From the NCBI RefSeq assembly GCF_030730945.1, contig NZ_JAVAMS010000005.1:1-64000 (forward strand): 64,000 bases of DNA. The letters run 5' to 3'. Below the pieces are notes generated by a model. The model worked only from the letters and a program-made list of their open reading frames with translations, was not told the DNA's origin and ran no database searches. Shown piece after piece: positions 1-64,000 of this stretch (the stretch's first letter is position 1; the number at the start of each line of letters is the position of its first letter). Both the position numbers and the translations under genes were made by a program. Origin of the DNA: Aurantiacibacter poecillastricola (lineage in GTDB: Bacteria > Pseudomonadota > Alphaproteobacteria > Sphingomonadales > Sphingomonadaceae).

Positions 1-483
1 AAGCGCAACAACGTGCGTCCGATCAAGCCGACGAAGGAACCCGAAGCCAGCGCCGCCGATTTCGCCGCAGATCAGTTGAAGACCGTAAGCCGCGCCACCT
101 TCACCTCCCGCAGCCTGCTCAACAAGTCGGAGGCCAAGGTGTTCGAGGCGCTGGACAAGGCCGTGATCGCGCGCAACCCCGGCTGGCAGGTCATGGCGCA
201 AGTCTCGCTAGGCGAGTTTCTCGCCAGTCCGGACAAGGACGCCTTCCTCGCGGTCAATTCCAAACGCGTCGATTTCGCGCTGATGGACGAGAATTGCCGC
301 GTGGTTCACGCGCTGGAATACCAGGGATCAGGCCACCACGCAGGCCCGTCAGCCGCTGCGCGCGACGCAGTGAAGAAAGAGGCGCTGCGCAAGGCGGGGA
401 TTGGGTATCACGAGATTGTGGCGGGGCATACGACGCCTAGTGAGTTGCGGGCGCTGGTGGAGAACTTAGTCGCTGCGGCATAG
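1..483 (+). CDS. DUF2726 domain-containing protein (5' end outside window)
   Basis: The reading frame is open from the first base, so the true start is probably upstream; an in-frame GTG at position 13 is only a fallback. The visible part (about 160 residues) has the DUF2726 layout: a VDFALMD strand, then HALEYQGSGHH, then a helix and a KAGIGYHEI strand. DUF2726 belongs to the PD-(D/E)XK nuclease-like clan. The aspartate and glutamate positions are present, but the residue two after the glutamate is Gln rather than Lys, so activity is uncertain. It is convergent with the next gene. Function is unknown. Confidence 0.75.
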   Translation, partial: KRNNVRPIKPTKEPEASAADFAADQLKTVSRATFTSRSLLNKSEAKVFEALDKAVIARNPGWQVMAQVSLGEFLASPDKDAFLAVNSKRVDFALMDENCRVVHALEYQGSGHHAGPSAAARDAVKKEALRKAGIGYHEIVAGHTTPSELRALVENLVAAA

Positions 484-515
484 GTATTCTCTCATGGACA
501 AGGGGCCAACCTAAG

Positions 516-1795
516 TCAGGATATTGCTACACCCGATGCATTGATGCAGCACCGGGCGACAAATGACATCAGTTCGACATCTGGACCGAGATACTGCTCT
601 TCATCAGAGTAAGGCAACATCAGGTCAAATTCGCCATCTCCGCCGTCGCCTTTGGTATGAACAATTTTGCAGCGAATCTGATAAAGGCGCTCGGCAACCT
701 GATCGTGAAGGTTGTCGTTCTTGGGATCTAGAGAAATTTTGTGAGCACAGACTTTCTTGTAATCACCTTTAAAATACTCTTCGAATCCATTGGCTAAGAG
801 GAAAACTCTTAACTCATCTCGACTAATAACCTCACGTATCGTAGCCTTCATCATCGTTCTCTCATCGTAGAGAGAACCTGCCCTCGTTTCTTTTATCGCA
901 CTAATCAATCTAGCAATATCTGAATCTTTCTCAGCGCGAAAAGAGGGATTTTTCAAGACAGTACGCAATCGCTTCTGCGCTTCCATTTTCGAAAAAAACG
1001 GAAAGTAAAATTCCATCGCCTGATAATAAGCGAGGAATTGCAAAAGCGGCATGCCAACCGAATTTCGCGCATAGTTATAAAGCGATAAAGGTGCGGCGTC
1101 ATACTCGAATGAGGGATAGCTCAAACTCGTCTCTTCTAAGCGCCGACCGCTAATTCGAACGGGTCTACGCCTGCGTTCTCTAACAAGCGACACCGGCACA
1201 TTCCAGATGTGATCGATTTGATAAAGTAGAGAGGACCCGAATTTTTCCAGCGCCTTTACGACTTCTTCACCTTTTTTAAAGGGTTCAGACGCGGGGTTCT
1301 CTAAAGTCAAAGACATCCGTGCCCCAACTCTGCGTCCAAATACATTAAATTCTTCCGAAGCCATTCCGATGGCGAGTTTAGGGAGCGAAACACTAGAAGG
1401 CGCAAGCTCAATCCGCCCACTTTCGGATGAAATGATCTGCCTTTTTAGCCGACCAGCTAGTCGTGCAGACAATATAAACTCAGCTCGATTGTTTAATTTA
1501 TGCCAAATTCCTTCGTACCCGGGAACGTACACATAATTCTCGAAGTCAATCGCCAGCAACGCCCTTGCTTCTGCAACAGTCGAGATCCAAACAGGTCGTG
1601 TGTCCCGCCCGGACGGAATTTGAACGACAATATCTAGGTCGTCGTCATATTCATCGATTTGATACGCAAGAGAAGCTTCATCACATCGCTTGGCTACTTC
1701 TGCGATGGCTGCTCGCAACTCCGGAGACTTGGGTTCGGCCTCGATATCGTCGGGCTCGTCCTCCAACCAATCATCTTGACTCGGTTGAATGGGCA

Positions 1796-1796
<1 letters not shown>
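516..1796 (-). CDS. AT-rich hypothetical protein with HEPN-like C-terminal motif
   Basis: This 426-residue protein has no signal peptide or membrane segment. The N-terminus is acidic. Near the C-terminus the stretch IRCKIVHTK gives an R-x4-H motif (Arg375, His380), the catalytic signature of HEPN ribonuclease domains, set in a helix as in ApeA-like HEPN proteins. The gene is visibly richer in A and T than its neighbours, which suggests recent transfer. Its ATG overlaps the thiC stop codon (TGATG) and is preceded by a GGGGGAGG ribosome-binding site, so it may be translated from thiC mRNA. The HEPN assignment rests on the motif and its context only; a defence role is an inference. Confidence 0.6.
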
Positions 1797-3826
<2,030 letters not shown>

Positions 3827-3849
3827 CTACGCGCCGCGTGGAACCGAGT

Positions 3850-4437
3850 CTAGCCCACCCCGCCCGCCGCCTGCCATTCGGCAATCGCCTCGATCGGAAA
3901 CAGCAGCATGATGACATTGAGCGTCAGGTTGTCGCGCACCACCAGCGCGGCCACGACTTCTCCGATGATTGCCAGCGCCACCGTCACCTTCACCGGCAGG
4001 CGAAGGGCCAGCCAGAAGCCGAAGCTCATCCAGCCGATATCGGCGGCGGAATTCAGCACGCTGTCGCCCGAATAGCCGAAATTGGCGGTCACCGCGCGGA
4101 AACGGTCGATCACCATCGGCGTGTTCTCGAGGACTTCCCACGCCGCTTCCAGTGCCACGGCCAGCACGATGCCCCAGCGCGCGGCACTCTCCCCGCCCAA
4201 CCCGCGCCGCACGAACAGCCACCAGCCGAGCGCGTAGAAGATCATGCCGTGGATGATGTGGCTGGGCGTGTACCAGTCGGCGATGTGCTGGCTGTTGCCC
4301 GCATCGTTGATCTGGCCGTGCCACAGCTTCACATAGCCGCACTCGCAGATGGGCGGGCGGCCCATCGCCAGCAGCACGATTACCGCGACTATCGCGATGG
4401 CCAGCGCGACGAGAAACGTACGCTTGGTCGGGATCAT
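3850..4437 (-). CDS. DUF2585 (UPF0314) family membrane protein
   Basis: The product is about 195 residues with several hydrophobic segments: an N-terminal one (residues about 7-24), then segments near HIIHGMIFYALGWWLF and WGIVLAVALEAAWEVLENTP, and two near the C-terminus. The WEVLENTPMVIDRFR and NSAADIGWMSFGFWLA stretches are typical of the DUF2585/UPF0314 family of alphaproteobacterial inner-membrane proteins of unknown function. The start is placed at MIPTKRTFL (4437) because the longer frame adds a non-membrane, poorly conserved stretch. It lies upstream of thiC on the same strand, separated from it by the riboswitch. Confidence 0.8.
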   Translation of the reverse strand: MIPTKRTFLVALAIAIVAVIVLLAMGRPPICECGYVKLWHGQINDAGNSQHIADWYTPSHIIHGMIFYALGWWLFVRRGLGGESAARWGIVLAVALEAAWEVLENTPMVIDRFRAVTANFGYSGDSVLNSAADIGWMSFGFWLALRLPVKVTVALAIIGEVVAALVVRDNLTLNVIMLLFPIEAIAEWQAAGGVG

Positions 4438-4645
4438 TATGCCCTTCTGCTTCACCTCATTCCTCCCGCACGCGGCAGGCCAACACACCAGCACGCCGCA
4501 CCGCGATAGTGGCAAATGGTTACAGGCGGGTTCCAACGATCCGCCTCCCGGTCAGCAAGGGGTCATCAAGACGTATTGAGAAAGGCACGATTGCCGCTAG
4601 GCATGGCGATCCCGCCATCTTCTGACCCGCCACCGAGGCCACCTG

Positions 4646-6244
<1,599 letters not shown>

Positions 6245-6322
6245 TCACTTCTTCCGACCCACGCGACAAGGGCCTGCTGCGGTGCTATGATCGGCGGCGA
6301 CGGGGGCACCAGGAGAGAGACC

Positions 6323-6733
6323 ATGCGCCTGACCAATGCCCGTATCGCCGCCGCTGCCTGCGCGGCCCTCGCCCTGCCTGCTGCTACCGCTCTGGCTCAC
6401 CATGGCTGGGCGTGGACGCAGGACGAGGAAAGCCGCCTCGACGGCGAGATCGTCACCATCAGCTTCGGCAACCCGCACATGCACCTGCAGGTGGAGCGCG
6501 ACCGGAGCGGGTTCGGCGGCTCGGAAATCTGGGAAGTCGACCTGTCGCCGCCTATCGTTGCCAGCCGTTCGGGCTTCGGCCCCGAGCATGCGGGGCCGGG
6601 CGATACCGTCTCGCTGACCGGCCACCGCGCCCGCGATGCGGACGTGCTGGGCTTCAAGGCGGAGACGATCACCGTGCGCGGCCGCACCTTCGACGTCTAC
6701 CCCCAGCGCGACAAGTCGCTGACAGCGCAGTAG
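6323..6733 (+). CDS. DUF6152-like small periplasmic protein
   Basis: The 136-residue product has a clear signal peptide (MRLTNARIAAAACAALALP, cleavage after ALA) and a mature part beginning HHGWAWTQDEES, followed by a small beta-rich domain (FGNPHMHLQVE, WEVDLSPP, DTVSLTGHRARD). This matches the DUF6152 family, whose function is unknown. The start at 6323 follows AGGAGAGA at about seven bases; the longer frame from 6287 lacks such a site. Confidence 0.75.
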   Translation: MRLTNARIAAAACAALALPAATALAHHGWAWTQDEESRLDGEIVTISFGNPHMHLQVERDRSGFGGSEIWEVDLSPPIVASRSGFGPEHAGPGDTVSLTGHRARDADVLGFKAETITVRGRTFDVYPQRDKSLTAQ

Positions 6734-6776
6734 CCCGCCTTCCCTCCGCCCGCCCGCTTTCGCTAGGGGGTGGGCG

Positions 6777-7397
6777 ATGACCATGCTCTACCGCCTCGAT
6801 GCCGATGCCGCTGCCATCGCTCGCGCTTTCGGCCTCGAAGTGGGCGAAGATCCGTGGGCGGGCGGCTATGTCGCGCCGGGAAGCTTTGCGCCCGTCATCA
6901 CCGCCGGGCGGGAATTCATCGCCGGGCGGGGCGATGGTCGCCAGCCGCGCCGCATGGTGCCGCGCCTGTGGGGCGTCCCCCCGCCACCTTCCGCGCCAGA
7001 CGCCGCGCGCCCGGTGCTGAGCGTTCGCAATACCGATAGCCCGTTCTGGATCGGGAACCTGCGCAACCCGGAGTTCCGCTGCATCGTGCCTGCCACCGCC
7101 TTCATGGAATGGGGCGCGAGCGGCCCGGACGGCAAGCGCCGCCAGCACTGGTTTACCTGCGCGGACCAGCCGCTCTTCGCCTTCGCCGCCGTGTGGAAGG
7201 ACAGCGAAGTGCCGGGCTTCGCCCTCCTCACCTCACCGCCCAATGCTGCGCTGAAGCAGGCGGGGCGCGATGCGATGCCGGTCATCCTCCCGCCACATCG
7301 CGGTGCGCACGAATTGTGGCTGCGCGCCGGATGGGACCGGGCGAGCGCCTTGCTGGAGCCCTATTCCTCCTCGCTGATGCAGGAGGCCGTGCGCTAG
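6777..7397 (+). CDS. SRAP-fold (YedK/HMCES-like) protein without catalytic Cys2
   Basis: The 206-residue product follows the SRAP/SOS response-associated peptidase pattern: LYRL at the N-terminus, VRNTDSPFW, RCIVPATAFMEWG (the family glutamate, about Glu111), FAAVWKD, LTSPPNA and MPVILPP. SRAP proteins form a covalent link to abasic sites through Cys2. Here the start is MTMLYRL, not MCxLY, and the histidine expected a few residues before MPVIL is replaced (QAGRDAMPVIL, Gly163). Neither possible start restores the cysteine, so the protein is probably not a normal cross-linking enzyme. It is followed by a convergent membrane-protein gene. Confidence 0.8.
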   Translation: MTMLYRLDADAAAIARAFGLEVGEDPWAGGYVAPGSFAPVITAGREFIAGRGDGRQPRRMVPRLWGVPPPPSAPDAARPVLSVRNTDSPFWIGNLRNPEFRCIVPATAFMEWGASGPDGKRRQHWFTCADQPLFAFAAVWKDSEVPGFALLTSPPNAALKQAGRDAMPVILPPHRGAHELWLRAGWDRASALLEPYSSSLMQEAVR

Positions 7398-7398
7398 C

Positions 7399-7797
7399 TC
7401 AGAACCGCAGCATCGCCACGCAGATCAGCACGAGGCCCAGCGCCGCCGAGAACAGCGCCCACACCCTGTTCACCGCGCCCATCATGGAGGAGGCGATGTG
7501 GAGGAACGGTCGCCCGAAACCGAGGATCACCACCCCCTCCACCACCATGCCGCCGCCGATCACGGTGACGAGGATGGAGAGCCAGTCCGCCGGGTCGTAG
7601 GGGTTCACCAGATAGATGGTCGCGCCCAGCGACAGGACCACGATGCCGGTAAGGAAGCGCAGCGCTTCGCTGGTCTCGAACCCGTCGAGCATCGCCGCCC
7701 AGCTTCCCGGACTGCGCAGTTCGCCCACCGCGGCTCCCAGCGCGTAGAGCCCGATGAAAAGCGCGATCCACGCGGAAATGTCCTGTCCCTCGGCCAT
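7399..7797 (-). CDS. Hypothetical four-helix inner-membrane protein
   Basis: The 132-residue product has four hydrophobic segments, near residues 8-26, 47-65, 72-95 and 108-130, with short loops and no recognised catalytic motif. The start at 7797 is supported by GGAGGGACC directly before the ATG. It is convergent with the SRAP gene, separated by one base. I do not recognise the family with confidence; it resembles uncharacterised small membrane proteins of sphingomonads. Confidence 0.7.
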   Translation of the reverse strand: MAEGQDISAWIALFIGLYALGAAVGELRSPGSWAAMLDGFETSEALRFLTGIVVLSLGATIYLVNPYDPADWLSILVTVIGGGMVVEGVVILGFGRPFLHIASSMMGAVNRVWALFSAALGLVLICVAMLRF

Positions 7798-7975
7798 GGT
7801 CCCTCCTTCCAGCTGTCAGCCAGGATACGCCGCCCTGCTCGGTGCGTCCAGCAGCCGTGTTTTCAACAGCTTGCCCCATGTTTCCATTCCGGCCCCGGTT
7901 GAAATACCTACCCCTGCTGGCATTCCGAAAGCGCCGCACGGCGAATCGAAAGTGCCGTGAATCGAGGGGGTTGCA

Positions 7976-9592
7976 ATGACGATACGTATTCTCACCGTGC
8001 TCGGCGCCATCGCGCTGGGCCTTGCCGCAAGTGCACCGGCGCTGGCCGATGCAACGGCCGAATGCAATGCGGGGGCGAGCGCGGACAGCCTCGAATGCGG
8101 CGAGGGCGCCAGTACGGGCAGCCAACCGCGTGCGACTGCCATCGGCGCCAGCGCGCAGGCGACAGGCGCGTTCGGCGCCACCGCAGTGGGACGGGCGGCG
8201 GAGGCCAGCGGCGCCTATGCCACCGCCGTGGGCAATTCGGCGCAGGCGGACGATCTCGATACAGCAGCCTTCGGCAACAACGCCCACGCCACCGCCGCCG
8301 GGGCGACCGCCATCGGCACCGATACGCGCGCCTCGGCGATGAACGCGGTCGCGCTGGGCGACGATGCCGTCGCCTCGGCTCTTGCCGCAACGGCGCTGGG
8401 CGAGAGCGCGGATGCCACCATGCAGAATGCAACGGCCCTCGGCCAGAACGCGCAGGCCGTTGCCGAAGGCGCGGTGGCTCTTGGCGCGGGTTCGCTTGCC
8501 GATCTGGCGCACACCGTTTCGGTCGGCACGGAAGGCGGTGAGCGGCGGATCGTCAACCTAGCCAATGGCGTGAATGCCAGCGATGCAGTGACGATGGGAC
8601 AGTTCGGCAGCGCCATTGCGGAGCTTTCATCGGCGGGCGCGGACCTGGCCTTTATCGACATCACCGCAACCGGCGCCGGGGCGCAGGCGCTTGGCGAGGA
8701 ATCCATGGCCATAGGGCGCGCGGCGTCGACGACCTCCGATGCGCCCTACGCCCTCGCCATCGGCCGCCTGGCGTCTGCCGAGGCGCAGCAGTCCATGGCC
8801 ATCGGCGCCTCGGCGCGGGCGACCGGCGGGCGCGCGACGGCCATCGGCTTCATGGCAGAGGCGGCGGCGAATGGCATCGCCTTCGGACAAAGCTCTCTCG
8901 CCGCCAGCAATGCGCTGGCTTTCGGCAGCCGGGCCGCGTCCCACGCCTCCGCCGGCCTTGCCCTCGGCAACGACGCGCTGGTGGCGGTAGGCGCAACGGC
9001 GGGCACTGCCATCGGCGCACAGGCGCAGGCGCACCACTTGCGCTCCACGGCGATCGGTTTCGGATCGGTAACCACGGCCACGAACCAGGTGATGCTGGGC
9101 GCGACAGGCAGTTCCGTAGCGCTGGGCGACATTGCTGCATCGGATGCCGCGCAATCCGGGCCGGAGCGGGCGGTGACCGTGGATGCGAACGGCGTGCTGG
9201 GTTTCTCGAACAGCGCCACGACCACGGCCGTGCGGCAAGTCAGGGCGCCGGTGGATTACCTCGCCTCGGTAAGCCAGGCGCAGTTCGATACGCTCTCGGG
9301 CCGGGTGGACGGGCTGTCGGGCGCGCTGGCGGAGACGAATTTCCGCCTCTCCGACCTCGACCGCAGGATGAGCGGCGGCATTGCGGCGGCCACCGCGCTT
9401 GGCAGCGCCATCGCCATGCCGGGCAAGTCCGTTACCATCGGCGGCAATATCGCGACCTATAATGGCGAGCACGGCTACGCCGCCAGCTTCACGGGGCGCC
9501 TGTCTGACAGCTTTGCTGTTGGCGCGGGCATTGCCGGGAACAGCGGCGATGGCGAAGTGGTGGCGCAGGCGGGCTTTGCCCTCGGGTTCTGA
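7976..9592 (+). CDS. YadA-like trimeric autotransporter adhesin
   Basis: The 538-residue protein has a signal peptide (residues 1-24, ending ALA). It then has two runs of the 14-residue YadA head repeat with GATAIG/SMAIG cores (about 40-180 and 240-375), divided by a neck-like element, GERRIVNLANGVNASDAVTMGQF. A short stalk (VSQAQFDTLSGRVDGLSGAL) leads to a C-terminal anchor of about 70 residues ending AQAGFALGF. Trimers of this family (type Vc) form an outer-membrane barrel and display the head for adhesion. The stalk is very short compared with classical YadA. Two cysteines lie close together just after the signal peptide (CNAGASADSLEC), which is unusual. Confidence 0.88.
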   Translation: MTIRILTVLGAIALGLAASAPALADATAECNAGASADSLECGEGASTGSQPRATAIGASAQATGAFGATAVGRAAEASGAYATAVGNSAQADDLDTAAFGNNAHATAAGATAIGTDTRASAMNAVALGDDAVASALAATALGESADATMQNATALGQNAQAVAEGAVALGAGSLADLAHTVSVGTEGGERRIVNLANGVNASDAVTMGQFGSAIAELSSAGADLAFIDITATGAGAQALGEESMAIGRAASTTSDAPYALAIGRLASAEAQQSMAIGASARATGGRATAIGFMAEAAANGIAFGQSSLAASNALAFGSRAASHASAGLALGNDALVAVGATAGTAIGAQAQAHHLRSTAIGFGSVTTATNQVMLGATGSSVALGDIAASDAAQSGPERAVTVDANGVLGFSNSATTTAVRQVRAPVDYLASVSQAQFDTLSGRVDGLSGALAETNFRLSDLDRRMSGGIAAATALGSAIAMPGKSVTIGGNIATYNGEHGYAASFTGRLSDSFAVGAGIAGNSGDGEVVAQAGFALGF

Positions 9593-9651
9593 CGCGATCC
9601 CCTGCCGCAGCGGTTTGACAGGCCCCGGCGCGCGCGCCATCCCTCCTCGTC

Positions 9652-10335
9652 ATGGCGATCATCGACGGCGACCTTACCATCCACCAGTTCGGGCAGGAAC
9701 GCGAGCCGGTGGTGCAGATCAACAATTTCAGCGGTATCGCCGGCGAACTGCTCGAGGCGGCGCGCGCCGCGCAATACGCGCCCGCCGGTGCCTATTATCC
9801 GGGCATCAGGGCGCGCGTGGATCCGTCCTATCTCGACAGGAACCGCGCCTTGTTCGTGCAGGTGTTGGGCCGCGTGTTCGGCTTCACCCGGACCGTGCGC
9901 TGCGACAGTTCGGCCTTTTCCATCGTCACCACCCCGCCCGGTGAACTCGCGCCGCTCCAGCGCATCCCCCACCATGACCAGAGCGGGGGCCAGATCGTCG
10001 CCATCATGCACTACCTGCAGGGGCCGGAAAGCGGCGGCACGGCTTTCTATCGCCACCGCCGCACCGGGTTCGAGACGATCACGCCGCCGCGCGAACAGGC
10101 CTTCCTGCAGGCCCTAGCCGAGGATGAGCGCGAGTTCGGAGAGCCGGAGGCGGGTTACTACCACGGCTCGGGCGAGCGATACGAAATGATCGGAGAGATC
10201 GAGGCGCAGCCCGACCGCCTGATCCTTTATCGCGGACAGTTGCTGCATTCGGGCGTCATCCCCGATCCTGCCCGCCTCAGCGCCGATCCGGCAAAGGGCC
10301 GCGTGACGATCAACATGTTCTTCGTCGGCAGCTGA
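9652..10335 (+). CDS. DUF6445 family protein, 2OG-Fe(II) oxygenase-like
   Basis: The 227-residue protein shows a double-stranded beta-helix oxygenase pattern: an HxD motif (His107, Asp109 in IPHHDQSGG), SGGTAFYRHRRTG, a distal histidine in LYRGQLLHSGV and a following arginine in KGRVTINMFF. These match the iron and 2-oxoglutarate binding positions and the DUF6445 family. The substrate is unknown. It sits between the adhesin and the S9 peptidase on the same strand. Confidence 0.75.
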   Translation: MAIIDGDLTIHQFGQEREPVVQINNFSGIAGELLEAARAAQYAPAGAYYPGIRARVDPSYLDRNRALFVQVLGRVFGFTRTVRCDSSAFSIVTTPPGELAPLQRIPHHDQSGGQIVAIMHYLQGPESGGTAFYRHRRTGFETITPPREQAFLQALAEDEREFGEPEAGYYHGSGERYEMIGEIEAQPDRLILYRGQLLHSGVIPDPARLSADPAKGRVTINMFFVGS

Positions 10336-10435
10336 CGCTCCTTGAAGTGGGACGGCCCCTGTTTGCGCTTCGGTTCATCCGCGCTATGAGCCGTTTCAAC
10401 CGAAACGGAAAATCCATGAAGGACCGATCCTGCCC

Positions 10436-12466
10436 ATGACCCTTACCCGCTCCGCCCTGCTGGCGACCGCGCTCACCCTTCCCTTTGCTCCCGCGCTTGC
10501 TCGCGAGATGACGCCGCAGGACGTGGCGCGCGTCGAATATACCGGCGCCGTCGCCGTTTCGCAGGATGGCAGCCGCATCGCCTTTACCCGCGTCCATCGC
10601 CCGGATGTCACCATCGGCGAGGAGAACGGCGGCGCCGAGCAGCAGCTCTACCTCGCGGACGGTCCAATGAACGTGCGCGCCTACCTGCCCGAGGACATGA
10701 GCATTTCGGGCATCGATTTCACGCCCGATGGCTCGATGATCACCTTCCTGTGGGCCAACGGCGAGGACGATCGCTCGGTCTGGGGCATTCCGGTAAATGG
10801 CGGCGCCTATCGCAAGCTGGGCGGCGTGGCCGATGCGGCCGTGCGCGACTACGCCTTCTCCCCTGATGGCGAGCTGCTCTACATGCTCGCTTCCGCAGCG
10901 CCCGACGAGGACCGCGAGGCGGAGAGCGAGGACGGCTTCAACGCGGTCGTCTACGAGGAGGAATTCCAGTTCAACCGCATGTTCGTGGCCGATGTGAGCG
11001 GAACGGACACCGATGCCGAGCCGCGCGCCATCGAGGTGCCGGGCTTTGTCAGCAGCTTCGACATCTCGCCCGATGGCGAAACCGCGATGATCGTGACCGC
11101 GCCGACGCCGCTGGTCGACGATTCGCTCACTTCGCAGCGTGTGAACCTGGTGAACCTCGCCACCGGCGATGTTACCGTCGTGCAAACCCCGGGCAAGCTG
11201 GGCGATGTCGAGTTCTCGCCCGATTCCAGCCAGCTTTCCATGGTTGCGGGCGTTGACGAGAACGATCCCGCCGCCGTTACCCTGCACCTCGTGGACGTGG
11301 CGACCGGCGACTACCGCGCGCTGAACGAAGGCGCGGCGGAAGCGGTGGTCGACACCGAATGGATGGCCGATGGCCGCCTCGCCGCGGTGGTGCATGTCGG
11401 CGCGCAGAGCGTGCTGCGCTTCTACGGGCAGGACGGCAATGAGGAGCGCGAATTCGATCCGGGCGAACTGATCCTCACCAGCCTGGAACAGGGCGGCAAC
11501 CGCCTCGTGCTGGAAGCCAATGCGCCGACCCATCCCAACGAGCTGTTCGCTTTCAACGGCGGCGAGTTCCAGCGCTGGACCGACTCCAATCCCTGGCTCG
11601 CCGAGATCGATTTCGCTCCGCAGCGCACCGTGACCTATACCGCCACCGACGGGCAGCAGATCGAAGGCATCCTCGTCGAACCGCTGGGCGGCGTTCCCGC
11701 CGGCGGCGCGCCGACCATATTCGACGTGCATGGCGGGCCCGAAGCGCACGAATCCAATGGCTGGGTGACGAATTACGGCGGACCGGGCCAGGTCGCCGCG
11801 GGTCAGGGCTATGCCGTGTTCCTGCCCAACTATCGCGGCTCCACCGCCTATGGCGTGGCCTTCTCCAAGGCGCATTCGGGCAACTACACCGATCCCGAAT
11901 TCCGCGACCTCGTGGATGCCAAGAACTTCCTCGTGAACGAGGGTATTGCCGATCCTGACCGGGTGGGCATTACCGGCGGCTCCTATGGCGGCTATGCAAC
12001 GGCGTGGTCCTCCACCTACAACTCCGAGGAATTCGCCGCTGGCGTGATGTTCGTCGGCATTTCCAACCAGATCAGCAAGGTGGGCACGGGCGACATTCCC
12101 AACGAGATGTATCTCGTCCATGCGCGCCAGTGGCCGTGGGAAGACTGGCAGCACTTCCTCGAAGTCAGCCCGATCTACTACACCGACCGTGCCGATACCC
12201 CGCTTCTCATCATGGGCGGCACGGCCGATACCCGCGTCGATCCGGGCCAGAGCCTGGAGCTCTATCGCTACATCAAGCTGCGTCGCCCCGACACGCCGCT
12301 GCGTCTCGTGCGCTATCCCGGCGAAGGCCACGGCAACGCCATGGCTGCCGCGCAATACGACTACAACCTGCGCATGATGCAGTGGTTCGACACCTACCTG
12401 AAGACCGGCGACCGCGACGCGGAACTTCCGCCTGCGCGTCCGGAACTGATGATCGAGGAAGACTGA
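10436..12466 (+). CDS. Secreted S9 family (prolyl oligopeptidase-type) peptidase
   Basis: The 676-residue protein has a signal peptide (MTLTRSALLATALTLPFAPA, cleavage near ALA), an N-terminal WD40-like beta-propeller with repeated SPDG/TPDG motifs, and a C-terminal alpha/beta-hydrolase domain. The triad is visible: Ser516 in GGSYGGY, Asp598 in GTADTRVD and His632 in GEGHGN. Family members cleave short peptides, often after proline or as dipeptidyl peptidases; here periplasmic peptide scavenging is an inference. It is convergent with the MipA/OmpV gene across a repeat-rich spacer. Confidence 0.9.
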   Translation: MTLTRSALLATALTLPFAPALAREMTPQDVARVEYTGAVAVSQDGSRIAFTRVHRPDVTIGEENGGAEQQLYLADGPMNVRAYLPEDMSISGIDFTPDGSMITFLWANGEDDRSVWGIPVNGGAYRKLGGVADAAVRDYAFSPDGELLYMLASAAPDEDREAESEDGFNAVVYEEEFQFNRMFVADVSGTDTDAEPRAIEVPGFVSSFDISPDGETAMIVTAPTPLVDDSLTSQRVNLVNLATGDVTVVQTPGKLGDVEFSPDSSQLSMVAGVDENDPAAVTLHLVDVATGDYRALNEGAAEAVVDTEWMADGRLAAVVHVGAQSVLRFYGQDGNEEREFDPGELILTSLEQGGNRLVLEANAPTHPNELFAFNGGEFQRWTDSNPWLAEIDFAPQRTVTYTATDGQQIEGILVEPLGGVPAGGAPTIFDVHGGPEAHESNGWVTNYGGPGQVAAGQGYAVFLPNYRGSTAYGVAFSKAHSGNYTDPEFRDLVDAKNFLVNEGIADPDRVGITGGSYGGYATAWSSTYNSEEFAAGVMFVGISNQISKVGTGDIPNEMYLVHARQWPWEDWQHFLEVSPIYYTDRADTPLLIMGGTADTRVDPGQSLELYRYIKLRRPDTPLRLVRYPGEGHGNAMAAAQYDYNLRMMQWFDTYLKTGDRDAELPPARPELMIEED

Positions 12467-12472
12467 GCGTAG

Positions 12473-12609
12473 CTCCTCCCCGCGACGCCGTGGTGGGGAG
12501 GGGGACCGCTCGCGCAGCGAGGGGTGGAGGGGCATGGCGCTAAGGCCGCTCCGTCACGTCACCTGCGGTGACGCGCCACCTCCTCATTCGCTACGCGAAC
12601 AGGGAGGAA
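12473..12609. repeat. Palindromic intergenic repeat, copy 1
   Basis: This spacer between two convergent genes contains GGGGAGGGGGACC, an inverted segment CTCGCGCAGCGAG, TGGAGGGGCA, then CCGTCACG, a small hairpin, GCGCCACCTCC and GCGAACAGGGAGGA. The same blocks in the same order occur at 20582-20715 with different hairpin cores. Conserved outer blocks with compensating inner palindromes suggest a dispersed structural repeat, not a gene. Confidence 0.75.
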
Positions 12610-12659
12610 GGAAGCGCGCTGGTCCGGTCCGCGACCAACGGACCGCAAGGGCGAACGCC

Positions 12660-12722
12660 CGCCCGCAGCGGGCGCAGCTTCGCTGCGCGTCTAGCGAGGA
12701 CGAGGCCGCGGAGGCGGCCTCG
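12660..12722. repeat. Cluster of short hairpins downstream of the MipA/OmpV gene
   Basis: Three successive inverted repeats are visible: GCCCGCAGCGGGC, GCGCAGCTTCGCTGCGC and GAGGCCGCGGAGGCGGCCTC. The last ends five bases from the stop codon of the minus-strand gene and could act in termination or mRNA protection, although no T-run follows it. Confidence 0.45.
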
Positions 12723-12726
12723 CACA

Positions 12727-13617
12727 CTAGAACGTATACCCGATCCCGACGGCGCCGAAGAACTGGTCCTTCGTACCGCGAATGCTGGTAAAGGGCGTAT
12801 CCGCCGCATCGCCCAGGACGCGGGAATAGCCGCCGACCACGATCAGGCCGAGGCCGCCATTGGCGATGTCGCCATCGAGGTCGATCCCCAGCAGCAGGTT
12901 CGCCCCGGCATTGGTGAAGCCGCCGCCCTGCGGTTCGAACTCCGGCAGCGGAGCCGGAGCGAGCCCGGTATAGGCGGCATCGCTCACGCGGAAGTAGTAG
13001 TCGTGATATTCGCCGTCGGCCCACTCCGCACTCAGCGAAAGGCTGGCGACGATGGAGCGGCTAAGCGGCGTGAAATAGGAGACCGAGGGCGCGACCACCA
13101 TGCCGCCATGCGCACCGTTGATGTCCCACATCACGTCGGTGCTGATCGACACGCTGTCATAGGGGTTGAGCACGGCAGGGAAGTTCACGCCAACCGTCGG
13201 GCCGACCTCGATCGCGCGATCGAGCTCGCCATATTGCTCCACCACGTCGTCCGTGATCTGCCGCGCCCGGTCGGAGCGCAGGCGACCCGCTATGCCGAGA
13301 TCGAGGCCCATGCCATCCTCGGGATCCTGCACGAAATCGAGCTTTACCCCGGCCGCGCGAGGCGAAATGTCCACGCCGCCCAGCGAGCCCTGAACAACCG
13401 GCAGCACGTTGAAGACGTAATCGTCGGAGCCCTGGTAGGACGGGCTGATGGCAACGCCCGCGCCTACCACGAGGTAGTCGCCGGCGAATACGGTCTCGTC
13501 CATGTCCACTACGGCCTCCTCACCTCCCACGTCCTGCGCGAGGGCCGGTGCCGAAAGCATGGCGGTGGAAAGCGCGCCAAGGGCGATGGTGGCGAGCGAA
13601 GTCGGTCTGGTGATCAT
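12727..13617 (-). CDS. MipA/OmpV family outer-membrane protein
   Basis: The 296-residue protein has a signal peptide (ending APALAQ, about residue 28) and a beta-barrel-like body with the family landmarks GDYLVVGAGVAISPSYQGSDDYVFNVLP near the N-terminus and a C-terminal strand ending in aromatic residues (VGIGYTF). MipA/OmpV proteins are outer-membrane or murein-associated scaffolds with poorly defined roles. It is divergent from crtY across about 170 bases. Confidence 0.88.
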   Translation of the reverse strand: MITRPTSLATIALGALSTAMLSAPALAQDVGGEEAVVDMDETVFAGDYLVVGAGVAISPSYQGSDDYVFNVLPVVQGSLGGVDISPRAAGVKLDFVQDPEDGMGLDLGIAGRLRSDRARQITDDVVEQYGELDRAIEVGPTVGVNFPAVLNPYDSVSISTDVMWDINGAHGGMVVAPSVSYFTPLSRSIVASLSLSAEWADGEYHDYYFRVSDAAYTGLAPAPLPEFEPQGGGFTNAGANLLLGIDLDGDIANGGLGLIVVGGYSRVLGDAADTPFTSIRGTKDQFFGAVGIGYTF

Positions 13618-13789
13618 GAATGTTTCCCGTCGGTTTAGCTCCTGTAACTGGTCTTGCCCCCGCGCGGTTCCCTGCCCGGCCGCGGCGGGGCAGGCCTTGC
13701 CGGTCTGCGCATGCGATTGGCGAGGCTTTGAAACCAGCCCTTTCGGCCCTCATTGCACGTGGGCCGCAATCCGCTAAGGCCGTGCAACG

Positions 13790-15004
13790 ATGAGCGGACG
13801 CGACTGCGATATTGCCATTATCGGCGGCGGGCTTTCGGGCGGACTGATCGCGCTGGCGCTGACGCGGCACCGCCCTGAACTTGCCATAAGGCTGATCGAG
13901 GCGGGTCCGGAGCCGGGCGGCAACCATCGCTGGAGCTGGTTTGCCAGCGACCTGTCGCCTCGGGGATCTGCGCTGATGGAAGGCTTCCACAAGGCGGCGT
14001 GGGACGAGGGCTACGACATCCGGTTCCCGGCCCATGAGCGTACGCTCGGCACTCCCTATCGTTCGCTCGCCAGCACCGATTTCGCCGCTCGGCTGGAGCG
14101 CGACCTGCCCGAAGGCTCGATCCTCGTGAACGCCCCGGTTGCTGCACTGGACGAGGCCGGAGTGGACCTGGAGGACGGCCGCCGGATTACCGCGCGATGC
14201 GTGATCGACTGCCGCGGCTTTGCCCCCACCGGACACCTCGAAGGCGGCTGGCAGGTGTTCATGGGCCGCCATCTGCGCACGCCCGCGCCGCACGGCATTA
14301 CCCGTCCCACCATCATGGATGCCAGCGTCGAGCAGCACGCTCCGTACGGAAACAGCGGAGCCTATCGCTTCGTCTACGTCCTGCCGCTGGGTGAGCGCGA
14401 CCTGTTCATCGAGGATACCTATTACGCCGACAAGCCGGACCTCGATCGCTCCATGCTCTCGGCCCGGATCGACCAGTACCAGCGCAAGAACGGCTGGGAA
14501 GGCGAGACAGTCGGCCTCGAGACCGGCGTGCTGCCCGTCATCACCGGCGGCGATTTTGCCGCCTACCAGAGCCAGTGCCGCATACCCGGCGTCGCGACGG
14601 CAGGGGCGCGCGGCGGGTTCGTCCACCCGCTCACCAGCTACACCTTGCCCATGGCGGTGGATCTCGCGCTCGCCATCGCCGCCGATGCGGACTTGCCGGG
14701 CGACCGAATGGCCGCAAAGGTGGAAGCCCTCGCCCGGCAGCACTGGAAGCGCATGGGCCATTACCGGATGCTGGGCACGATGCTGTTCTGCGGCGCGCGC
14801 CCGCGGGAACGCTACCGCGTGTTCGAGCGCTTCTACCGCCTGTCCGAGCGGTTGATAGAGCGCTTCTATACCGGCCGTTCCACCCTGCTGGACAAGGCAC
14901 GCGTGCTGACCGGCAAGCCGCCCATCCCCATTACCCGCGGCATCGGCGCGCTGATGTCGTCCGCGCCACCGCTTCAAGCTCCCTCCCGGAAGGACCAGAC
15001 ATGA
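13790..15004 (+). CDS. crtY: Lycopene beta-cyclase
   Basis: CrtY cyclises both ends of lycopene to give beta-carotene at the membrane. The 404-residue product opens with a Rossmann dinucleotide motif (DIAIIGGGLSGGLIALAL) and carries the family stretches NHRWSWFASDLS, VIDCRGFAP, GWQVFMGRHL, MDASVEQHAPYGNSGAYRFVYVLPL and the FVHPLTSYTLPMAVDLA segment. It is the first gene of the crt operon, and its stop overlaps the crtI start (ATGA). Confidence 0.95.
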   Translation: MSGRDCDIAIIGGGLSGGLIALALTRHRPELAIRLIEAGPEPGGNHRWSWFASDLSPRGSALMEGFHKAAWDEGYDIRFPAHERTLGTPYRSLASTDFAARLERDLPEGSILVNAPVAALDEAGVDLEDGRRITARCVIDCRGFAPTGHLEGGWQVFMGRHLRTPAPHGITRPTIMDASVEQHAPYGNSGAYRFVYVLPLGERDLFIEDTYYADKPDLDRSMLSARIDQYQRKNGWEGETVGLETGVLPVITGGDFAAYQSQCRIPGVATAGARGGFVHPLTSYTLPMAVDLALAIAADADLPGDRMAAKVEALARQHWKRMGHYRMLGTMLFCGARPRERYRVFERFYRLSERLIERFYTGRSTLLDKARVLTGKPPIPITRGIGALMSSAPPLQAPSRKDQT

Positions 15005-16494
15005 CCACTCCCACTGGCAAGACCGCCTGCGTCATCGGCGCCGGTTTCGGCGGCATGGCGCTCGCCATCCGCCTGCAGAGCGCCGGCATCGCCACCACCG
15101 TGGTGGAGGGCCGCGACAAGCCAGGCGGGCGCGCCTATTACTGGGAGAAGGACGGCTTCACTTTCGATGCCGGGCCCACCGTCGTCACCGATCCCGATTG
15201 CCTGCGCGAATTGTGGGCGATCTCGGGCCACGACATGGACGAGGACTTGGAGCTGATGAAGGTCATGCCTTTCTACCGGCTCAACTGGCCCGACGGCACG
15301 AATTTCGACTATTCCAACGACGAGGAAGACCTGCGCAAGGAGATCGAGAAGCTCGATCCCGCCGATGCGGAGGGCTACGAACGCTTCCTCGAATACGCGG
15401 CAGGCGTGTATGAGGAAGGCTATGTGAAGCTGGGCACCGTGCCTTTCCTCGACTTCAAGAGCATGCTGAAGGCCGCCCCGGCGCTCGCCAGGAAGCAGGC
15501 GTGGCGCAGCGTCTATTCGATGGTGTCCAAGTACATCCGCAACGAAAAGCTGCGCGAAGCCTTGAGCTTTCATACGCTGCTGGTGGGCGGAAGCCCGATG
15601 AAGACGAGCAGCATCTATGCCCTCATCCACAAGCTGGAGAAGGATGGCGGCGTATGGTGGACGCGCGGGGGCACCAATCGCCTGATCGCCGGCATGGTCC
15701 GCCATTTCGAGCGGCTGGGCGGCACCATGCGCCTGGACGACGAGGTGACGCGGATCGAGACGGTCGGCACCCGCGCCAGGGCCGTGCACACGAAAAGCGG
15801 ATGGAGCGAGAAGTTCGACGCGGTCGCCAGCAACGCCGACATCGTGCACTCCTACAAGGACCTGCTGGGCGACAGCCATCGCGGCAAGTCCGAAGGCAAG
15901 TCGCTGTCGAAGAAAAGTTTTTCGCCCTCGCTGTTCGTGGTGCATTTCGGCATCGAGGGGACGTGGCCGGGCATTCCGCACCACATGATCCTGTTCGGCC
16001 CGCGCTATCATGGCCTGCTGGAAGATATCTATTCCAAGGGCATCCTGCCTGCCGATTTCTCGATCTACCTGCACCACCCCTCCGTCACCGATCCCGGCAT
16101 GGCACCCGACGGGATGAGCACCTTCTACGCACTGGTGCCGGTGGCGCATCTGGGCAAGATGCCGATCGACTGGGACGAGGTAGGGCCGGAACTGGAAAAG
16201 CGTATCCTAGACGAGGTGGGCCGCCGCCTGATCCCCGACATCCACGACCGTATCGTGACCAAGTTCAGCTATTCCCCGATAGACTTCGCCGCCGACCTCA
16301 GCGCCCATATGGGCAGTGCCTTCAGCCTGGAGCCGGTGCTGTGGCAAAGCGCCTTCTTCCGCGGTCACAACCGTGACGACGTGATCGAGAACTTCTACCT
16401 CGTGGGCGCAGGCACCCATCCCGGCGCAGGCATCCCCGGCGTGGTCGGCAGCGCGAAGGCAACGGCGGGGCTGATGATCGAGGATTTGAAATGA
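15001..16494 (+). CDS. crtI: Phytoene desaturase
   Basis: CrtI is the FAD-dependent enzyme that introduces four double bonds into phytoene to form lycopene. The 497-residue product has the N-terminal FAD motif (ACVIGAGFGGMALAIRLQ), TFDAGPTVVTDPDCL, TLLVGGSPMKTSSIYALI, WTRGGTNRLIAGM and the C-terminal NFYLVGAGTHPGAGIPGVVGSAKATA signature. The start at 15001 forms an ATGA overlap with crtY; the longer frame upstream is a shadow of crtY. Its stop overlaps the LOG gene by four bases. Confidence 0.96.
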   Translation: MTTPTGKTACVIGAGFGGMALAIRLQSAGIATTVVEGRDKPGGRAYYWEKDGFTFDAGPTVVTDPDCLRELWAISGHDMDEDLELMKVMPFYRLNWPDGTNFDYSNDEEDLRKEIEKLDPADAEGYERFLEYAAGVYEEGYVKLGTVPFLDFKSMLKAAPALARKQAWRSVYSMVSKYIRNEKLREALSFHTLLVGGSPMKTSSIYALIHKLEKDGGVWWTRGGTNRLIAGMVRHFERLGGTMRLDDEVTRIETVGTRARAVHTKSGWSEKFDAVASNADIVHSYKDLLGDSHRGKSEGKSLSKKSFSPSLFVVHFGIEGTWPGIPHHMILFGPRYHGLLEDIYSKGILPADFSIYLHHPSVTDPGMAPDGMSTFYALVPVAHLGKMPIDWDEVGPELEKRILDEVGRRLIPDIHDRIVTKFSYSPIDFAADLSAHMGSAFSLEPVLWQSAFFRGHNRDDVIENFYLVGAGTHPGAGIPGVVGSAKATAGLMIEDLK

Positions 16495-17078
16495 CGTTCA
16501 ACCGCCTTGCCGTCTACTGCGGCTCCGCCACGCCGGAGGACACGCGCTATATCGAGCTTGCCCGCCATGTCGGCACAACGCTGGCGGAGCGCGGCATCGG
16601 CGTCGTCTATGGCGGCGGCAAGGCCGGACTGATGGGCGCGCTCGCCTATGCCGCGCTGGAAGCGGGCGGCGAGGTGGTCGGCGTGATCCCGCAGGCGCTG
16701 GTCGACATGGAAGTGGCCAATACCGACTGCACGGAATTGCACGTGGTCGAGACCATGCACCAGCGCAAGCAGGCCTTCACCGACCTTTCGGACGGCTTCG
16801 TCACCCTGCCGGGCGGCGTGGGCACGCTGGACGAATTGTGGGAAGCGGTCAGCTGGGCGCAGCTGGGCTATCACCAGAGCCCCGTGGGTCTTCTTAACGC
16901 TTTCGGATACTATGACGGGCTAATAGCGTTCAACCGCCAGATGGCCGAAACCGGCTTTGTCAGGGCTGCGCATCGCGGTATCCTGATCACCGGCGAAACG
17001 CTTGAGGAATTGCTGCAGAAGATGTCCGACTACAAGCCTATCCAGACAATCGTGCAGATGCGCGCAGAAGACCTGTGA
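16491..17078 (+). CDS. LOG family protein (TIGR00730)
   Basis: The 195-residue product has both LOG signatures: GGGKAGLMGALA and PGGVGTLDELWE. LOG proteins are cytokinin riboside 5'-monophosphate phosphoribohydrolases, cleaving nucleotides to free bases; many bacterial members have an unclear role. It overlaps crtI (ATGA) and crtB (GTGA) by four bases each, so it is translated as part of the carotenoid operon. A link to carotenoid synthesis is not obvious from chemistry. Confidence 0.9.
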   Translation: MTFNRLAVYCGSATPEDTRYIELARHVGTTLAERGIGVVYGGGKAGLMGALAYAALEAGGEVVGVIPQALVDMEVANTDCTELHVVETMHQRKQAFTDLSDGFVTLPGGVGTLDELWEAVSWAQLGYHQSPVGLLNAFGYYDGLIAFNRQMAETGFVRAAHRGILITGETLEELLQKMSDYKPIQTIVQMRAEDL

Positions 17079-18166
17079 GCACGCAGCGCATCAGGCCGCG
17101 GCCGCTGGTCGCCAGCCAGCTGGTGAAGGCGACCCCGCGCCAGGCCGGCGGCGGACGTTCGCGTGCGGCGCTGGTGGCCCGGGCGAGCGAGAGCATTTCC
17201 AGGGGCTCCAGAAGCTTCGCCGTTGCCAGCATGCTGTTCGACAAGGCCACGCGGGAGCGGGCGCACCTGCTTTATGCCTGGTGCCGCCGCTGCGACGACA
17301 TTGCCGACGGGCAGGACCATGGCGGCACGCTGAACCTCGACAAGGCCAATGCGCAGGACCGGGTGGAGGCGATCCGCGTGCTTACCCACCGTGCGCTCGA
17401 CGGTCAGCCCACCGCGGACATCGCCTTCGACGCGCTGGGTCAGGTCGCCGCCGAAACCGGCATTACCCGCGAAATGTGCGACGATGTGATCGATGGCTTC
17501 GCGCTCGACGCGAAGGGCTGGATCCCGCGCACCGAGGGTGACCTGATGCGCTATTGCTACCACGTGGCGGGCGCGGTCGGAGTGATGATGGCCAAGGTGA
17601 TGGGCGTACCCGCCGATGCCAGTGATACGCTGGACCGTGCCTGCGATCTCGGCCTTGCGTTCCAGCTCAACAACATCGCCCGCGACATCTGGGAGGATGA
17701 CCAGGCCGGGCGCTGCTACATCCCGCAGGAATGGCTGGCCGAATACGATATTCCGCCCGGCCAGCACATGAAACCGCAATATCGCGGGCAGCTCGTCGAA
17801 CTGGCTCGCCGGCTGGTGAAGATGGCGCATCTGCACGATGCCCACGCCCGCATCGGCGCCGGGCGCCTCAAGTTCCGACAGCGCTGGGCGGTGCTCTCCG
17901 CCGCCAATATCTACGGCGCCATCGGCGACGAGGTGGTGACGCAGGCGGAACTCGCCTGGGATCACCGCATCCACACGAGCTTCCTCGACAAGGTCGGTTA
18001 TTCGATCATGGCGCTGAAGGAAGCGATGGTGGGTTCGTGGGAGCCCACGCAGGACCCGAAATGGACGCGCGGGCAATTGCTGGTGATGGCGCGCATGGAA
18101 GGCCCCGTGGCAGGTGTCCCCAACACGCCACTGCGCGACGAGGGTATCAGGCGCAAGGACGACTGA
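17075..18166 (+). CDS. crtB: Phytoene synthase
   Basis: CrtB condenses two geranylgeranyl diphosphates to phytoene, the first committed step of carotenoid synthesis. The 363-residue product has the first Asp-rich motif (WCRRCDDIADG), the second motif (NNIARDIWEDDQAGRCYIPQEWL), and SRSFAVASMLFDKATRERAHLLYAWCR. The GTG start at 17075 overlaps the LOG stop codon. The N-terminal 40 residues are basic and poorly conserved. crtE is not in this window. Confidence 0.95.
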   Translation: MSTQRIRPRPLVASQLVKATPRQAGGGRSRAALVARASESISRGSRSFAVASMLFDKATRERAHLLYAWCRRCDDIADGQDHGGTLNLDKANAQDRVEAIRVLTHRALDGQPTADIAFDALGQVAAETGITREMCDDVIDGFALDAKGWIPRTEGDLMRYCYHVAGAVGVMMAKVMGVPADASDTLDRACDLGLAFQLNNIARDIWEDDQAGRCYIPQEWLAEYDIPPGQHMKPQYRGQLVELARRLVKMAHLHDAHARIGAGRLKFRQRWAVLSAANIYGAIGDEVVTQAELAWDHRIHTSFLDKVGYSIMALKEAMVGSWEPTQDPKWTRGQLLVMARMEGPVAGVPNTPLRDEGIRRKDD

Positions 18167-18233
18167 TCCTCTCGCCGCAGCAGTTGCAATTGCAACGATG
18201 TAAAGGCATCCCGGCGCGAGAGGAGATCGCGCG

Positions 18234-18701
18234 ATGGTTCGACACAGTCTTGCAGCCAGCCTTGCCCTTGCCGCCGCTTTCATGGCCCTGCCCGCCCATG
18301 CGCAGGACAGCAGCAATGCCGATGTCCTTGCCGTGGTCGACACCTTCTTCGAAGGGCTGAACTCCGCCGATGGCGCGTTGATGAACTCGGTCGTGGCGGA
18401 CGAGGCGGTAGTTGCTTCGGTCCTTGAACGCGAGGATCGGCCGGACCTGCGTGTCGGCACGATTGAAAAGAGCATCGAGGGCCTGCTCGATGGCGGCAGC
18501 TATTACGAGGAATACTGGGAGCCCGTCGTGCTGGTCGGCGGCCCGGTCGCCGTGGTGTGGGCGCCCTACCTGTTCGAGCGCGATGGCGAACGGACCCATT
18601 GCGGGGTGGACGTGTTCAACCTGATGCGGCTCGAAGGCGAGTGGACAATAACCGGCATACAATATTCGGTGGTGCGCGACGGATGCCCACCCGGGAGATA
18701 A
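18234..18701 (+). CDS. Secreted NTF2-like (SnoaL/DUF4440-type) protein
   Basis: The 155-residue product has a signal peptide (residues 1-23, ending AHAQ) and a compact domain beginning ADVLAVVDTFFEGLNSADGALMNSVVADEAVV, which is the usual opening helix and strand of NTF2-like folds. No catalytic motif is identifiable. It lies only eight bases before the acyl-CoA carboxylase gene on the same strand and may share its transcript. Confidence 0.7.
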   Translation: MVRHSLAASLALAAAFMALPAHAQDSSNADVLAVVDTFFEGLNSADGALMNSVVADEAVVASVLEREDRPDLRVGTIEKSIEGLLDGGSYYEEYWEPVVLVGGPVAVVWAPYLFERDGERTHCGVDVFNLMRLEGEWTITGIQYSVVRDGCPPGR

Positions 18702-18709
18702 TCTGAACC

Positions 18710-20581
18710 ATGATTTCCAAGCTCCTCATCGCCAATCGCGGCGAGATAGCCTGCCGCATCATCCGTACCTGCCGCGAGCTGGGCGTGGCCACCGTGGCCG
18801 TCTACTCCGATGCCGACGCCAGGGCGCTGCATGTCCGGCAGGCGGACGAGGCCGTACATATCGGCCCCGCCCCCGCCGCCGAAAGCTACCTCGTCGGCGA
18901 GACAATCATCGCGGCCGCAAAGCAGACAGGCGCGGAAGCGATTCATCCGGGCTACGGCTTCTTGTCGGAGAACGCGGGCTTTGCGCAGGCCGTGATCGAT
19001 GCAGGTCTGATCTGGGTCGGCCCGAAACCCGGCAGCATCGAGGCGATGGGTCTGAAGGATGCCGCCAAGACCCTGATGCAGGACGCAGGCGTGCCGGTGA
19101 CGCCGGGCTATCTCGGCAAGGACCAGTCGGTCGAGCGTTTGAAGGCCGAGGCAGACAAGATCGGCTATCCCGTGCTGATCAAGGCCGTGGCCGGCGGCGG
19201 CGGCAAGGGGATGCGCAAGGTCGACAGTGCCGAAGACTTCGAGGTGATGCTGCAAAGCTGCCGTCGCGAGGCGAAGGCCAGCTTCTCCAATGACGAGGTG
19301 CTGCTTGAGAAGTGGATCACCAGCCCCCGCCATATCGAGGTGCAGGTATTTGGCGACAGCCACGGCAACGTCGTCCACCTGTTCGAACGCGATTGCTCTC
19401 TGCAACGCCGCCACCAGAAGGTGATCGAGGAAGCACCTGCACCCGGCATGGACGAGGCCACCCGCGAGGAAATCTGCGCCGCCGCCGTGCGCGCGGCGAA
19501 AGCGGTGGACTATGAAGGCGCGGGCACGATCGAATTCATCGCCGATGCTTCGGAAGGTCTGCGTGCGGACCGCATCTTCTTCATGGAAATGAACACCCGC
19601 CTGCAGGTCGAGCATCCGGTGACCGAGGAGATCACCGGGGTGGACCTTGTCGAATGGCAGCTGCGAGTGGCGAGCGGAGAGGCGATTCCGCTGAAACAGG
19701 AGGAGCTGTCAATCAACGGCCACGCCATCGAGGCGCGGCTGTATGCTGAAGATCCCTCCAGCGGTTTCCTGCCGAGTACCGGGCCTCTCGACCACTTCGA
19801 CCTCGGCAGCGCCGGGCGCATCGAGACGGGCGTGGAGGAAGGCGATGTCATCTCGCCGCATTACGATCCGATGGTCGCCAAGCTGGTGGCCTGGGGCGAA
19901 ACGCGCGAGGCGGCCATCGACGAACTCGCCGCGATTACGGAAAGCGTGGAGATCTGGCCGGTAAAGACTAACGCGGCCTTTCTCGCCAACGCGCTGCTCG
20001 ACGATGATTTCGGCGAAGCGAAGCTCGATACAGGCTTCATCGAACGCAAGCTGGACCGCCTCGTGGCGGACGAGGAAGCGGACGAGGCCATCTGGCAGAC
20101 GGCCGCCGATTTCACCCTGATGGCCGCGATGGACACCGAAGTGCCAAGCGCGCTGGGCTTCCGCCTGAATGCCGAGCCGCGCATCGCCGCAACGCTGACC
20201 TACAGGGGCGAGACACGCACCGTCTCCGCGCGCGGCAAGCAGGACGCGGCGCATGCCACGGGCTTCGTCGACGAGACGCACACCGTTGTCTTTGCCGATG
20301 GCCAGAGCTTCGAATTCGCCCGAGAGGCGCGCGGCTCGGGCACCGCCGCAGCCGCCGATGGCGCCATCCTCGCGCCCATGCCGGGCAAGGTGATCACGCT
20401 CGACGTGGCCGAGGGGGACAGCGTCACCGCGGGCCAGCGGCTGATGGTGCTGGAGGCGATGAAAATGGAGCACGCCCTCACCGCGCCATTCGACGGGGTG
20501 GTGGCGGAACTCACGGCAAGCCAAGGCGCGCAGGTGCAGGTGGAAGCGGTGCTCGCCGTGGTGGAGGCTAGCGAAGACTAA
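18710..20581 (+). CDS. Biotin-dependent acyl-CoA carboxylase alpha subunit, probably methylcrotonyl-CoA carboxylase
   Basis: The 623-residue product has a biotin carboxylase domain (ISKLLIANRGEIACRIIRTCRE, AVAGGGGKGMRKV ATP-grasp loop, MEMNTRLQVEHPVTEEITGVDLVEWQL) and a C-terminal biotinyl domain with LEAMKMEHAL, whose lysine would carry biotin. The AMKMEH form is typical of methylcrotonyl-CoA carboxylase and related subunits, whereas propionyl-CoA carboxylase usually differs after AMKM. This would place it in leucine breakdown, but the beta subunit and other leucine genes are not next to it, so the substrate is not certain. Confidence 0.85.
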   Translation: MISKLLIANRGEIACRIIRTCRELGVATVAVYSDADARALHVRQADEAVHIGPAPAAESYLVGETIIAAAKQTGAEAIHPGYGFLSENAGFAQAVIDAGLIWVGPKPGSIEAMGLKDAAKTLMQDAGVPVTPGYLGKDQSVERLKAEADKIGYPVLIKAVAGGGGKGMRKVDSAEDFEVMLQSCRREAKASFSNDEVLLEKWITSPRHIEVQVFGDSHGNVVHLFERDCSLQRRHQKVIEEAPAPGMDEATREEICAAAVRAAKAVDYEGAGTIEFIADASEGLRADRIFFMEMNTRLQVEHPVTEEITGVDLVEWQLRVASGEAIPLKQEELSINGHAIEARLYAEDPSSGFLPSTGPLDHFDLGSAGRIETGVEEGDVISPHYDPMVAKLVAWGETREAAIDELAAITESVEIWPVKTNAAFLANALLDDDFGEAKLDTGFIERKLDRLVADEEADEAIWQTAADFTLMAAMDTEVPSALGFRLNAEPRIAATLTYRGETRTVSARGKQDAAHATGFVDETHTVVFADGQSFEFAREARGSGTAAAADGAILAPMPGKVITLDVAEGDSVTAGQRLMVLEAMKMEHALTAPFDGVVAELTASQGAQVQVEAVLAVVEASED

Positions 20582-20715
20582 TCCTCCCCGTGGCGCAGCC
20601 ATGGGGAGGGGGACCATGCGAAGCATGCTGGAGGGGCAAGGTTCCGCATCAGCCCGTCCGTCACGCCGCTTGCAGCGGCGCGCCACCTCCCCATTCGCTC
20701 CGCGAACAGGGAGGA
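20582..20715. repeat. Palindromic intergenic repeat, copy 2
   Basis: This is the second copy of the element at 12473-12609. It holds CTCCCCG, ATGGGGAGGGGGACC, the palindrome ATGCGAAGCATG, CTGGAGGGGCA, CCGTCACG, the hairpin CCGCTTGCAGCGG, GCGCCACCTCCCCATTCGCT and GCGAACAGGGAGGAG. It fills the spacer between two convergent genes, as does copy 1. Confidence 0.75.
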
Positions 20716-20716
20716 G

Positions 20717-22204
20717 TTATTTGCCCATGAACTCCTTCAAGCCTGCCTGCTCCGCCTCGCTCATATGCAGGCCGAGCTTGGTGCGGCGCCAGAGGATGTC
20801 CTCCGCCGTTTGCGCCCATTCCCGGTCGCGCAGATAGACCACTTCCGCCTCGGTCAGGCCGCTGCCAAAGGAGCGTCCGAGGTCATCCCAACCCTTCGCA
20901 TCGCCCAGCCAGTCCACGGCGCGGGTGCCATAGGCGCGCCCGATGCGGACCACGTCGGCCCAGGAAAGGAAAGCATAGTCCTGGTGAAGAACCTCGAACA
21001 GGAAGGGTTGGGCCTGCTTGTCGAAGTCGCCACCCGGTAGCGGGACCCTCGCGGTCCAGGGCTTGCCGCGCAAGGCCGGTATATGGGGGGAGAGCCTGTC
21101 CACCGCATCCTGCGCCACATGGCGGTAGGAGGTGATCTTGCCGCCGTAGATGCCGAGGACCGGCGCTCCCCTCCCCGCATCGCTCAACGACAGCTCGTAG
21201 CCGCGCGAGGCGGCCTCGGGGCGGCCCGAGCCATCGTCCACCAGCGCGCGAACACCGGCATAGGTGTGGACGACATCGGCAGGCGTCACGTCGCGCTGGA
21301 AATAGCGGTTCACCGCGTCGCAAAGGTAGCGGATCTCTTCCTCGCTCGCCTCGACATCGTCGAGCGAGCCCGCGTGGTCGGCGTCTGTCGTGCCCACCAG
21401 CGTGTAATCCTCCTCCCACGGAATGGCGAAGCAGATGCGCGTGTCGGGCTGCTGGAGGATGTAGGCCAGGTCGTGATCGAACAGCCGGGGCACCACGATG
21501 TGCGAGCCGCGCACGCGGCGAATGCCGTAGGCAGGGCTCTCGCCCACCATCCGTGCCACGTCGTCCGCACCCGGACCAGCAGCGTTGACAAGCGCCCGGG
21601 CCGTGAAGCTCTCTTCACCTGCCTGCACTTGCCAGAACTCGCCCTCGCGCCGGGCGGCGGTGACGGGCGTGCGGATCCGGATCTCGGCGCCCCGCTCGGC
21701 TGCGTCGAGGGCGTTCAGCACCACCAGCCGCGCATCGTCCACCCAACCGTCCGAATATTCGAAGCCGTGGCGGTACTGGCGCTCCAGCGCATCCCCCGCG
21801 CGGTGCTTCCGCAGGTTTATGCTGCGCGTTTTCCGGAGCGAACCCTTCCCGCCGATATGATCGTACAGGAACAGCCCCGCGCGCAGCATCCAGCGCGGAC
21901 GCATCCGGCTGGTGACAGGCAGCACGAAGCGCATGGGATAGATGATATGCGGAGCGATGCTCCACAGCGTCTCGCGCTCGCCCAGCGCCTCTCGCACCAG
22001 GGCGAATTCGTAATATTCGAGGTAGCGCAGTCCGCCATGCACCAGCTTGGTGGACTTCGACGAGGTACCGCTCGCCAGATCGCCCTTTTCCAGCAGCAGC
22101 ACCTTTGCCCCGCGCCCGGCGGCATCGCGCGCGACGCCAGCTCCGTTCACACCGCCGCCGATCACGATGAGGTCGTACGGCTCGGTAGCGGGTGCTGCGG
22201 GCAT
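20717..22204 (-). CDS. glpD: Aerobic glycerol-3-phosphate dehydrogenase
   Basis: GlpD oxidises sn-glycerol 3-phosphate to dihydroxyacetone phosphate and passes electrons to quinone at the inner membrane. The 495-residue product has the FAD motif YDLIVIGGGVNGAGVARDAAGRG, the family signature TSSKSTKLVHGGLRYLEYYEF, YTLVGTTDADH and GVRALVDDG. It starts in a TGATG overlap with the upstream MFS gene, so the two are probably translationally coupled. Confidence 0.95.
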   Translation of the reverse strand: MPAAPATEPYDLIVIGGGVNGAGVARDAAGRGAKVLLLEKGDLASGTSSKSTKLVHGGLRYLEYYEFALVREALGERETLWSIAPHIIYPMRFVLPVTSRMRPRWMLRAGLFLYDHIGGKGSLRKTRSINLRKHRAGDALERQYRHGFEYSDGWVDDARLVVLNALDAAERGAEIRIRTPVTAARREGEFWQVQAGEESFTARALVNAAGPGADDVARMVGESPAYGIRRVRGSHIVVPRLFDHDLAYILQQPDTRICFAIPWEEDYTLVGTTDADHAGSLDDVEASEEEIRYLCDAVNRYFQRDVTPADVVHTYAGVRALVDDGSGRPEAASRGYELSLSDAGRGAPVLGIYGGKITSYRHVAQDAVDRLSPHIPALRGKPWTARVPLPGGDFDKQAQPFLFEVLHQDYAFLSWADVVRIGRAYGTRAVDWLGDAKGWDDLGRSFGSGLTEAEVVYLRDREWAQTAEDILWRRTKLGLHMSEAEQAGLKEFMGK

Positions 22205-23469
22205 CAGTGCGGGCTTTCGGTGTAGTAGCGCGGCTGGCGGGGGCGTGTGAACAGCTTGCCTCGTTCGCTGAACAGCACCAGCGCCAGCGCCAGCAGGCTG
22301 CTTGCGAGCAGGGCGACCGCGAGGGGTAGCGCGGTGCCATCATAGGCCTGCCCGATGGCAATTCCCATCACCGCGCCCAGCAGCATGCGGATCGCCGATT
22401 GCACAGAGCTTGCAGCGCCTGCGCTGTCGAAGAAGGGCTGCATCGCGATCGAACCGAAATTCGCGCCGAGAAAGCCCAGCAGGCACAGGTTGATGCTGAT
22501 GAGCGGGAAGAACCAGGCGAGCGAATCGGCATGCACTTCCGCCGCATAGACCTGCACCACGCTGACAAGGATGAAGGCGATGAGGGCGGTATGCGACACG
22601 CGCCGCGCGCCGAACCGCTCAACGATGCGCGAATTGGCGAAGCTGGAGAAAGCCAGCGTGGCGGCCGATGCACCGAAGATCAGCGGGAATTCCTCCTGTG
22701 CCCCGAAATGCTCTCCGATCAGCTGCTGGGCGGAATTGATGTAGCCGAACACCGCACCGAAGGTGAGACCGGCAGCCAGCACGTAACCCACTGCCGCGCG
22801 GGTGCGCAGGGTGAGCGGCAAGTTGCGCACGATGGTGCGCGGATCGATCTTCTGGCGATGGCGCGGATCCAGCGTCTCGGGCAGACGCAGCGCCGCCCAG
22901 ATTGCGGCGGCAATGCCGAAGAAGGCGAGCGCGAAGAATATCCATTCCCAACTGGCAAAGGTCAGCACCGCCTGCCCCAAAGTGGGCGCAAGCACGGGCA
23001 CGGCCATGAACACGATGAAGATCATCGATATGAGCCGCGCCATCTTGTCGCCGTCGAAACGGTCGCGGATAATCGCGGCAGGCAGCACCATCAGCCCTGC
23101 CGTGCCGAAGCCCTGCGCCGCGCGCAACGCCAGCAGGATCTCGAAACTGGGCGCTATCATGCACAGCAGCGAAGCCGCGAGATAGATGGCAAGGCTGACG
23201 AACAGCACGGGCCTCCTGCCATAGCGGTCGGCAAACAGGCCCGGCACGAGGCTGCCGAAGCCGGTGGCCAGCAGATACACCCCCACCACCAGCTGGCGGC
23301 GGTTGGGATCGTCTATGGAAAATGCGCTGGCAATATCGTCCAGCGCGGGCAGCATGGCGTCGATTGCAAGCGCATTCAGGCTCATGAGAGCGGCCATCAG
23401 GACGATGAATTCTCTCTGCCCGACCTGGCGGCCCGAGCCATCGGCGGCGGTTATAGTCAGGGTGGTCAC
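22204..23469 (-). CDS. MFS transporter of the Bcr/CflA drug-efflux type
   Basis: This is a 12-helix major facilitator. The stretch REFIVLMAALMSLNALAIDAMLPALDDIA, the GPxxDRYGRRPVLF-like loop (PGLFADRYGRRPVLF) and the motif LAPTLGQAV in helix five point to the Bcr/CflA exporter group. The GTG at 23469 is preferred because AAAGGAACC lies just upstream; the ATG at 23487 is the alternative and adds six residues. The stop overlaps the glpD start. An exported substrate cannot be named. Confidence 0.85.
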   Translation of the reverse strand: MTTLTITAADGSGRQVGQREFIVLMAALMSLNALAIDAMLPALDDIASAFSIDDPNRRQLVVGVYLLATGFGSLVPGLFADRYGRRPVLFVSLAIYLAASLLCMIAPSFEILLALRAAQGFGTAGLMVLPAAIIRDRFDGDKMARLISMIFIVFMAVPVLAPTLGQAVLTFASWEWIFFALAFFGIAAAIWAALRLPETLDPRHRQKIDPRTIVRNLPLTLRTRAAVGYVLAAGLTFGAVFGYINSAQQLIGEHFGAQEEFPLIFGASAATLAFSSFANSRIVERFGARRVSHTALIAFILVSVVQVYAAEVHADSLAWFFPLISINLCLLGFLGANFGSIAMQPFFDSAGAASSVQSAIRMLLGAVMGIAIGQAYDGTALPLAVALLASSLLALALVLFSERGKLFTRPRQPRYYTESPH

Positions 23470-23521
23470 GCAGGTTCCTTTGGCCATAAAAAGCGAGCGA
23501 GAAAAGGATTAAGTCAATTTC

Positions 23522-24685
23522 GTGCCGAAAGGCTATAACCCGCAAGCCATGGCGAATCCCGATGACAGCGACATTGAGGCAGGCGACGAACCAGCGCCCG
23601 AAGCGGAAGGCCTGCGCAAGATCATCCATGTCGACATGGACGCCTTCTTCGCCAGCGTTGAGCAACGCGATCATCCCGAATTGCGCGGCAAGCCGGTGGC
23701 AGTGGGGGGATCGAGCGGGCGCGGCGTGGTGGCGGCGGCAAGCTACGAGGCCCGGAAATTCGGCGTGCGCAGTGCCATGCCCTCGGTCACGGCGAAGCGC
23801 AAATGCCCGGACCTCATCTTCTGCAAAAGCCGCTTCGACGTCTACCGCGAAGTGTCAGAGCAGATCCGCGCGATCTTTCACCACTATACTCCGCATGTGG
23901 AGCCGCTGAGCCTCGACGAGGCCTATCTTGACGTGACCGAAGATCTGCACGGCATCGGCTCTGCGACGGCCATCGCCCAGGCAATCCGCCGCGAAATCCG
24001 CGAGGCGACGCAGCTGACGGCAAGCGCCGGGGTCTCCTACAACAAGTTCCTCGCCAAGCTGGCGAGCGACCAGAACAAGCCCGACGGGCTCTGCGTGATC
24101 CGCCCCGGCGAGGGCGCGGCCTTCGTGCAGTCCCTCCCCATCCGGCGGTTTCACGGCATCGGCCCCAAGGGCGCGGAGAAGATGGCGCGGCTGGGGATCG
24201 AGACGGGCGCGGACCTCGCCGCGAAGGACCGCGCCTGGCTGGGCGCGCATTTCGGCAGCTTCGGCGACTATCTCTACCGCGCGGCGCGGGGGATCGACCT
24301 TCGGCCCGTGCGCACCAACCGCATACGCAAGTCCATCGGCGGTGAGCGCACCTTCAATGAGGATATCTCCGCCGATGCGGACCTGCGCGACACGCTGGAG
24401 CGGATCATCGAGATCGTGTGGGAGCGTATCGCGGCCAAGCAGGCCAGGGGCCGCACGGTGACGCTGAAGCTGAAGTTCAACAACTTCCAGCTCGCCACCC
24501 GCTCGCGCTCCCTGCCGCATCTCGTGGCGGAGAAGGCGGAATTCGCCGAGGTCGCGCGGGCTATCCTGGAGGACGAGATGCCGCTGCCCATGCCGATCCG
24601 GCTGATGGGCCTGACGCTCAGCAATCTCGAGCGGGAGGACAAGACCGTCGCTCGTGGCGACGATCCACAGCTATCGCTGCTCTAG
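23522..24685 (+). CDS. dinB: DNA polymerase IV
   Basis: DinB is a Y-family polymerase for translesion synthesis. The product (387 residues from GTG at 23522) has the catalytic blocks IIHVDMDAFFASVEQRD, SLDEAYLDVTEDL and SAGVSYNKFLAKLASDQNKPDG, the helix-hairpin-helix FHGIGPKGAEKMARLGI, and the little-finger domain. The ATG at 23549 is a possible later start; neither has an ideal ribosome site. The C-terminal end PQLSLL resembles a beta-clamp-binding peptide (QLSLL). The 3' end overlaps the convergent Nudix gene by 15 bases. Confidence 0.95.
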   Translation: MPKGYNPQAMANPDDSDIEAGDEPAPEAEGLRKIIHVDMDAFFASVEQRDHPELRGKPVAVGGSSGRGVVAAASYEARKFGVRSAMPSVTAKRKCPDLIFCKSRFDVYREVSEQIRAIFHHYTPHVEPLSLDEAYLDVTEDLHGIGSATAIAQAIRREIREATQLTASAGVSYNKFLAKLASDQNKPDGLCVIRPGEGAAFVQSLPIRRFHGIGPKGAEKMARLGIETGADLAAKDRAWLGAHFGSFGDYLYRAARGIDLRPVRTNRIRKSIGGERTFNEDISADADLRDTLERIIEIVWERIAAKQARGRTVTLKLKFNNFQLATRSRSLPHLVAEKAEFAEVARAILEDEMPLPMPIRLMGLTLSNLEREDKTVARGDDPQLSLL

Positions 24686-25135
24686 CAGGTGGACGCGGTC
24701 GCGCACCGTGCGGCTGGTGTTGTCGGGAAGCATGTCGAGCGCGAAGAAGCGCGCTTCCACCACCTCGCGCATGTCCGGCCGTGGCTCCCCCTGGATGAGG
24801 CCGGTGAACACCTGCACGCGGTTGCGGGAGCCGAGATACATGTCCTCGAGGTGGCCAAGCCGCACGGGCTCGGCGAGCGTGCAGCGCAGTTCCTCGTGGA
24901 GTTCGCGCAGCGCCGCGGCCTCGCCGTCCTCGTCCTTGCGCATGCCGCCGCCGGGAAAGGCCCAGACCGCCGGGCCGTAGGAATGGCGCACCAGCAGCAC
25001 GCGCCCCTCACCATCGCGCCCGATCACGCAGCAGCCATGCACCTCGCCCTTGAAATGGCGCAGGAAAATCCGCCGGAGACCGTGGCCGAGACGATAGAGC
25101 GCGCGGTGAAGCGGCGCGGGGATCAGGTGAAGCAT
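24671..25135 (-). CDS. Nudix hydrolase
   Basis: The 154-residue product has a Nudix box spanning residues about 62-85 (GGGMRKDEDGEAAALRELHEEL), with the REL.EEL metal-binding core intact, after an RVLLVRHSYGPAVWAFPGG lead-in. Nudix enzymes cleave nucleoside diphosphates linked to another moiety; the substrate cannot be told. It overlaps the preceding pgl gene by 13 bases, suggesting a shared transcript. Confidence 0.88.
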   Translation of the reverse strand: MLHLIPAPLHRALYRLGHGLRRIFLRHFKGEVHGCCVIGRDGEGRVLLVRHSYGPAVWAFPGGGMRKDEDGEAAALRELHEELRCTLAEPVRLGHLEDMYLGSRNRVQVFTGLIQGEPRPDMREVVEARFFALDMLPDNTSRTVRDRVHLLEQR

Positions 25136-25743
25136 GTCACCTTCTGACTTGCCGCCGCCAGCAGCCGCGCGACGGGCAGGTCGCTCTCGCCGGCCGCGGC
25201 GGTATCAAACACAGCGCGCTTGTCGTCGCCGCGGATGACGAACATCAGCGCGTCGCTGTCCAGCAGCGAAGGCATGGTCAGCGTCACCCGGTCGAACGGC
25301 GCCTCGGGCGGCAGGGGATCGGGCGTGAGGCGGCGGATCGGCGCGGAATCGTCGGCCTTAGGATCGGTGTTCGGGAACAGGCTGGCGATATGTCCGTCCG
25401 CCCCCATGCCAAGCCAGACGAGCGCGAAATGCGGAACCTGTTCCATCACCGTGAGCGTCGCCACCTGCGCGCCGGCAGGTTCGAACAGGGCGCGGATCTT
25501 TCCGGTATTGCTGGCATCGTGCTCCTCGGGCACCACCCGGTCGTCGCCCGGCCACACCGTGATGCGGCTCCAGTCGAGGTCGGCCTGCACCAGCTTCTGC
25601 ATGATCGGGAACGGGGTGGACCCGCCCGGCACACTGATTGCCAGCGGCTCTTCGGACGCGGCAAGCGCAGTACGCAGCTTCGCCTCGATGAAGGAGGCAA
25701 TGTCTTCGTCGCTTGCATTCTCGATGATGTCGATATCGGGCAT
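25123..25743 (-). CDS. pgl: 6-phosphogluconolactonase
   Basis: The 206-residue product fits the Pgl/NagB-like family: AISVPGGSTPFPIMQ phosphate-binding loop, WSRITVWPGDDRVVPEEHDASN, LVWLGMGADGHIASLFP and LTMPSLL. It hydrolyses 6-phosphogluconolactone in the oxidative pentose phosphate or Entner-Doudoroff route. The start at 25743 (MPDIDIIEN) follows GGGAGG; the frame extending to 25761 has no such site. It starts only 17 bases after the dps terminator hairpin, leaving little room for its own promoter. Confidence 0.9.
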   Translation of the reverse strand: MPDIDIIENASDEDIASFIEAKLRTALAASEEPLAISVPGGSTPFPIMQKLVQADLDWSRITVWPGDDRVVPEEHDASNTGKIRALFEPAGAQVATLTVMEQVPHFALVWLGMGADGHIASLFPNTDPKADDSAPIRRLTPDPLPPEAPFDRVTLTMPSLLDSDALMFVIRGDDKRAVFDTAAAGESDLPVARLLAAASQKVTCFT

Positions 25744-25753
25744 AGGCCTCCCT

Positions 25754-25797
25754 AAACGCAAAACCGCCGCGGAGCGAGGGGCTCGCGGCGGTTTCGG
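25754..25797 (-). terminator. Rho-independent terminator after dps
   Basis: An 11-bp perfect inverted repeat, AAACCGCCGCG and CGCGGCGGTTT (25761-25771 and 25784-25794), has a 12-base loop and, on the minus strand, ends in TTTTGCGTTT. It lies between the dps stop and the pgl start. Confidence 0.8.
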
Positions 25798-25815
25798 TTC
25801 CTATTGTCGTGCAGA

Positions 25816-26277
25816 TCAGGCGAGCGTGGAATCGAGGAACCAGACGCGTTCCTCGGCCATGTCGGTCCAATCATCGAGCAGACCGTCTGTGGCATTGTCG
25901 CCAGCCTGTTCGGCGTACTTCTTCAGTTCCTTCAGCCGATCCACCACCTTCTGGTTATCGTCACGCAGTTCGCGGACCATCGCCTCGGGTTCGAGCGAGG
26001 TGTCGTCCTGGTCCTTGATCTGCGTATGCTTGGCGACGGATCCAATTGAGGTCAGCGTGCGTTCGCCATTCTTGCGAACTCGCTCGCCGATGGCGTCGAT
26101 CTGGTCGCGAATTTCCACGGCCTGTTCGTCGAACAGCAAATGGAGGTCGCGGAAACGCGGACCCTGTACGTGCCAGTGGAAGTTCTTGGTCTTGAAATAG
26201 AGCGCCATGTGATCTGCGAGAAGGCCGTTCAGCCCTTCGATCAGCGCGGTTTTCGAGTTGTCTCCGGTGGTTGCCAT
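25816..26277 (-). CDS. dps: Dps family DNA-binding ferritin-like protein
   Basis: Dps forms dodecamers that oxidise and store iron and protect DNA in stress. The 153-residue product carries the ferroxidase residues in HMALYFKTKNFHWHVQGPRF and DLHLLFDEQAVEIRDQIDAIGERV. The start at 26277 (MATTGDNSKTAL) is preceded by AAAGGACG; the longer frame to 26358 is not supported. A strong terminator follows. Confidence 0.93.
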   Translation of the reverse strand: MATTGDNSKTALIEGLNGLLADHMALYFKTKNFHWHVQGPRFRDLHLLFDEQAVEIRDQIDAIGERVRKNGERTLTSIGSVAKHTQIKDQDDTSLEPEAMVRELRDDNQKVVDRLKELKKYAEQAGDNATDGLLDDWTDMAEERVWFLDSTLA

Positions 26278-26388
26278 GATGATATCCGTCCTTTCGTTTG
26301 TGCGTTTACCCGACCAACGGACAAACCCGCCCCAAGTTTCGTAGTTTTGCCGGGTCACTGTGATCGTTTCACTCGATCCTGCACCATG

Positions 26389-26937
26389 TCATTGAGCGGA
26401 AAACGCAATTATCGACGCAGCCAGGACGAGTCCGGCGGCAACGCCCTTTCGCAAGGCCTTGAGCGGCAGGGCCTGCCACTCCTCGCCCGTAAAGATGGCC
26501 ACGCCAAGCACGGCGATGGCGGCAAGCGCGCCTCCGGTTGCGGCAAGCAATGGCTCGCCCGTCGCAATGGCGAGCGAGAGGATGATGAAGCCGCTCGCAT
26601 CGCTGACCATGCCGACCAGCAGCACCAGCGTAATCGCGCCGATGGAACGTGTCGGCTCGCGCGGATTGGTGGGCGGTGTGCGCAGAAGCACTTCGAGAGC
26701 GGCAAGGAATAGCGCGAGCGCGACGACCAGCGGTTTCATGTCGGGCCGGATCAGCGGCGCGAGTTCGCCCGCGATCCATGCCGCAAGCGCCGCTCCCGCG
26801 AGGGCGGCAAACACGACGGTGACGAGCAGCGGCCCGCCCCAGCCCAGCGCCGCCCGCAGCCGCGCCACGCGAACCGCGTCCCGGCCCGCCAGCATGGCGG
26901 CAGCAACGGCGAGGAAGGTCAGGAAGAAGGCGGGCAT
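26389..26937 (-). CDS. GDT1/TMEM165-like membrane protein (tentative)
   Basis: The product is about 182 residues with six hydrophobic segments in two similar halves: the first begins MPAFFLTFLAVAAAMLAGRDAV and the second near ITLVLLVGMVSDASGFIILS. The two-halved layout resembles the TMEM165/GDT1 family of cation exchangers, but the ExGDK motif is degenerate (AGRDAV, VSDASG), so the call is weak. The start at 26937 is chosen over 26982 because the extension is hydrophilic and overlaps fliA. It follows fliA on the same strand by 34 bases. Confidence 0.5.
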   Translation of the reverse strand: MPAFFLTFLAVAAAMLAGRDAVRVARLRAALGWGGPLLVTVVFAALAGAALAAWIAGELAPLIRPDMKPLVVALALFLAALEVLLRTPPTNPREPTRSIGAITLVLLVGMVSDASGFIILSLAIATGEPLLAATGGALAAIAVLGVAIFTGEEWQALPLKALRKGVAAGLVLAASIIAFSAQ

Positions 26938-26971
26938 GGTCCCTCGCCCATAGCAGCGCGACCTTAATGCG

Positions 26972-27694
26972 CTATCCGTCATCCTCCATCAGCTGGCGGA
27001 TCTTCACCAGCGCCTGTGCCTTCAACTGGTGGACGCGGGGCACGCTTACCTCCAGCACCTGCGCGATTTCGGTGAGGTTGAGTTCCTCCACGAAATAGAG
27101 CTGCAACACCAGTTTCAGCCTGTCCGGCAGGGCAACCATTGCTTCACCCAGCCGGTCATTATCCTGCATCTGGGCCACGAGGGCGAAGGGATCGGGAAGG
27201 TCGGAAGCGAAGAGGTCGCTCGCCTCGTCATAGGCGCTGTCCATCGAGACGATCTGCACGTCGTCGCCCAGGTGCTGGGCCAGTTCGTCGGACGTCAGGC
27301 CTACCAGAGCGGCGAGTTCGTCATGGCTCGGCTCGCGGCCCGAGAGCTGGGTGAATTCGCGCCGCGCCTCGGCGATCTCGCGCTTGCGCTTCACCGCGCC
27401 GCGGCTGACAGGCATGGACTTGCGGATAAGGTCGAACATCGCCCCGCGCACGCGCAGCTTGGCATAGGCGGCAAAGCCGTCCTCGCCCGGCCCCTCGTGA
27501 TTGCGGGCCGCTTCGGTAAGGGCGATGAAGCCCGCCTGCATCAGGTCCTCGATCTCGATACCGTCGCGGCCCGCCCCGTTGATGTGCCAGGCCGCCTTGC
27601 GCACCATCGGGACGAAGCGCTGCACCCGCTCGCTCACGATGTCGCGGCCCTTGTAGGCGGCTGCGGCGGCGAAGGCTGTGGGTTCGTGTTTCAT
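26972..27694 (-). CDS. fliA: RNA polymerase sigma factor FliA (sigma-28)
   Basis: FliA directs late flagellar transcription. The 240-residue product has sigma-70 region 2 (RDGIEIEDLMQAGFIALTEAARN, FAAYAKLRVRGAMFDLIRKSMPVSRG), region 3 (GREPSHDELAALVGLTSDEL) and region 4 with its helix-turn-helix (LPDRLKLVLQLYFVEELNLTEIAQVLEVSVPRVHQLKAQAL). The start at 27694 overlaps the flhA stop (ATGA). Its partner anti-sigma factor FlgM is encoded 3.5 kb away, and likely target promoters are upstream of flagellin and flgM. Confidence 0.95.
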   Translation of the reverse strand: MKHEPTAFAAAAAYKGRDIVSERVQRFVPMVRKAAWHINGAGRDGIEIEDLMQAGFIALTEAARNHEGPGEDGFAAYAKLRVRGAMFDLIRKSMPVSRGAVKRKREIAEARREFTQLSGREPSHDELAALVGLTSDELAQHLGDDVQIVSMDSAYDEASDLFASDLPDPFALVAQMQDNDRLGEAMVALPDRLKLVLQLYFVEELNLTEIAQVLEVSVPRVHQLKAQALVKIRQLMEDDG

Positions 27695-29802
27695 GCGGCA
27701 AGCACCTTTTCGTGGGATGCATCGGGCAATTGCGGGGGAGCGGCGGGCGGGGCCTGCCGACCGCCGATCACCGCGAGCACCTCCACCGGCTGGCCGGGCG
27801 GCAGTTCGGCAATGGAGATGACGAGACAGGTGGGCGCACGCTGGCGCAGCAGGGCGGCAAGCGCGCGGCGGGCAGGCGGCTGGACGATAAGAGCGAGGCC
27901 GCGTACGGGGTGCTCTGCCAGCTGTGCGGAAACGGCGTCGCCGATCATGCGCGCGCAATCGGGCTCGATCACCGGCTGGCCGGTGACGGGATCCTTCATC
28001 CCGCCAAGGATCGCGCCTTCCAGCTCGGCATCCAGCGTCAGCACGCCCAGCGCCTGCGTGGGCGGGCAGATCTGTCCTACCAGCCAGTTGCCGAGGTCTG
28101 CGCGGATATGGTCCACCAGCGTGTCGAAATCCTTGGTGACCTGCAGTCCCAGCGCGAGGCTGGAGAGGATCGGCACCGGATGCGCGAGGCTGATACCGTC
28201 CGCCAGCAAGGCGCGCAGCATCCGGGTGACGGCGGCAAGCGAAAGTGGATCGGGATGGATCGCCTCGACCAGGCCGGGCGAGCGGTCCTTCACCGCATCG
28301 AGCAGGCTGCGCACCTCCTCGGGGCCCAGCAGCTGGTCGGGCCGCTCCTGCAACAGCTGGTTCAGATGGGTGGCGATAACGGTATCGGCGGCAACGGTAA
28401 GGAAACCCTCGGCCGTGGCGTGGTCCTTCTGAGCTGGCGCGATCCACATGGCGGGGCAGCCGAAGCTGGGATCGACCGTTGCCTGCCCGGTGAGGCCATG
28501 CTCTGACCGCACCTCGCCCGTATCGATCGCCAACACGGCATCGGGCCGGGCTTCCGCCCGTGCGAGTTCCACGCCGCCCAGCATCACGCGATATTCATTG
28601 GCCGGCAGTTCGAGCGAATCCCGTATACGGAATTGCGGCACGACGAAGCCGAAGCCCTGCGAGAGCTGCTTGCGCACGCCGGTAATGCGGGTGACCAGCG
28701 GCGCGCCCTGCACCTCGTCGACCAGGTGGACGAGGCCGTAACCCATTTCCAGCGTGACGAGCGTATGGTCGCTGACATCGGCGATGGCAATTTTCTGCGG
28801 CTCGTCGGGTATATCCTCCACCGCTTCGACCACCGGCGTATCTAGCTTGCGCTTCAGCGTGCGATAGAGCCAGAAGGCAAGGCCCGCGGCGGGCAGGAAC
28901 ACCATTTGCGGCATCGCCGGGATCAGGCCGATCGCGCCCAGCACCAGTGCCACGGGCAGCCAGCTGGCGGGATTGGAGAATTGCCGTCCGATCTGGCCGA
29001 CAAGATCGCTTGCATCGGTGACGCGGGTAACGATCGAAGCCGCCGCGATGGAAAGCAGCAACGCGGGCACCTGCGCCACCAGCGCATCGCCCACGGCCAG
29101 CGTGATGAAGGTCTCCGCCGCCTCGCCCGCGCTCATCCCGTAGCCGATCATGCCAAGGCCGATCCCGGCGATGATGTTGACCGCCAGGATCAGCATGGCG
29201 GCAATGGCATCGCCCTTCACGAATTTGGATGCACCATCCATGGAGCCGTAGAAATCGGCCTCGGTGGAGACTTCGACACGGCGCGCCTTGGCTTCCTCGG
29301 CTGTCATTAGCCCTGCTGCGATATCGGCATCGATGGCCATCTGCTTGCCGGGCAACGCATCCAGCGTGAAGCGCGCCGAGACCTCGGACACGCGCCCCGC
29401 GCCCTTGGTGATCACCACCAGGTTGATGATGAGCAGGATGATGAAGACGAACAGGCCAACGGCGAAATTCCCGCCGACGAGAAAGGCCCCGAAGCTCTCG
29501 ATCACCTGCCCCGCAGCGCCCTCCCCCTCGTGCCCGTTCACCAGCACGATGCGGGTGGAGGCGACGTTGAGGGCGAGCCGGAGCAGGGTTGCGAACAGCA
29601 GCACGGTAGGAAAGGCGCTGAAATCGAGCGGCTTGGTGGCGTTCAGGGCCGCCATCAGCACGCCGATGGAGAGCGCCATGTTGAAGACGAAGAACACGTC
29701 GAGCAGCACTGTGGGGATCGGCAGCACCATCATGGCGATGAGCGCGAGGATCCCCGCAGGCAGAGCGAGCGCGGCTAGTTTGAAGGGGAGCTTTGCAGTC
29801 AC
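27691..29802 (-). CDS. flhA: Flagellar biosynthesis protein FlhA
   Basis: FlhA is the large export-gate component of the flagellar type III secretion system. The 703-residue product has eight N-terminal membrane helices, the FHIPEP-family stretch YGSMDGASKFVKGDAIA, and the cytoplasmic domain from about residue 330, including VIRVPQFRIRDSLEL-like and ERPDQLLGPEEVRSLLDA segments. It starts with GTG in a GTGA overlap with the transglycosylase gene and overlaps fliA at its end. Confidence 0.96.
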   Translation of the reverse strand: MTAKLPFKLAALALPAGILALIAMMVLPIPTVLLDVFFVFNMALSIGVLMAALNATKPLDFSAFPTVLLFATLLRLALNVASTRIVLVNGHEGEGAAGQVIESFGAFLVGGNFAVGLFVFIILLIINLVVITKGAGRVSEVSARFTLDALPGKQMAIDADIAAGLMTAEEAKARRVEVSTEADFYGSMDGASKFVKGDAIAAMLILAVNIIAGIGLGMIGYGMSAGEAAETFITLAVGDALVAQVPALLLSIAAASIVTRVTDASDLVGQIGRQFSNPASWLPVALVLGAIGLIPAMPQMVFLPAAGLAFWLYRTLKRKLDTPVVEAVEDIPDEPQKIAIADVSDHTLVTLEMGYGLVHLVDEVQGAPLVTRITGVRKQLSQGFGFVVPQFRIRDSLELPANEYRVMLGGVELARAEARPDAVLAIDTGEVRSEHGLTGQATVDPSFGCPAMWIAPAQKDHATAEGFLTVAADTVIATHLNQLLQERPDQLLGPEEVRSLLDAVKDRSPGLVEAIHPDPLSLAAVTRMLRALLADGISLAHPVPILSSLALGLQVTKDFDTLVDHIRADLGNWLVGQICPPTQALGVLTLDAELEGAILGGMKDPVTGQPVIEPDCARMIGDAVSAQLAEHPVRGLALIVQPPARRALAALLRQRAPTCLVISIAELPPGQPVEVLAVIGGRQAPPAAPPQLPDASHEKVLAA

Positions 29803-30647
29803 AGGCCCAGAGCCTCCAGCCGGGCATAGGCGCTGCGGATATGGGCGGGTGCTTCGCCGCCATTACCGGCGAGGCCGAAGCTGTCGCGCAGCGTATCCGC
29901 CATCGATGCGCGCGGCGCGGACGGCGGTAGGGAAGCCGATACGTTCGCGAAACTTGCGGGAAAGCGCGATGCCTGCACGCTAGCGGTTGCCTCAGCCGTG
30001 GGCGGATTGCCGGGGAACGCCATGGCGCTGTCCACCTTCGCGCGGATCACGCCCATCACCTCCTGCACGGAGCGCGGTGCGCCCGACGGCTTGTTGAAGA
30101 TCGCGCGGTTGGCAGCGGCAGCCTGCGGAAGGAGCGCGGTGGCGGAGCTATCCGGGTCTGTCGCCAGCACGGATAGGAAGCGCGAGGCGCCGGCCGCACC
30201 GAGGAAATGCGCGAGGTAGAGCTCGCTCGCATCGGGGTCGCGGCCCAGCACGCCTTGCAGCGCCGCGCGATTGTCCGTCGCGAGCGCGCCTGCCATGAGC
30301 GAGCTTGCCTGCGGATCGAAGCGCAGGTTCATGATGGCATCGCGCATGGCCGGGTCCGTCACGCTGGCGCGCCCGCCGCGCGTCTCGATCGCGCGCGCCA
30401 TGTCGCCATAACCCAACGCCTCGCCATGCCTGTCGAGCGTGGCGAGCCAGGTCTGGTCGATGAACTGGTAGAGACCGCTGGCGCTGGAGGTGCGAGCCTG
30501 TGCGCGCGGGTTCAGCCCGCTTTCGATGCTTGCCTGCGCCATCAGGTAGTTGAAATCGACGCCGGTGCGCTCTGCCGCGCGGGCGATGGCCTCACGCGGC
30601 TGAGCAGCCCTTGCGGGCAGTGCTGATGCAGATATGCGGTCGGTCAT
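29799..30647 (-). CDS. Flagellar lytic transglycosylase (SLT domain)
   Basis: The 282-residue product has an N-terminal SLT/goose-lysozyme-like domain: the catalytic glutamate is Glu42 in QASIESGLNPRAQA, followed by TSSASGLYQFIDQTW. There is no evident signal peptide, so export may go through the flagellar apparatus, which is an inference. As the flgJ gene here lacks a muramidase domain, this enzyme probably opens the cell wall for rod assembly, like SltF in other alphaproteobacteria. It is transcribed from a sigma-54 promoter at 30689-30704 and overlaps flhA. Confidence 0.85.
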   Translation of the reverse strand: MTDRISASALPARAAQPREAIARAAERTGVDFNYLMAQASIESGLNPRAQARTSSASGLYQFIDQTWLATLDRHGEALGYGDMARAIETRGGRASVTDPAMRDAIMNLRFDPQASSLMAGALATDNRAALQGVLGRDPDASELYLAHFLGAAGASRFLSVLATDPDSSATALLPQAAAANRAIFNKPSGAPRSVQEVMGVIRAKVDSAMAFPGNPPTAEATASVQASRFPASFANVSASLPPSAPRASMADTLRDSFGLAGNGGEAPAHIRSAYARLEALGL

Positions 30648-30688
30648 CCGCCTGGTGGTCCTTGCCGGTTTCTCTTCGCCGAGAGTTC

Positions 30689-30704
30689 AGCAAGGGGCGT
30701 GCCA
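30689..30704 (-). promoter_or_regulatory. Sigma-54 promoter for the transglycosylase-flhA-fliA operon
   Basis: The minus strand reads TGGCACGCCCCTTGCT, a full match to the sigma-54 consensus TGGCACGN4TTGCW with GG and GC separated by 10 bases. It lies about 42 bases before the transglycosylase start, and is nearly identical to the element upstream of flgB, including the following TGAA. Confidence 0.9.
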
Positions 30705-30729
30705 GCCGGGCGGCACTACGTAGTCGTAC

Positions 30730-31050
30730 CTAAGCGCGGTGCGCCTGCGGGGCCGCATAGGTGCCGGAAGATGCGGTCAGCGCCTGAAGGCGTGCGGCGA
30801 CGTTGGCGGCCAGCAGGTTGCGCACCTTGCGGTTCACCTCGTTCTTGCGCCGCGCCGCTTCCACCAGCGTACGGCATTCGGCATCGAGGCTGCCTGCCCC
30901 CTGCCCTTCCAGCGCGCCGCAAAGCGACTGCTTGTCCTGCGCGCTCAGCATCAGTGCGTCGACATCGAGGGCGGCAAGCGCCTGCCGCTCGGTTTCGAGA
31001 ACGGCAAGCATTTGCCGCAGGCTGTCTGCAAGGGTCATGGTGTTGCTCAC
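30730..31050 (-). CDS. flgN: FlgN-like flagellar export chaperone
   Basis: The 106-residue, mostly helical product has the FlgN pattern: an N-terminal helix with LADSLRQMLAVLETERQALAALDVDAL, then a second long helix and RRKNEVNRKVRNLLAANVAARL. FlgN binds the hook-filament junction proteins FlgK and FlgL before export. It follows flgM directly with a four-base overlap, the usual flgM-flgN order. Identity rests on position and helix pattern because the family diverges strongly. Confidence 0.8.
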   Translation of the reverse strand: MSNTMTLADSLRQMLAVLETERQALAALDVDALMLSAQDKQSLCGALEGQGAGSLDAECRTLVEAARRKNEVNRKVRNLLAANVAARLQALTASSGTYAAPQAHRA

Positions 31051-31340
31051 TTGCTATCGCTCAACATGTGGCGCGCCGCGATGATCGCGTCGGTGATCCT
31101 GGAGGGCACAAGCGGGTAGCTGCCATCGCGCAATGCCTGGCGGATCTCGGCGACGCGTTCGGAATCGACGGGGGTCGTGCCCGCACTCACCTTCACGCCT
31201 GTCTGCACGCTTACGCCCTGGTCCACGGCGCCGGTGGCGCGTTCGGCCGTGCCGCTGGCAGGGGCCTTGTCCGACAGTTCGCGGGCGGCCCCGCGCAGGG
31301 GGCCGACGCCGCTCAGTTTCGATACGTCATAGAGGGACAT
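31047..31340 (-). CDS. flgM: Anti-sigma-28 factor FlgM
   Basis: The 97-residue product has the FlgM C-terminal sigma-binding pattern: VDSERVAEIRQALRDGSYPLVPSRITDAIIAARHML. FlgM holds FliA inactive until the hook is complete and is then exported. The N-terminal half is low in structure, as is normal. A FliA-like promoter candidate lies in the 75 bases upstream, which would give feedback control. Confidence 0.92.
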   Translation of the reverse strand: MSLYDVSKLSGVGPLRGAARELSDKAPASGTAERATGAVDQGVSVQTGVKVSAGTTPVDSERVAEIRQALRDGSYPLVPSRITDAIIAARHMLSDSK

Positions 31341-31371
31341 AGGTGTCGCTCCTTCCTGGTTTCTGAAACAT

Positions 31372-31397
31372 AGAACGGTGCGCGAACGCCGGGTTTA
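31372..31397 (-). promoter_or_regulatory. Candidate FliA (sigma-28) promoter of flgM
   Basis: The minus strand reads TAAA, 14 bases, then ACCGTTCT, about 30 bases before the flgM start. The same spacing and a similar minus-10 block occur before flagellin. The spacing is one base shorter than the enteric consensus TAAA-N15-GCCGATAA, so confidence is moderate. Confidence 0.5.
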
Positions 31398-31415
31398 AGG
31401 CTTCGTTCGGAATCT

Positions 31416-31931
31416 TTATCCCAGCGGGATGACGGCTCGCTGCGGCGTGCGGACCTGTGCGCGGATGACTTCGCGATTCCCCTCGGGCCGGATACGGATC
31501 CAGCTGCCGATGGCGCCATCCTCCAGCGCCTCGCCCTGCTGGCTGACGGCGAAACCGCGGCCTTCGACCGTGACGGTCATGACCTGTCCGCGCTCCACGA
31601 CGATCTGGGGTTCGACTTGCTCAAATGCGGCTGGTGCCGTGGTGCTTCCACGATTGACCGGGACGAACACGCGCCACCCCGCGCCCGAGGGGCATTCCAC
31701 CCGCACCATGTCCGCCCCGCGCCCGTGCCAGGCGAGTGCGAGGGGCTGCAGACATTCCGCGAGGCGAAGGCGGCGGTCCACCTGGTGCCGTGCACCGCCG
31801 GGCGTGCCGATGGCCGCGCCGGTGAAGGCGGCAACCTGCGCATCGATGGCGGCAGGATCGGTGAAGGGGCCGGATTGCGCTGCGGCAGGGGCGGCAATGA
31901 CAAGGGCGGTGGCAAAAATTAGGCGTTGCAT
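31416..31931 (-). CDS. flgA: Flagellar P-ring assembly chaperone FlgA
   Basis: FlgA is a periplasmic chaperone for FlgI polymerisation. The 171-residue product has a signal peptide (cleavage after PAAA, residue 18) and the SAF-like C-terminal domain: VERGQVMTVTVEGRGFAVSQQGEALEDGAIGSWIRIRPEGNREVIRAQV. It follows the exbD-like gene by 21 bases on the same strand. Confidence 0.92.
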   Translation of the reverse strand: MQRLIFATALVIAAPAAAQSGPFTDPAAIDAQVAAFTGAAIGTPGGARHQVDRRLRLAECLQPLALAWHGRGADMVRVECPSGAGWRVFVPVNRGSTTAPAAFEQVEPQIVVERGQVMTVTVEGRGFAVSQQGEALEDGAIGSWIRIRPEGNREVIRAQVRTPQRAVIPLG

Positions 31932-31952
31932 GGGTAAAGCTCCGAAGGCTTG

Positions 31953-32369
31953 CTATTCACCCGCGTCCTGCAAGCCGCGTGCCAAGCCCGGATCGGCATC
32001 GTGGGCAAAGCGCGCGATCACCAGCGTCTCGCGCGCGGGCTGGACGATCACGCGCGGCTCCACGCCCGCCGCGATGGCTTCGCTCGCCAAGCCTTCGGTA
32101 CGCAGCGTCACGGCCTCGCGATCGCCGGCAGCATAATAGCCCTGCACCGTCAGCTGCTCTCCGGGCGAGAGTGGGTGATCTGCCAGCATGGCTGCGAGCG
32201 GCGGTGCGCCGGGGGCATCGACATGGAGCGACACCGTGACACCTTCTGCCGGGGAGCCTGCAGGGACATCCTGCGTCTGCGCCGCCAGGGCGCCGGCCAT
32301 GGTGATGAACAGGATCAGCGAGAGGTCCGCCAGCGGGACCAGCCAGCTCCCGTTGGCTGCGCGGATCAC
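31953..32369 (-). CDS. ExbD/MotB-like single-pass stator subunit without peptidoglycan-binding domain
   Basis: The GTG at 32369 overlaps the stop codon of the MotA-like gene (GTGA) and gives 138 residues. Residues about 9-29 form one membrane helix, WLVPLADLSLILFITMAGAL, with an aspartate (Asp15) placed like the proton-binding aspartate of MotB, TolR and ExbD. The remaining 110 periplasmic residues lack the OmpA-type domain that anchors MotB to peptidoglycan. With its neighbour it should form a proton-driven pair. Function within the flagellar locus is unknown. Confidence 0.7.
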   Translation of the reverse strand: MIRAANGSWLVPLADLSLILFITMAGALAAQTQDVPAGSPAEGVTVSLHVDAPGAPPLAAMLADHPLSPGEQLTVQGYYAAGDREAVTLRTEGLASEAIAAGVEPRVIVQPARETLVIARFAHDADPGLARGLQDAGE

Positions 32370-33022
32370 CCTGCCTTCTCCAGCCGGTGCACGCTCGCTT
32401 TGGGACAGCTTTCGGACAATTGCCCGGCCAGCCATTCGATCAGGCGCTCGCGGTCTGCTTCCTCTGCCAGCATCCGCCGCTCCAGCACCCGGGCGAGCGG
32501 ATGAAGCACGAGGTGGGCCAGCAGCAGGCCATAGAGCGTAGTGAGGATAGCCATGCCGATCGCCCCCGGCAGCTGCCCTTCCGCACCCTCGGCGAGAGTC
32601 ATCTGCGAGAGGGCGAACAGCGTGCCCGCCATACCGAAGACCGGTGCCATTTCCGCGGCATGGCGAATGGGAGCCAGCGCGGCCTTGCGGCTGCGGACGC
32701 GTTGCTGCTGGAATTCCTCGTGCACGGCAACAAGGTTTCGCAGCGACCGGCCGCGCACCAGCGCATCGGTAGCGCTGGCAATCTCGCGGTCGGTACTGGC
32801 GACGGGGCTGGCACGCACTACCCCGTCACGGCGCATGGCCTCGACATCGTGCGCGATCTCGGCACGGGCAGTTTCGTAGTCGAAGCGGCGGGTAAACAGG
32901 GACAAGATGGCGCGGGACGCCGCCAGGGTTTCCCGCGAGCCGCTTGCCAGCACCGTTGCCAGCAGCGTGCCGCACAGCACGATGGCCGCGCCCCCTGCGT
33001 CCCACAATCCCGAAAGCTCCAT
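32366..33022 (-). CDS. MotA/TolQ/ExbB-like proton-channel protein
   Basis: The start at 33022 (MELSGLWDAGG) has AGGAGG seven bases upstream; the open frame beyond it is not coding-like. The 218-residue product has an N-terminal helix (about 9-27), a cytoplasmic stretch, and two helices: HAAEMAPVFGMAGTLFALSQM (121-141) and AIGMAILTTLYGLLLAHLVLHPLA (154-177), matching the MotA pore helices including the conserved proline (Pro127). True MotA is encoded separately at 41054, so this is a second stator-like protein. It is the first gene of the minus-strand arm, divergent from flgB. Confidence 0.8.
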   Translation of the reverse strand: MELSGLWDAGGAAIVLCGTLLATVLASGSRETLAASRAILSLFTRRFDYETARAEIAHDVEAMRRDGVVRASPVASTDREIASATDALVRGRSLRNLVAVHEEFQQQRVRSRKAALAPIRHAAEMAPVFGMAGTLFALSQMTLAEGAEGQLPGAIGMAILTTLYGLLLAHLVLHPLARVLERRMLAEEADRERLIEWLAGQLSESCPKASVHRLEKAG

Positions 33023-33153
33023 CACTGCACCTCCTGCGATCATCAGGACGACCGGCAGTCCCGGCAATTTAGGGCGGCACCTGTTTGCCGCGTGCGGCAA
33101 GGGCTTGCCGCCTTCCTCGCATTCCACCGGCGCAACCGGCGGGCAAATCAAAC

Positions 33154-33169
33154 TGGCACGCCTCTTGCT
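33154..33169 (+). promoter_or_regulatory. Sigma-54 promoter of the flgB operon
   Basis: TGGCACGCCTCTTGCT matches the sigma-54 minus-24/minus-12 consensus fully, with ten bases between GG and GC. It is followed by TGAAACATTGCG and lies about 50 bases before flgB. The activator is probably the AAA+ protein encoded at 44412. Confidence 0.92.
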
Positions 33170-33220
33170 GAAACATTGCGCACGAGGGCGAGCAATCGTC
33201 CGCAAGCAAGGGAATGCATG

Positions 33221-33568
33221 ATGAGCGACAGGCTATTCGGCATACATGGGGCAGCGCTGGAACTGCGCTCGCACCGCATGGGGCTGCTGACGTCCAACAT
33301 CGCCAATGCCGCAACGCCGGGTTACCAGGCGCGCGATATCGACTTCGCCTCCGCGCTGGAAGCCCGTCTGGGCGGTGCAGACCGCAATGGCGCAATTGAC
33401 GCCGCGACCCGCTACCGCGTGCCCACCATGCCCTCGATGGACGGCAACACCGTGGAACTTGCCAACGAACAGATGGCCTTCGCCGAAAACGCCGTCGCCT
33501 ATTCCGCCACCCTTACCTTCCTCAACGGACGGGTCGAGACGGTGAAGCGCGCGCTGAAGGGGGAGTAG
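33221..33568 (+). CDS. flgB: Flagellar basal-body rod protein FlgB
   Basis: FlgB is a proximal rod subunit. The product (115 residues) has the family opening LFGIHGAALELRSHRMGLLTSNIANAATPGYQARDIDF and the C-terminal helix FLNGRVETVKRALKGE. Two adjacent ATG codons (33218 and 33221) are possible; the second is better spaced from AAGGGA. It is the first gene of the plus-strand rod-hook operon, downstream of the sigma-54 promoter. Confidence 0.94.
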   Translation: MSDRLFGIHGAALELRSHRMGLLTSNIANAATPGYQARDIDFASALEARLGGADRNGAIDAATRYRVPTMPSMDGNTVELANEQMAFAENAVAYSATLTFLNGRVETVKRALKGE

Positions 33569-33571
33569 GTC

Positions 33572-33976
33572 ATGTCGGGAAACACCACCCTCTTCCAGGT
33601 CGTGCAGCGCGGTATGTCGGCGCAGATGGTGCGCATGAATGCCGCTGCCTCCAACATCGCCAATTCGGGCACAGTCTCGGGCAGCGAGGACGAGGCCTAC
33701 CGCCCGGTGCGCGCGGTGTTCCAGCAGGAGCTCGACGCGGCCAGCGGCCTTTCCAGCGTGCGCGTATCCGAAGTGCGCCAGGCCGACACCGCCGCCATCC
33801 GGCGTCACGATCCCGACCATCCGCTGGCCGACGAGAATGGAGATGTGTGGGAAGCAGGCGTCGATGAAAGCGCCGAGATGGTCGAGATCATGGAAAGCGC
33901 GCGCCAGTACCAGAACCTCGTCGAGGCCATGCAGACTGCCAAGCAGCTGATGCTCGACACCATCAGGAGCAAGTGA
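33572..33976 (+). CDS. flgC: Flagellar basal-body rod protein FlgC
   Basis: FlgC is a proximal rod subunit. The 134-residue product has the rod-family N-terminus MSAQMVRMNAAASNIANSGTVSG, the FlgC-type DPDHPLADENGDVW segment, and the C-terminal MVEIMESARQYQNLVEAMQTAKQLMLDTI helix. It starts three bases after flgB. Confidence 0.95.
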   Translation: MSGNTTLFQVVQRGMSAQMVRMNAAASNIANSGTVSGSEDEAYRPVRAVFQQELDAASGLSSVRVSEVRQADTAAIRRHDPDHPLADENGDVWEAGVDESAEMVEIMESARQYQNLVEAMQTAKQLMLDTIRSK

Positions 33977-34293
33977 TGAGCACGATTTCCGCCACTTCGG
34001 CGCCCACCAACCTCAAGGCCATCAACGGCGCCGATCCGGCCATCGCCGGTGCCGCGCGCACCAAGGCAGCGGGGATCGCGACGCTCGACCAGGGCGATTT
34101 CCTGAAGCTGCTGACCACGCAGCTGCAGCAGCAGGACCCGTTAGCGCCGGTCGATAACAAGGACATGCTGGCGCAGATGGCGCAGTTCTCCGCCCTGGCT
34201 GGCTCTGCCGAGACCAATGCAACCCTGGGCAAGATTTCCGACAAGCTCGACGCGCTGATCGAGGCGCAGCGCACCGCCTCTTCCGGCATCTGA
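33976..34293 (+). CDS. flgD: Short hook-capping protein FlgD
   Basis: FlgD caps the growing hook. The N-terminal export and assembly domain is clear: LDQGDFLKLLTTQLQQQDPLAPVDNKDMLAQMAQFSALAGSAETN. The protein stops at 105 residues, whereas most FlgD proteins are above 200 and carry Tudor and FnIII-like domains after this point. The frame ends in an ordinary TGA with flgE following closely, so this looks like a genuinely short form, not a frameshift. The start overlaps flgC (TGATG). Confidence 0.88.
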   Translation: MSTISATSAPTNLKAINGADPAIAGAARTKAAGIATLDQGDFLKLLTTQLQQQDPLAPVDNKDMLAQMAQFSALAGSAETNATLGKISDKLDALIEAQRTASSGI

Positions 34294-34316
34294 TTTTTGC
34301 AAGGAGTACCCGAACA

Positions 34317-35135
34317 ATGACTTCGTTCTACACCTCGCTGAACGGCCTCAAGAACTCGCAGACCGATCTCAGCACCATCGCCCACAACATCGCCAATGCC
34401 GAGACGACCGGCTTCAAGAAGAGCAGCGTGGAATTTGCCGATCTCGTGGCGAACGGTTCCGCTGCCAATCCGCGCATGACGCAGGGACTTGGCGCCACGG
34501 TGGCCGGGATCAACCAGAATTTCGGCCTCGGCGCGATCGAGCAGACCGGGCGAAGCCTGGACGTCGCGATCGACGGCGACGGCTTTTTCGCTACCCGCAA
34601 CCCCGAGAACAACGAAGTGCTGTTCACCCGCAACGGCAATTTCCAGATCGACGCCACCGGTGCGCTCACGAATTTTGCCGGCAAGAACCTGCAGATGTTC
34701 GAGACCGACGCCACCGGCGCGCTGGTAAATCCCGGCGTGACCGTGGATGCCATCATCCCCGTCACCAATGCAGGCGGTGCAGATCTTTCCAGCCTCGTCA
34801 TCCAGAACGACGGATTGATCTCCGCAACCTACAGCGACGGCACGACAGAACCGGTGGGCCGCGTGGCGCTGGCATCCTTCGCCGCGCCCACGGGCCTGCG
34901 ACCGGTAGGCTCCAGCAACTGGGAAGCCACCGGCTTTTCCGGCAACCCCACCTTCGAGGCGCCCGATACCGGTCGCACCGGGCAGCTGCGGTCCGGCGCG
35001 CTGGAGAAATCCAATGTCGATCTTGCCGAGGAAATGGTCGGACTGATCACTGCCCAGCGCAACTTCCAGGCAAACGCCAAGGCGATCGATACCGCCACGC
35101 AGTTCTCGCAGACCGTCATCAACCTGCGCACCTGA
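34317..35135 (+). CDS. flgE: Flagellar hook protein FlgE
   Basis: The 272-residue product has the axial-protein N-terminus FYTSLNGLKNSQTDLSTIAHNIANAETTGFKKSSVEF, the middle hook segment DVAIDGDGFFATRNPENNEVLFTRNGNFQID, and the C-terminal LEKSNVDLAEEMVGLITAQRNFQANAKAI helix. At 272 residues it is a short FlgE, lacking most of the variable outer domain. It is preceded by AAGGAG. Confidence 0.93.
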   Translation: MTSFYTSLNGLKNSQTDLSTIAHNIANAETTGFKKSSVEFADLVANGSAANPRMTQGLGATVAGINQNFGLGAIEQTGRSLDVAIDGDGFFATRNPENNEVLFTRNGNFQIDATGALTNFAGKNLQMFETDATGALVNPGVTVDAIIPVTNAGGADLSSLVIQNDGLISATYSDGTTEPVGRVALASFAAPTGLRPVGSSNWEATGFSGNPTFEAPDTGRTGQLRSGALEKSNVDLAEEMVGLITAQRNFQANAKAIDTATQFSQTVINLRT

Positions 35136-35160
35136 TCCTGGACCTTAGGAGCGCTTCGCC

Positions 35161-35901
35161 ATGGACCGCATGATCTACACCGCCCTTACCGGCATGGACG
35201 CCGCGATGAGGCAGCAGCGCGCTGTCGCCAGCAACCTTGCCAATGCCAACACCCCCGGTTTCCGGGCCGAGACCTTTGCCACCATGCCGTGGCATCTCGA
35301 AGCCGAAAGCCTGGACGTGCGCGGCTTTGCGCAAGGCGCGGTGCGCGGGGCGGACCTGTCGCAGGGCAGCGTGAACCGCACGGGGCGCGATCTCGACATC
35401 GCCGTGAGCGGCGAGGCACTGATCGCCTTCCAGTCCCCGGCAGGCGAGGAAGTCTATTCCCGCCGCGGGGACATGGATGTCGATGCGGCAGGCCGGCTGA
35501 TAAATGGCGAGGGTCTCCAGGCGATGGGTCTTAACGGACCCGTTGTCGTGCCGCCGGGCTGGCGCGTCAGCTTCGGCCAGGATGGCACGGTCTTCGCTGC
35601 CGATCCCGCCGCGCCGGGCGCCCCGCCGCAGGAAGTGGCCCGCATCAAGCTCGTCAGCCCGGCGGGAAGTGCGGTGGTCAAGGACCTCGATAACCAGCTT
35701 CGCGTGGATGGCGGCGGGGTGCTGCCCGCCGATCCCACCGCGCAGATCGCCAGCGGCGCGCTGGAGCAGAGCAATGTCGACAGCGCAGGAACGCTGGTGG
35801 CCATGATCGATTCACAGCGCAGTTTCGAGCGCCGCGTGCAGATCATCTCCACTGCCGAACAGCTCGACCAGTCCAGCGCCAGCCTGATGGCCCTTCGCTG
35901 A
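35161..35901 (+). CDS. flgF: Flagellar basal-body rod protein FlgF
   Basis: FlgF is a rod subunit between FlgC and FlgG. The 246-residue product shows the N-terminal ALTGMDAAMRQQRAVASNLANANTPGFRAETF motif, RTGRDLDIAVSGEALIAFQSPAGEEVYSRRGDM, and a C-terminal LEQSNVDSAGTLVAMIDSQRSFERRVQII helix. Its position between flgE and flgG supports the name. Confidence 0.94.
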   Translation: MDRMIYTALTGMDAAMRQQRAVASNLANANTPGFRAETFATMPWHLEAESLDVRGFAQGAVRGADLSQGSVNRTGRDLDIAVSGEALIAFQSPAGEEVYSRRGDMDVDAAGRLINGEGLQAMGLNGPVVVPPGWRVSFGQDGTVFAADPAAPGAPPQEVARIKLVSPAGSAVVKDLDNQLRVDGGGVLPADPTAQIASGALEQSNVDSAGTLVAMIDSQRSFERRVQIISTAEQLDQSSASLMALR

Positions 35902-35942
35902 CCTCCCGACCCTCGCCCCGTGTAAACCGAAAGGAACCCTGA

Positions 35943-36731
35943 ATGCCCACTTCCGCACTGCATGTCGCCCGCACGGGACTGGAGGCGCAGGATACCCGCA
36001 TGCGGGTGATCGCCAACAACCTGGCCAATATCGGCACCACCGGTTTCAAGCGCGACCGCGCGAATTTCCAGACTCTCTCCTATGACGATGCGCGGGTAGC
36101 GGGCCAGCGCTCCACCGGCGAGACCGCCTACGCCATCGGCCTCAATCTTGGCACCGGCGTGGGGGTGCAGGGCACGACCCGCATCGACACGCAGGGCACC
36201 ATGACGACGACGGGCAATACGCTCGACCTCGCGCTGGATGGTGACGGCTTTTTCGTGGTCGAGATGCCCGGCGGCGAGACGGCCTATACCCGCGCGGGGA
36301 ATTTCACGCTCTCGGCGGACGGCCAGCTCGTCACCGCGCAGGGCTATGCGCTGCAACCGGCGATCCAGGTGCCGGAAGGGGCGCAGTCGATCTCGGTCGG
36401 GCCGGACGGCACCGTTACCGCGATCGTGCCCGGCGATGCCGCGCCTGCCGAACTGGGGCAAATCACGCTCGCCAGCTTCGTCAATCCGGCGGGGCTGCAG
36501 GCGACGGGCGACAACCTCCTGCTCGAGACCGCGGCCAGCGGCGCTGCCGATGTCGGCGTTCCGGGCGATGCCGGGCGCGGACAGATCCGCCAGGGAATGC
36601 TCGAATCCTCCAACGTCAACGTGGTGGAGGAACTGGTCGAGATGATCGAGGCGCAGCGCGCCTACGAGATCAATTCCAAGATGATCAGCGCGGTGGACGA
36701 GATGCTCCGCAACGCCAACCAGACGCTGTGA
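35943..36731 (+). CDS. flgG: Distal rod protein FlgG
   Basis: FlgG forms the distal rod. The 262-residue product has the family N-terminus ALHVARTGLEAQDTRMRVIANNLANIGTTGFKRDRANFQTL, the typical GLNLGTGVGVQGTTRIDTQGTMTTTGNTLDLALDGDGFFVV region, and the C-terminal SNVNVVEELVEMIEAQRAYEINSKMI helix. Length matches the usual 260-262 residues. Confidence 0.96.
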   Translation: MPTSALHVARTGLEAQDTRMRVIANNLANIGTTGFKRDRANFQTLSYDDARVAGQRSTGETAYAIGLNLGTGVGVQGTTRIDTQGTMTTTGNTLDLALDGDGFFVVEMPGGETAYTRAGNFTLSADGQLVTAQGYALQPAIQVPEGAQSISVGPDGTVTAIVPGDAAPAELGQITLASFVNPAGLQATGDNLLLETAASGAADVGVPGDAGRGQIRQGMLESSNVNVVEELVEMIEAQRAYEINSKMISAVDEMLRNANQTL

Positions 36732-36739
36732 GAACCGCC

Positions 36740-37399
36740 ATGAAACGAATCCTGGCTGCCGGCCTCTTTGCACTCACCTTGTCGGCCTGCGCGATGGAGG
36801 GCGGTCGGCCCGCCCCCGGTTTCGCCGCCACGCTGCCGCCGCCCGCTCCGCTGCATGCACCGCGCAACGGCGCGATCTACCAGGCGGCGAACGGCTATGC
36901 CGCGCTGCACGAAGGCACACGGGCGCGCCGCGTCGGTGATCTGGTCACCGTGATCCTCGTCGAAAGCGTCAGCACCAACAAGACCACCAGCGCCACCACC
37001 GCGCGCAATGGCTCTGCCTCGATCACGCCGCCCAGCGCAGGGCCGCTCGACTTCCTGAATCCCGACGCCCTTAATGCCGCTTCGCAATCGTCGTTCAAAG
37101 GATCGGGCACGGCATCCCAGCGCAGCCAGTTGAACGGCGCCATCGCGGTCACCATCGCGGAGGTGCGGTCCAACGGCACTGCGCTGGTGACGGGAGAACG
37201 GCACATGCGATTGAGCCAGGGCGAGGAATGGGTGCAGTTCGCAGGTATCCTGCGGCTCGCCGATATCGACATCGACAACCGCATCCTCTCCACCCGTATT
37301 GCCGATGCACAGATCATCTATGGCGGACAGGGCGCGATCCAGCAGGCCAGCAGACCGGGATGGCTTGGCCGTTTCTTTAACATGGTGAGCCCGTTCTGA
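36740..37399 (+). CDS. flgH: Flagellar L-ring lipoprotein FlgH
   Basis: FlgH forms the outer-membrane L-ring. From the ATG at 36740 the product (219 residues) begins with a lipoprotein signal ending in LSAC, with the lipidated cysteine at residue 16. The body has RARRVGDLVTVILVESVSTNKTTSATT and a C-terminal RIADAQIIYGGQGAIQQASRPGWLGRFFN segment. An in-frame GTG at 36728 overlapping the flgG stop is the alternative start. Confidence 0.95.
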   Translation: MKRILAAGLFALTLSACAMEGGRPAPGFAATLPPPAPLHAPRNGAIYQAANGYAALHEGTRARRVGDLVTVILVESVSTNKTTSATTARNGSASITPPSAGPLDFLNPDALNAASQSSFKGSGTASQRSQLNGAIAVTIAEVRSNGTALVTGERHMRLSQGEEWVQFAGILRLADIDIDNRILSTRIADAQIIYGGQGAIQQASRPGWLGRFFNMVSPF

Positions 37400-38493
37400 T
37401 GCGCTTCTTGTTCACCCTGATCGCGGCGCTCACCATGCTGATCGCCCTCCCCGCCCATGCCGAGCGCATTCGCGATCTCGGCACGTTTGACGGCGTGCGG
37501 CCCAACCAGCTTACCGGCTATGGTATCGTGGTGGGCCTCGACGGGACGGGCGACGACAATTTCGAATATGTGACGCAGGCCATGCGCGGCGTTTCCGGGC
37601 GGCTGGGCCTGACCTTGCCGCCGGGAGTCTCCCCCGGCCTGAAGAACGCCGCCGCCGTTATCCTGACGGCCGAGCTGCCTGCCTTCGCCAAGCCCGGGCA
37701 AACAATCGATGTCACCGTTTCCACAATCGGTCGCGCGGATTCCCTGCGCGGCGGATCGCTGGTTCTGGCACCGCTCTACGGTGCGGACGGACAGGTCTAT
37801 GCGATGGCGCAGGGCAACCTTGCCGTGGGTGGCCTTGGCGTGTCGGGCCGCGATGGCAGCCAGGTGACGGTCAACGTGCCCACCGTGGGCCGCATCGCCG
37901 ATGGCGCGACGGTGGAGCAGGCCGTTGCCACAGGCTTCGACAGCCAGGGCGAGCTGCGCTTCAACATGCACAATGCCGATTTCCAGACCGCTTCCCGCAT
38001 GCGCGATGCCATCAATCGCCGCTTCCCCGGCGCCGCACGCGTAGTGGACGGAGTGACCCTTTCCATCGTCATGCCGCTGGGCGCCGATGCTCGCGCGGAA
38101 ATGATCGCCGCCGTCGAGATGATCGACGTGACACCCGCTGAAACGCCCGCCCGCGTGATCGTGAACGCGCGCACCGGAACGGTGGTGATCAACTCCGCCG
38201 TGCGCCTGTCACCCGCCGCGATCAGTCATGGGCGGCTGGTGGTGCGGATCGAGGAAGATCCGCGCATCGTCCAGCCTGAACCCTTTGCCAATGGCGTGAC
38301 TGCCGTGGAGCAGGCGACCGACATCTCCGTAGGAATGGAGGAGACGCGGCTTGCCATGCTCGATGGCGGGGCGAACCTGTCCGAAGTGGTCGATGCCCTG
38401 AACATGCTGGGCGTAGGCGCGGCGGACCTTGTGGTGATCCTCGAAGCGCTGAAGCAGGCAGGTGCGCTGCAGGCCGAAATGGTGATCCTGTGA
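37399..38493 (+). CDS. flgI: Flagellar P-ring protein FlgI
   Basis: FlgI forms the P-ring in the peptidoglycan layer. The 364-residue product has a signal peptide (cleavage near AHAE, residue 21), the signature RIRDLGTFDGVRPNQLTGYGIVVGLDGTGD, KNAAAVILTAELPAFAKPGQTIDVTVSTIG, and a C-terminal LSEVVDALNMLGVGAADLVVILEALKQAGALQAEM helix. The start overlaps flgH (TGATG). Confidence 0.96.
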   Translation: MRFLFTLIAALTMLIALPAHAERIRDLGTFDGVRPNQLTGYGIVVGLDGTGDDNFEYVTQAMRGVSGRLGLTLPPGVSPGLKNAAAVILTAELPAFAKPGQTIDVTVSTIGRADSLRGGSLVLAPLYGADGQVYAMAQGNLAVGGLGVSGRDGSQVTVNVPTVGRIADGATVEQAVATGFDSQGELRFNMHNADFQTASRMRDAINRRFPGAARVVDGVTLSIVMPLGADARAEMIAAVEMIDVTPAETPARVIVNARTGTVVINSAVRLSPAAISHGRLVVRIEEDPRIVQPEPFANGVTAVEQATDISVGMEETRLAMLDGGANLSEVVDALNMLGVGAADLVVILEALKQAGALQAEMVIL

Positions 38494-38792
38494 CGAGCAT
38501 CCTGTCCACTTCGCCCATGCAGGCAGGGTCGCTTGCGGCTCCGACCGCACCGCGCGAGGACCTGCGCAAGGCGGCGGAAGCCTTCGAGGCGATCTTCCTG
38601 CGGCAGTTGCTCGCCTCGGCGCGCGCCTCCGACTTCGGCGGCGAAGACTTGTTCGGCGGCCCCGGCCTCGAACAGTTCGAAGCCATGCGCGACGAGCACT
38701 TCGCCGAGATCGCCTCGCAGCAAAGCACATTCGGCCTCGCCGATGCGATCGAGCGGCAATTGTCCGCCTTCGTCCAGCAGGGAAGCGAATAG
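38490..38792 (+). CDS. flgJ: Rod-binding protein FlgJ, N-terminal domain only
   Basis: The 100-residue product matches only the rod-binding domain of enteric FlgJ: LRKAAEAFEAIFLRQLLASARASDFGGEDLFGG and FEAMRDEHFAEIASQQSTFGLADAIERQL. The muramidase half is absent, and that activity is probably supplied by the separate transglycosylase at 29799. It starts with GTG in a four-base overlap with flgI. Confidence 0.9.
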   Translation: MTSILSTSPMQAGSLAAPTAPREDLRKAAEAFEAIFLRQLLASARASDFGGEDLFGGPGLEQFEAMRDEHFAEIASQQSTFGLADAIERQLSAFVQQGSE

Positions 38793-38795
38793 CCC

Positions 38796-40124
38796 ATGTC
38801 CTCCGGCCTCCTCAATATCGGCAAGAGCGGCGCGATGGCCGCCCGCCGGGCGCTGGACTTGACGGCGCAGAACATCGCCAATGCGGCCAATCCCGATTAC
38901 GCGCGGCGCACTCTTTCCCTGGCCGAGGTTGCCTCGCAAAGCGGTATCGGGGTGGAAACCGGATCCTCGCTTTCGGGTGTAAGGGTGGACCGCGTGCTGC
39001 GATCGGATTCGCTGTTCCTGCAGAACGAGGCGCGCCGCACCGCGGGCGACCTTGCCCGCGCCGATGCCGAACTGTCAGGCCTGACCCACGCCGAAACCGC
39101 GATCGAGCAGGCGGGCATCTACACCGCCATCGTGGATTTCGAGGCCAGCCTTTCGCGCCTCGCTTCCGATCCGCTGGGCGGCGCGTTGCGAGCGGCCGTG
39201 CTGGAAGACGGGCGGCGGCTCGCCGAAACCTTCCACGTCGCCAGCAATGCGCTGGACGTCGCGACCAGCGATGCGCAGGTCAAGACAGAAGCGGGTGTGG
39301 AACGGGTCAACCTGCTTGCCGCCGAGCTTACGCGCACGAACATCGGCATTGCCCGCGCCCGGCCCGGCACAAGCGGCATGGCCGCACTCTACGACCAGCG
39401 CGATGCTCTGCTGCGCGATATCACGGAACTGACCGGCGGCAGGGCCGAACTCGACGTGCTGGGCCGCGCAAGCGTTGCCGTTGGCGGGGAGACGCTGGTT
39501 ACAGGCATCGAGACGAACACGCTTGCCGCCAGCACCAATGCCGATGGCAGTCTGGCGTTCACCGTCGGCGGGAATGCCGTCACGCTGTCTTCGGGCGACC
39601 TGCTGGGCGGATCGCAGGCCCTGGAGTCCATTGCCAGCCTGCGCACGCGGCTGGACGATCTCGCCCTGCAGGTACGCGATACACTCAACACCGCGCAGGC
39701 GAGCGGCGCCGCGCCCGATGGCTCCGCCGGACAACCGTTTTTCTCCGGCACAGGCGCTGCCGACATCGCACTCTCGCTTACCAGCGGCAGCCAGATCGCC
39801 ACCGCCCCCGCCGGATCGCCCGCAGGCAGCCGCGACATCGGCAACCTCCAGGCGCTGCGCGACGCGCTGGCGAGTGGCGGCCCGGCGCAAAGCACGGACA
39901 CGCTGCTGTTCGACCTTTCCAGCGCCATCGATGCGCGGTCCGTCACCCGCGACGCCCTGCGAACCATTGCCGACACGGCGCAGGTGGCGCTCTCCAGCGA
40001 GACCGGCGTCGACCTCGACAACGAGGCGGCGAACCTGCTCCGCTACCAGCAGGCGTTCCAGGCCAATGGCCGCGTGATCCAGGCCGCAGCAGACATCTTC
40101 GACACCATCCTCGGGATCGGCTGA
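38796..40124 (+). CDS. flgK: Hook-filament junction protein FlgK
   Basis: FlgK is the first hook-associated protein. The 442-residue product has the axial N-terminus LLNIGKSGAMAARRALDLTAQNIANAANPDYARRTLSL, the FlgK segment GMAALYDQRDALLRDITELTGGRAELDVLG, and the C-terminal SSETGVDLDNEAANLLRYQQAFQANGRVIQAA signature. It is somewhat shorter than the enteric protein. Confidence 0.94.
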   Translation: MSSGLLNIGKSGAMAARRALDLTAQNIANAANPDYARRTLSLAEVASQSGIGVETGSSLSGVRVDRVLRSDSLFLQNEARRTAGDLARADAELSGLTHAETAIEQAGIYTAIVDFEASLSRLASDPLGGALRAAVLEDGRRLAETFHVASNALDVATSDAQVKTEAGVERVNLLAAELTRTNIGIARARPGTSGMAALYDQRDALLRDITELTGGRAELDVLGRASVAVGGETLVTGIETNTLAASTNADGSLAFTVGGNAVTLSSGDLLGGSQALESIASLRTRLDDLALQVRDTLNTAQASGAAPDGSAGQPFFSGTGAADIALSLTSGSQIATAPAGSPAGSRDIGNLQALRDALASGGPAQSTDTLLFDLSSAIDARSVTRDALRTIADTAQVALSSETGVDLDNEAANLLRYQQAFQANGRVIQAAADIFDTILGIG

Positions 40125-41041
40125 TGAGTCTCGTCACCAACTCCACCCTGGCCTTCCACGCCCGCTCCCGCCTGCAGATGGGCGGCCTGCGGGAACGGGC
40201 GGAGGCATTGCAGGGTCAGCTCTCCAGCGGGAAGCGGCTTGCGCGTTCGTCCGACGATCCTGTCGCCGCCTCGCGCCTGCGTACCCTGCAGCGCGCCGAG
40301 CGACTGGGCGGGATCGATTCTGCCAATGCCGCGCGCGCCAGCCAGGACCTTACAGCAACAGGCGACGCGCTGGAGAGCATCGCGGGGGACCTGATCCGTG
40401 CGCGGGAACTTGCCGTTTTCGCCGCCAGCGACACGCTGAGCGATAATCAGCGTGAAGCCATCGCCACCGAGATCGATTCCCTGCGCCTGCGTATCTTCGA
40501 TACCGCCAATGCCACCGGCAGCAGCGGAAACGCTCTTTTCGGCGGCGAAGGCAGCGGCGCGGCTTACGAAATTACAGCGGGCGGAGCGATCGCCTACATC
40601 GGCACCGCCAGCGCGGGCAGCCTCGATCTCGGTCAGGGGCAAAGCGTCGAGCGCGGTTTCACCGGGCCGGAAGTCTTCACCTATCCCTCCGCCGGAGGGC
40701 CCGGCGACATCTTCAACGAACTTGCCACCCTCGCAGCCGCTATACGCGGAGGTGCGGCCGACCCCGCGGCTGCCGCACGCGACGCGATGGGCGGGCTGGA
40801 CGATGCGCTCGACACCGTGACCCGGGCGCAGACCATCACCGGATCGCGCGTGGCGTGGCTCGACGTGGTGCAGGATAGGGAGGTGGACCAGTCCTTCACC
40901 CGTACCCAGCAGATGGCGGATACGGGCGGCGTCGAATTCGCCTCCACCATTGCCGAACTGCAGCAACTTCTCACCGTGCTGGAAGCGAGCCAGGCGGGCT
41001 TCGCGCGCCTCTCGAACCTCAGCCTGTTCGACAAGATCTGA
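40124..41041 (+). CDS. flgL: Hook-filament junction protein FlgL
   Basis: FlgL links FlgK to the filament. The 305-residue product resembles flagellin at both ends: an N-terminal coiled region with LQGQLSSGKRLARSSDDPVAASRLRTLQRAERL, and a C-terminal EFASTIAELQQLLTVLEASQAGFARLSNLSLFDKI. Start and flgK stop overlap (TGATG). Confidence 0.93.
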   Translation: MSLVTNSTLAFHARSRLQMGGLRERAEALQGQLSSGKRLARSSDDPVAASRLRTLQRAERLGGIDSANAARASQDLTATGDALESIAGDLIRARELAVFAASDTLSDNQREAIATEIDSLRLRIFDTANATGSSGNALFGGEGSGAAYEITAGGAIAYIGTASAGSLDLGQGQSVERGFTGPEVFTYPSAGGPGDIFNELATLAAAIRGGAADPAAAARDAMGGLDDALDTVTRAQTITGSRVAWLDVVQDREVDQSFTRTQQMADTGGVEFASTIAELQQLLTVLEASQAGFARLSNLSLFDKI

Positions 41042-41053
41042 CAAGGACAAGCC

Positions 41054-41917
41054 ATGTTTCCAGCTATCGGGATCGTCATCCTGCTCCTCATGGTGTTCGG
41101 AGGCTTCGTGATCGCCGGCGGCTCGCTGGGCCCGGTGCTGGCGGCCCTGCCGCTGGAGATGATGATCATCGGCGGTGCGGCCATCGGGGCGACCGTGATC
41201 GGCAATTCCATGCACGAGCTGAAGCTGCTCGGCTCCGGCCTGGGCAAGGTGTTCAAGGGGCCGCGCTACTCTGCGAACGATCACGTGGCGGCCATCGCGC
41301 TCACCTCAAAGCTGATGAAGATCATGAAGACGGAAGGACCCGTCGTGCTGGAATCGCACGTCACAGACCCGCAGAATTCCGCGCTTTTTGCCGAGTATCC
41401 CGCGCTGCTGGCGGACGAGGCGCTGACCGGCCTCATCTGCGACACGCTGACGCTGATCGTGGTTTCCTCCGGCTCGCTCGACACCCATGCGGTGGAAGAC
41501 GTGATGGACAATGCCATCAAGGGCCAGTTGCACGAGATGGACGAACCCGCCCATGCCCTGCAGTCACTGGCCGACGCACTGCCCGCGCTGGGTATCGTCG
41601 CCGCCGTGCTGGGCGTCATCAAGACCATGGGCAGCATCGACGAGCCGCCAAGCGTACTGGGCGGCATGATCGGATCGGCGCTGGTGGGCACGTTCCTCGG
41701 CGTGCTGCTGGCCTATGGCTTCGTCGGCCCCATGGCCGGCCGGCTAAAGCAGGTGAACGCGCATGATGCGCAGATCTTCCATTCGGTGAAGCAGGTCCTG
41801 ATCGCCTCGCTGCACGGTTATCCGCAACCGCTGGTGGTAGAGAGCGCACGCTCCGGCCTGCCGCCCGCGCATCGTCCGGCGTTGACCGACCTGCTCGATA
41901 CGCTGCGGGGCAAATAG
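41054..41917 (+). CDS. motA: Flagellar motor stator protein MotA
   Basis: MotA is the cytoplasmic-membrane stator subunit that couples proton flow to rotation. The 287-residue product has four membrane helices, with IGIVILLLMVFGGFVIAGG at the N-terminus, the long cytoplasmic loop (KLMKIMKTEGPVVLESHV) and the pore helices LADALPALGIVAAVLGVIKTM and MIGSALVGTFLGVLLAYGFVGPMA. It is followed directly by motB. Confidence 0.96.
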   Translation: MFPAIGIVILLLMVFGGFVIAGGSLGPVLAALPLEMMIIGGAAIGATVIGNSMHELKLLGSGLGKVFKGPRYSANDHVAAIALTSKLMKIMKTEGPVVLESHVTDPQNSALFAEYPALLADEALTGLICDTLTLIVVSSGSLDTHAVEDVMDNAIKGQLHEMDEPAHALQSLADALPALGIVAAVLGVIKTMGSIDEPPSVLGGMIGSALVGTFLGVLLAYGFVGPMAGRLKQVNAHDAQIFHSVKQVLIASLHGYPQPLVVESARSGLPPAHRPALTDLLDTLRGK

Positions 41918-41918
41918 G

Positions 41919-42794
41919 ATGGCGAGCGCCGCGCTGAAGCCGGTCGAGGACGAACAGCCGCAAGAACCACCGCCCGCGCCGATCATCGTCAAGAAAGTGA
42001 TCGTGGCAGGCGGCGACGGGCACCACGGCGGCGCGTGGAAAGTGGCCTATGCCGATTTCGTCACCGCGATGATGGCGTTCTTCCTGCTGCTCTGGCTGCT
42101 GGGTGCTACGACCGAGGATCAGCGCAAGGGCCTTGCCGACTACTTTACCCCCACTCTGGTTAAGATGCGCGAACAGTCCGCGGGGTCAGACGGGATGCTG
42201 GGCGGCTCCTCGCTGGTGGATGCCGACAACTATCCCCATGCCGCCGGACAGACCGGCACGCAGTCGATCACGATCCCGCGCGACACAGCGGGCGGCCCGA
42301 CCGAGGGCGGCGCGCCTGCAGCCGAGAGGCGTCGCGCGGCCATTGCCGACAGGATCGAGGATGCCATGTCCCAGCGCGAGCGCCTTGCCCGCCTGGTGCG
42401 ACAGGTGCGCGTGCTGACTGTTCCGGAAGGCATCCGGATCGACCTGGTCGACGATGCCGATTTCTCGATGTTCCACCTCTCCTCCACAGTGTTGACGCCC
42501 GAAGCTCGGCAATTGCTGGAGATCATCAGCGCGGCCATGGCCGAGGAAAGCGGCCAGCTGGTCGTTCGCGGGCATACCGATGCCCTGCCCTGGCGTGACG
42601 GCGTTGCGGCCAACAACTGGTCGCTTTCTGCCGGCCGGGCCGAGGCGACGCGGCAGGAAATGCTGCGCAACGAGCTTTCCGAAGCCCGTTTCGACCGGAT
42701 CGAGGGCGTCGCCGATCGCGAATTGCTGATCCGCGACGATCCCACCGACCCGCGCAATCGTCGCATCTCCATCCTGCTGCTCGACAACCGCTAA
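41919..42794 (+). CDS. motB: Flagellar motor stator protein MotB
   Basis: The 291-residue product has a short cytoplasmic N-terminus, one membrane helix with the proton-binding aspartate (Asp46 in YADFVTAMMAFFLLLWLLG), a linker, and an OmpA-like peptidoglycan-binding domain (LVVRGHTDALPWRDGVAANNWSLSAGRAEATRQEM, NRRISILLLDN). It anchors the MotAB stator to the cell wall. It is the last gene of the flgB operon. Confidence 0.96.
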   Translation: MASAALKPVEDEQPQEPPPAPIIVKKVIVAGGDGHHGGAWKVAYADFVTAMMAFFLLLWLLGATTEDQRKGLADYFTPTLVKMREQSAGSDGMLGGSSLVDADNYPHAAGQTGTQSITIPRDTAGGPTEGGAPAAERRRAAIADRIEDAMSQRERLARLVRQVRVLTVPEGIRIDLVDDADFSMFHLSSTVLTPEARQLLEIISAAMAEESGQLVVRGHTDALPWRDGVAANNWSLSAGRAEATRQEMLRNELSEARFDRIEGVADRELLIRDDPTDPRNRRISILLLDNR

Positions 42795-43270
42795 CGCGCC
42801 CTGCCCGGCGAGCGTGCCCGGTCGCGCGTCTGCGCTGCGGGCAGCTCCCCCGACCGTCCTCCAGACATCGCGTATTCCGGCTGCGCACCCCCGGGGCCGT
42901 GCTTCGTGGTGCGGCCTTGGTAATCTGCAGGTGCCTCGTGGGGACCGTTCGCTCCACGGCCTCCCCATGCGGGACCCCCAGCCTGCCTGGTCTCGCCAAG
43001 CCGGTGCAAGCGACTGCTGCCCAATCCCTTGGTACATGATGTGCAGAGCATAATGGATCGCGGTCTACCCGAGCATTCTGGCGAGCGAGGCTATCGGTGG
43101 CGCACGGATCGAGCCGCTACGAAGCATTCCCCGCGGCCCGATGCTTTCAAATCCCGGATGGCGACGTCGTCAAGGGGGAGAAGCTTTGCACGCGATACGA
43201 GCGGGGCTCACCATACCCTTCAGGACCACAGCGCTCCCGTGCCGATCGCTGCCTCTATCTCTGCCGCACG
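42795..43270. other. Intergenic region without a recognisable gene
   Basis: About 480 bases lie between the motB stop and the flagellin terminator. Open frames exist on both strands but show no family motif, no good ribosome site and no conserved start. No tRNA, riboswitch or strong hairpin was recognised. It may hold remnants or an unrecognised RNA. Confidence 0.5.
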
Positions 43271-43274
43271 AACG

Positions 43275-43308
43275 AAAACGGCCCGGAGCTTCGCAGCTCC
43301 GGGCCGTC
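43275..43308 (-). terminator. Rho-independent terminator of flagellin
   Basis: A 13-bp perfect inverted repeat, ACGGCCCGGAGCT and AGCTCCGGGCCGT with a TCGC-type loop, is followed on the minus strand by TTTTCG. It lies about 27 bases after the flagellin stop codon, as expected for a highly expressed single-gene unit. Confidence 0.88.
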
Positions 43309-43334
43309 CCATGGCGACCGCGGGGGTCGTTCGT

Positions 43335-44168
43335 TTACCGCAGAAGCGAAAGGACGTTCTGCTGGCTCTGGTTGGCCTGTGCCAGCATCGCGGTGGACGC
43401 CTGGCTCAGGATCTGGGCCTTGGCGAGCGCGGTCGTCTCAGCCGAGTAGTCGGTGTCCTCGATCCGCGAGCGCGCATCGGACAGGTTGATGGTGTTGTTG
43501 CTCAGGTTGTTGATCGCCGAGTCGAGCTGGTTCTGCGTAGCACCCAGCTGCGCACGCTTCGAAGAGACAGTCTTGATCGCAGTGTCGAACGTGGTGAGCT
43601 CGCTGCCGTCACCTGCCAGCGCCGCCACATCGACCGCCTTCGCAGCGCCGAGAGTAGCATCGGTCGTCAGGTTGGCGGAAAGATCCAGCGTCACCGTATC
43701 GGCCGCGTTGGCGCCAGCCTGGATCGAGACGGAACCGGCGTTGCCGGCGGTGCCATTGAACAACTTCTGGCCATTGAACTGCGTATTCGCCAGCACGCTG
43801 TCGATCTGCGTGTTGAGTGCGGTCATTTCCGCTTTGATGTTGGTCAAGTCATCTCCCGAATACGTACCGTTCGACGCCTGCACGGTCAGTTCGCGCTGAC
43901 GCTGCAGCATATTGGTAACCTCGTTCAGCGCGCCTTCGGCGGTCTGCGCCATGGCGATGCCGTCATTGGCGTTGCGAATACCCTGGTTCATGCCGCGGAT
44001 CTGCGACGTCATGCTGGTGGCAATGGCGAGGCCGGCGGCATCGTCACGCGCACTGTTGATGCGCTTGCCGGTCGACAGGCGCTCCATCGACTGGCCCTGC
44101 ATCTTTTCGGCCATCGAGGATGCGTTCGAGGCGCGCAGTGCGCTGATATTGGTGTTGATTGCAGCCAT
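43335..44168 (-). CDS. fliC: Flagellin
   Basis: This is the filament subunit. From the ATG at 44168 (preceded by AGGAG) the product is 277 residues: the conserved N-terminal domain (AAINTNISALRASNASSM, ERLSTGKRINSARDDAAGLAIATSM), a very short variable centre (about residues 140-190) and the conserved C-terminal domain ending QASTAMLAQANQSQQNVLSLLR. The longer open frame to 45824 is a shadow. Only one flagellin gene is present here. It has a FliA-type promoter and its own terminator, between the two plus-strand flagellar operons. Confidence 0.96.
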   Translation of the reverse strand: MAAINTNISALRASNASSMAEKMQGQSMERLSTGKRINSARDDAAGLAIATSMTSQIRGMNQGIRNANDGIAMAQTAEGALNEVTNMLQRQRELTVQASNGTYSGDDLTNIKAEMTALNTQIDSVLANTQFNGQKLFNGTAGNAGSVSIQAGANAADTVTLDLSANLTTDATLGAAKAVDVAALAGDGSELTTFDTAIKTVSSKRAQLGATQNQLDSAINNLSNNTINLSDARSRIEDTDYSAETTALAKAQILSQASTAMLAQANQSQQNVLSLLR

Positions 44169-44252
44169 TGGTAATCTCCTGGTCTTCGTGTTTCGCAAAG
44201 TCTGTTCAGCCGCAGCCCGCATCCTTTCGGAATGGCGCGGCTGCCAGCACCA

Positions 44253-44278
44253 AGAGCGGCCCATCGCCCGAAACTTTA
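44253..44278 (-). promoter_or_regulatory. FliA (sigma-28) promoter of flagellin
   Basis: The minus strand reads TAAAGTTT, ten bases, then GCCGCTCT, about 85 bases before the flagellin ATG. The minus-35 block equals the enteric FliA consensus exactly; the minus-10 keeps GCCG but not ATAA, and the spacer is one base short. The flgM leader has the same spacing. Confidence 0.7.
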
Positions 44279-44411
44279 AGTCCGCTCTTGCCCATTCGCA
44301 TTCATCACCGGCCACCCGACCTACGTGTTCGCACGGGGGATTAAGTTCAGCGTTCCTTGGACGTTCGGGCCTCATTGCGACCCTCGCGAAACAGTTAACA
44401 GGGGTGTCATC

Positions 44412-45676
<1,265 letters not shown>

Positions 45677-45680
<4 letters not shown>

Positions 45681-46072
45681 GTACGATCGGCCCCGGCAAT
45701 CCTGCAGGCGCGCTGCAGCAGGTGATGGCGATCCGCAGCCAGGTGATGCAGCAGTCCGACGCGCTTCGCACCTTGCGCGAGGCCGGAGGAGCGAGCGATC
45801 CTGCATCCGTATCCGGCGTTGCACCTCCTTCTGGAACCGAAGCAGCGAAAGGCGGCGGCTTTGCCGACACGCTGCGTTCCACGCTGGACCAGGTGAACGA
45901 AGTCCAGGCCCGCTCGGGCGCGATCACCGCGGCCTACGAACGCGGCGAGGTGACCGATGTCGCACAGGTGATGATGGCGCGGCAGGAATCTTCGGTGGCC
46001 TTCGAGGCGACCCTGCAAGTGCGCAACAAACTGCTGAGCGCCTACCAGGAAATCATGCGGATGGGAGTTTGA
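45677..46072 (+). CDS. fliE: Flagellar hook-basal body complex protein FliE
   Basis: FliE joins the MS-ring to the rod. The 131-residue product has the FliE C-terminal pattern [70 protein letters not shown]. It overlaps the activator gene and precedes fliF. Confidence 0.94.
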
Positions 46073-46075
46073 TGA

Positions 46076-47698
46076 ATGGCTGACGCTGCTCTCCCCCTCG
46101 ATCCCGGCCCTACTGTCGCGATGCCCATCGGCGGAGGCCTTGGCGACCGGGCCAGGGGCATCCTCGCCCAGCCGGCTGTGCGCCGCGCTCTGCCCGCCAT
46201 CGGCGGCGTGGCTGCCCTCGCCGTCGTTGGCGCGCTGTATCTCGCGCTTGCCGAAGGTCCGCAGCGCGTGCTCTACTCCGCGCTTTCCGATGCCGAACGC
46301 GCCAGCGTGGTGCAGACGCTGGATGCAGGCGGCATCACCTACGATATCGATCCTGCCACGGGCATGCTCTCGGTAGCGGAAGAGGATGTCTACCGCGCGC
46401 GCATGCTGGTCGCCTCCGACGGTTCGCTGGCGAGCCCGGACAATACCATCGAGCTGCTCGATTCCATCCCCCTTGGCTCCAGCCGCACGCTGGAAGGGGA
46501 GCGCCTGCGCAATGTGCGCGAGCGCGAACTCGTCCGCACCATCGAAGAGATCAATGGTGTGGAAACGGCCCGCGTCCACCTCGCCTCGCCCGAACGCTCG
46601 GTCTTCGTGCGCGAGAATGTGGCGCCCAGCGCCTCGGTCATGCTGCGGCTCGCCCGTGGCCGAAGCCTGAGCGACGACCAGGTTCAGGCCATTGTCAACC
46701 TTGTGGCAGGCTCCGTCCCCGCGCTTACTCCCGAGGCGGTGCGCGTGGTGGACCAGAGCGGGCGCCTCCTCTCCTCCACCGGCGCGAGCCCGACCGACAC
46801 GCTCGACCTGCAGCGCCAGTTCGAGGAGAAGCTGCAATTGCAGGTCGCCCAGCTGCTTACCCCGATGATCGGCGAGGGCAATTTTTCCAGCCAGGTACAG
46901 GTGCAATTGGACCTGTCGGAGGAAACCCGCGCGCGCGAGACCTATGACGACGACGGCGTCGTTCGCTCCGTCAGCGAAAGCACTTCCACACGGCCCGGCG
47001 AGACGCTGGCGGGCGGTATTCCCGGCGTCACCGCCAACACCCCGCCCGATCCCGCGGAGCTGGAGGAAGGCGCGCCGCAGGGCGGCGAGGCCGCAGGTGC
47101 CACCACACCGCCAACGGGGCAGTCGAGCGCCAGCCGCGTGTTCGAGGTTGGCCGCGAAGTCGCAGTCACTTCCACCGGCCCGGGCACGATCCGCCGCATC
47201 TCGGTCGGTGTGGCGCTGAGCGAAGAGGCGTTACAGGCGATCCAGCCTGCTACGGCGGAGCAGGTGCAGCAGCTGGTCTCGGCCGCCGTGGGGGCAGACC
47301 CGCAGCGCGGCGACCAGGTGACGGTCATTGCCGGCGCCTTCGAGCCTGTCGAGGTGGTCGAAACGCCCTTTTACGAGACCGACTGGTTCGCCCTCGCCCT
47401 GCGCTACGGCACTGCATTGCTGGCGGTCGTCCTTGGCCTGCTTTTCGGCGTGCGTCCGATCATGAAGGCCCTGCGCGGTCCGCAAGAGACGCCCGCCGAA
47501 GACGAAGCCGACGATGCCGAGGTGATCGAAGCCGAGATTCCGCTGACCTCCCAGCCTGCGCCGATCCTGACTGCCGGACCGGACGAATTACGCGAACAGG
47601 TGGAGCTTGCCCGCCGCCTCGCCAATGAGCAGCCCGAACGCGCCGTGGTCGCCCTGCGCCGCATGCTGGCGACACCTGTACCGGAGCGAGTATCGTGA
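46076..47698 (+). CDS. fliF: Flagellar MS-ring protein FliF
   Basis: FliF forms the MS-ring in the inner membrane. The 540-residue product has an N-terminal helix (LPAIGGVAALAVVGALYLAL), the ring-building motifs LYSALSDAERASVVQTLDAGGITYDID and ALEGERLRNVRERELVRTIEEINGVETARVHLA-like region, and a C-terminal helix (YGTALLAVVLGLLFGVRPIM) followed by the FliG-binding tail (ELREQVELARRLANEQPERAVVALRRML). Confidence 0.95.
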   Translation: MADAALPLDPGPTVAMPIGGGLGDRARGILAQPAVRRALPAIGGVAALAVVGALYLALAEGPQRVLYSALSDAERASVVQTLDAGGITYDIDPATGMLSVAEEDVYRARMLVASDGSLASPDNTIELLDSIPLGSSRTLEGERLRNVRERELVRTIEEINGVETARVHLASPERSVFVRENVAPSASVMLRLARGRSLSDDQVQAIVNLVAGSVPALTPEAVRVVDQSGRLLSSTGASPTDTLDLQRQFEEKLQLQVAQLLTPMIGEGNFSSQVQVQLDLSEETRARETYDDDGVVRSVSESTSTRPGETLAGGIPGVTANTPPDPAELEEGAPQGGEAAGATTPPTGQSSASRVFEVGREVAVTSTGPGTIRRISVGVALSEEALQAIQPATAEQVQQLVSAAVGADPQRGDQVTVIAGAFEPVEVVETPFYETDWFALALRYGTALLAVVLGLLFGVRPIMKALRGPQETPAEDEADDAEVIEAEIPLTSQPAPILTAGPDELREQVELARRLANEQPERAVVALRRMLATPVPERVS

Positions 47699-48699
47699 CC
47701 GCGCTCGACACTGCCGGCAATGCGGAGCGGGCCGCCGTCATCCTAACCCTGATGGACGACGACGAGGCCGCAAGGCTGCTGGCCCTGCTGGAGCCAGCCG
47801 AACTGCAGTTGGTGGGCGAGAAGATGATCGCCCTTGGCGACATCGATCCGGAGCATATCGCGAAAGCCATCGAGGGTTTCGTCCAGCTGGCCGACGATGC
47901 AACACTTTCGGGCCATGACCGTCCCTCGCAATTGCGCCAGCGCATGACGCAGGCGCTGGGCGAGGTGAAGGCCGATTCCATCATGCAGCGCATCGTGCCC
48001 GGCGGCCCCGCGCCTTCGCTGGAGCTGGCGCGCTGGCTGGCCCCGCCGGTGCTGCTGGCGCTGGTGGAAGGCGAGCACCCGCAAGCGATTGCCGTATTGC
48101 TGCTGCTGCTCGATGCCGAACCTGCTGCAGAGCTGCTTTCGCTGCTCCCCGCCTCGCTCCAGCCCGACCTGGTGGAGCGCATCGCGCGCATGCGCAATGT
48201 TTCCGGTCTGGCGCTGGACCTGCTGGAGGAGGTGCTCGCCCGGCGCATCACCACTCGCTTCGGCAAGAGCGCGCTCATCATGGGCGGCGCGCGCGAGGCG
48301 GCAGAGCTTATCAACATGGCCGCGCGCCCGGTCAGCGGCATCGTGATGCCAGCCATCACGCAGAAGGACGCGGCGCTCGCCCGCGCCATCGAGGCGGAAA
48401 TGTTCACTTTCGAGATGCTGTTCGAGCTCGATCCGATGGGCATGGGACGGTTGCTGCGCGAAGTGGAGAACGAAATGCTCGTCGATGCTCTCAAGGGCGT
48501 TGCCGAGGACGACCGCGAACCGTTCTTCGCCGCCATGTCCAGCCGGGCCGCAGATGGCGTGCGAGACGAGATCGAGGAACGTGGCCGCCTGAAGAGGTCC
48601 GATGTGATTGCCGCGCAGAATTCCATCGTGAAGATCGCGCGAAAGCTTGCCGATGATGGCGAGATCAGCCTGGGGGCCGATGATGGCGAGTTCGTTTGA
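47695..48699 (+). CDS. fliG: Flagellar motor switch protein FliG
   Basis: FliG is the rotor protein that MotA pushes on. The 334-residue product has the N-terminal FliF-binding domain, the middle domain with EHPQAIAVLLLLLDAEPAAELLSLLP, and the C-terminal torque helix region MFTFEMLFELDPMGMGRLLREVENEMLVDALKGVAEDDREPFFAAMSSRAADGVRDEIEERG. It starts with GTG in a four-base overlap with fliF. Confidence 0.95.
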   Translation: MTALDTAGNAERAAVILTLMDDDEAARLLALLEPAELQLVGEKMIALGDIDPEHIAKAIEGFVQLADDATLSGHDRPSQLRQRMTQALGEVKADSIMQRIVPGGPAPSLELARWLAPPVLLALVEGEHPQAIAVLLLLLDAEPAAELLSLLPASLQPDLVERIARMRNVSGLALDLLEEVLARRITTRFGKSALIMGGAREAAELINMAARPVSGIVMPAITQKDAALARAIEAEMFTFEMLFELDPMGMGRLLREVENEMLVDALKGVAEDDREPFFAAMSSRAADGVRDEIEERGRLKRSDVIAAQNSIVKIARKLADDGEISLGADDGEFV

Positions 48700-49315
48700 A
48701 CCGCTGGCCGGCTTTGCCGCCACCGCCGAGGCGGACCCGCCAGCGCCTTCCCGCCCGTGGTTCGAGGCGCTGGCCACGGGCAACGGCTTCCAGCCCGACC
48801 CGCGCTTCGCAGAACCCACTCCCCCGCCCCCGCCCGAACCTGCACAGGCGGAGTTGGACGCGGTACTCGCCGACGCCATCGCCGATGCCGAGCGCCGGGG
48901 GCGCGAAGCCGCGCTCTCGGAAATGGCCAGCGAGGGCGCAGCCCGCGCGGCGCTGAAGCTGTCGTTCCAGCGGCTGGACGAGAACTTGCGCGAACAGCTT
49001 TCCACGCGGCTGGCCGAAACGGTCGCCGCCCTTTGCGAAGCGACGCTCGCCCCCATGGCGCTAGACGGGGACTCACTGCAACGCCGCTGCCGTTCCGCCG
49101 CCGCGCAGCTTGGCGAGGGCATTGGCGATGCGAGCCTGCACCTGCATCCCGACGACATCGACCTCCTCGACGCGGATTTCGCGAGAGAATGGCCAATCGT
49201 CCCCGCCCCCGGACAGGAGCGCGGAACGGTGGTTTTCCAGATGCCCGAGGGCATTGTGCGCGATGGCCCTGCCGAATGGCGCGCGGCGTTGAGAGAGGCG
49301 CTGGGCCTGTGCTGA
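48680..49315 (+). CDS. fliH: Flagellar export ATPase regulator FliH
   Basis: The 211-residue product (start at 48680, overlapping fliG by 20 bases) has a Pro-rich N-terminus, a long Ala- and Glu-rich helix (AELDAVLADAIADAERRGREAALSEMA) and a C-terminal domain with LHLHPDDIDLL and RGTVVFQMPEGIVRDGPAEWRAALREAL, as in FliH/SctL. It binds and restrains FliI. Position between fliG and fliI supports the call. Confidence 0.85.
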   Translation: MMASSFEPLAGFAATAEADPPAPSRPWFEALATGNGFQPDPRFAEPTPPPPPEPAQAELDAVLADAIADAERRGREAALSEMASEGAARAALKLSFQRLDENLREQLSTRLAETVAALCEATLAPMALDGDSLQRRCRSAAAQLGEGIGDASLHLHPDDIDLLDADFAREWPIVPAPGQERGTVVFQMPEGIVRDGPAEWRAALREALGLC

Positions 49316-50646
49316 ACGCCGTCGACGCCGAGTTGTCGCGACTTGCCCGATCCGCGCCATCTTTTGCGCCGGTGCGTATGGGACGGATCGTCTCCTGCGA
49401 TGGCGGGCTGATCGAGGTTTCCGGACTGAACGCTCCTATCGGTACACTCTGCCGGGCAGAAGCAGGCGGCGACGAACCCGCGCCTGCCGCCGAGGTCGTC
49501 GGCTTTCGCAGCGGTCGCAGCCTGATGATGCTGTTGGGCGACACGGTGCGCCTGCAACCCGGTGCGCTGGTGCGGGCAGAGGGGCATCCCGGCGTCGTAA
49601 AAGTGGGCGAGGAGTTCCTAGGCCGGGCGGTGGACGGGCAGGGTCTGCCCATCGACGGCGGACCGCCAGTGAAGGCGCGCAACAGCTGGCTGCTGGGCGG
49701 CAGGCGCGAAAGCGCGCTCGAGCGATCCAGCGTCATCGAGCCCTTCGACTGCGGCGTCCGCGCCATCAACGCGCTCGCCACAATGGGGATCGGGCAGCGC
49801 CTTGGCGTGATTGCGGGATCGGGCGTTGGCAAGTCCGTGCTGCTCGACACGATGGTGCGCGGCGCGGACTGCGATATCGCAGTGGTCGGCCTTATCGGAG
49901 AACGGGCGCGCGAGGTGTCCGATTTCGTCGGCCGACACATGCGGGGTGAGGCGCGAAGGCGCACCGTCGTGGTGGCGGTCCCCTCTGACCATGCCGCAAA
50001 CCTGCGCTTGCGCGGGGCGCAACTGGCCACCTCGTTCGCCGAGTATTTCCGCGCGCAGGGCAAGCGCGTGCTGCTGGTGTTGGACAGCCTCACCCGAGTT
50101 GCCCACGCCTCGCGCGAGATCGCCCTATCGCTGGGCGAGGCAGGCGCAGCGCGCGGCTATCCGCCTTCCGCTCTTGCCGCGATCACCAAGCTGATCGAGC
50201 GCGCAGGCAATTCCGCCAGCAGTGGCGGCTCGATCACCGGCCTGTATTCGGTTCTGGCGGACGGGGACGACCAGTCGGACCCGGTCGTCGATACCGCACG
50301 CGCCATTCTCGACGGGCATATCGTGCTCAGCCGCGAGATCGCCCAGCGCGGGCATTATCCTGCCATCGACATTCCCGCTTCGCTCAGCCGCGTGATGAGC
50401 GATGTCGCCGCACCCGATCATCTTCGCCACGCCGCGACACTGCGCGGCCTGATCGCGGCGCATGAAGCGAACCGCGACTTCCTGCTGATGGGCGTCTACC
50501 AGACGGGTGCGGACCCCCAGCTCGACCGGGCGATGGCGCTGCAGGGGCCGATCCAGGATTTCCTCCGGCAGGAGGCAGGACATACCGCCGCGCTGGATGC
50601 CAGCGTGGATGCGCTTACCCGGCTGATGGGCGATGGCGCCAAATAA
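49309..50646 (+). CDS. fliI: Flagellum-specific ATPase FliI
   Basis: FliI energises flagellar export. The GTG at 49309 overlaps the fliH end and gives 445 residues. Walker A is GSGVGKSVLLD, followed by VVGLIGERAREVSDFV, Walker B VLLVLDSLTRVAHASREI, GYPPSALAAITKLIERAGN and the C-terminal domain QGPIQDFLRQ. The longer frame upstream is a shadow of fliH. Confidence 0.96.
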   Translation: MLNAVDAELSRLARSAPSFAPVRMGRIVSCDGGLIEVSGLNAPIGTLCRAEAGGDEPAPAAEVVGFRSGRSLMMLLGDTVRLQPGALVRAEGHPGVVKVGEEFLGRAVDGQGLPIDGGPPVKARNSWLLGGRRESALERSSVIEPFDCGVRAINALATMGIGQRLGVIAGSGVGKSVLLDTMVRGADCDIAVVGLIGERAREVSDFVGRHMRGEARRRTVVVAVPSDHAANLRLRGAQLATSFAEYFRAQGKRVLLVLDSLTRVAHASREIALSLGEAGAARGYPPSALAAITKLIERAGNSASSGGSITGLYSVLADGDDQSDPVVDTARAILDGHIVLSREIAQRGHYPAIDIPASLSRVMSDVAAPDHLRHAATLRGLIAAHEANRDFLLMGVYQTGADPQLDRAMALQGPIQDFLRQEAGHTAALDASVDALTRLMGDGAK

Positions 50647-51058
50647 GCGGCGCATTGCCATGCTTCAGCGGGTTACGCGGCTGCGCGAAGTGGAAAAACG
50701 TAAAGCCGCAGCCGCAGCGGCCGCGGCCCGCGGCACACATGCCAAGCTGCTCGCCCTGCAGGACCGCAGCAGCGAAATCGTCGCCCTGTACTCTGCCCGC
50801 CGTGACTCCGCGAGCGGGGCCGACCTTGCCCGGCAATTGCAATTCACTGCGGGCGTGGAAGCCATTCGCGGCGACACCGCGGGGGAGGCACGCAAGGCGG
50901 AGCGATCCTCGCAGGCATCTATGGCTGCGCTGCGCATGGCCGAGCGGCGGCACGAACTCAGCGACCGCAACCTTGCCGAGCAGCGCCGGGCCGAGGAATT
51001 GCAGGCCGAACATCGCGAAGGCGCGCATTTGGCACGGAAATTGAAAAGCCGCGACTGA
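50633..51058 (+). CDS. fliJ: Flagellar export chaperone FliJ
   Basis: The 141-residue product is a basic, almost fully helical coiled coil with RRIAMLQRVTRLREVEKRKAAAAAA and RMAERRHELSDRNLAEQRRAEELQAEHREG. FliJ connects FliI to FlhA. Sequence conservation is low in this family, and the name rests on position after fliI, length and helix pattern. A later ATG at 50660 is also possible. Confidence 0.85.
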   Translation: MAPNKRRIAMLQRVTRLREVEKRKAAAAAAAARGTHAKLLALQDRSSEIVALYSARRDSASGADLARQLQFTAGVEAIRGDTAGEARKAERSSQASMAALRMAERRHELSDRNLAEQRRAEELQAEHREGAHLARKLKSRD

Positions 51059-51087
51059 CACCGAACACCAAGCGAAGGTCCGCTAAA

Positions 51088-52431
51088 GTGCAGCTTACCG
51101 ATCTCATCATTGCGCCCCCGCCTACCGCGGGAGAAAACACCGTAGCGATTACAGGCCAGCCCCCGGCATCGCAGACTCTCGCGGGCCTGACCGACTTCTC
51201 CGAGCTGTTCGCGCTGCTGTCGCCGCTTGGGGAAGAGGCGTCACTTGCCGAGGTCGGACCGGCACCGGCAATTCCGGACGGCAATATCTTGCCGGGAAGC
51301 GGTGAAATCTTGCCGGTCGGTGCGGCGCCGCTTGCCGGCCCCCAGCTCATCACGGCGGGCCTGGAGAGCGCGGACGAGACCCCGACGCCCTCCTCTCTTC
51401 CTTCGCCTGTCCGCCTGCCCGGGCAGGTCTTGTCCCCTGCTCCCGAGGGCGTCGCGCCTTTGGCCAGCCAGGATCGCGTTCCCGCATCCGCATCGCCTGC
51501 CCTCGTCGCCGTCCCGGCCAAAGCGGAAAACGCATCATCCGCCCCTCTCCAATTCGAGATCCGCAAGCTCGTGTTCGACTTGCCCCTACGCGCTACGGGG
51601 GAGGCGGCATCGCGGCCCGGTATCGAACCGGAGGCTGCGCTTCCGGAACAGGCTGGCCGTACATTGCCCGTTGCGGACATACTCCGACCTGCCGGACGGG
51701 TGGCCGCGCAGCCAGCAGCCAATGCAACTGCCCCCGCACCCGCACCCGCTCTCACCCCCGCCACGACTTCGGGCGAGGAGCAGCCGCAGCGCAGCACCTC
51801 CGCTCCTGTCAGCCCTCCCCCCCAGCCGCAGACGACCGCATTTGCCGCGCCAATTGCAGCGGAAGGGCCCCGCCCCCCAATCGGAGTGCAGGCTTCGGAA
51901 AGCTCGCAAGCCCCGCAAATTGCGCAGCGCCACGATTTCACGCAGATCGTCGAACGGTTGGCCGAAGCGCGCGAAACAGCGCGTCCTTGCAGCGCCCAGA
52001 TGCAGGTAGCCCACCGCGAGTTCGGCGCGGTCACTATGCAGTTCGAGATTACGGCAGGAGCGCTCAAGGTGGCGCTCGCCAATGCCCATACCGGCTTCGC
52101 ACCAGCCGTGCAGGCAGCGCTGGCGGAGCGTGCTCCGATGGAAGCGCCGCGCGCCGACGCCCCTCTCGTTCTCCCCGCATCTTCCGCGGCGCAGCCTTCC
52201 CAGCATCGCCAGGACGCGCCGGTGCAATCGGCAGCGCCCGGCAACAACGCGGCCGGCAACAACGGGTCAGGTCAGAATATGCAGGGACAGGCCGATTCCG
52301 GGGCGCAACATCGCCAGGACAATGCCCCGCGCGGGCAAGCGATCAGGCCCAACCGCGATTATCCCGATACTCCCGAAGGCGACGGTGCCCTTTCGCACCG
52401 CAGCGGCCGCGATGCCGCGCTGTTCGCCTGA
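51088..52431 (+). CDS. fliK: Flagellar hook-length control protein FliK
   Basis: The 447-residue product is rich in Pro, Ala and Gly for most of its length and has a compact C-terminal region (SAQMQVAHREFGAVTMQFEITAGALKVALANAHTGFAPAVQAALAERAP), the part that in FliK switches export specificity. The start is GTG at 51088 after GAAGG. Low-complexity composition fits its molecular-ruler role. Position between fliJ and fliL supports the name. Confidence 0.85.
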   Translation: MQLTDLIIAPPPTAGENTVAITGQPPASQTLAGLTDFSELFALLSPLGEEASLAEVGPAPAIPDGNILPGSGEILPVGAAPLAGPQLITAGLESADETPTPSSLPSPVRLPGQVLSPAPEGVAPLASQDRVPASASPALVAVPAKAENASSAPLQFEIRKLVFDLPLRATGEAASRPGIEPEAALPEQAGRTLPVADILRPAGRVAAQPAANATAPAPAPALTPATTSGEEQPQRSTSAPVSPPPQPQTTAFAAPIAAEGPRPPIGVQASESSQAPQIAQRHDFTQIVERLAEARETARPCSAQMQVAHREFGAVTMQFEITAGALKVALANAHTGFAPAVQAALAERAPMEAPRADAPLVLPASSAAQPSQHRQDAPVQSAAPGNNAAGNNGSGQNMQGQADSGAQHRQDNAPRGQAIRPNRDYPDTPEGDGALSHRSGRDAALFA

Positions 52432-52453
52432 CACCAATCCAGAGGACTGAACG

Positions 52454-53038
52454 ATGAGCAAGAAGAAACCCGATAACGAAGCTGGCGACGGCAAGGCCAA
52501 GGGCGGCATCATCAAGGTGTTGATCGGCGGCGTGCTGCTGCTCGGTGCAGGCGCGGGCGGTGCTTACGGTGCCGTGGCCTCCGGGCTGCTTGGCGGCGGA
52601 AAGGGCGAGCACGGACCCGACGTTCCGCAGCTTGTCGCCAAGGGTGAGGCCGATCCCTACGCGCCCGAAGGCGGCGAGGAGGCCGGCCCCGTGACGGTAC
52701 ACGGCGACGGCGGCAGCGAATACCGCGCGGCCTATTTCGAGTTCGACGATAGCTTCACCACGAACCTGCTCGATTCGCCGGGCCTGGTGCAGCTTAATCT
52801 CGCCGCTTCCACCCGGCATGACGGGCGGGTAATCCAGTGGCTGGAAATGCACGAGCTGGCGATCCGGTCGGAAATCCTGGTCGAGATGGCCAACACGCCC
52901 GAGGACGAAGTCTATTCCGCCGAGGGCAAGCAGCGGCTGAAGGATCGCCTCACCGCCGCGATCAACCGCGTGCTGGAGGCCGAAGAGGGCTTTGGCGGCG
53001 TGGATGCGGTCTATTTCCGCACCTTCCTCGTCCAGTGA
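52454..53038 (+). CDS. fliL: Flagellar basal-body protein FliL
   Basis: FliL forms a ring around the stator. The 194-residue product has a Lys-rich cytoplasmic N-terminus, one membrane helix (GGIIKVLIGGVLLLGAGAGGAYGAV), a linker and a periplasmic stomatin-like domain with FTTNLLDSPGLVQLNLAASTRHDGRVIQWLEMHELAIRSEILVEMAN and a C-terminal FRTFLVQ. Confidence 0.92.
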   Translation: MSKKKPDNEAGDGKAKGGIIKVLIGGVLLLGAGAGGAYGAVASGLLGGGKGEHGPDVPQLVAKGEADPYAPEGGEEAGPVTVHGDGGSEYRAAYFEFDDSFTTNLLDSPGLVQLNLAASTRHDGRVIQWLEMHELAIRSEILVEMANTPEDEVYSAEGKQRLKDRLTAAINRVLEAEEGFGGVDAVYFRTFLVQ

Positions 53039-53952
53039 GACAGGCCACTGCCTTGATTGCGGAGCGCCCCGTCGCCCGCCATAGCGACATGCTCGCAGCC
53101 CGCGCGCCCGAGCTTGGCGAGGTGGCGAAGGCCCTTGCTGCGAAGTCCGCGAAGCTGGAGGCGGCGATGGCGGATGCGCTGGGCGACCTGCTTGGCGGCA
53201 CGCGCCCGCAAGTGAATTGTGGCAAGGTCGAAAAAGCCGTTTCGCTCAAGCTGCACAAGGTCATAGACCCGGTCGCAGCGAACTTCCGCTTCGCCGATAT
53301 CCGGGGGTGCGAAATACTCGCCTCTGTCGATTACCACGGCGCGCTGAAGCTGACCGACTGCGTCTTTGGCGGAAGCGGCGAGTGGTCGGCAGCCAGCCCG
53401 GCAAGGCTTCCCGCCTCGGTGGATCTCACCCTGCGCCACTTCGCCGTTGCGCTGGGCGCGGGCCTGTCGGAGATTTTCGACTGCGCGGAGCCTTTTGGTA
53501 CGCCCGTCCGCAGCGACGTACTGGGCAAGTTCGTAAGTGCACGCGATACCGATACCTTCCTTGTGCTGCGCCTCGATATCGCGGTGGGCGAAGCGAAGCC
53601 CTGGCATGTCCTGCTGGTCTGGCGGCAGGCCCACGCCGCGCAGATGCTCGACGAGCGGGCTCTCGCACTCACGGCCAGCGGACCGGGCGACAGGCGCCGG
53701 CCAGACGCCAAGCCGTTTGCCGATATTCCCCTGCCGCTCACCGCCGTGCTGGCGCGCATGAGCATGCCCGTATCGCGCATCTCTGCGCTGCAGCCGGGTG
53801 ACACCATTCCCCTGAGCATCGGGCGGCATGTCGCCCTGAAACTCGCCGACACCGAAATCGCCCGCGGCGAAGTCGGCGCTTCGGATGGCGCGCTGGCGCT
53901 GCGGCTCACCTCGATAGCCTGGAATTCCCTCAAGCAAGGACACGAACAATGA
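53035..53952 (+). CDS. fliM: Divergent flagellar motor switch protein FliM
   Basis: The GTG at 53035 overlaps the fliL stop and gives 305 residues. The middle is CheC-like and the C-terminal SpoA domain is clear (VSRISALQPGDTIPLSIGRHVALKLADTEIARGEVGASDGALALRLTSI). The N-terminal LSQxEIDALL motif, which binds phosphorylated CheY in most FliM proteins, is missing, and no upstream in-frame extension contains it. Position between fliL and fliN supports the name. Confidence 0.85.
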   Translation: MRQATALIAERPVARHSDMLAARAPELGEVAKALAAKSAKLEAAMADALGDLLGGTRPQVNCGKVEKAVSLKLHKVIDPVAANFRFADIRGCEILASVDYHGALKLTDCVFGGSGEWSAASPARLPASVDLTLRHFAVALGAGLSEIFDCAEPFGTPVRSDVLGKFVSARDTDTFLVLRLDIAVGEAKPWHVLLVWRQAHAAQMLDERALALTASGPGDRRRPDAKPFADIPLPLTAVLARMSMPVSRISALQPGDTIPLSIGRHVALKLADTEIARGEVGASDGALALRLTSIAWNSLKQGHEQ

Positions 53953-54245
53953 CCGACAATTTTCGCGGCCTCGACCTCATTCGCGATGTCGATGTTTCGC
54001 TCACCGTGGAACTGGGCCGCGCGAACATGGCGCTTCGCGACGTACTGGAACTGGTCGAGAACTCCATCGTCCCGCTCGACAGGCAGGTGGACGAACTGCT
54101 CGACATCTATGTGAACGGCAAGCCGATCGCCAAGGGAGAGGTTGTCACCGAGGGCGGGCGATTTGCCCTACGCATCGTGGAGATGATCGGCGAGCGCCGC
54201 TCGGGCGAGGATCGGCGGGCAGAGACCCGCGCGGAAAACGCCTGA
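53949..54245 (+). CDS. fliN: Flagellar motor switch protein FliN
   Basis: FliN forms the bottom of the C-ring. The 98-residue product is a SpoA-domain protein: VDVSLTVELGRANMALRDVLELVENSIVPLDRQVDELLDIYVNGKPIAKGEVVTEGGRFALRIVEMI. It overlaps fliM and fliO by short start-stop overlaps. Confidence 0.95.
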   Translation: MTDNFRGLDLIRDVDVSLTVELGRANMALRDVLELVENSIVPLDRQVDELLDIYVNGKPIAKGEVVTEGGRFALRIVEMIGERRSGEDRRAETRAENA

Positions 54246-54523
54246 TGCTCTGGTACATCGTCAAGCTGCTGCTGCTCCTGCCGCTGCTGGCCGGGCTCAT
54301 CTGGGGCAGCCTGTGGCTGGCGAGGAAGACCCAGGCCGTTACCTCGGCGCGCGGCGGGTCGAAGAGTGCACGGCTGGTTGAAACCACCATGCTCGCACCC
54401 GGCATGCGCCTCGCCGTGATCGAATTTCACGGACGCGAAATCCTCGTCGGTGCGAGCAAACACGGCCTTGTGCGGCTTGCCGAGGCCGAGCCTTCCCACC
54501 CCGTAGTGGAGTCCAATCCGTGA
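54245..54523 (+). CDS. fliO: Flagellar biosynthetic protein FliO
   Basis: The 92-residue product has one N-terminal membrane helix ([24 protein letters not shown]) and a small cytoplasmic domain ([38 protein letters not shown]). FliO helps assemble the FliP ring. It sits between fliN and fliP as usual. Confidence 0.88.
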
Positions 54524-55299
54524 GCCGCTCACTGCTCGTCGTCAGCGCTCTGGCAATGCTGGCGCTGGCTGTGCCGGACATCGCCCACGCTGCGCCCGCC
54601 GCGGCGCAAGTGCCCGGCATCGGCAGCGCCCTCGAGCGCGCGATGGAGGGCGCTGCGGGCGGCGAGGATACGCCACTGTCGCTCTCGCTGCAGGTCCTGC
54701 TCATCATGGGTCTGCTCACCATCCTGCCCGCGCTGGTGCTGATGATGACGAGCTTCACGCGCATCATCATCGTGCTCGCAATCCTGCGCCAGGCGCTGGG
54801 TTTGCAGCAATCGCCGCCCAATCAGGTGCTGGTGGGTCTGTCGCTGTTCCTTTCGCTGTTCATCATGGCTCCGACGCTGGATCAGGTGAATTCCGAGGCT
54901 ATCGAACCCTACGCCGCCGAGCAGGTCGAGGCCGACGAAGCCATCGAGCGCGCGGGCGAGGCGTTTCACGGCTTCATGATCCGCCAGACCCGCGAGACCG
55001 ACCTCGCCATGTTTGCCGACATGGCCGGACAACAGGCTTTCGACAGCCCGGACGACATTCCCTTCTCCATCCTGTTGCCGGCCTTCGTCACCAGTGAGCT
55101 CAAGACCGCGTTCCAAATTGGCTTCATGCTGTTCCTGCCCTTCCTCGTCATCGACCTGGTGGTGGCGAGCGTGCTGATGAGCCTTGGCATGATGATGCTC
55201 TCGCCCACGATCATCTCTCTCCCGTTCAAGCTGCTGCTGTTCGTGCTGGTCGATGGCTGGGCGCTTCTGATGGGCAGTCTCGCCATGAGTTTCGGATAG
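54520..55299 (+). CDS. fliP: Flagellar export gate protein FliP
   Basis: FliP builds the core of the export gate. The 259-residue product has a signal peptide (cleavage near AHAA), then [64 protein letters not shown] and [66 protein letters not shown] start overlapping fliO. Confidence 0.97.
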
Positions 55300-55312
55300 G
55301 AGGACACGGCCA

Positions 55313-55588
55313 ATGGACGAAAGCGCCGCCCTGTTCTCGCTGATGGACCGCATGCTGTGGACCGCCGCGCTGGTGGCGGCGCCCATCCTGATCGCCGCGC
55401 TCGCCGTGGGTCTGCTGGTAGGCATCATCCAGGCCGCGACTTCGGTGAACGAGCAGACGCTGACCTTCGTGCCCAAGCTCGCCATCGTCGCCGTGGTGCT
55501 GGTGGTGATGGGCGCGAGCATGTTCGGGCTGATCGGCGACTTCACGGAGGAAATCTTCGGCCGCATCGCGAATATCTCCGCCCAATGA
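55313..55588 (+). CDS. fliQ: Flagellar export gate protein FliQ
   Basis: The 91-residue product has two membrane helices (MLWTAALVAAPILIAALAVGLLVGIIQAATSVNEQTLTFVPKLAIVAVVLVVMG), with the QAxTxxNEQTLxFxPK loop typical of FliQ. It forms part of the export gate and ends in an ATGA overlap with fliR. Confidence 0.96.
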   Translation: MDESAALFSLMDRMLWTAALVAAPILIAALAVGLLVGIIQAATSVNEQTLTFVPKLAIVAVVLVVMGASMFGLIGDFTEEIFGRIANISAQ

Positions 55589-56367
55589 GCTTGCCCGACT
55601 TCGGCCTCGGCGCGATCGAAGCGGACCTGTGGGCGCTCATCTTCGTGATGGTGCGCGTGGGCGCCGCCGTGCTTGCCGCTCCCATCTTCGGAGCGCGCAT
55701 GGTGCCGCCACAGGTGCGCACGGTGCTGGCAGGCGCTGTGGCGGTGTTCATCCTCAACTGGGTGCCCGTCCAGATGCCCGCTGAAATGCTGGCGCTGCCA
55801 ACCTTCGTCACGTTGGCGACCGAAGCAGTGATCGGTTTCACGCTGGGCATGGTGCTGCAGATCGCCTTTGCCGCGCCGCTTATCGCCGGCGAGCAGATTG
55901 CAGGTGGCATGGGCATGGCAATGGCCACCGCAGTCGATCCTTCCAGCGGCAGCCAGTCGGGAGTGGTAGGGCAGATGTTCGGCATCCTGCTCACCCTGTT
56001 CTTCCTCGCCATTGGTGGCCACCTGTTGTGGCTGCGCCTCGTGGTGGAGAGCTATCTCCTCTTCCCGCCCGGCAGCGACTGGGACTTCGCGGAGCGCGGC
56101 TGGCTCGTCGCCAGCTTCTTCACACAGGCGCTGGCGACCGCGGTGGCCATCGCCCTGCCGGTCACGCTGGTGTTGCTGCTCGTGCAGATCGTCACCGGGG
56201 TCATCAGCCGCTCGGCACCCTCGCTTAACCTCTTCGCGCTCGGCCTGCCCGCCAGTGTCCTCGCCGGGCTCGCCGCCCTCATCGCCTCTACCGCGCTGTT
56301 GGGCGAGCATTTCGTGACGCTGGCGCAAATGGCCATCGAGCAGGCCGGAATGGCGGTGCAGCCATGA
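55585..56367 (+). CDS. fliR: Flagellar export gate protein FliR
   Basis: The start at 55585 (MSLPDFGLGAI) overlaps the fliQ stop; the longer frame is a fliQ shadow. The 260-residue product has six hydrophobic segments with GARMVPPQVRTVLAGAVAVF, GFTLGMVLQIAFAAPLIAGEQIAGGMGMAMATAVDPSSGSQSGVVGQMFGIL and ALPVTLVLLLVQIVTGVISRSAPSLNLFALGLP, all typical of FliR. Confidence 0.96.
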   Translation: MSLPDFGLGAIEADLWALIFVMVRVGAAVLAAPIFGARMVPPQVRTVLAGAVAVFILNWVPVQMPAEMLALPTFVTLATEAVIGFTLGMVLQIAFAAPLIAGEQIAGGMGMAMATAVDPSSGSQSGVVGQMFGILLTLFFLAIGGHLLWLRLVVESYLLFPPGSDWDFAERGWLVASFFTQALATAVAIALPVTLVLLLVQIVTGVISRSAPSLNLFALGLPASVLAGLAALIASTALLGEHFVTLAQMAIEQAGMAVQP

Positions 56368-57497
56368 GTGAGCAGCCATCGGGCGAGAAGTCGTTCGAAC
56401 CCACCGAGAAGCGCAAGAAGGATGCGGTCCAGAAAGGCAATGTCCTGCGTTCGCGCGAGGTCGCGACGGCCGTCACCGTGCTGGTCGGTGCTGTGTGGCT
56501 GAAACTGGCCGGGCCGTGGCTGCTACAGACCATCGAGACCTCCGCCGAAACGACGTGGCAGTTCGACCGAGCGGCGCTTGTCGATTTCCAGCCGGGCCGA
56601 ATGATGCAGGACCTCCTCCTCGCCATATTGCCGCCGCTATTGACCCTGGGCCTTCTGGTCATGGCCGCGACGATGGTGGCGCAGCTGACGCTTGGCGGGG
56701 GCGCGTGGGTGATGGGAAACATCAAGCCCAAGCCCTCCAAGCTGAACCCGCTGACCGGCCTTGCCCGCATGTTCGGTCCGCAAGGCTGGATCGAGCTTGC
56801 CAAGGGTCTCGCCAAGCTGGTGCTGCTGGGTTCCATCGCCTGGTTCTGGGGGAGCGCCAATCTCGTCGCCGTGATGCAGCTGGGTCGCGGGGAGCTCATC
56901 GGCCAGCTTTCCGCCGCCTGGGATGCCATCGCGAACCTGTTGCTGCTGCTCTCCGGCGGGCTGGTGGTGATCGCCGTTATCGACTGGCCGATCCAGTATG
57001 TTCGTCGCAACGCCAAGCTGAAGATGACCATGCAGGAAGTGAAGGACGAGCAGAAGCAGCAGGACGGCTCGCCCGAGAAGAAGCAGGCGATCCGTCAGCG
57101 ACAGCGCGACATGGCCAAGGGCGGTCTGCGCCCGGCTATGAAGGAGGCGCAGTTCGTACTCACCAACCCGACGCATTTCTCCGTCGCGATGGCCTATGAC
57201 CCGGCGCGCGCGTCTGCCCCCTATGTCATCGCCAAGGGCCGCGGGGAAAAGGCGCTCGCCATGCGCGAACTGGCGGCCGAGATGGCTGTGCCGGTGATGG
57301 AATATCCCACGCTCGCCCGCGCCGTCTACTTCACCACGCGCGAACAGCAGATGATCCGCGCCGAGCTCTATTCCGCCATCGCCAGCGTGCTCGCCTTCGT
57401 GATGAGCCTGAAGCGTGGCGAGCATCCGCAGCGGCCGCATGTCGGCGTACCGCTGGAACTGCATTTCGATGCCGAGGGTCGGCCCGTCACCTCTTAA
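56364..57497 (+). CDS. flhB: Flagellar export substrate-specificity switch FlhB
   Basis: FlhB switches export from hook to filament proteins by self-cleavage. The 377-residue product has four membrane helices and the cleavage motif NPTH (in FVLTNPTHFSVAMAYDP), and begins with the typical GEKSFEPTEKRKKDAVQKGNVLRSREV. Starts in an ATGA overlap with fliR. Confidence 0.97.
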   Translation: MSEQPSGEKSFEPTEKRKKDAVQKGNVLRSREVATAVTVLVGAVWLKLAGPWLLQTIETSAETTWQFDRAALVDFQPGRMMQDLLLAILPPLLTLGLLVMAATMVAQLTLGGGAWVMGNIKPKPSKLNPLTGLARMFGPQGWIELAKGLAKLVLLGSIAWFWGSANLVAVMQLGRGELIGQLSAAWDAIANLLLLLSGGLVVIAVIDWPIQYVRRNAKLKMTMQEVKDEQKQQDGSPEKKQAIRQRQRDMAKGGLRPAMKEAQFVLTNPTHFSVAMAYDPARASAPYVIAKGRGEKALAMRELAAEMAVPVMEYPTLARAVYFTTREQQMIRAELYSAIASVLAFVMSLKRGEHPQRPHVGVPLELHFDAEGRPVTS

Positions 57498-57527
57498 AGA
57501 AAGGCGCGAAAGTACGTTGTAGGAACC

Positions 57528-58964
57528 ATGGATACCAGCACCACCTCCTCGATCATTTCAACGCTTGGCGGCGGCAGCGGTGTCGACATGGTCAAGCTCG
57601 CGGGCGACCTCGCCGAAGCGCGTTTCCTTCCGCAGGTCGCTCAGCTCGACAAGCGTAGCGAGGCGCTGGAAGCGAAGATTTCCGGCGCATCCACGCTCAA
57701 GAACCTGCTCAGCCAGTTCTCCAGCGCGCTGGGAGACCGCATTCGCAGCGGCGACCTCGCGCCTGAACCGAAGATCGGCGATCTGGGCGTCGCCTCGGTC
57801 TCGGTGCTGACAGGCAGCAATGCGAAAGGCAGCTATTCGCTGGAGGTCTCGCGCCTTGCCACTGCGCAAGTGCTGGCGAGCAACGCCTATTCGGCCGGAT
57901 CGGACCTGGTCGGCGAAGGCCAGCTGACCCTGCGCTTCGGCGCCATCGCGGGAAGCGCCTTCACCGATGGCGGGCAGGATCCGCTGGTACTCGACATCGC
58001 CGCCACGGACACGCTGGCCGATGTGGCCACCGCCATTCGCGGTTCGGGCCGCGGCCTCAATGCCTATGTCGCCGATACGGCAAGCGGCACGCGGCTGGTG
58101 ATCAAGGGCGAGGACGGCGAAAGCCGTTCCTTCACGATCGAGGCTACCGGTGCCAGCTCCAGTGGCGGCACGCCCGCTCCCGGCCAGATCGACTATCTCG
58201 CCTGGAACCCCGCAAGCGATAGCGGACAACTGAAAGCCAGCGCCGGCAATGCCGCCTTCCTGTTCGATGGCGTGGCCATGACCAGCGAGACCAACAAGGT
58301 GACCGGCCTGCCAAATGGCCTCGTCCTGAACCTTTCCGGCACGAACGAAGGCTCACCCACCGCGATCACGTTCGGGGACAAGACCGCTCAGATCACCTCG
58401 ATGATGGGCGATTTCGTTGGCGCGCTGAACGATATTGCCGGATCGCTGGCCGAAATTGCCGCTCCGCTTGGCGGAGATCTCAGCAACGATCCCGGCGCGC
58501 GGGCGCTGAGGCGTGCCCTGTCCTCGCTGGCGAGCGAGATCGTAATGCCCAACGCGGCCCCCGGCGAACCCGCCACGCTGGGCGATCTCGGTCTGGTCCG
58601 TGGGCGCGACGGATCGTTCAGCCTCGACACCAAGCGCCTGGATTCGACGCTGGACAACAACCCCGCAGCAGCGCGGGCGATGTTCACCACCGGCCCCTTC
58701 GGCGTGTTCGCCACCATCGACAAGCTTTCCCGCGCCATGGGCAGCCGCGCCGATCCCGGCACGCTAGGCGGTTCCATCACGCGCTATACCAGCCAGCTCG
58801 AACAGCTGGAGGACCGCCGGGAAAAGATCGCCGACCAGCAGGAGGCCCTGCGCGAACGCATGGTAAAGACCTTCGCCGCATCGGATGCCCGAGTTGCCGC
58901 TTCACAATCCACGCTGCAATTCCTGAAGAACCAGATCGCGGCCTGGAACAGCAACAACAACTGA
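57528..58964 (+). CDS. fliD: Flagellar filament cap protein FliD
   Basis: FliD caps the filament and folds flagellin subunits. The 478-residue product opens with SSIISTLGGGSGVDMVKLAGDLAEARFLPQVAQLDKRSEALEAKISG, has a central domain with repeated TLADVATAIRGSGRGLNAYVADTASGTRLVIKGEDG-like parts, and a C-terminal coiled coil (YTSQLEQLEDRREKIADQQEALRERMVKTFAASDARVAASQSTLQFLKNQIAAW). The genus-typical fliD-fliS pair follows flhB. Confidence 0.94.
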   Translation: MDTSTTSSIISTLGGGSGVDMVKLAGDLAEARFLPQVAQLDKRSEALEAKISGASTLKNLLSQFSSALGDRIRSGDLAPEPKIGDLGVASVSVLTGSNAKGSYSLEVSRLATAQVLASNAYSAGSDLVGEGQLTLRFGAIAGSAFTDGGQDPLVLDIAATDTLADVATAIRGSGRGLNAYVADTASGTRLVIKGEDGESRSFTIEATGASSSGGTPAPGQIDYLAWNPASDSGQLKASAGNAAFLFDGVAMTSETNKVTGLPNGLVLNLSGTNEGSPTAITFGDKTAQITSMMGDFVGALNDIAGSLAEIAAPLGGDLSNDPGARALRRALSSLASEIVMPNAAPGEPATLGDLGLVRGRDGSFSLDTKRLDSTLDNNPAAARAMFTTGPFGVFATIDKLSRAMGSRADPGTLGGSITRYTSQLEQLEDRREKIADQQEALRERMVKTFAASDARVAASQSTLQFLKNQIAAWNSNNN

Positions 58965-58965
58965 C

Positions 58966-59352
58966 ATGCTGAAGCGTATCGATCCTGCCACCGCCTACAA
59001 GCGCGTCGATTTCGAGGCCTACGTCGCCGGCAGCGACGCGAAAGGGCTCGTACGCGTGTGTTTCGAGGATATCGGCGCCGCGCTCGAGCGCGCACTGTGG
59101 GCCGATGGCCAGGCCCGCACCGATATCCGCCACAACGCGCTGCAAAGGGCGCAGATGGGACTGCTCACGCTGCTGTCGGGGCTCGACATGGCGCAGCCGG
59201 TCTCGAAATCGCTGGAAGTCTTCTATCGCTCGATGGTCAGCCGCGTCACCAACGCCATGCGCTATTTCGATCCAACCGCCATCGCCATGACCCGCGACGA
59301 CCTCGCCGATATCCGGCGCTCGTTGTTTCCCGCTGACAAGCGAGCGGCGTAG
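58966..59352 (+). CDS. fliS: Flagellin export chaperone FliS
   Basis: FliS binds the flagellin C-terminus before export. The 128-residue helical product starts one base after fliD and has VRVCFEDIGAALERALWADGQARTDIRHNALQRAQMGLLTLLSGLDMAQPVSKSLEVFYRSMVSRVTNAM, which follows the FliS pattern although divergent. It is the last flagellar gene in the locus; no fliT is seen. Confidence 0.85.
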   Translation: MLKRIDPATAYKRVDFEAYVAGSDAKGLVRVCFEDIGAALERALWADGQARTDIRHNALQRAQMGLLTLLSGLDMAQPVSKSLEVFYRSMVSRVTNAMRYFDPTAIAMTRDDLADIRRSLFPADKRAA

Positions 59353-59391
59353 CAAGTCACGCAGGCAATCGGGAGGCGGACTAGGCAGCGC

Positions 59392-59465
59392 TGGAGCGGG
59401 TGAAGGGAATCGAACCCTCGTCGTCAGCTTGGGAAGCTGCTGCTCTACCATTGAGCTACACCCGC
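59392..59465 (-). tRNA. tRNA-Gly (CCC anticodon)
   Basis: The minus strand folds as a cloverleaf: acceptor GCGGGTG pairs with CACCCGC, D arm GCTCAATGGTAGAGC, anticodon loop TTCCCAA (CCC), T arm GAGGGTTCGATTCCCTT, discriminator T and an encoded CCA. The length is 74 bases. The outermost anticodon-stem pair looks like a G-A mismatch. The anticodon reads GGG codons. Confidence 0.95.
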
Positions 59466-59576
59466 GTGGCCTGACCGGACTGATGCCAGGACCGCTTCGC
59501 GCTTTTCTCGCGCTGCGATCGCCGCTTGCCACGATTGCGCGCGATTGGTCAACACAGCTTCGTTAAGCCAACCCGG

Positions 59577-59816
59577 CTAGCGAAGCTTTTGACCGGACCC
59601 CGTCCATTTGCCGACGACTTCTGCAACCGGCGCGCCGCCTTGTCCATGCGCTGTCGGGTAGTGGTGGACGGAAAGGACGGTGACGTAATTCTCCGTTCCT
59701 TCCCGCGTGACCATCACGCGGTCGCCATGCGAGGGAACCGAGACGAAGTCATATGGCCCCCAATCCTCCGAATCGCTCCCCTTGCCTCGCACAACGCTTA
59801 CCTGGCAGCTCACCAT
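59577..59816 (-). CDS. Small hypothetical protein
   Basis: The 79-residue product has a beta-rich look: MVSCQVSVVRGKGSDSEDWGPYDFVSVPSHGDRVMV, then ENYVTVLSVHHYPT. No signal peptide or membrane segment is present. The start is chosen for AAAGGAG just upstream. Family not recognised; it lies between tRNA-Gly and the RamB-type regulator on the same strand as both. Confidence 0.65.
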   Translation of the reverse strand: MVSCQVSVVRGKGSDSEDWGPYDFVSVPSHGDRVMVTREGTENYVTVLSVHHYPTAHGQGGAPVAEVVGKWTGSGQKLR

Positions 59817-59887
59817 GCTCGTCTCCTTTCTTCGCCTTGGTATCAGAAAATGGCGGCTGACGAGCCTTTCGCGCACACGAAAGCTCT

Positions 59888-61288
59888 CTATTCGGCGGAA
59901 AAATCGAATGGCACGCCGCTGTCGCGAAAGCGTCCGGGGATCAATTCGCGGCCCATCGGCGGGGCGGAACGGGCTATGCAGCGGGGGCGATGGCACAGAC
60001 GGCAGGCAACACCGATGGGCGTGGGCTCGGCGTCGCGGAGGCTGTCGGAATATACGAGCCTGGCCAGATGCTCCGCCGAGCAGGCCAGCGCCACGGCACG
60101 CAGCACGCTGCGCTCGCCATATCGCCTGCCGCCGGCGCGCACCGTGCGGGCGATGGAGACGTAGCGCTCGCCATCGGGCAGTTCGATCAATTGCGCATCC
60201 ACCGCGCCGGGCTGGGCGAACACCTGGTGGATATTCCACAACGGGCAGGCCCCGCCATGGCGCGCGAGAGGAAAGCCCGCGCCGTCCAGCCGCTTGGAGA
60301 CATTGCCCGCCCGGTCTACTCGCAGAAAGAAGAACGGCACGCCCTCCTCGCCCGGCTTCTGCAACGTGGTGAGGCGGTGGGCGGCCTGCTCGAAACTGAC
60401 GGTGAAGCGGGCGGCCAGCGCCTCGACATCGTAGCGCAGGCTTTCGGCCGCCTTCAGGAAATCGCGATAGGGCATAAGCAGCGCTGCGGCCCAGTAGGAT
60501 TGCAGCGCCCGGCGCACGAGGCGGGCACTGTCCTCGCTGACAAAGCGTGCTTCGGCCAGCAACGTGTCTATCGCGGGGCCCTGCTCCAGGATAGCGATCT
60601 GTAGCGCCGCCTGGAAACAGCGCCCGGCATGGTCCAGCCGCTCGGAGATGTGCACGCGCCGCCGGTGGTAGTCGTGCCAGCGCGTGGCACCGCGAAGCAG
60701 CCCGTCATCGGCAAGGCGCAGGTCGAGGCCGTGCTTCTCGGCGATATACTCCTTCATCGCTGCGAAGCCGGAGAGCTGGCGCGCCGCCTCGCTGGCACTG
60801 TCGTCCAGCGTGGGAAAGCAGTTTCGCCGCGCCGCGAGGAAGGCCCGAGCATCGGCCACGACATCGGGGGCTGTAGATGACGAACCGCCAAGGCGCTCCT
60901 CGCGCCTTGCGGCGAGGGCGAGCTGTTCCTCGCCGAACGCCGTGTGCAGCCGCAGCAGCGCTTCGGCCATGCCGGGATAGCTGGTGGCGATGTCTTCGAT
61001 ATCGAGCGGCTCTATGGCGATGTCGGCGAATAGCGGATCCCGCAGCGCGGATTGCAGGCGCGCGGTGGTCTCGTCGGCATCCTTATCGGCAAGGTCCGCC
61101 ACGTCGATGCGGTACGTGGTCGCGAGCTTCAGCAGCATCTCCGCCGTCACGGGCCGCTGATTTCGCTCCATCAGCGCGATATAACTGGCGGAGATATCGA
61201 GATCGGCGGCCATGTTGGCCTGAGTCAGGCCTAGCTCGCGGCGCAGTTTCTTGAGGCGTGGGCCGAGATAGAGGGTCTTTGTGGGCAT
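59888..61288 (-). CDS. RamB-type short-chain fatty acyl transcriptional regulator
   Basis: The 466-residue product has an N-terminal XRE-type helix-turn-helix (LGPRLKKLRRELGLTQANMAADLDISASYIALMERNQRPVTAEML), a central IrrE/ImmA-like domain and the C-terminal cysteine motif GVACRLCHRPRCIARSAPP that marks the ScfR group (RamB, PccR, MccR). Members sense acyl-CoA status and control the glyoxylate or propionate routes. Being divergent from isocitrate lyase, with an inverted repeat between them, it most likely regulates aceA. Direction (activator or repressor) is not known from sequence. Confidence 0.9.
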   Translation of the reverse strand: MPTKTLYLGPRLKKLRRELGLTQANMAADLDISASYIALMERNQRPVTAEMLLKLATTYRIDVADLADKDADETTARLQSALRDPLFADIAIEPLDIEDIATSYPGMAEALLRLHTAFGEEQLALAARREERLGGSSSTAPDVVADARAFLAARRNCFPTLDDSASEAARQLSGFAAMKEYIAEKHGLDLRLADDGLLRGATRWHDYHRRRVHISERLDHAGRCFQAALQIAILEQGPAIDTLLAEARFVSEDSARLVRRALQSYWAAALLMPYRDFLKAAESLRYDVEALAARFTVSFEQAAHRLTTLQKPGEEGVPFFFLRVDRAGNVSKRLDGAGFPLARHGGACPLWNIHQVFAQPGAVDAQLIELPDGERYVSIARTVRAGGRRYGERSVLRAVALACSAEHLARLVYSDSLRDAEPTPIGVACRLCHRPRCIARSAPPMGRELIPGRFRDSGVPFDFSAE

Positions 61289-61310
61289 GGTCTTTTCTCG
61301 CAGCGTGTCG

Positions 61311-61358
61311 AACTTTACAGCCTTACACGCAAATTATGTAAAGTTTGACAACATTACA
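61311..61358. promoter_or_regulatory. Inverted-repeat operator between the regulator and aceA
   Basis: AACTTTACA (61311-61319) and TGTAAAGTT (61337-61345) form a perfect 9-bp inverted repeat with a 17-base spacer. Two further TTACA half-sites lie at 61323 and 61354. The block is AT-rich in a GC-rich setting and lies in the 140-base divergent intergenic region, so it is the likely binding site of the RamB-type protein. It differs from the TTTGCAAA-type sites described for relatives. Confidence 0.65.
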
Positions 61359-61428
61359 CTGAACTGAGCGACAGGGCTTCTCGCAAGTGCGAACTGATCT
61401 TCACCAAACGCAATGGGGAGGACCCGCC

Positions 61429-63021
61429 ATGACCTATTTCGAAGAAATCCACCGCCAGACGAATCTTAAGCACCGTCGCGGCGCGGACTGGCAGGGCGTC
61501 GAGCCCGAATTCGCCGCGCGCCTGCGCACGCAGAACCAGTTCCAGACCGGCCTCGACATCGCTCGCTATACCGCGAAGATCATGCGCGCCGACATGGAGG
61601 CCTATGACAAGAACCCGGCCGCCTACACGCTGTCGCTGGGTTGCTGGCACGGTTTCATCGGCCAGCAGAAGATGATCTCCATCAAGAAGCATTTCGGCAC
61701 CACCAAGGGCCGCTACCTTTATCTCTCGGGCTGGATGGTCGCCGCGCTGCGCAGCGAATTCGGCCCCCTGCCCGACCAGTCCATGCACGAGAAGACCAGC
61801 GTGCCCGCGCTGATCGAGGAGCTCTACACCTTCCTGCGCCAAGCCGATGCCCGCGAGCTGGGCGGCCTGTTCCGCGATCTCGACCGCGCCCGCAAGGATG
61901 GCGACGAGGCAGCCGCCGCCCGCACGCAGCAGGCCATCGACAACCACCAGACGCATGTCGTGCCGATCATCGCCGATATCGATGCAGGCTTCGGCAATGC
62001 CGAGGCAACCTACCTGCTCGCCAAGAAGATGATCGAGGCCGGCGCCTGCGCGCTGCAGATCGAGAACCAGGTGTCCGACGAGAAGCAGTGCGGCCATCAG
62101 GACGGCAAGGTAACGGTGCCGCACGAGGACTTCCTGCAGAAGATCCGCGCCATCCGCTACGCTTTCCTCGAACTGGGCGTGCCCGATGGCATCATCGTCG
62201 CCCGCACGGATTCGCTGGGCGCAGGCCTCACCAAGCAGATCGCCTTCAGCCACGAGCCGGGCGACCTTGGCGACCAGTACAACAGCTTCCTCGATTGCGA
62301 GGCCGTGGAGGGCGTGGGCCAGCAGGGCGATGTTCTGCTGAACCGCGACGGGCAGCTGGTGCGCCCGAAGCGCCTGGCGTCCAACCTCTTCCAGTTCCGC
62401 CCCGGCACCGGGGAGGACCGCTGCGTGCTCGACTGCATCACCGCGTTGCAGAACGGCGCGGACCTGCTCTGGATCGAGACCGAGAAGCCGCATGTCGAGC
62501 AGATCGCCGGAATGGTCGACCGCATCCGCGAGGTCTGCCCGAAGGCGAAGCTGGTCTACAACAACTCGCCCAGCTTCAACTGGACGCTGAACTTCCGCCA
62601 GCAGGTCTACGATGCCTGGGAAGCCGAGGGCCGCGACCTCGCCATGTACGAGCGCGACATGCTGATGAGCCAGCATTACGACGATAGCGAACTCGCGATC
62701 GAGGCCGACGAGAGGATCCGCACCTTCCAGCGCGATGGCGCTGCGCGTGCGGGCATCTTCCACCACCTGATCACGCTGCCGACCTACCACACCGCGGCGC
62801 TCAGCACCGACAATCTCGCCAAGCGCTATTTCGGCGAGGAAGGCATGCTGGGCTACGTGAAGCAGGTCCAGCGCGAGGAAATCCGGCAGGGGATCGCCTG
62901 CGTGAAGCACCAGAACATGGCCGGCTCCGACATCGGGGACGACCACAAGGATGCCTTCGCCGGAGAAGCTGCCCTGAAAGCGGGCGGCGAGAACAACACC
63001 ATGAACCAGTTTGCAGCGTAA
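61429..63021 (+). CDS. aceA: Isocitrate lyase (long form)
   Basis: AceA splits isocitrate into succinate and glyoxylate, the first step of the glyoxylate shunt. The 530-residue product (start at 61429 after GGGGAGGA) is the longer ICL type. The catalytic loop is EKQCGHQDGK, and VPIIADIDAGFGNAEATYLLAKKMIEAGACALQIENQ and YNNSPSFNWTLNF are present. It would allow growth on acetate or fatty acids together with the malate synthase two genes on. Confidence 0.96.
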   Translation: MTYFEEIHRQTNLKHRRGADWQGVEPEFAARLRTQNQFQTGLDIARYTAKIMRADMEAYDKNPAAYTLSLGCWHGFIGQQKMISIKKHFGTTKGRYLYLSGWMVAALRSEFGPLPDQSMHEKTSVPALIEELYTFLRQADARELGGLFRDLDRARKDGDEAAAARTQQAIDNHQTHVVPIIADIDAGFGNAEATYLLAKKMIEAGACALQIENQVSDEKQCGHQDGKVTVPHEDFLQKIRAIRYAFLELGVPDGIIVARTDSLGAGLTKQIAFSHEPGDLGDQYNSFLDCEAVEGVGQQGDVLLNRDGQLVRPKRLASNLFQFRPGTGEDRCVLDCITALQNGADLLWIETEKPHVEQIAGMVDRIREVCPKAKLVYNNSPSFNWTLNFRQQVYDAWEAEGRDLAMYERDMLMSQHYDDSELAIEADERIRTFQRDGAARAGIFHHLITLPTYHTAALSTDNLAKRYFGEEGMLGYVKQVQREEIRQGIACVKHQNMAGSDIGDDHKDAFAGEAALKAGGENNTMNQFAA

Positions 63022-63061
63022 ACGCTGCGGCGAACCAGTTTGCAGCCTGATTGCTGCGAAA
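63004..63061 (+). repeat. Tandem duplication across the aceA stop codon, with hairpins
   Basis: AACCAGTTTGCAGC occurs at 63004-63017 and again at 63033-63046, 29 bases apart. The first copy encodes the last residues of AceA (NQFAA). Each copy leads into a hairpin: GCAGCGTAAACGCTGC and GCAGCCTGATTGCTGC. The paired hairpins lie between aceA and the next ORF and could affect mRNA decay or read-through. Confidence 0.7.
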
Positions 63062-63078
63062 ACCCAAGGAGACGTAAA

Positions 63079-63234
63079 ATGGCACACCCGACCCTGGCCC
63101 GCCCGGTCTTCTCGACCGAGGATTTCGGCCTCATCCGCAATGCGCTGGCCGTCGCCATCCGCAATGGCGAGGACAATGCGGAGACCCGCAAGCTGGTGAA
63201 CCTGCACCACCGCATGGGACGCTTTGGCCGATGA
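63079..63234 (+). CDS. Small ORF between aceA and malate synthase
   Basis: The 51-residue product (MAHPTLARPVFSTEDFGLI..., ending HHRMGRFGR) begins after AAGGAGACGTAAA and its stop overlaps the malate synthase start (ATGA). A good ribosome site and coupling suggest it is translated. It has no signal peptide or membrane helix. Family not recognised; it may be a genuine small protein or a coupling leader. Confidence 0.65.
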   Translation: MAHPTLARPVFSTEDFGLIRNALAVAIRNGEDNAETRKLVNLHHRMGRFGR

Positions 63235-64000
63235 CGACATCGACGCTCCGCAACACCAGCGATAGCGCCGAGATCATCCCGCGCGATGGATACGTCCACC
63301 GCGCGGGGTTGTCCGTAGACACGGTGCTGGCCGAGTTCATCGAAGCAGAAGCGCTGCCCGGCACCGATATCGAGGCGGACCGATTCTGGACGGGACTGTC
63401 TGCCCTCGCCCGGGATTTCACGCCGCAAAACCGCGCGCTGCTCAAACGGCGCGAGGAGTTGCAGGCAGCGATCGACGACTGGCACAGGACGCATCGCGAT
63501 GCCGGGACCGGTGTCCCCGTCCGCATCCTGCGCGAGCTAGGCTATCTCGTCGACGAACCCGATCCCTTCACCATCGGCACAAACGGTGTCGATCCCGAGA
63601 TTGCGCAAGTCGCGGGGCCGCAGCTGGTCGTCCCGGCGCTCAACGCCCGTTTTGTGCTCAATGCAATCAATGCGCGCTGGGGCAGTCTCTACGATGCCTT
63701 CTACGGCACGGACGCGCTGGGCACATTGCCGCAAGGAGAGGCCTATGACGAGGAGCGCGGCGCGCTGGTGATAGCCTATGCCAAGGCATTCCTCGACGAG
63801 GCGGTGCCGCTTGCCCAAGGCAGCTGGTCCGACTGGACCGGCGGCACTCCGGATTTGGCCGACGCCGAACAGATGGTCGGCACGATCGGCGACAACCTGT
63901 TGCTGCGCCACAACGGCCTGCACATTGAGATCTTCATCGACCCCGCGCACGAGATCGGCGCAAACGATCCTGCTAACATCGCCGACATTCGCCTTGAATC
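63231..64000 (+). CDS. glcB: Malate synthase G (3' end outside window)
   Basis: The ATG at 63231 overlaps the preceding stop. The 256 visible residues match the N-terminal part of malate synthase G: YVHRAGLSVDTVLAEFIEAEALPGT, REELQAAIDDWHR, LRELGYLVDEPDPF, VAGPQLVVPALNARFVLNAINARWGSLYDAFYGTDAL and LLRHNGLHIEI. The enzyme condenses glyoxylate with acetyl-CoA. The full protein is about 700 residues, so most of the gene is beyond the window. Confidence 0.95.
   Translation, partial: MTTSTLRNTSDSAEIIPRDGYVHRAGLSVDTVLAEFIEAEALPGTDIEADRFWTGLSALARDFTPQNRALLKRREELQAAIDDWHRTHRDAGTGVPVRILRELGYLVDEPDPFTIGTNGVDPEIAQVAGPQLVVPALNARFVLNAINARWGSLYDAFYGTDALGTLPQGEAYDEERGALVIAYAKAFLDEAVPLAQGSWSDWTGGTPDLADAEQMVGTIGDNLLLRHNGLHIEIFIDPAHEIGANDPANIADIRLE

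Follow-up and report, generated by a model that had tools for sequence, protein, structure and literature searches.

A second stator-like gene pair, here called MotA2 and MotB2, lies between flgB and flgA in the flagellar locus of Aurantiacibacter poecillastricola, within the 64,000-nucleotide stretch of DNA that was analysed (the window). We read it, with a probability of about 0.5, as a reduced flagellar stator unit that is accessory to the ordinary MotAB of the same locus. Descent, predicted fold, the missing helix, the shortened B subunit, the conserved pore residues and the flagellar linkage of the pair are supported. The genes and residues concerned are as follows.

32366..33022, minus strand: MotA2, 218 aa, flagellar-type (PomA-like) stator A subunit without transmembrane (TM) helix 1
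31953..32369, minus strand: MotB2, a mini-MotB of 138 aa with a GTG start; TM helix 10-32 and small OmpA-type domain 44-123 (predicted)
31416..31931, minus strand: flgA, directly 3′ of MotA2/MotB2; identity from the earlier note on this DNA and recurring synteny
33218..33568, plus strand: flgB, divergent neighbour 5′ of MotA2; identity from synteny
41054..41917, plus strand: MotA1, the ordinary MotA of the locus; TIGR03818 321.5 bits (over cut-off), MotA_N 95.8 bits
41919..42794, plus strand: MotB1, the ordinary MotB, carrying a plug (PF13677) and an OmpA domain (PF00691), both over cut-off
32642..32644, minus strand: codon of MotA2 Pro127, the TM3 pore proline; invariant in 27/27 MotA2 and 46/46 four-TM MotAs
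32498..32500, minus strand: codon of MotA2 Pro175 (TM4); invariant in 27/27 MotA2 and 46/46 four-TM MotAs
32325..32327, minus strand: codon of MotB2 Asp15, the membrane aspartate; coordinate counted from the start at 32369
32100..32102, minus strand: codon of MotB2 Arg90, aligned with the arginine that binds peptidoglycan in OmpA/MotB; register set through bridging sequences

On the minus strand the genes run MotA2, MotB2, flgA, and the flgB arm runs opposite from 33218. MotA2 and MotB2 overlap by four bases (GTGA), and profile matches identify the pair 8 kb off as an ordinary motA-motB. The earlier note, made from the letters alone, had described this order, the overlap and the distant ordinary pair, and all three descriptions hold. 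Genome-wide, MotA_ExbB matched over cut-off four times, twice inside the window.

Profile searches and structure prediction placed MotA2 among flagellar stator subunits. Pfam MotA_ExbB matched it at 41.7 bits (cut-off 22.9), the best NCBIfam model was PomA at a score under the equivalog cut-off, and all ten PDB matches of a MotA2 profile at E <=0.01 were MotA/PomA. The predicted structure aligned to PomA residues 24-229. It contains the torque-interface helices H29-43, H49-66, H79-91 and a continuous H94-143, with pLDDT >90 over most of them, which gives a torque interface of four or more helices with TM3 unbroken. We conclude that MotA2 is of the flagellar MotA/PomA type. An ExbB/TolQ identity was rejected both on the PDB and NCBIfam matches and on the fold, so that of the earlier label 'MotA/ExbB-like' only the first half stands.

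The model of MotA2 begins at TM2 and has three membrane-type helices; simple hydropathy gave three TM segments in 22/27 MotA2 rows and two in 5/27, including the window protein. The MotA_N profile matched none of the 27 MotA2 proteins, the window's included, and a six-frame search of whole genomes detected MotA_N within 1.5 kb at 0/53 MotA2 loci. TM2 is preceded by 7-19 residues in the 27 MotA2 rows versus 28-40 in 46 four-TM MotAs, the starts of the Sphingomonas-type rows having been set by hand and their upstream sequence judged by eye. By model and MotA_N searches alike, the four-helix 'square fold' with TM1 is absent from MotA2. An upstream TTG start at 33067, which would add a helix-1-like stretch, was rejected: 14 of 15 relatives start at a Met matching 33022, the single longer relative shows no such stretch, and none was seen by eye upstream in diverged relatives.

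The window's MotB2 has one hydrophobic helix carrying Asp15, as the earlier note had proposed, and this residue was invariant in 22/22 and in 84/84 rows, the window protein included in both. Arg90, invariant in alignment A4 (22 MotB2 rows), occupies what we take to be the place of the peptidoglycan-binding arginine of OmpA/MotB and might play the part that this arginine has in OmpA. In the window's MotB2 an OmpA domain was detected by neither Pfam nor NCBIfam, and the Pfam profile MotB_plug, which matched 14 of the 22 MotB2 scanned at E <=0.1, gave no match to it. However, structural neighbours of the predicted domain (44-123) are mostly of OmpA/MotB/Pal type. The claim that the small subunit has no OmpA-type domain is thus right for profiles and probably wrong for the fold: the window's MotB2 probably keeps a degenerate OmpA-type fold. 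Its diverged orthologues are recognisable MotBs by profile, so its descent is from MotB, and the idea of an ExbD-like protein without such a domain was rejected on these relatives together with the predicted structure. An ordinary MotB with a hidden peptidoglycan-binding domain, as the note had also considered, is right in that a hidden domain is probably there, and wrong in 'ordinary'. The long plug-to-anchor linker of MotB/PomB is missing, with 75 residues between the TM aspartate and the OmpA arginine versus 194 in MotB1; medians are 81 for the window's group (36 rows) and 100 for the Sphingomonas type (34 rows). This spacing, and the failure of Pfam to detect plug or OmpA domain, count against an accessory stator.

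Database entries of 147-195 aa from Sphingomonas and Zymomonas, named 'flagellar motor protein MotB', proved to be MotB2 relatives by profile. They are less degenerate than the window's MotB2, plug and OmpA domains being still recognisable. Running from a recognisable mini-MotB to an almost unrecognisable one, the proteins form a natural series in which to ask what a stator requires to pass ions, touch the rotor and stay anchored. Stator B subunits are also concealed among the proteins annotated as 'hypothetical protein' next to flgA in Aurantiacibacter and its relatives. We found no paper on the function of the 147-195-aa entries. In PMC9797736, Zymomonas mobilis ZMO0602 is given as motB1 and ZMO0603 as motA1.

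Comparison with known ion-driven systems shows what was retained. With PomAB/MotAB stators of the four-helix, torque-interface kind (PDB 8brd, 8zyv, 8ucs), the pair shares the fold of the A subunit, its cytoplasmic domain, unbroken TM3 and pore residues, and in the B subunit the membrane aspartate and probably an OmpA-type domain. It differs from them in the absence of TM1 and of the long linker, in its degenerate OmpA domain and changed rotor-facing residues, and in sitting beside a full MotAB. According to PMC12505986, flagellar stators ('FIT') are marked by the square fold, a large torque interface, plug and linker, and an expanded peptidoglycan domain. Measured against these marks, MotA2/MotB2 retains the torque domain and the unbroken TM3, while the rest is lost or reduced, which makes it a derived stator and not a standard member. 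Because the same paper proposes the four-helix membrane fold as diagnostic of flagellar stators, the missing helix 1 argues against an accessory stator; equally, MotA2 represents a family-wide, flagellum-linked lineage without that fold, standing next to a complete MotAB in 52/53 genomes.

In size and topology, the three-TM A subunit and the ~140-aa B subunit, with one TM helix and a small periplasmic domain, match ExbBD/TolQR. This likeness favours a second reading, in which the pair, co-opted by the flagellum, generates no torque and instead uses ions in a Tol/Exb-like manner for P-ring or rod passage or outer-membrane clearance, together with FlgA. The position just 5′ of flgA on the same strand, probably in one operon, fits this reading too. 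Yet MotA2 is not closest to ExbB/TolQ; it retains a stator-type sequence and fold with the full cytoplasmic domain, and no TonB/TolA-like partner was noticed among the neighbours listed, which are flagellar genes. We therefore regard such an energising role as somewhat improbable. The likeness of the pair to Salmonella SiiA, which has a peptidoglycan-binding domain (PDB 6qvp), is at fold level only, and the genomic setting is another.

In order to determine how firmly the pair is tied to the flagellum, we surveyed related genomes. A scan of named genomes found 212 relatives, of which the best 80 were kept. In all of these best 80 of 212, MotA2 lay beside flgB and MotB2 adjoined MotA2 (80/80), and the two genes lay between flgB and flgA at each of the 76/76 loci also holding flgA. 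Sixty further stretches were added: 34 with weaker MotA2 matches, 24 at additional FlhA loci, and two from G033, one of which was its FlhA locus. Together they took in 25 of the 38 FlhA loci that had no match nearby. With two more loci added, MotA2 lay between flgB and flgA in 32/32 having all three genes; MotB2 was present in 31/33 further loci and was missed at L118, where the contig ends, and at L120, where the copy is degenerate.

From a draw of 119 family genomes we left out three four-TM matches of another flagellar locus type (G007, G052 and G056; the frame of G007 is cut and its placement rests on the tree). MotA2 was detected in 53/119 genomes, with FlhA in 53/53 and a MotA_N-type MotA in 52/53, and in 0/35 FlhA-less genomes (Fisher p 4e-12, kinship not corrected for). 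Outside the family but within the order, we read out 19 matches; these were four-TM MotAs lying near a more distant flhA. These results demonstrate that the pair and its position recur throughout the family, in most of the flagellated relatives surveyed and far beyond chance, and they support the earlier view of the pair as stator-like and linked to the flagellum; location apart from flagellar genes, which would have spoken against it, is not the usual state.

Conversely, 31 of the 119 genomes drawn were FlhA-positive without MotA2, 24 of them with MotA_N. The pair is thus dispensable, a point against an accessory stator, and retention of flg genes in several genomes lacking the pair likewise speaks against an energising role. 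Nine flgA-flgB junctions lacked MotA2. Eight were a bare gap of about 186-299 bases, and the ninth (L159:5179-6638) carried an LPP20-like and a FlgT_N gene in the flgB-flgA slot. FlgT_N occurred in 2/119 genomes, both without MotA2/MotB2. The slot may host alternative motor-support genes, and the LPP20-like and FlgT-like genes of L159 would suit an energising role for the pair.

Copies in decay were also seen. In L120 (around 9642-10427) MotA2 is degenerate, its TTLYG motif lost, and no MotB2 was found; in L170, of the same genus, both genes are wholly absent. We conclude that loss of the pair is in progress there. L120 and the bare gaps would agree with a decaying, near-functionless stator remnant carried in the flagellar locus, as would the very long branch of the window's MotA2 group (2.29 changes per column), which could also mean a new job and so weighs against an accessory stator as well. 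On the other hand, the family as a whole conserves the pore residues, Asp15 and the pairing of A with B, and the 75 MotA2 compared from the window's group share 24 invariant columns; we consider a remnant very unlikely. Among intact loci read, the pair was never the sole stator, again a point against an accessory stator. In G036 (L226/L227) MotA2/MotB2 are kept and no MotA_N was found genome-wide; this genome was rejected as a sole-stator case, since its locus looks decayed and neither flgK nor motA1 was seen in the part of it read.

Pore and rotor-facing residues have fared differently. P127, G133, T134, G165 and P175 were invariant in 27/27 MotA2, bearing out the MotA-type pore helices with a conserved proline noted earlier, and T161 and T162 were conserved in 9/9 MotA2 of the window's group. 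We take the rotor-facing charges to be R90/E98 in MotA and R88/E96 in PomA. At the E98/E96 position MotA2 has Ser72, with no acidic residue in 9/9 of the window's group, versus an acidic residue in 27/46 four-TM MotAs. The neighbouring arginine, present in 46/46 four-TM MotAs, was found in 8/9 of the window's group (Arg64 in the window) and in only 2/18 Sphingomonas-type rows. In place of the Glu or Gln usual in four-TM MotAs, all of those rows (18/18) have Asp. The rotor-facing pattern is thus altered differently in two MotA2 branches. Both the missing acidic residue and the rarity of the arginine in Sphingomonas-type rows count against an accessory stator, and the former is what an energising role would lead one to expect.

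Changed rotor-facing residues with intact pore residues, a shortened B subunit and a coexisting MotA_N-type MotA could also indicate that MotA2 or MotB2 modulates the main stator: it would mix with MotA1/MotB1 or, itself weak or blocked, take up stator sites, and so tune or brake the motor. Against this, MotA2 and MotA1 are far apart in the tree, making mixed rings unlikely, and the matched A-B pair is co-conserved, pointing to a complex of its own. We judge such modulation unlikely.

An accessory stator thus remains favoured over an energising role, modulation of the main stator and a remnant, in that order. Conserved pore residues, altered rotor-facing residues and a short MotB2 make an ion-driven ring likely and rotor contact plausible but retuned, with anchoring predicted to be short. 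The pair descends from a PomA-type MotAB in which MotA lost its first helix and MotB the greater part of its linker. By homology, five MotA2 would surround two MotB2, and ions passing Asp15 would turn the MotA2 ring, as we infer from the family. The complete cytoplasmic domain suggests that this ring still touches the rotor, where it would add or tune torque, while the short MotB2 would grip near the motor base (peptidoglycan or P-ring) without a long tether. As a more tentative idea, a stator minus its first helix and long tether might have become a Tol/Exb-shaped, ion-driven device of the flagellar base, fixed in one bacterial family, whose task is not the main torque but P-ring or rod passage, clearing of the envelope or docking of stators. 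The pair poses a testable puzzle on the minimum needs of a stator and lets one ask whether flagella use extra ion-driven units beyond spinning.

Among the open-licence papers listed by our searches, none on the pair between flgB and flgA turned up. Neither 'Sphingo' nor 'Zymomonas' occurs in the main text of PMC12505986, and the MotA2/MotB2 of PMC10954123 are different proteins, from Cereibacter, 'Sphingo' being absent from that paper.

Two candidate regulatory sites were identified in the gap between flgB and MotA2, their patterns being counted in 110 related gaps.

33154..33169, plus strand: sigma54-type promoter site TGGCACGCCTCTTGCT towards flgB; pattern in 108/110 gaps, 0.2 expected in shuffles
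33096..33109, minus strand: inverted repeat GGCAAGCCCTTGCC in the flgB-MotA2 gap, perhaps an activator site; 80/110 gaps, 0.1 expected in shuffles

Towards MotA2, a strict sigma54-type site was found in 0/110 gaps and a looser pattern in 9/110 versus 1.2 expected. The product of 44325-45680, which by eye resembles a sigma54 activator, may bind the inverted repeat, whose pattern is GGCAA-N-TTGCC.

Elsewhere in the locus, FlhA of the window genome (27691-29802) scored under the TIGR01398 cut-off (729.5 versus 772.1 bits), as in several relatives, so that surveys relying on this cut-off could overlook flagella here. Between flgN and flhA, a lytic-transglycosylase-like gene (29799-30647, label by eye) is present in 73/80 named loci.
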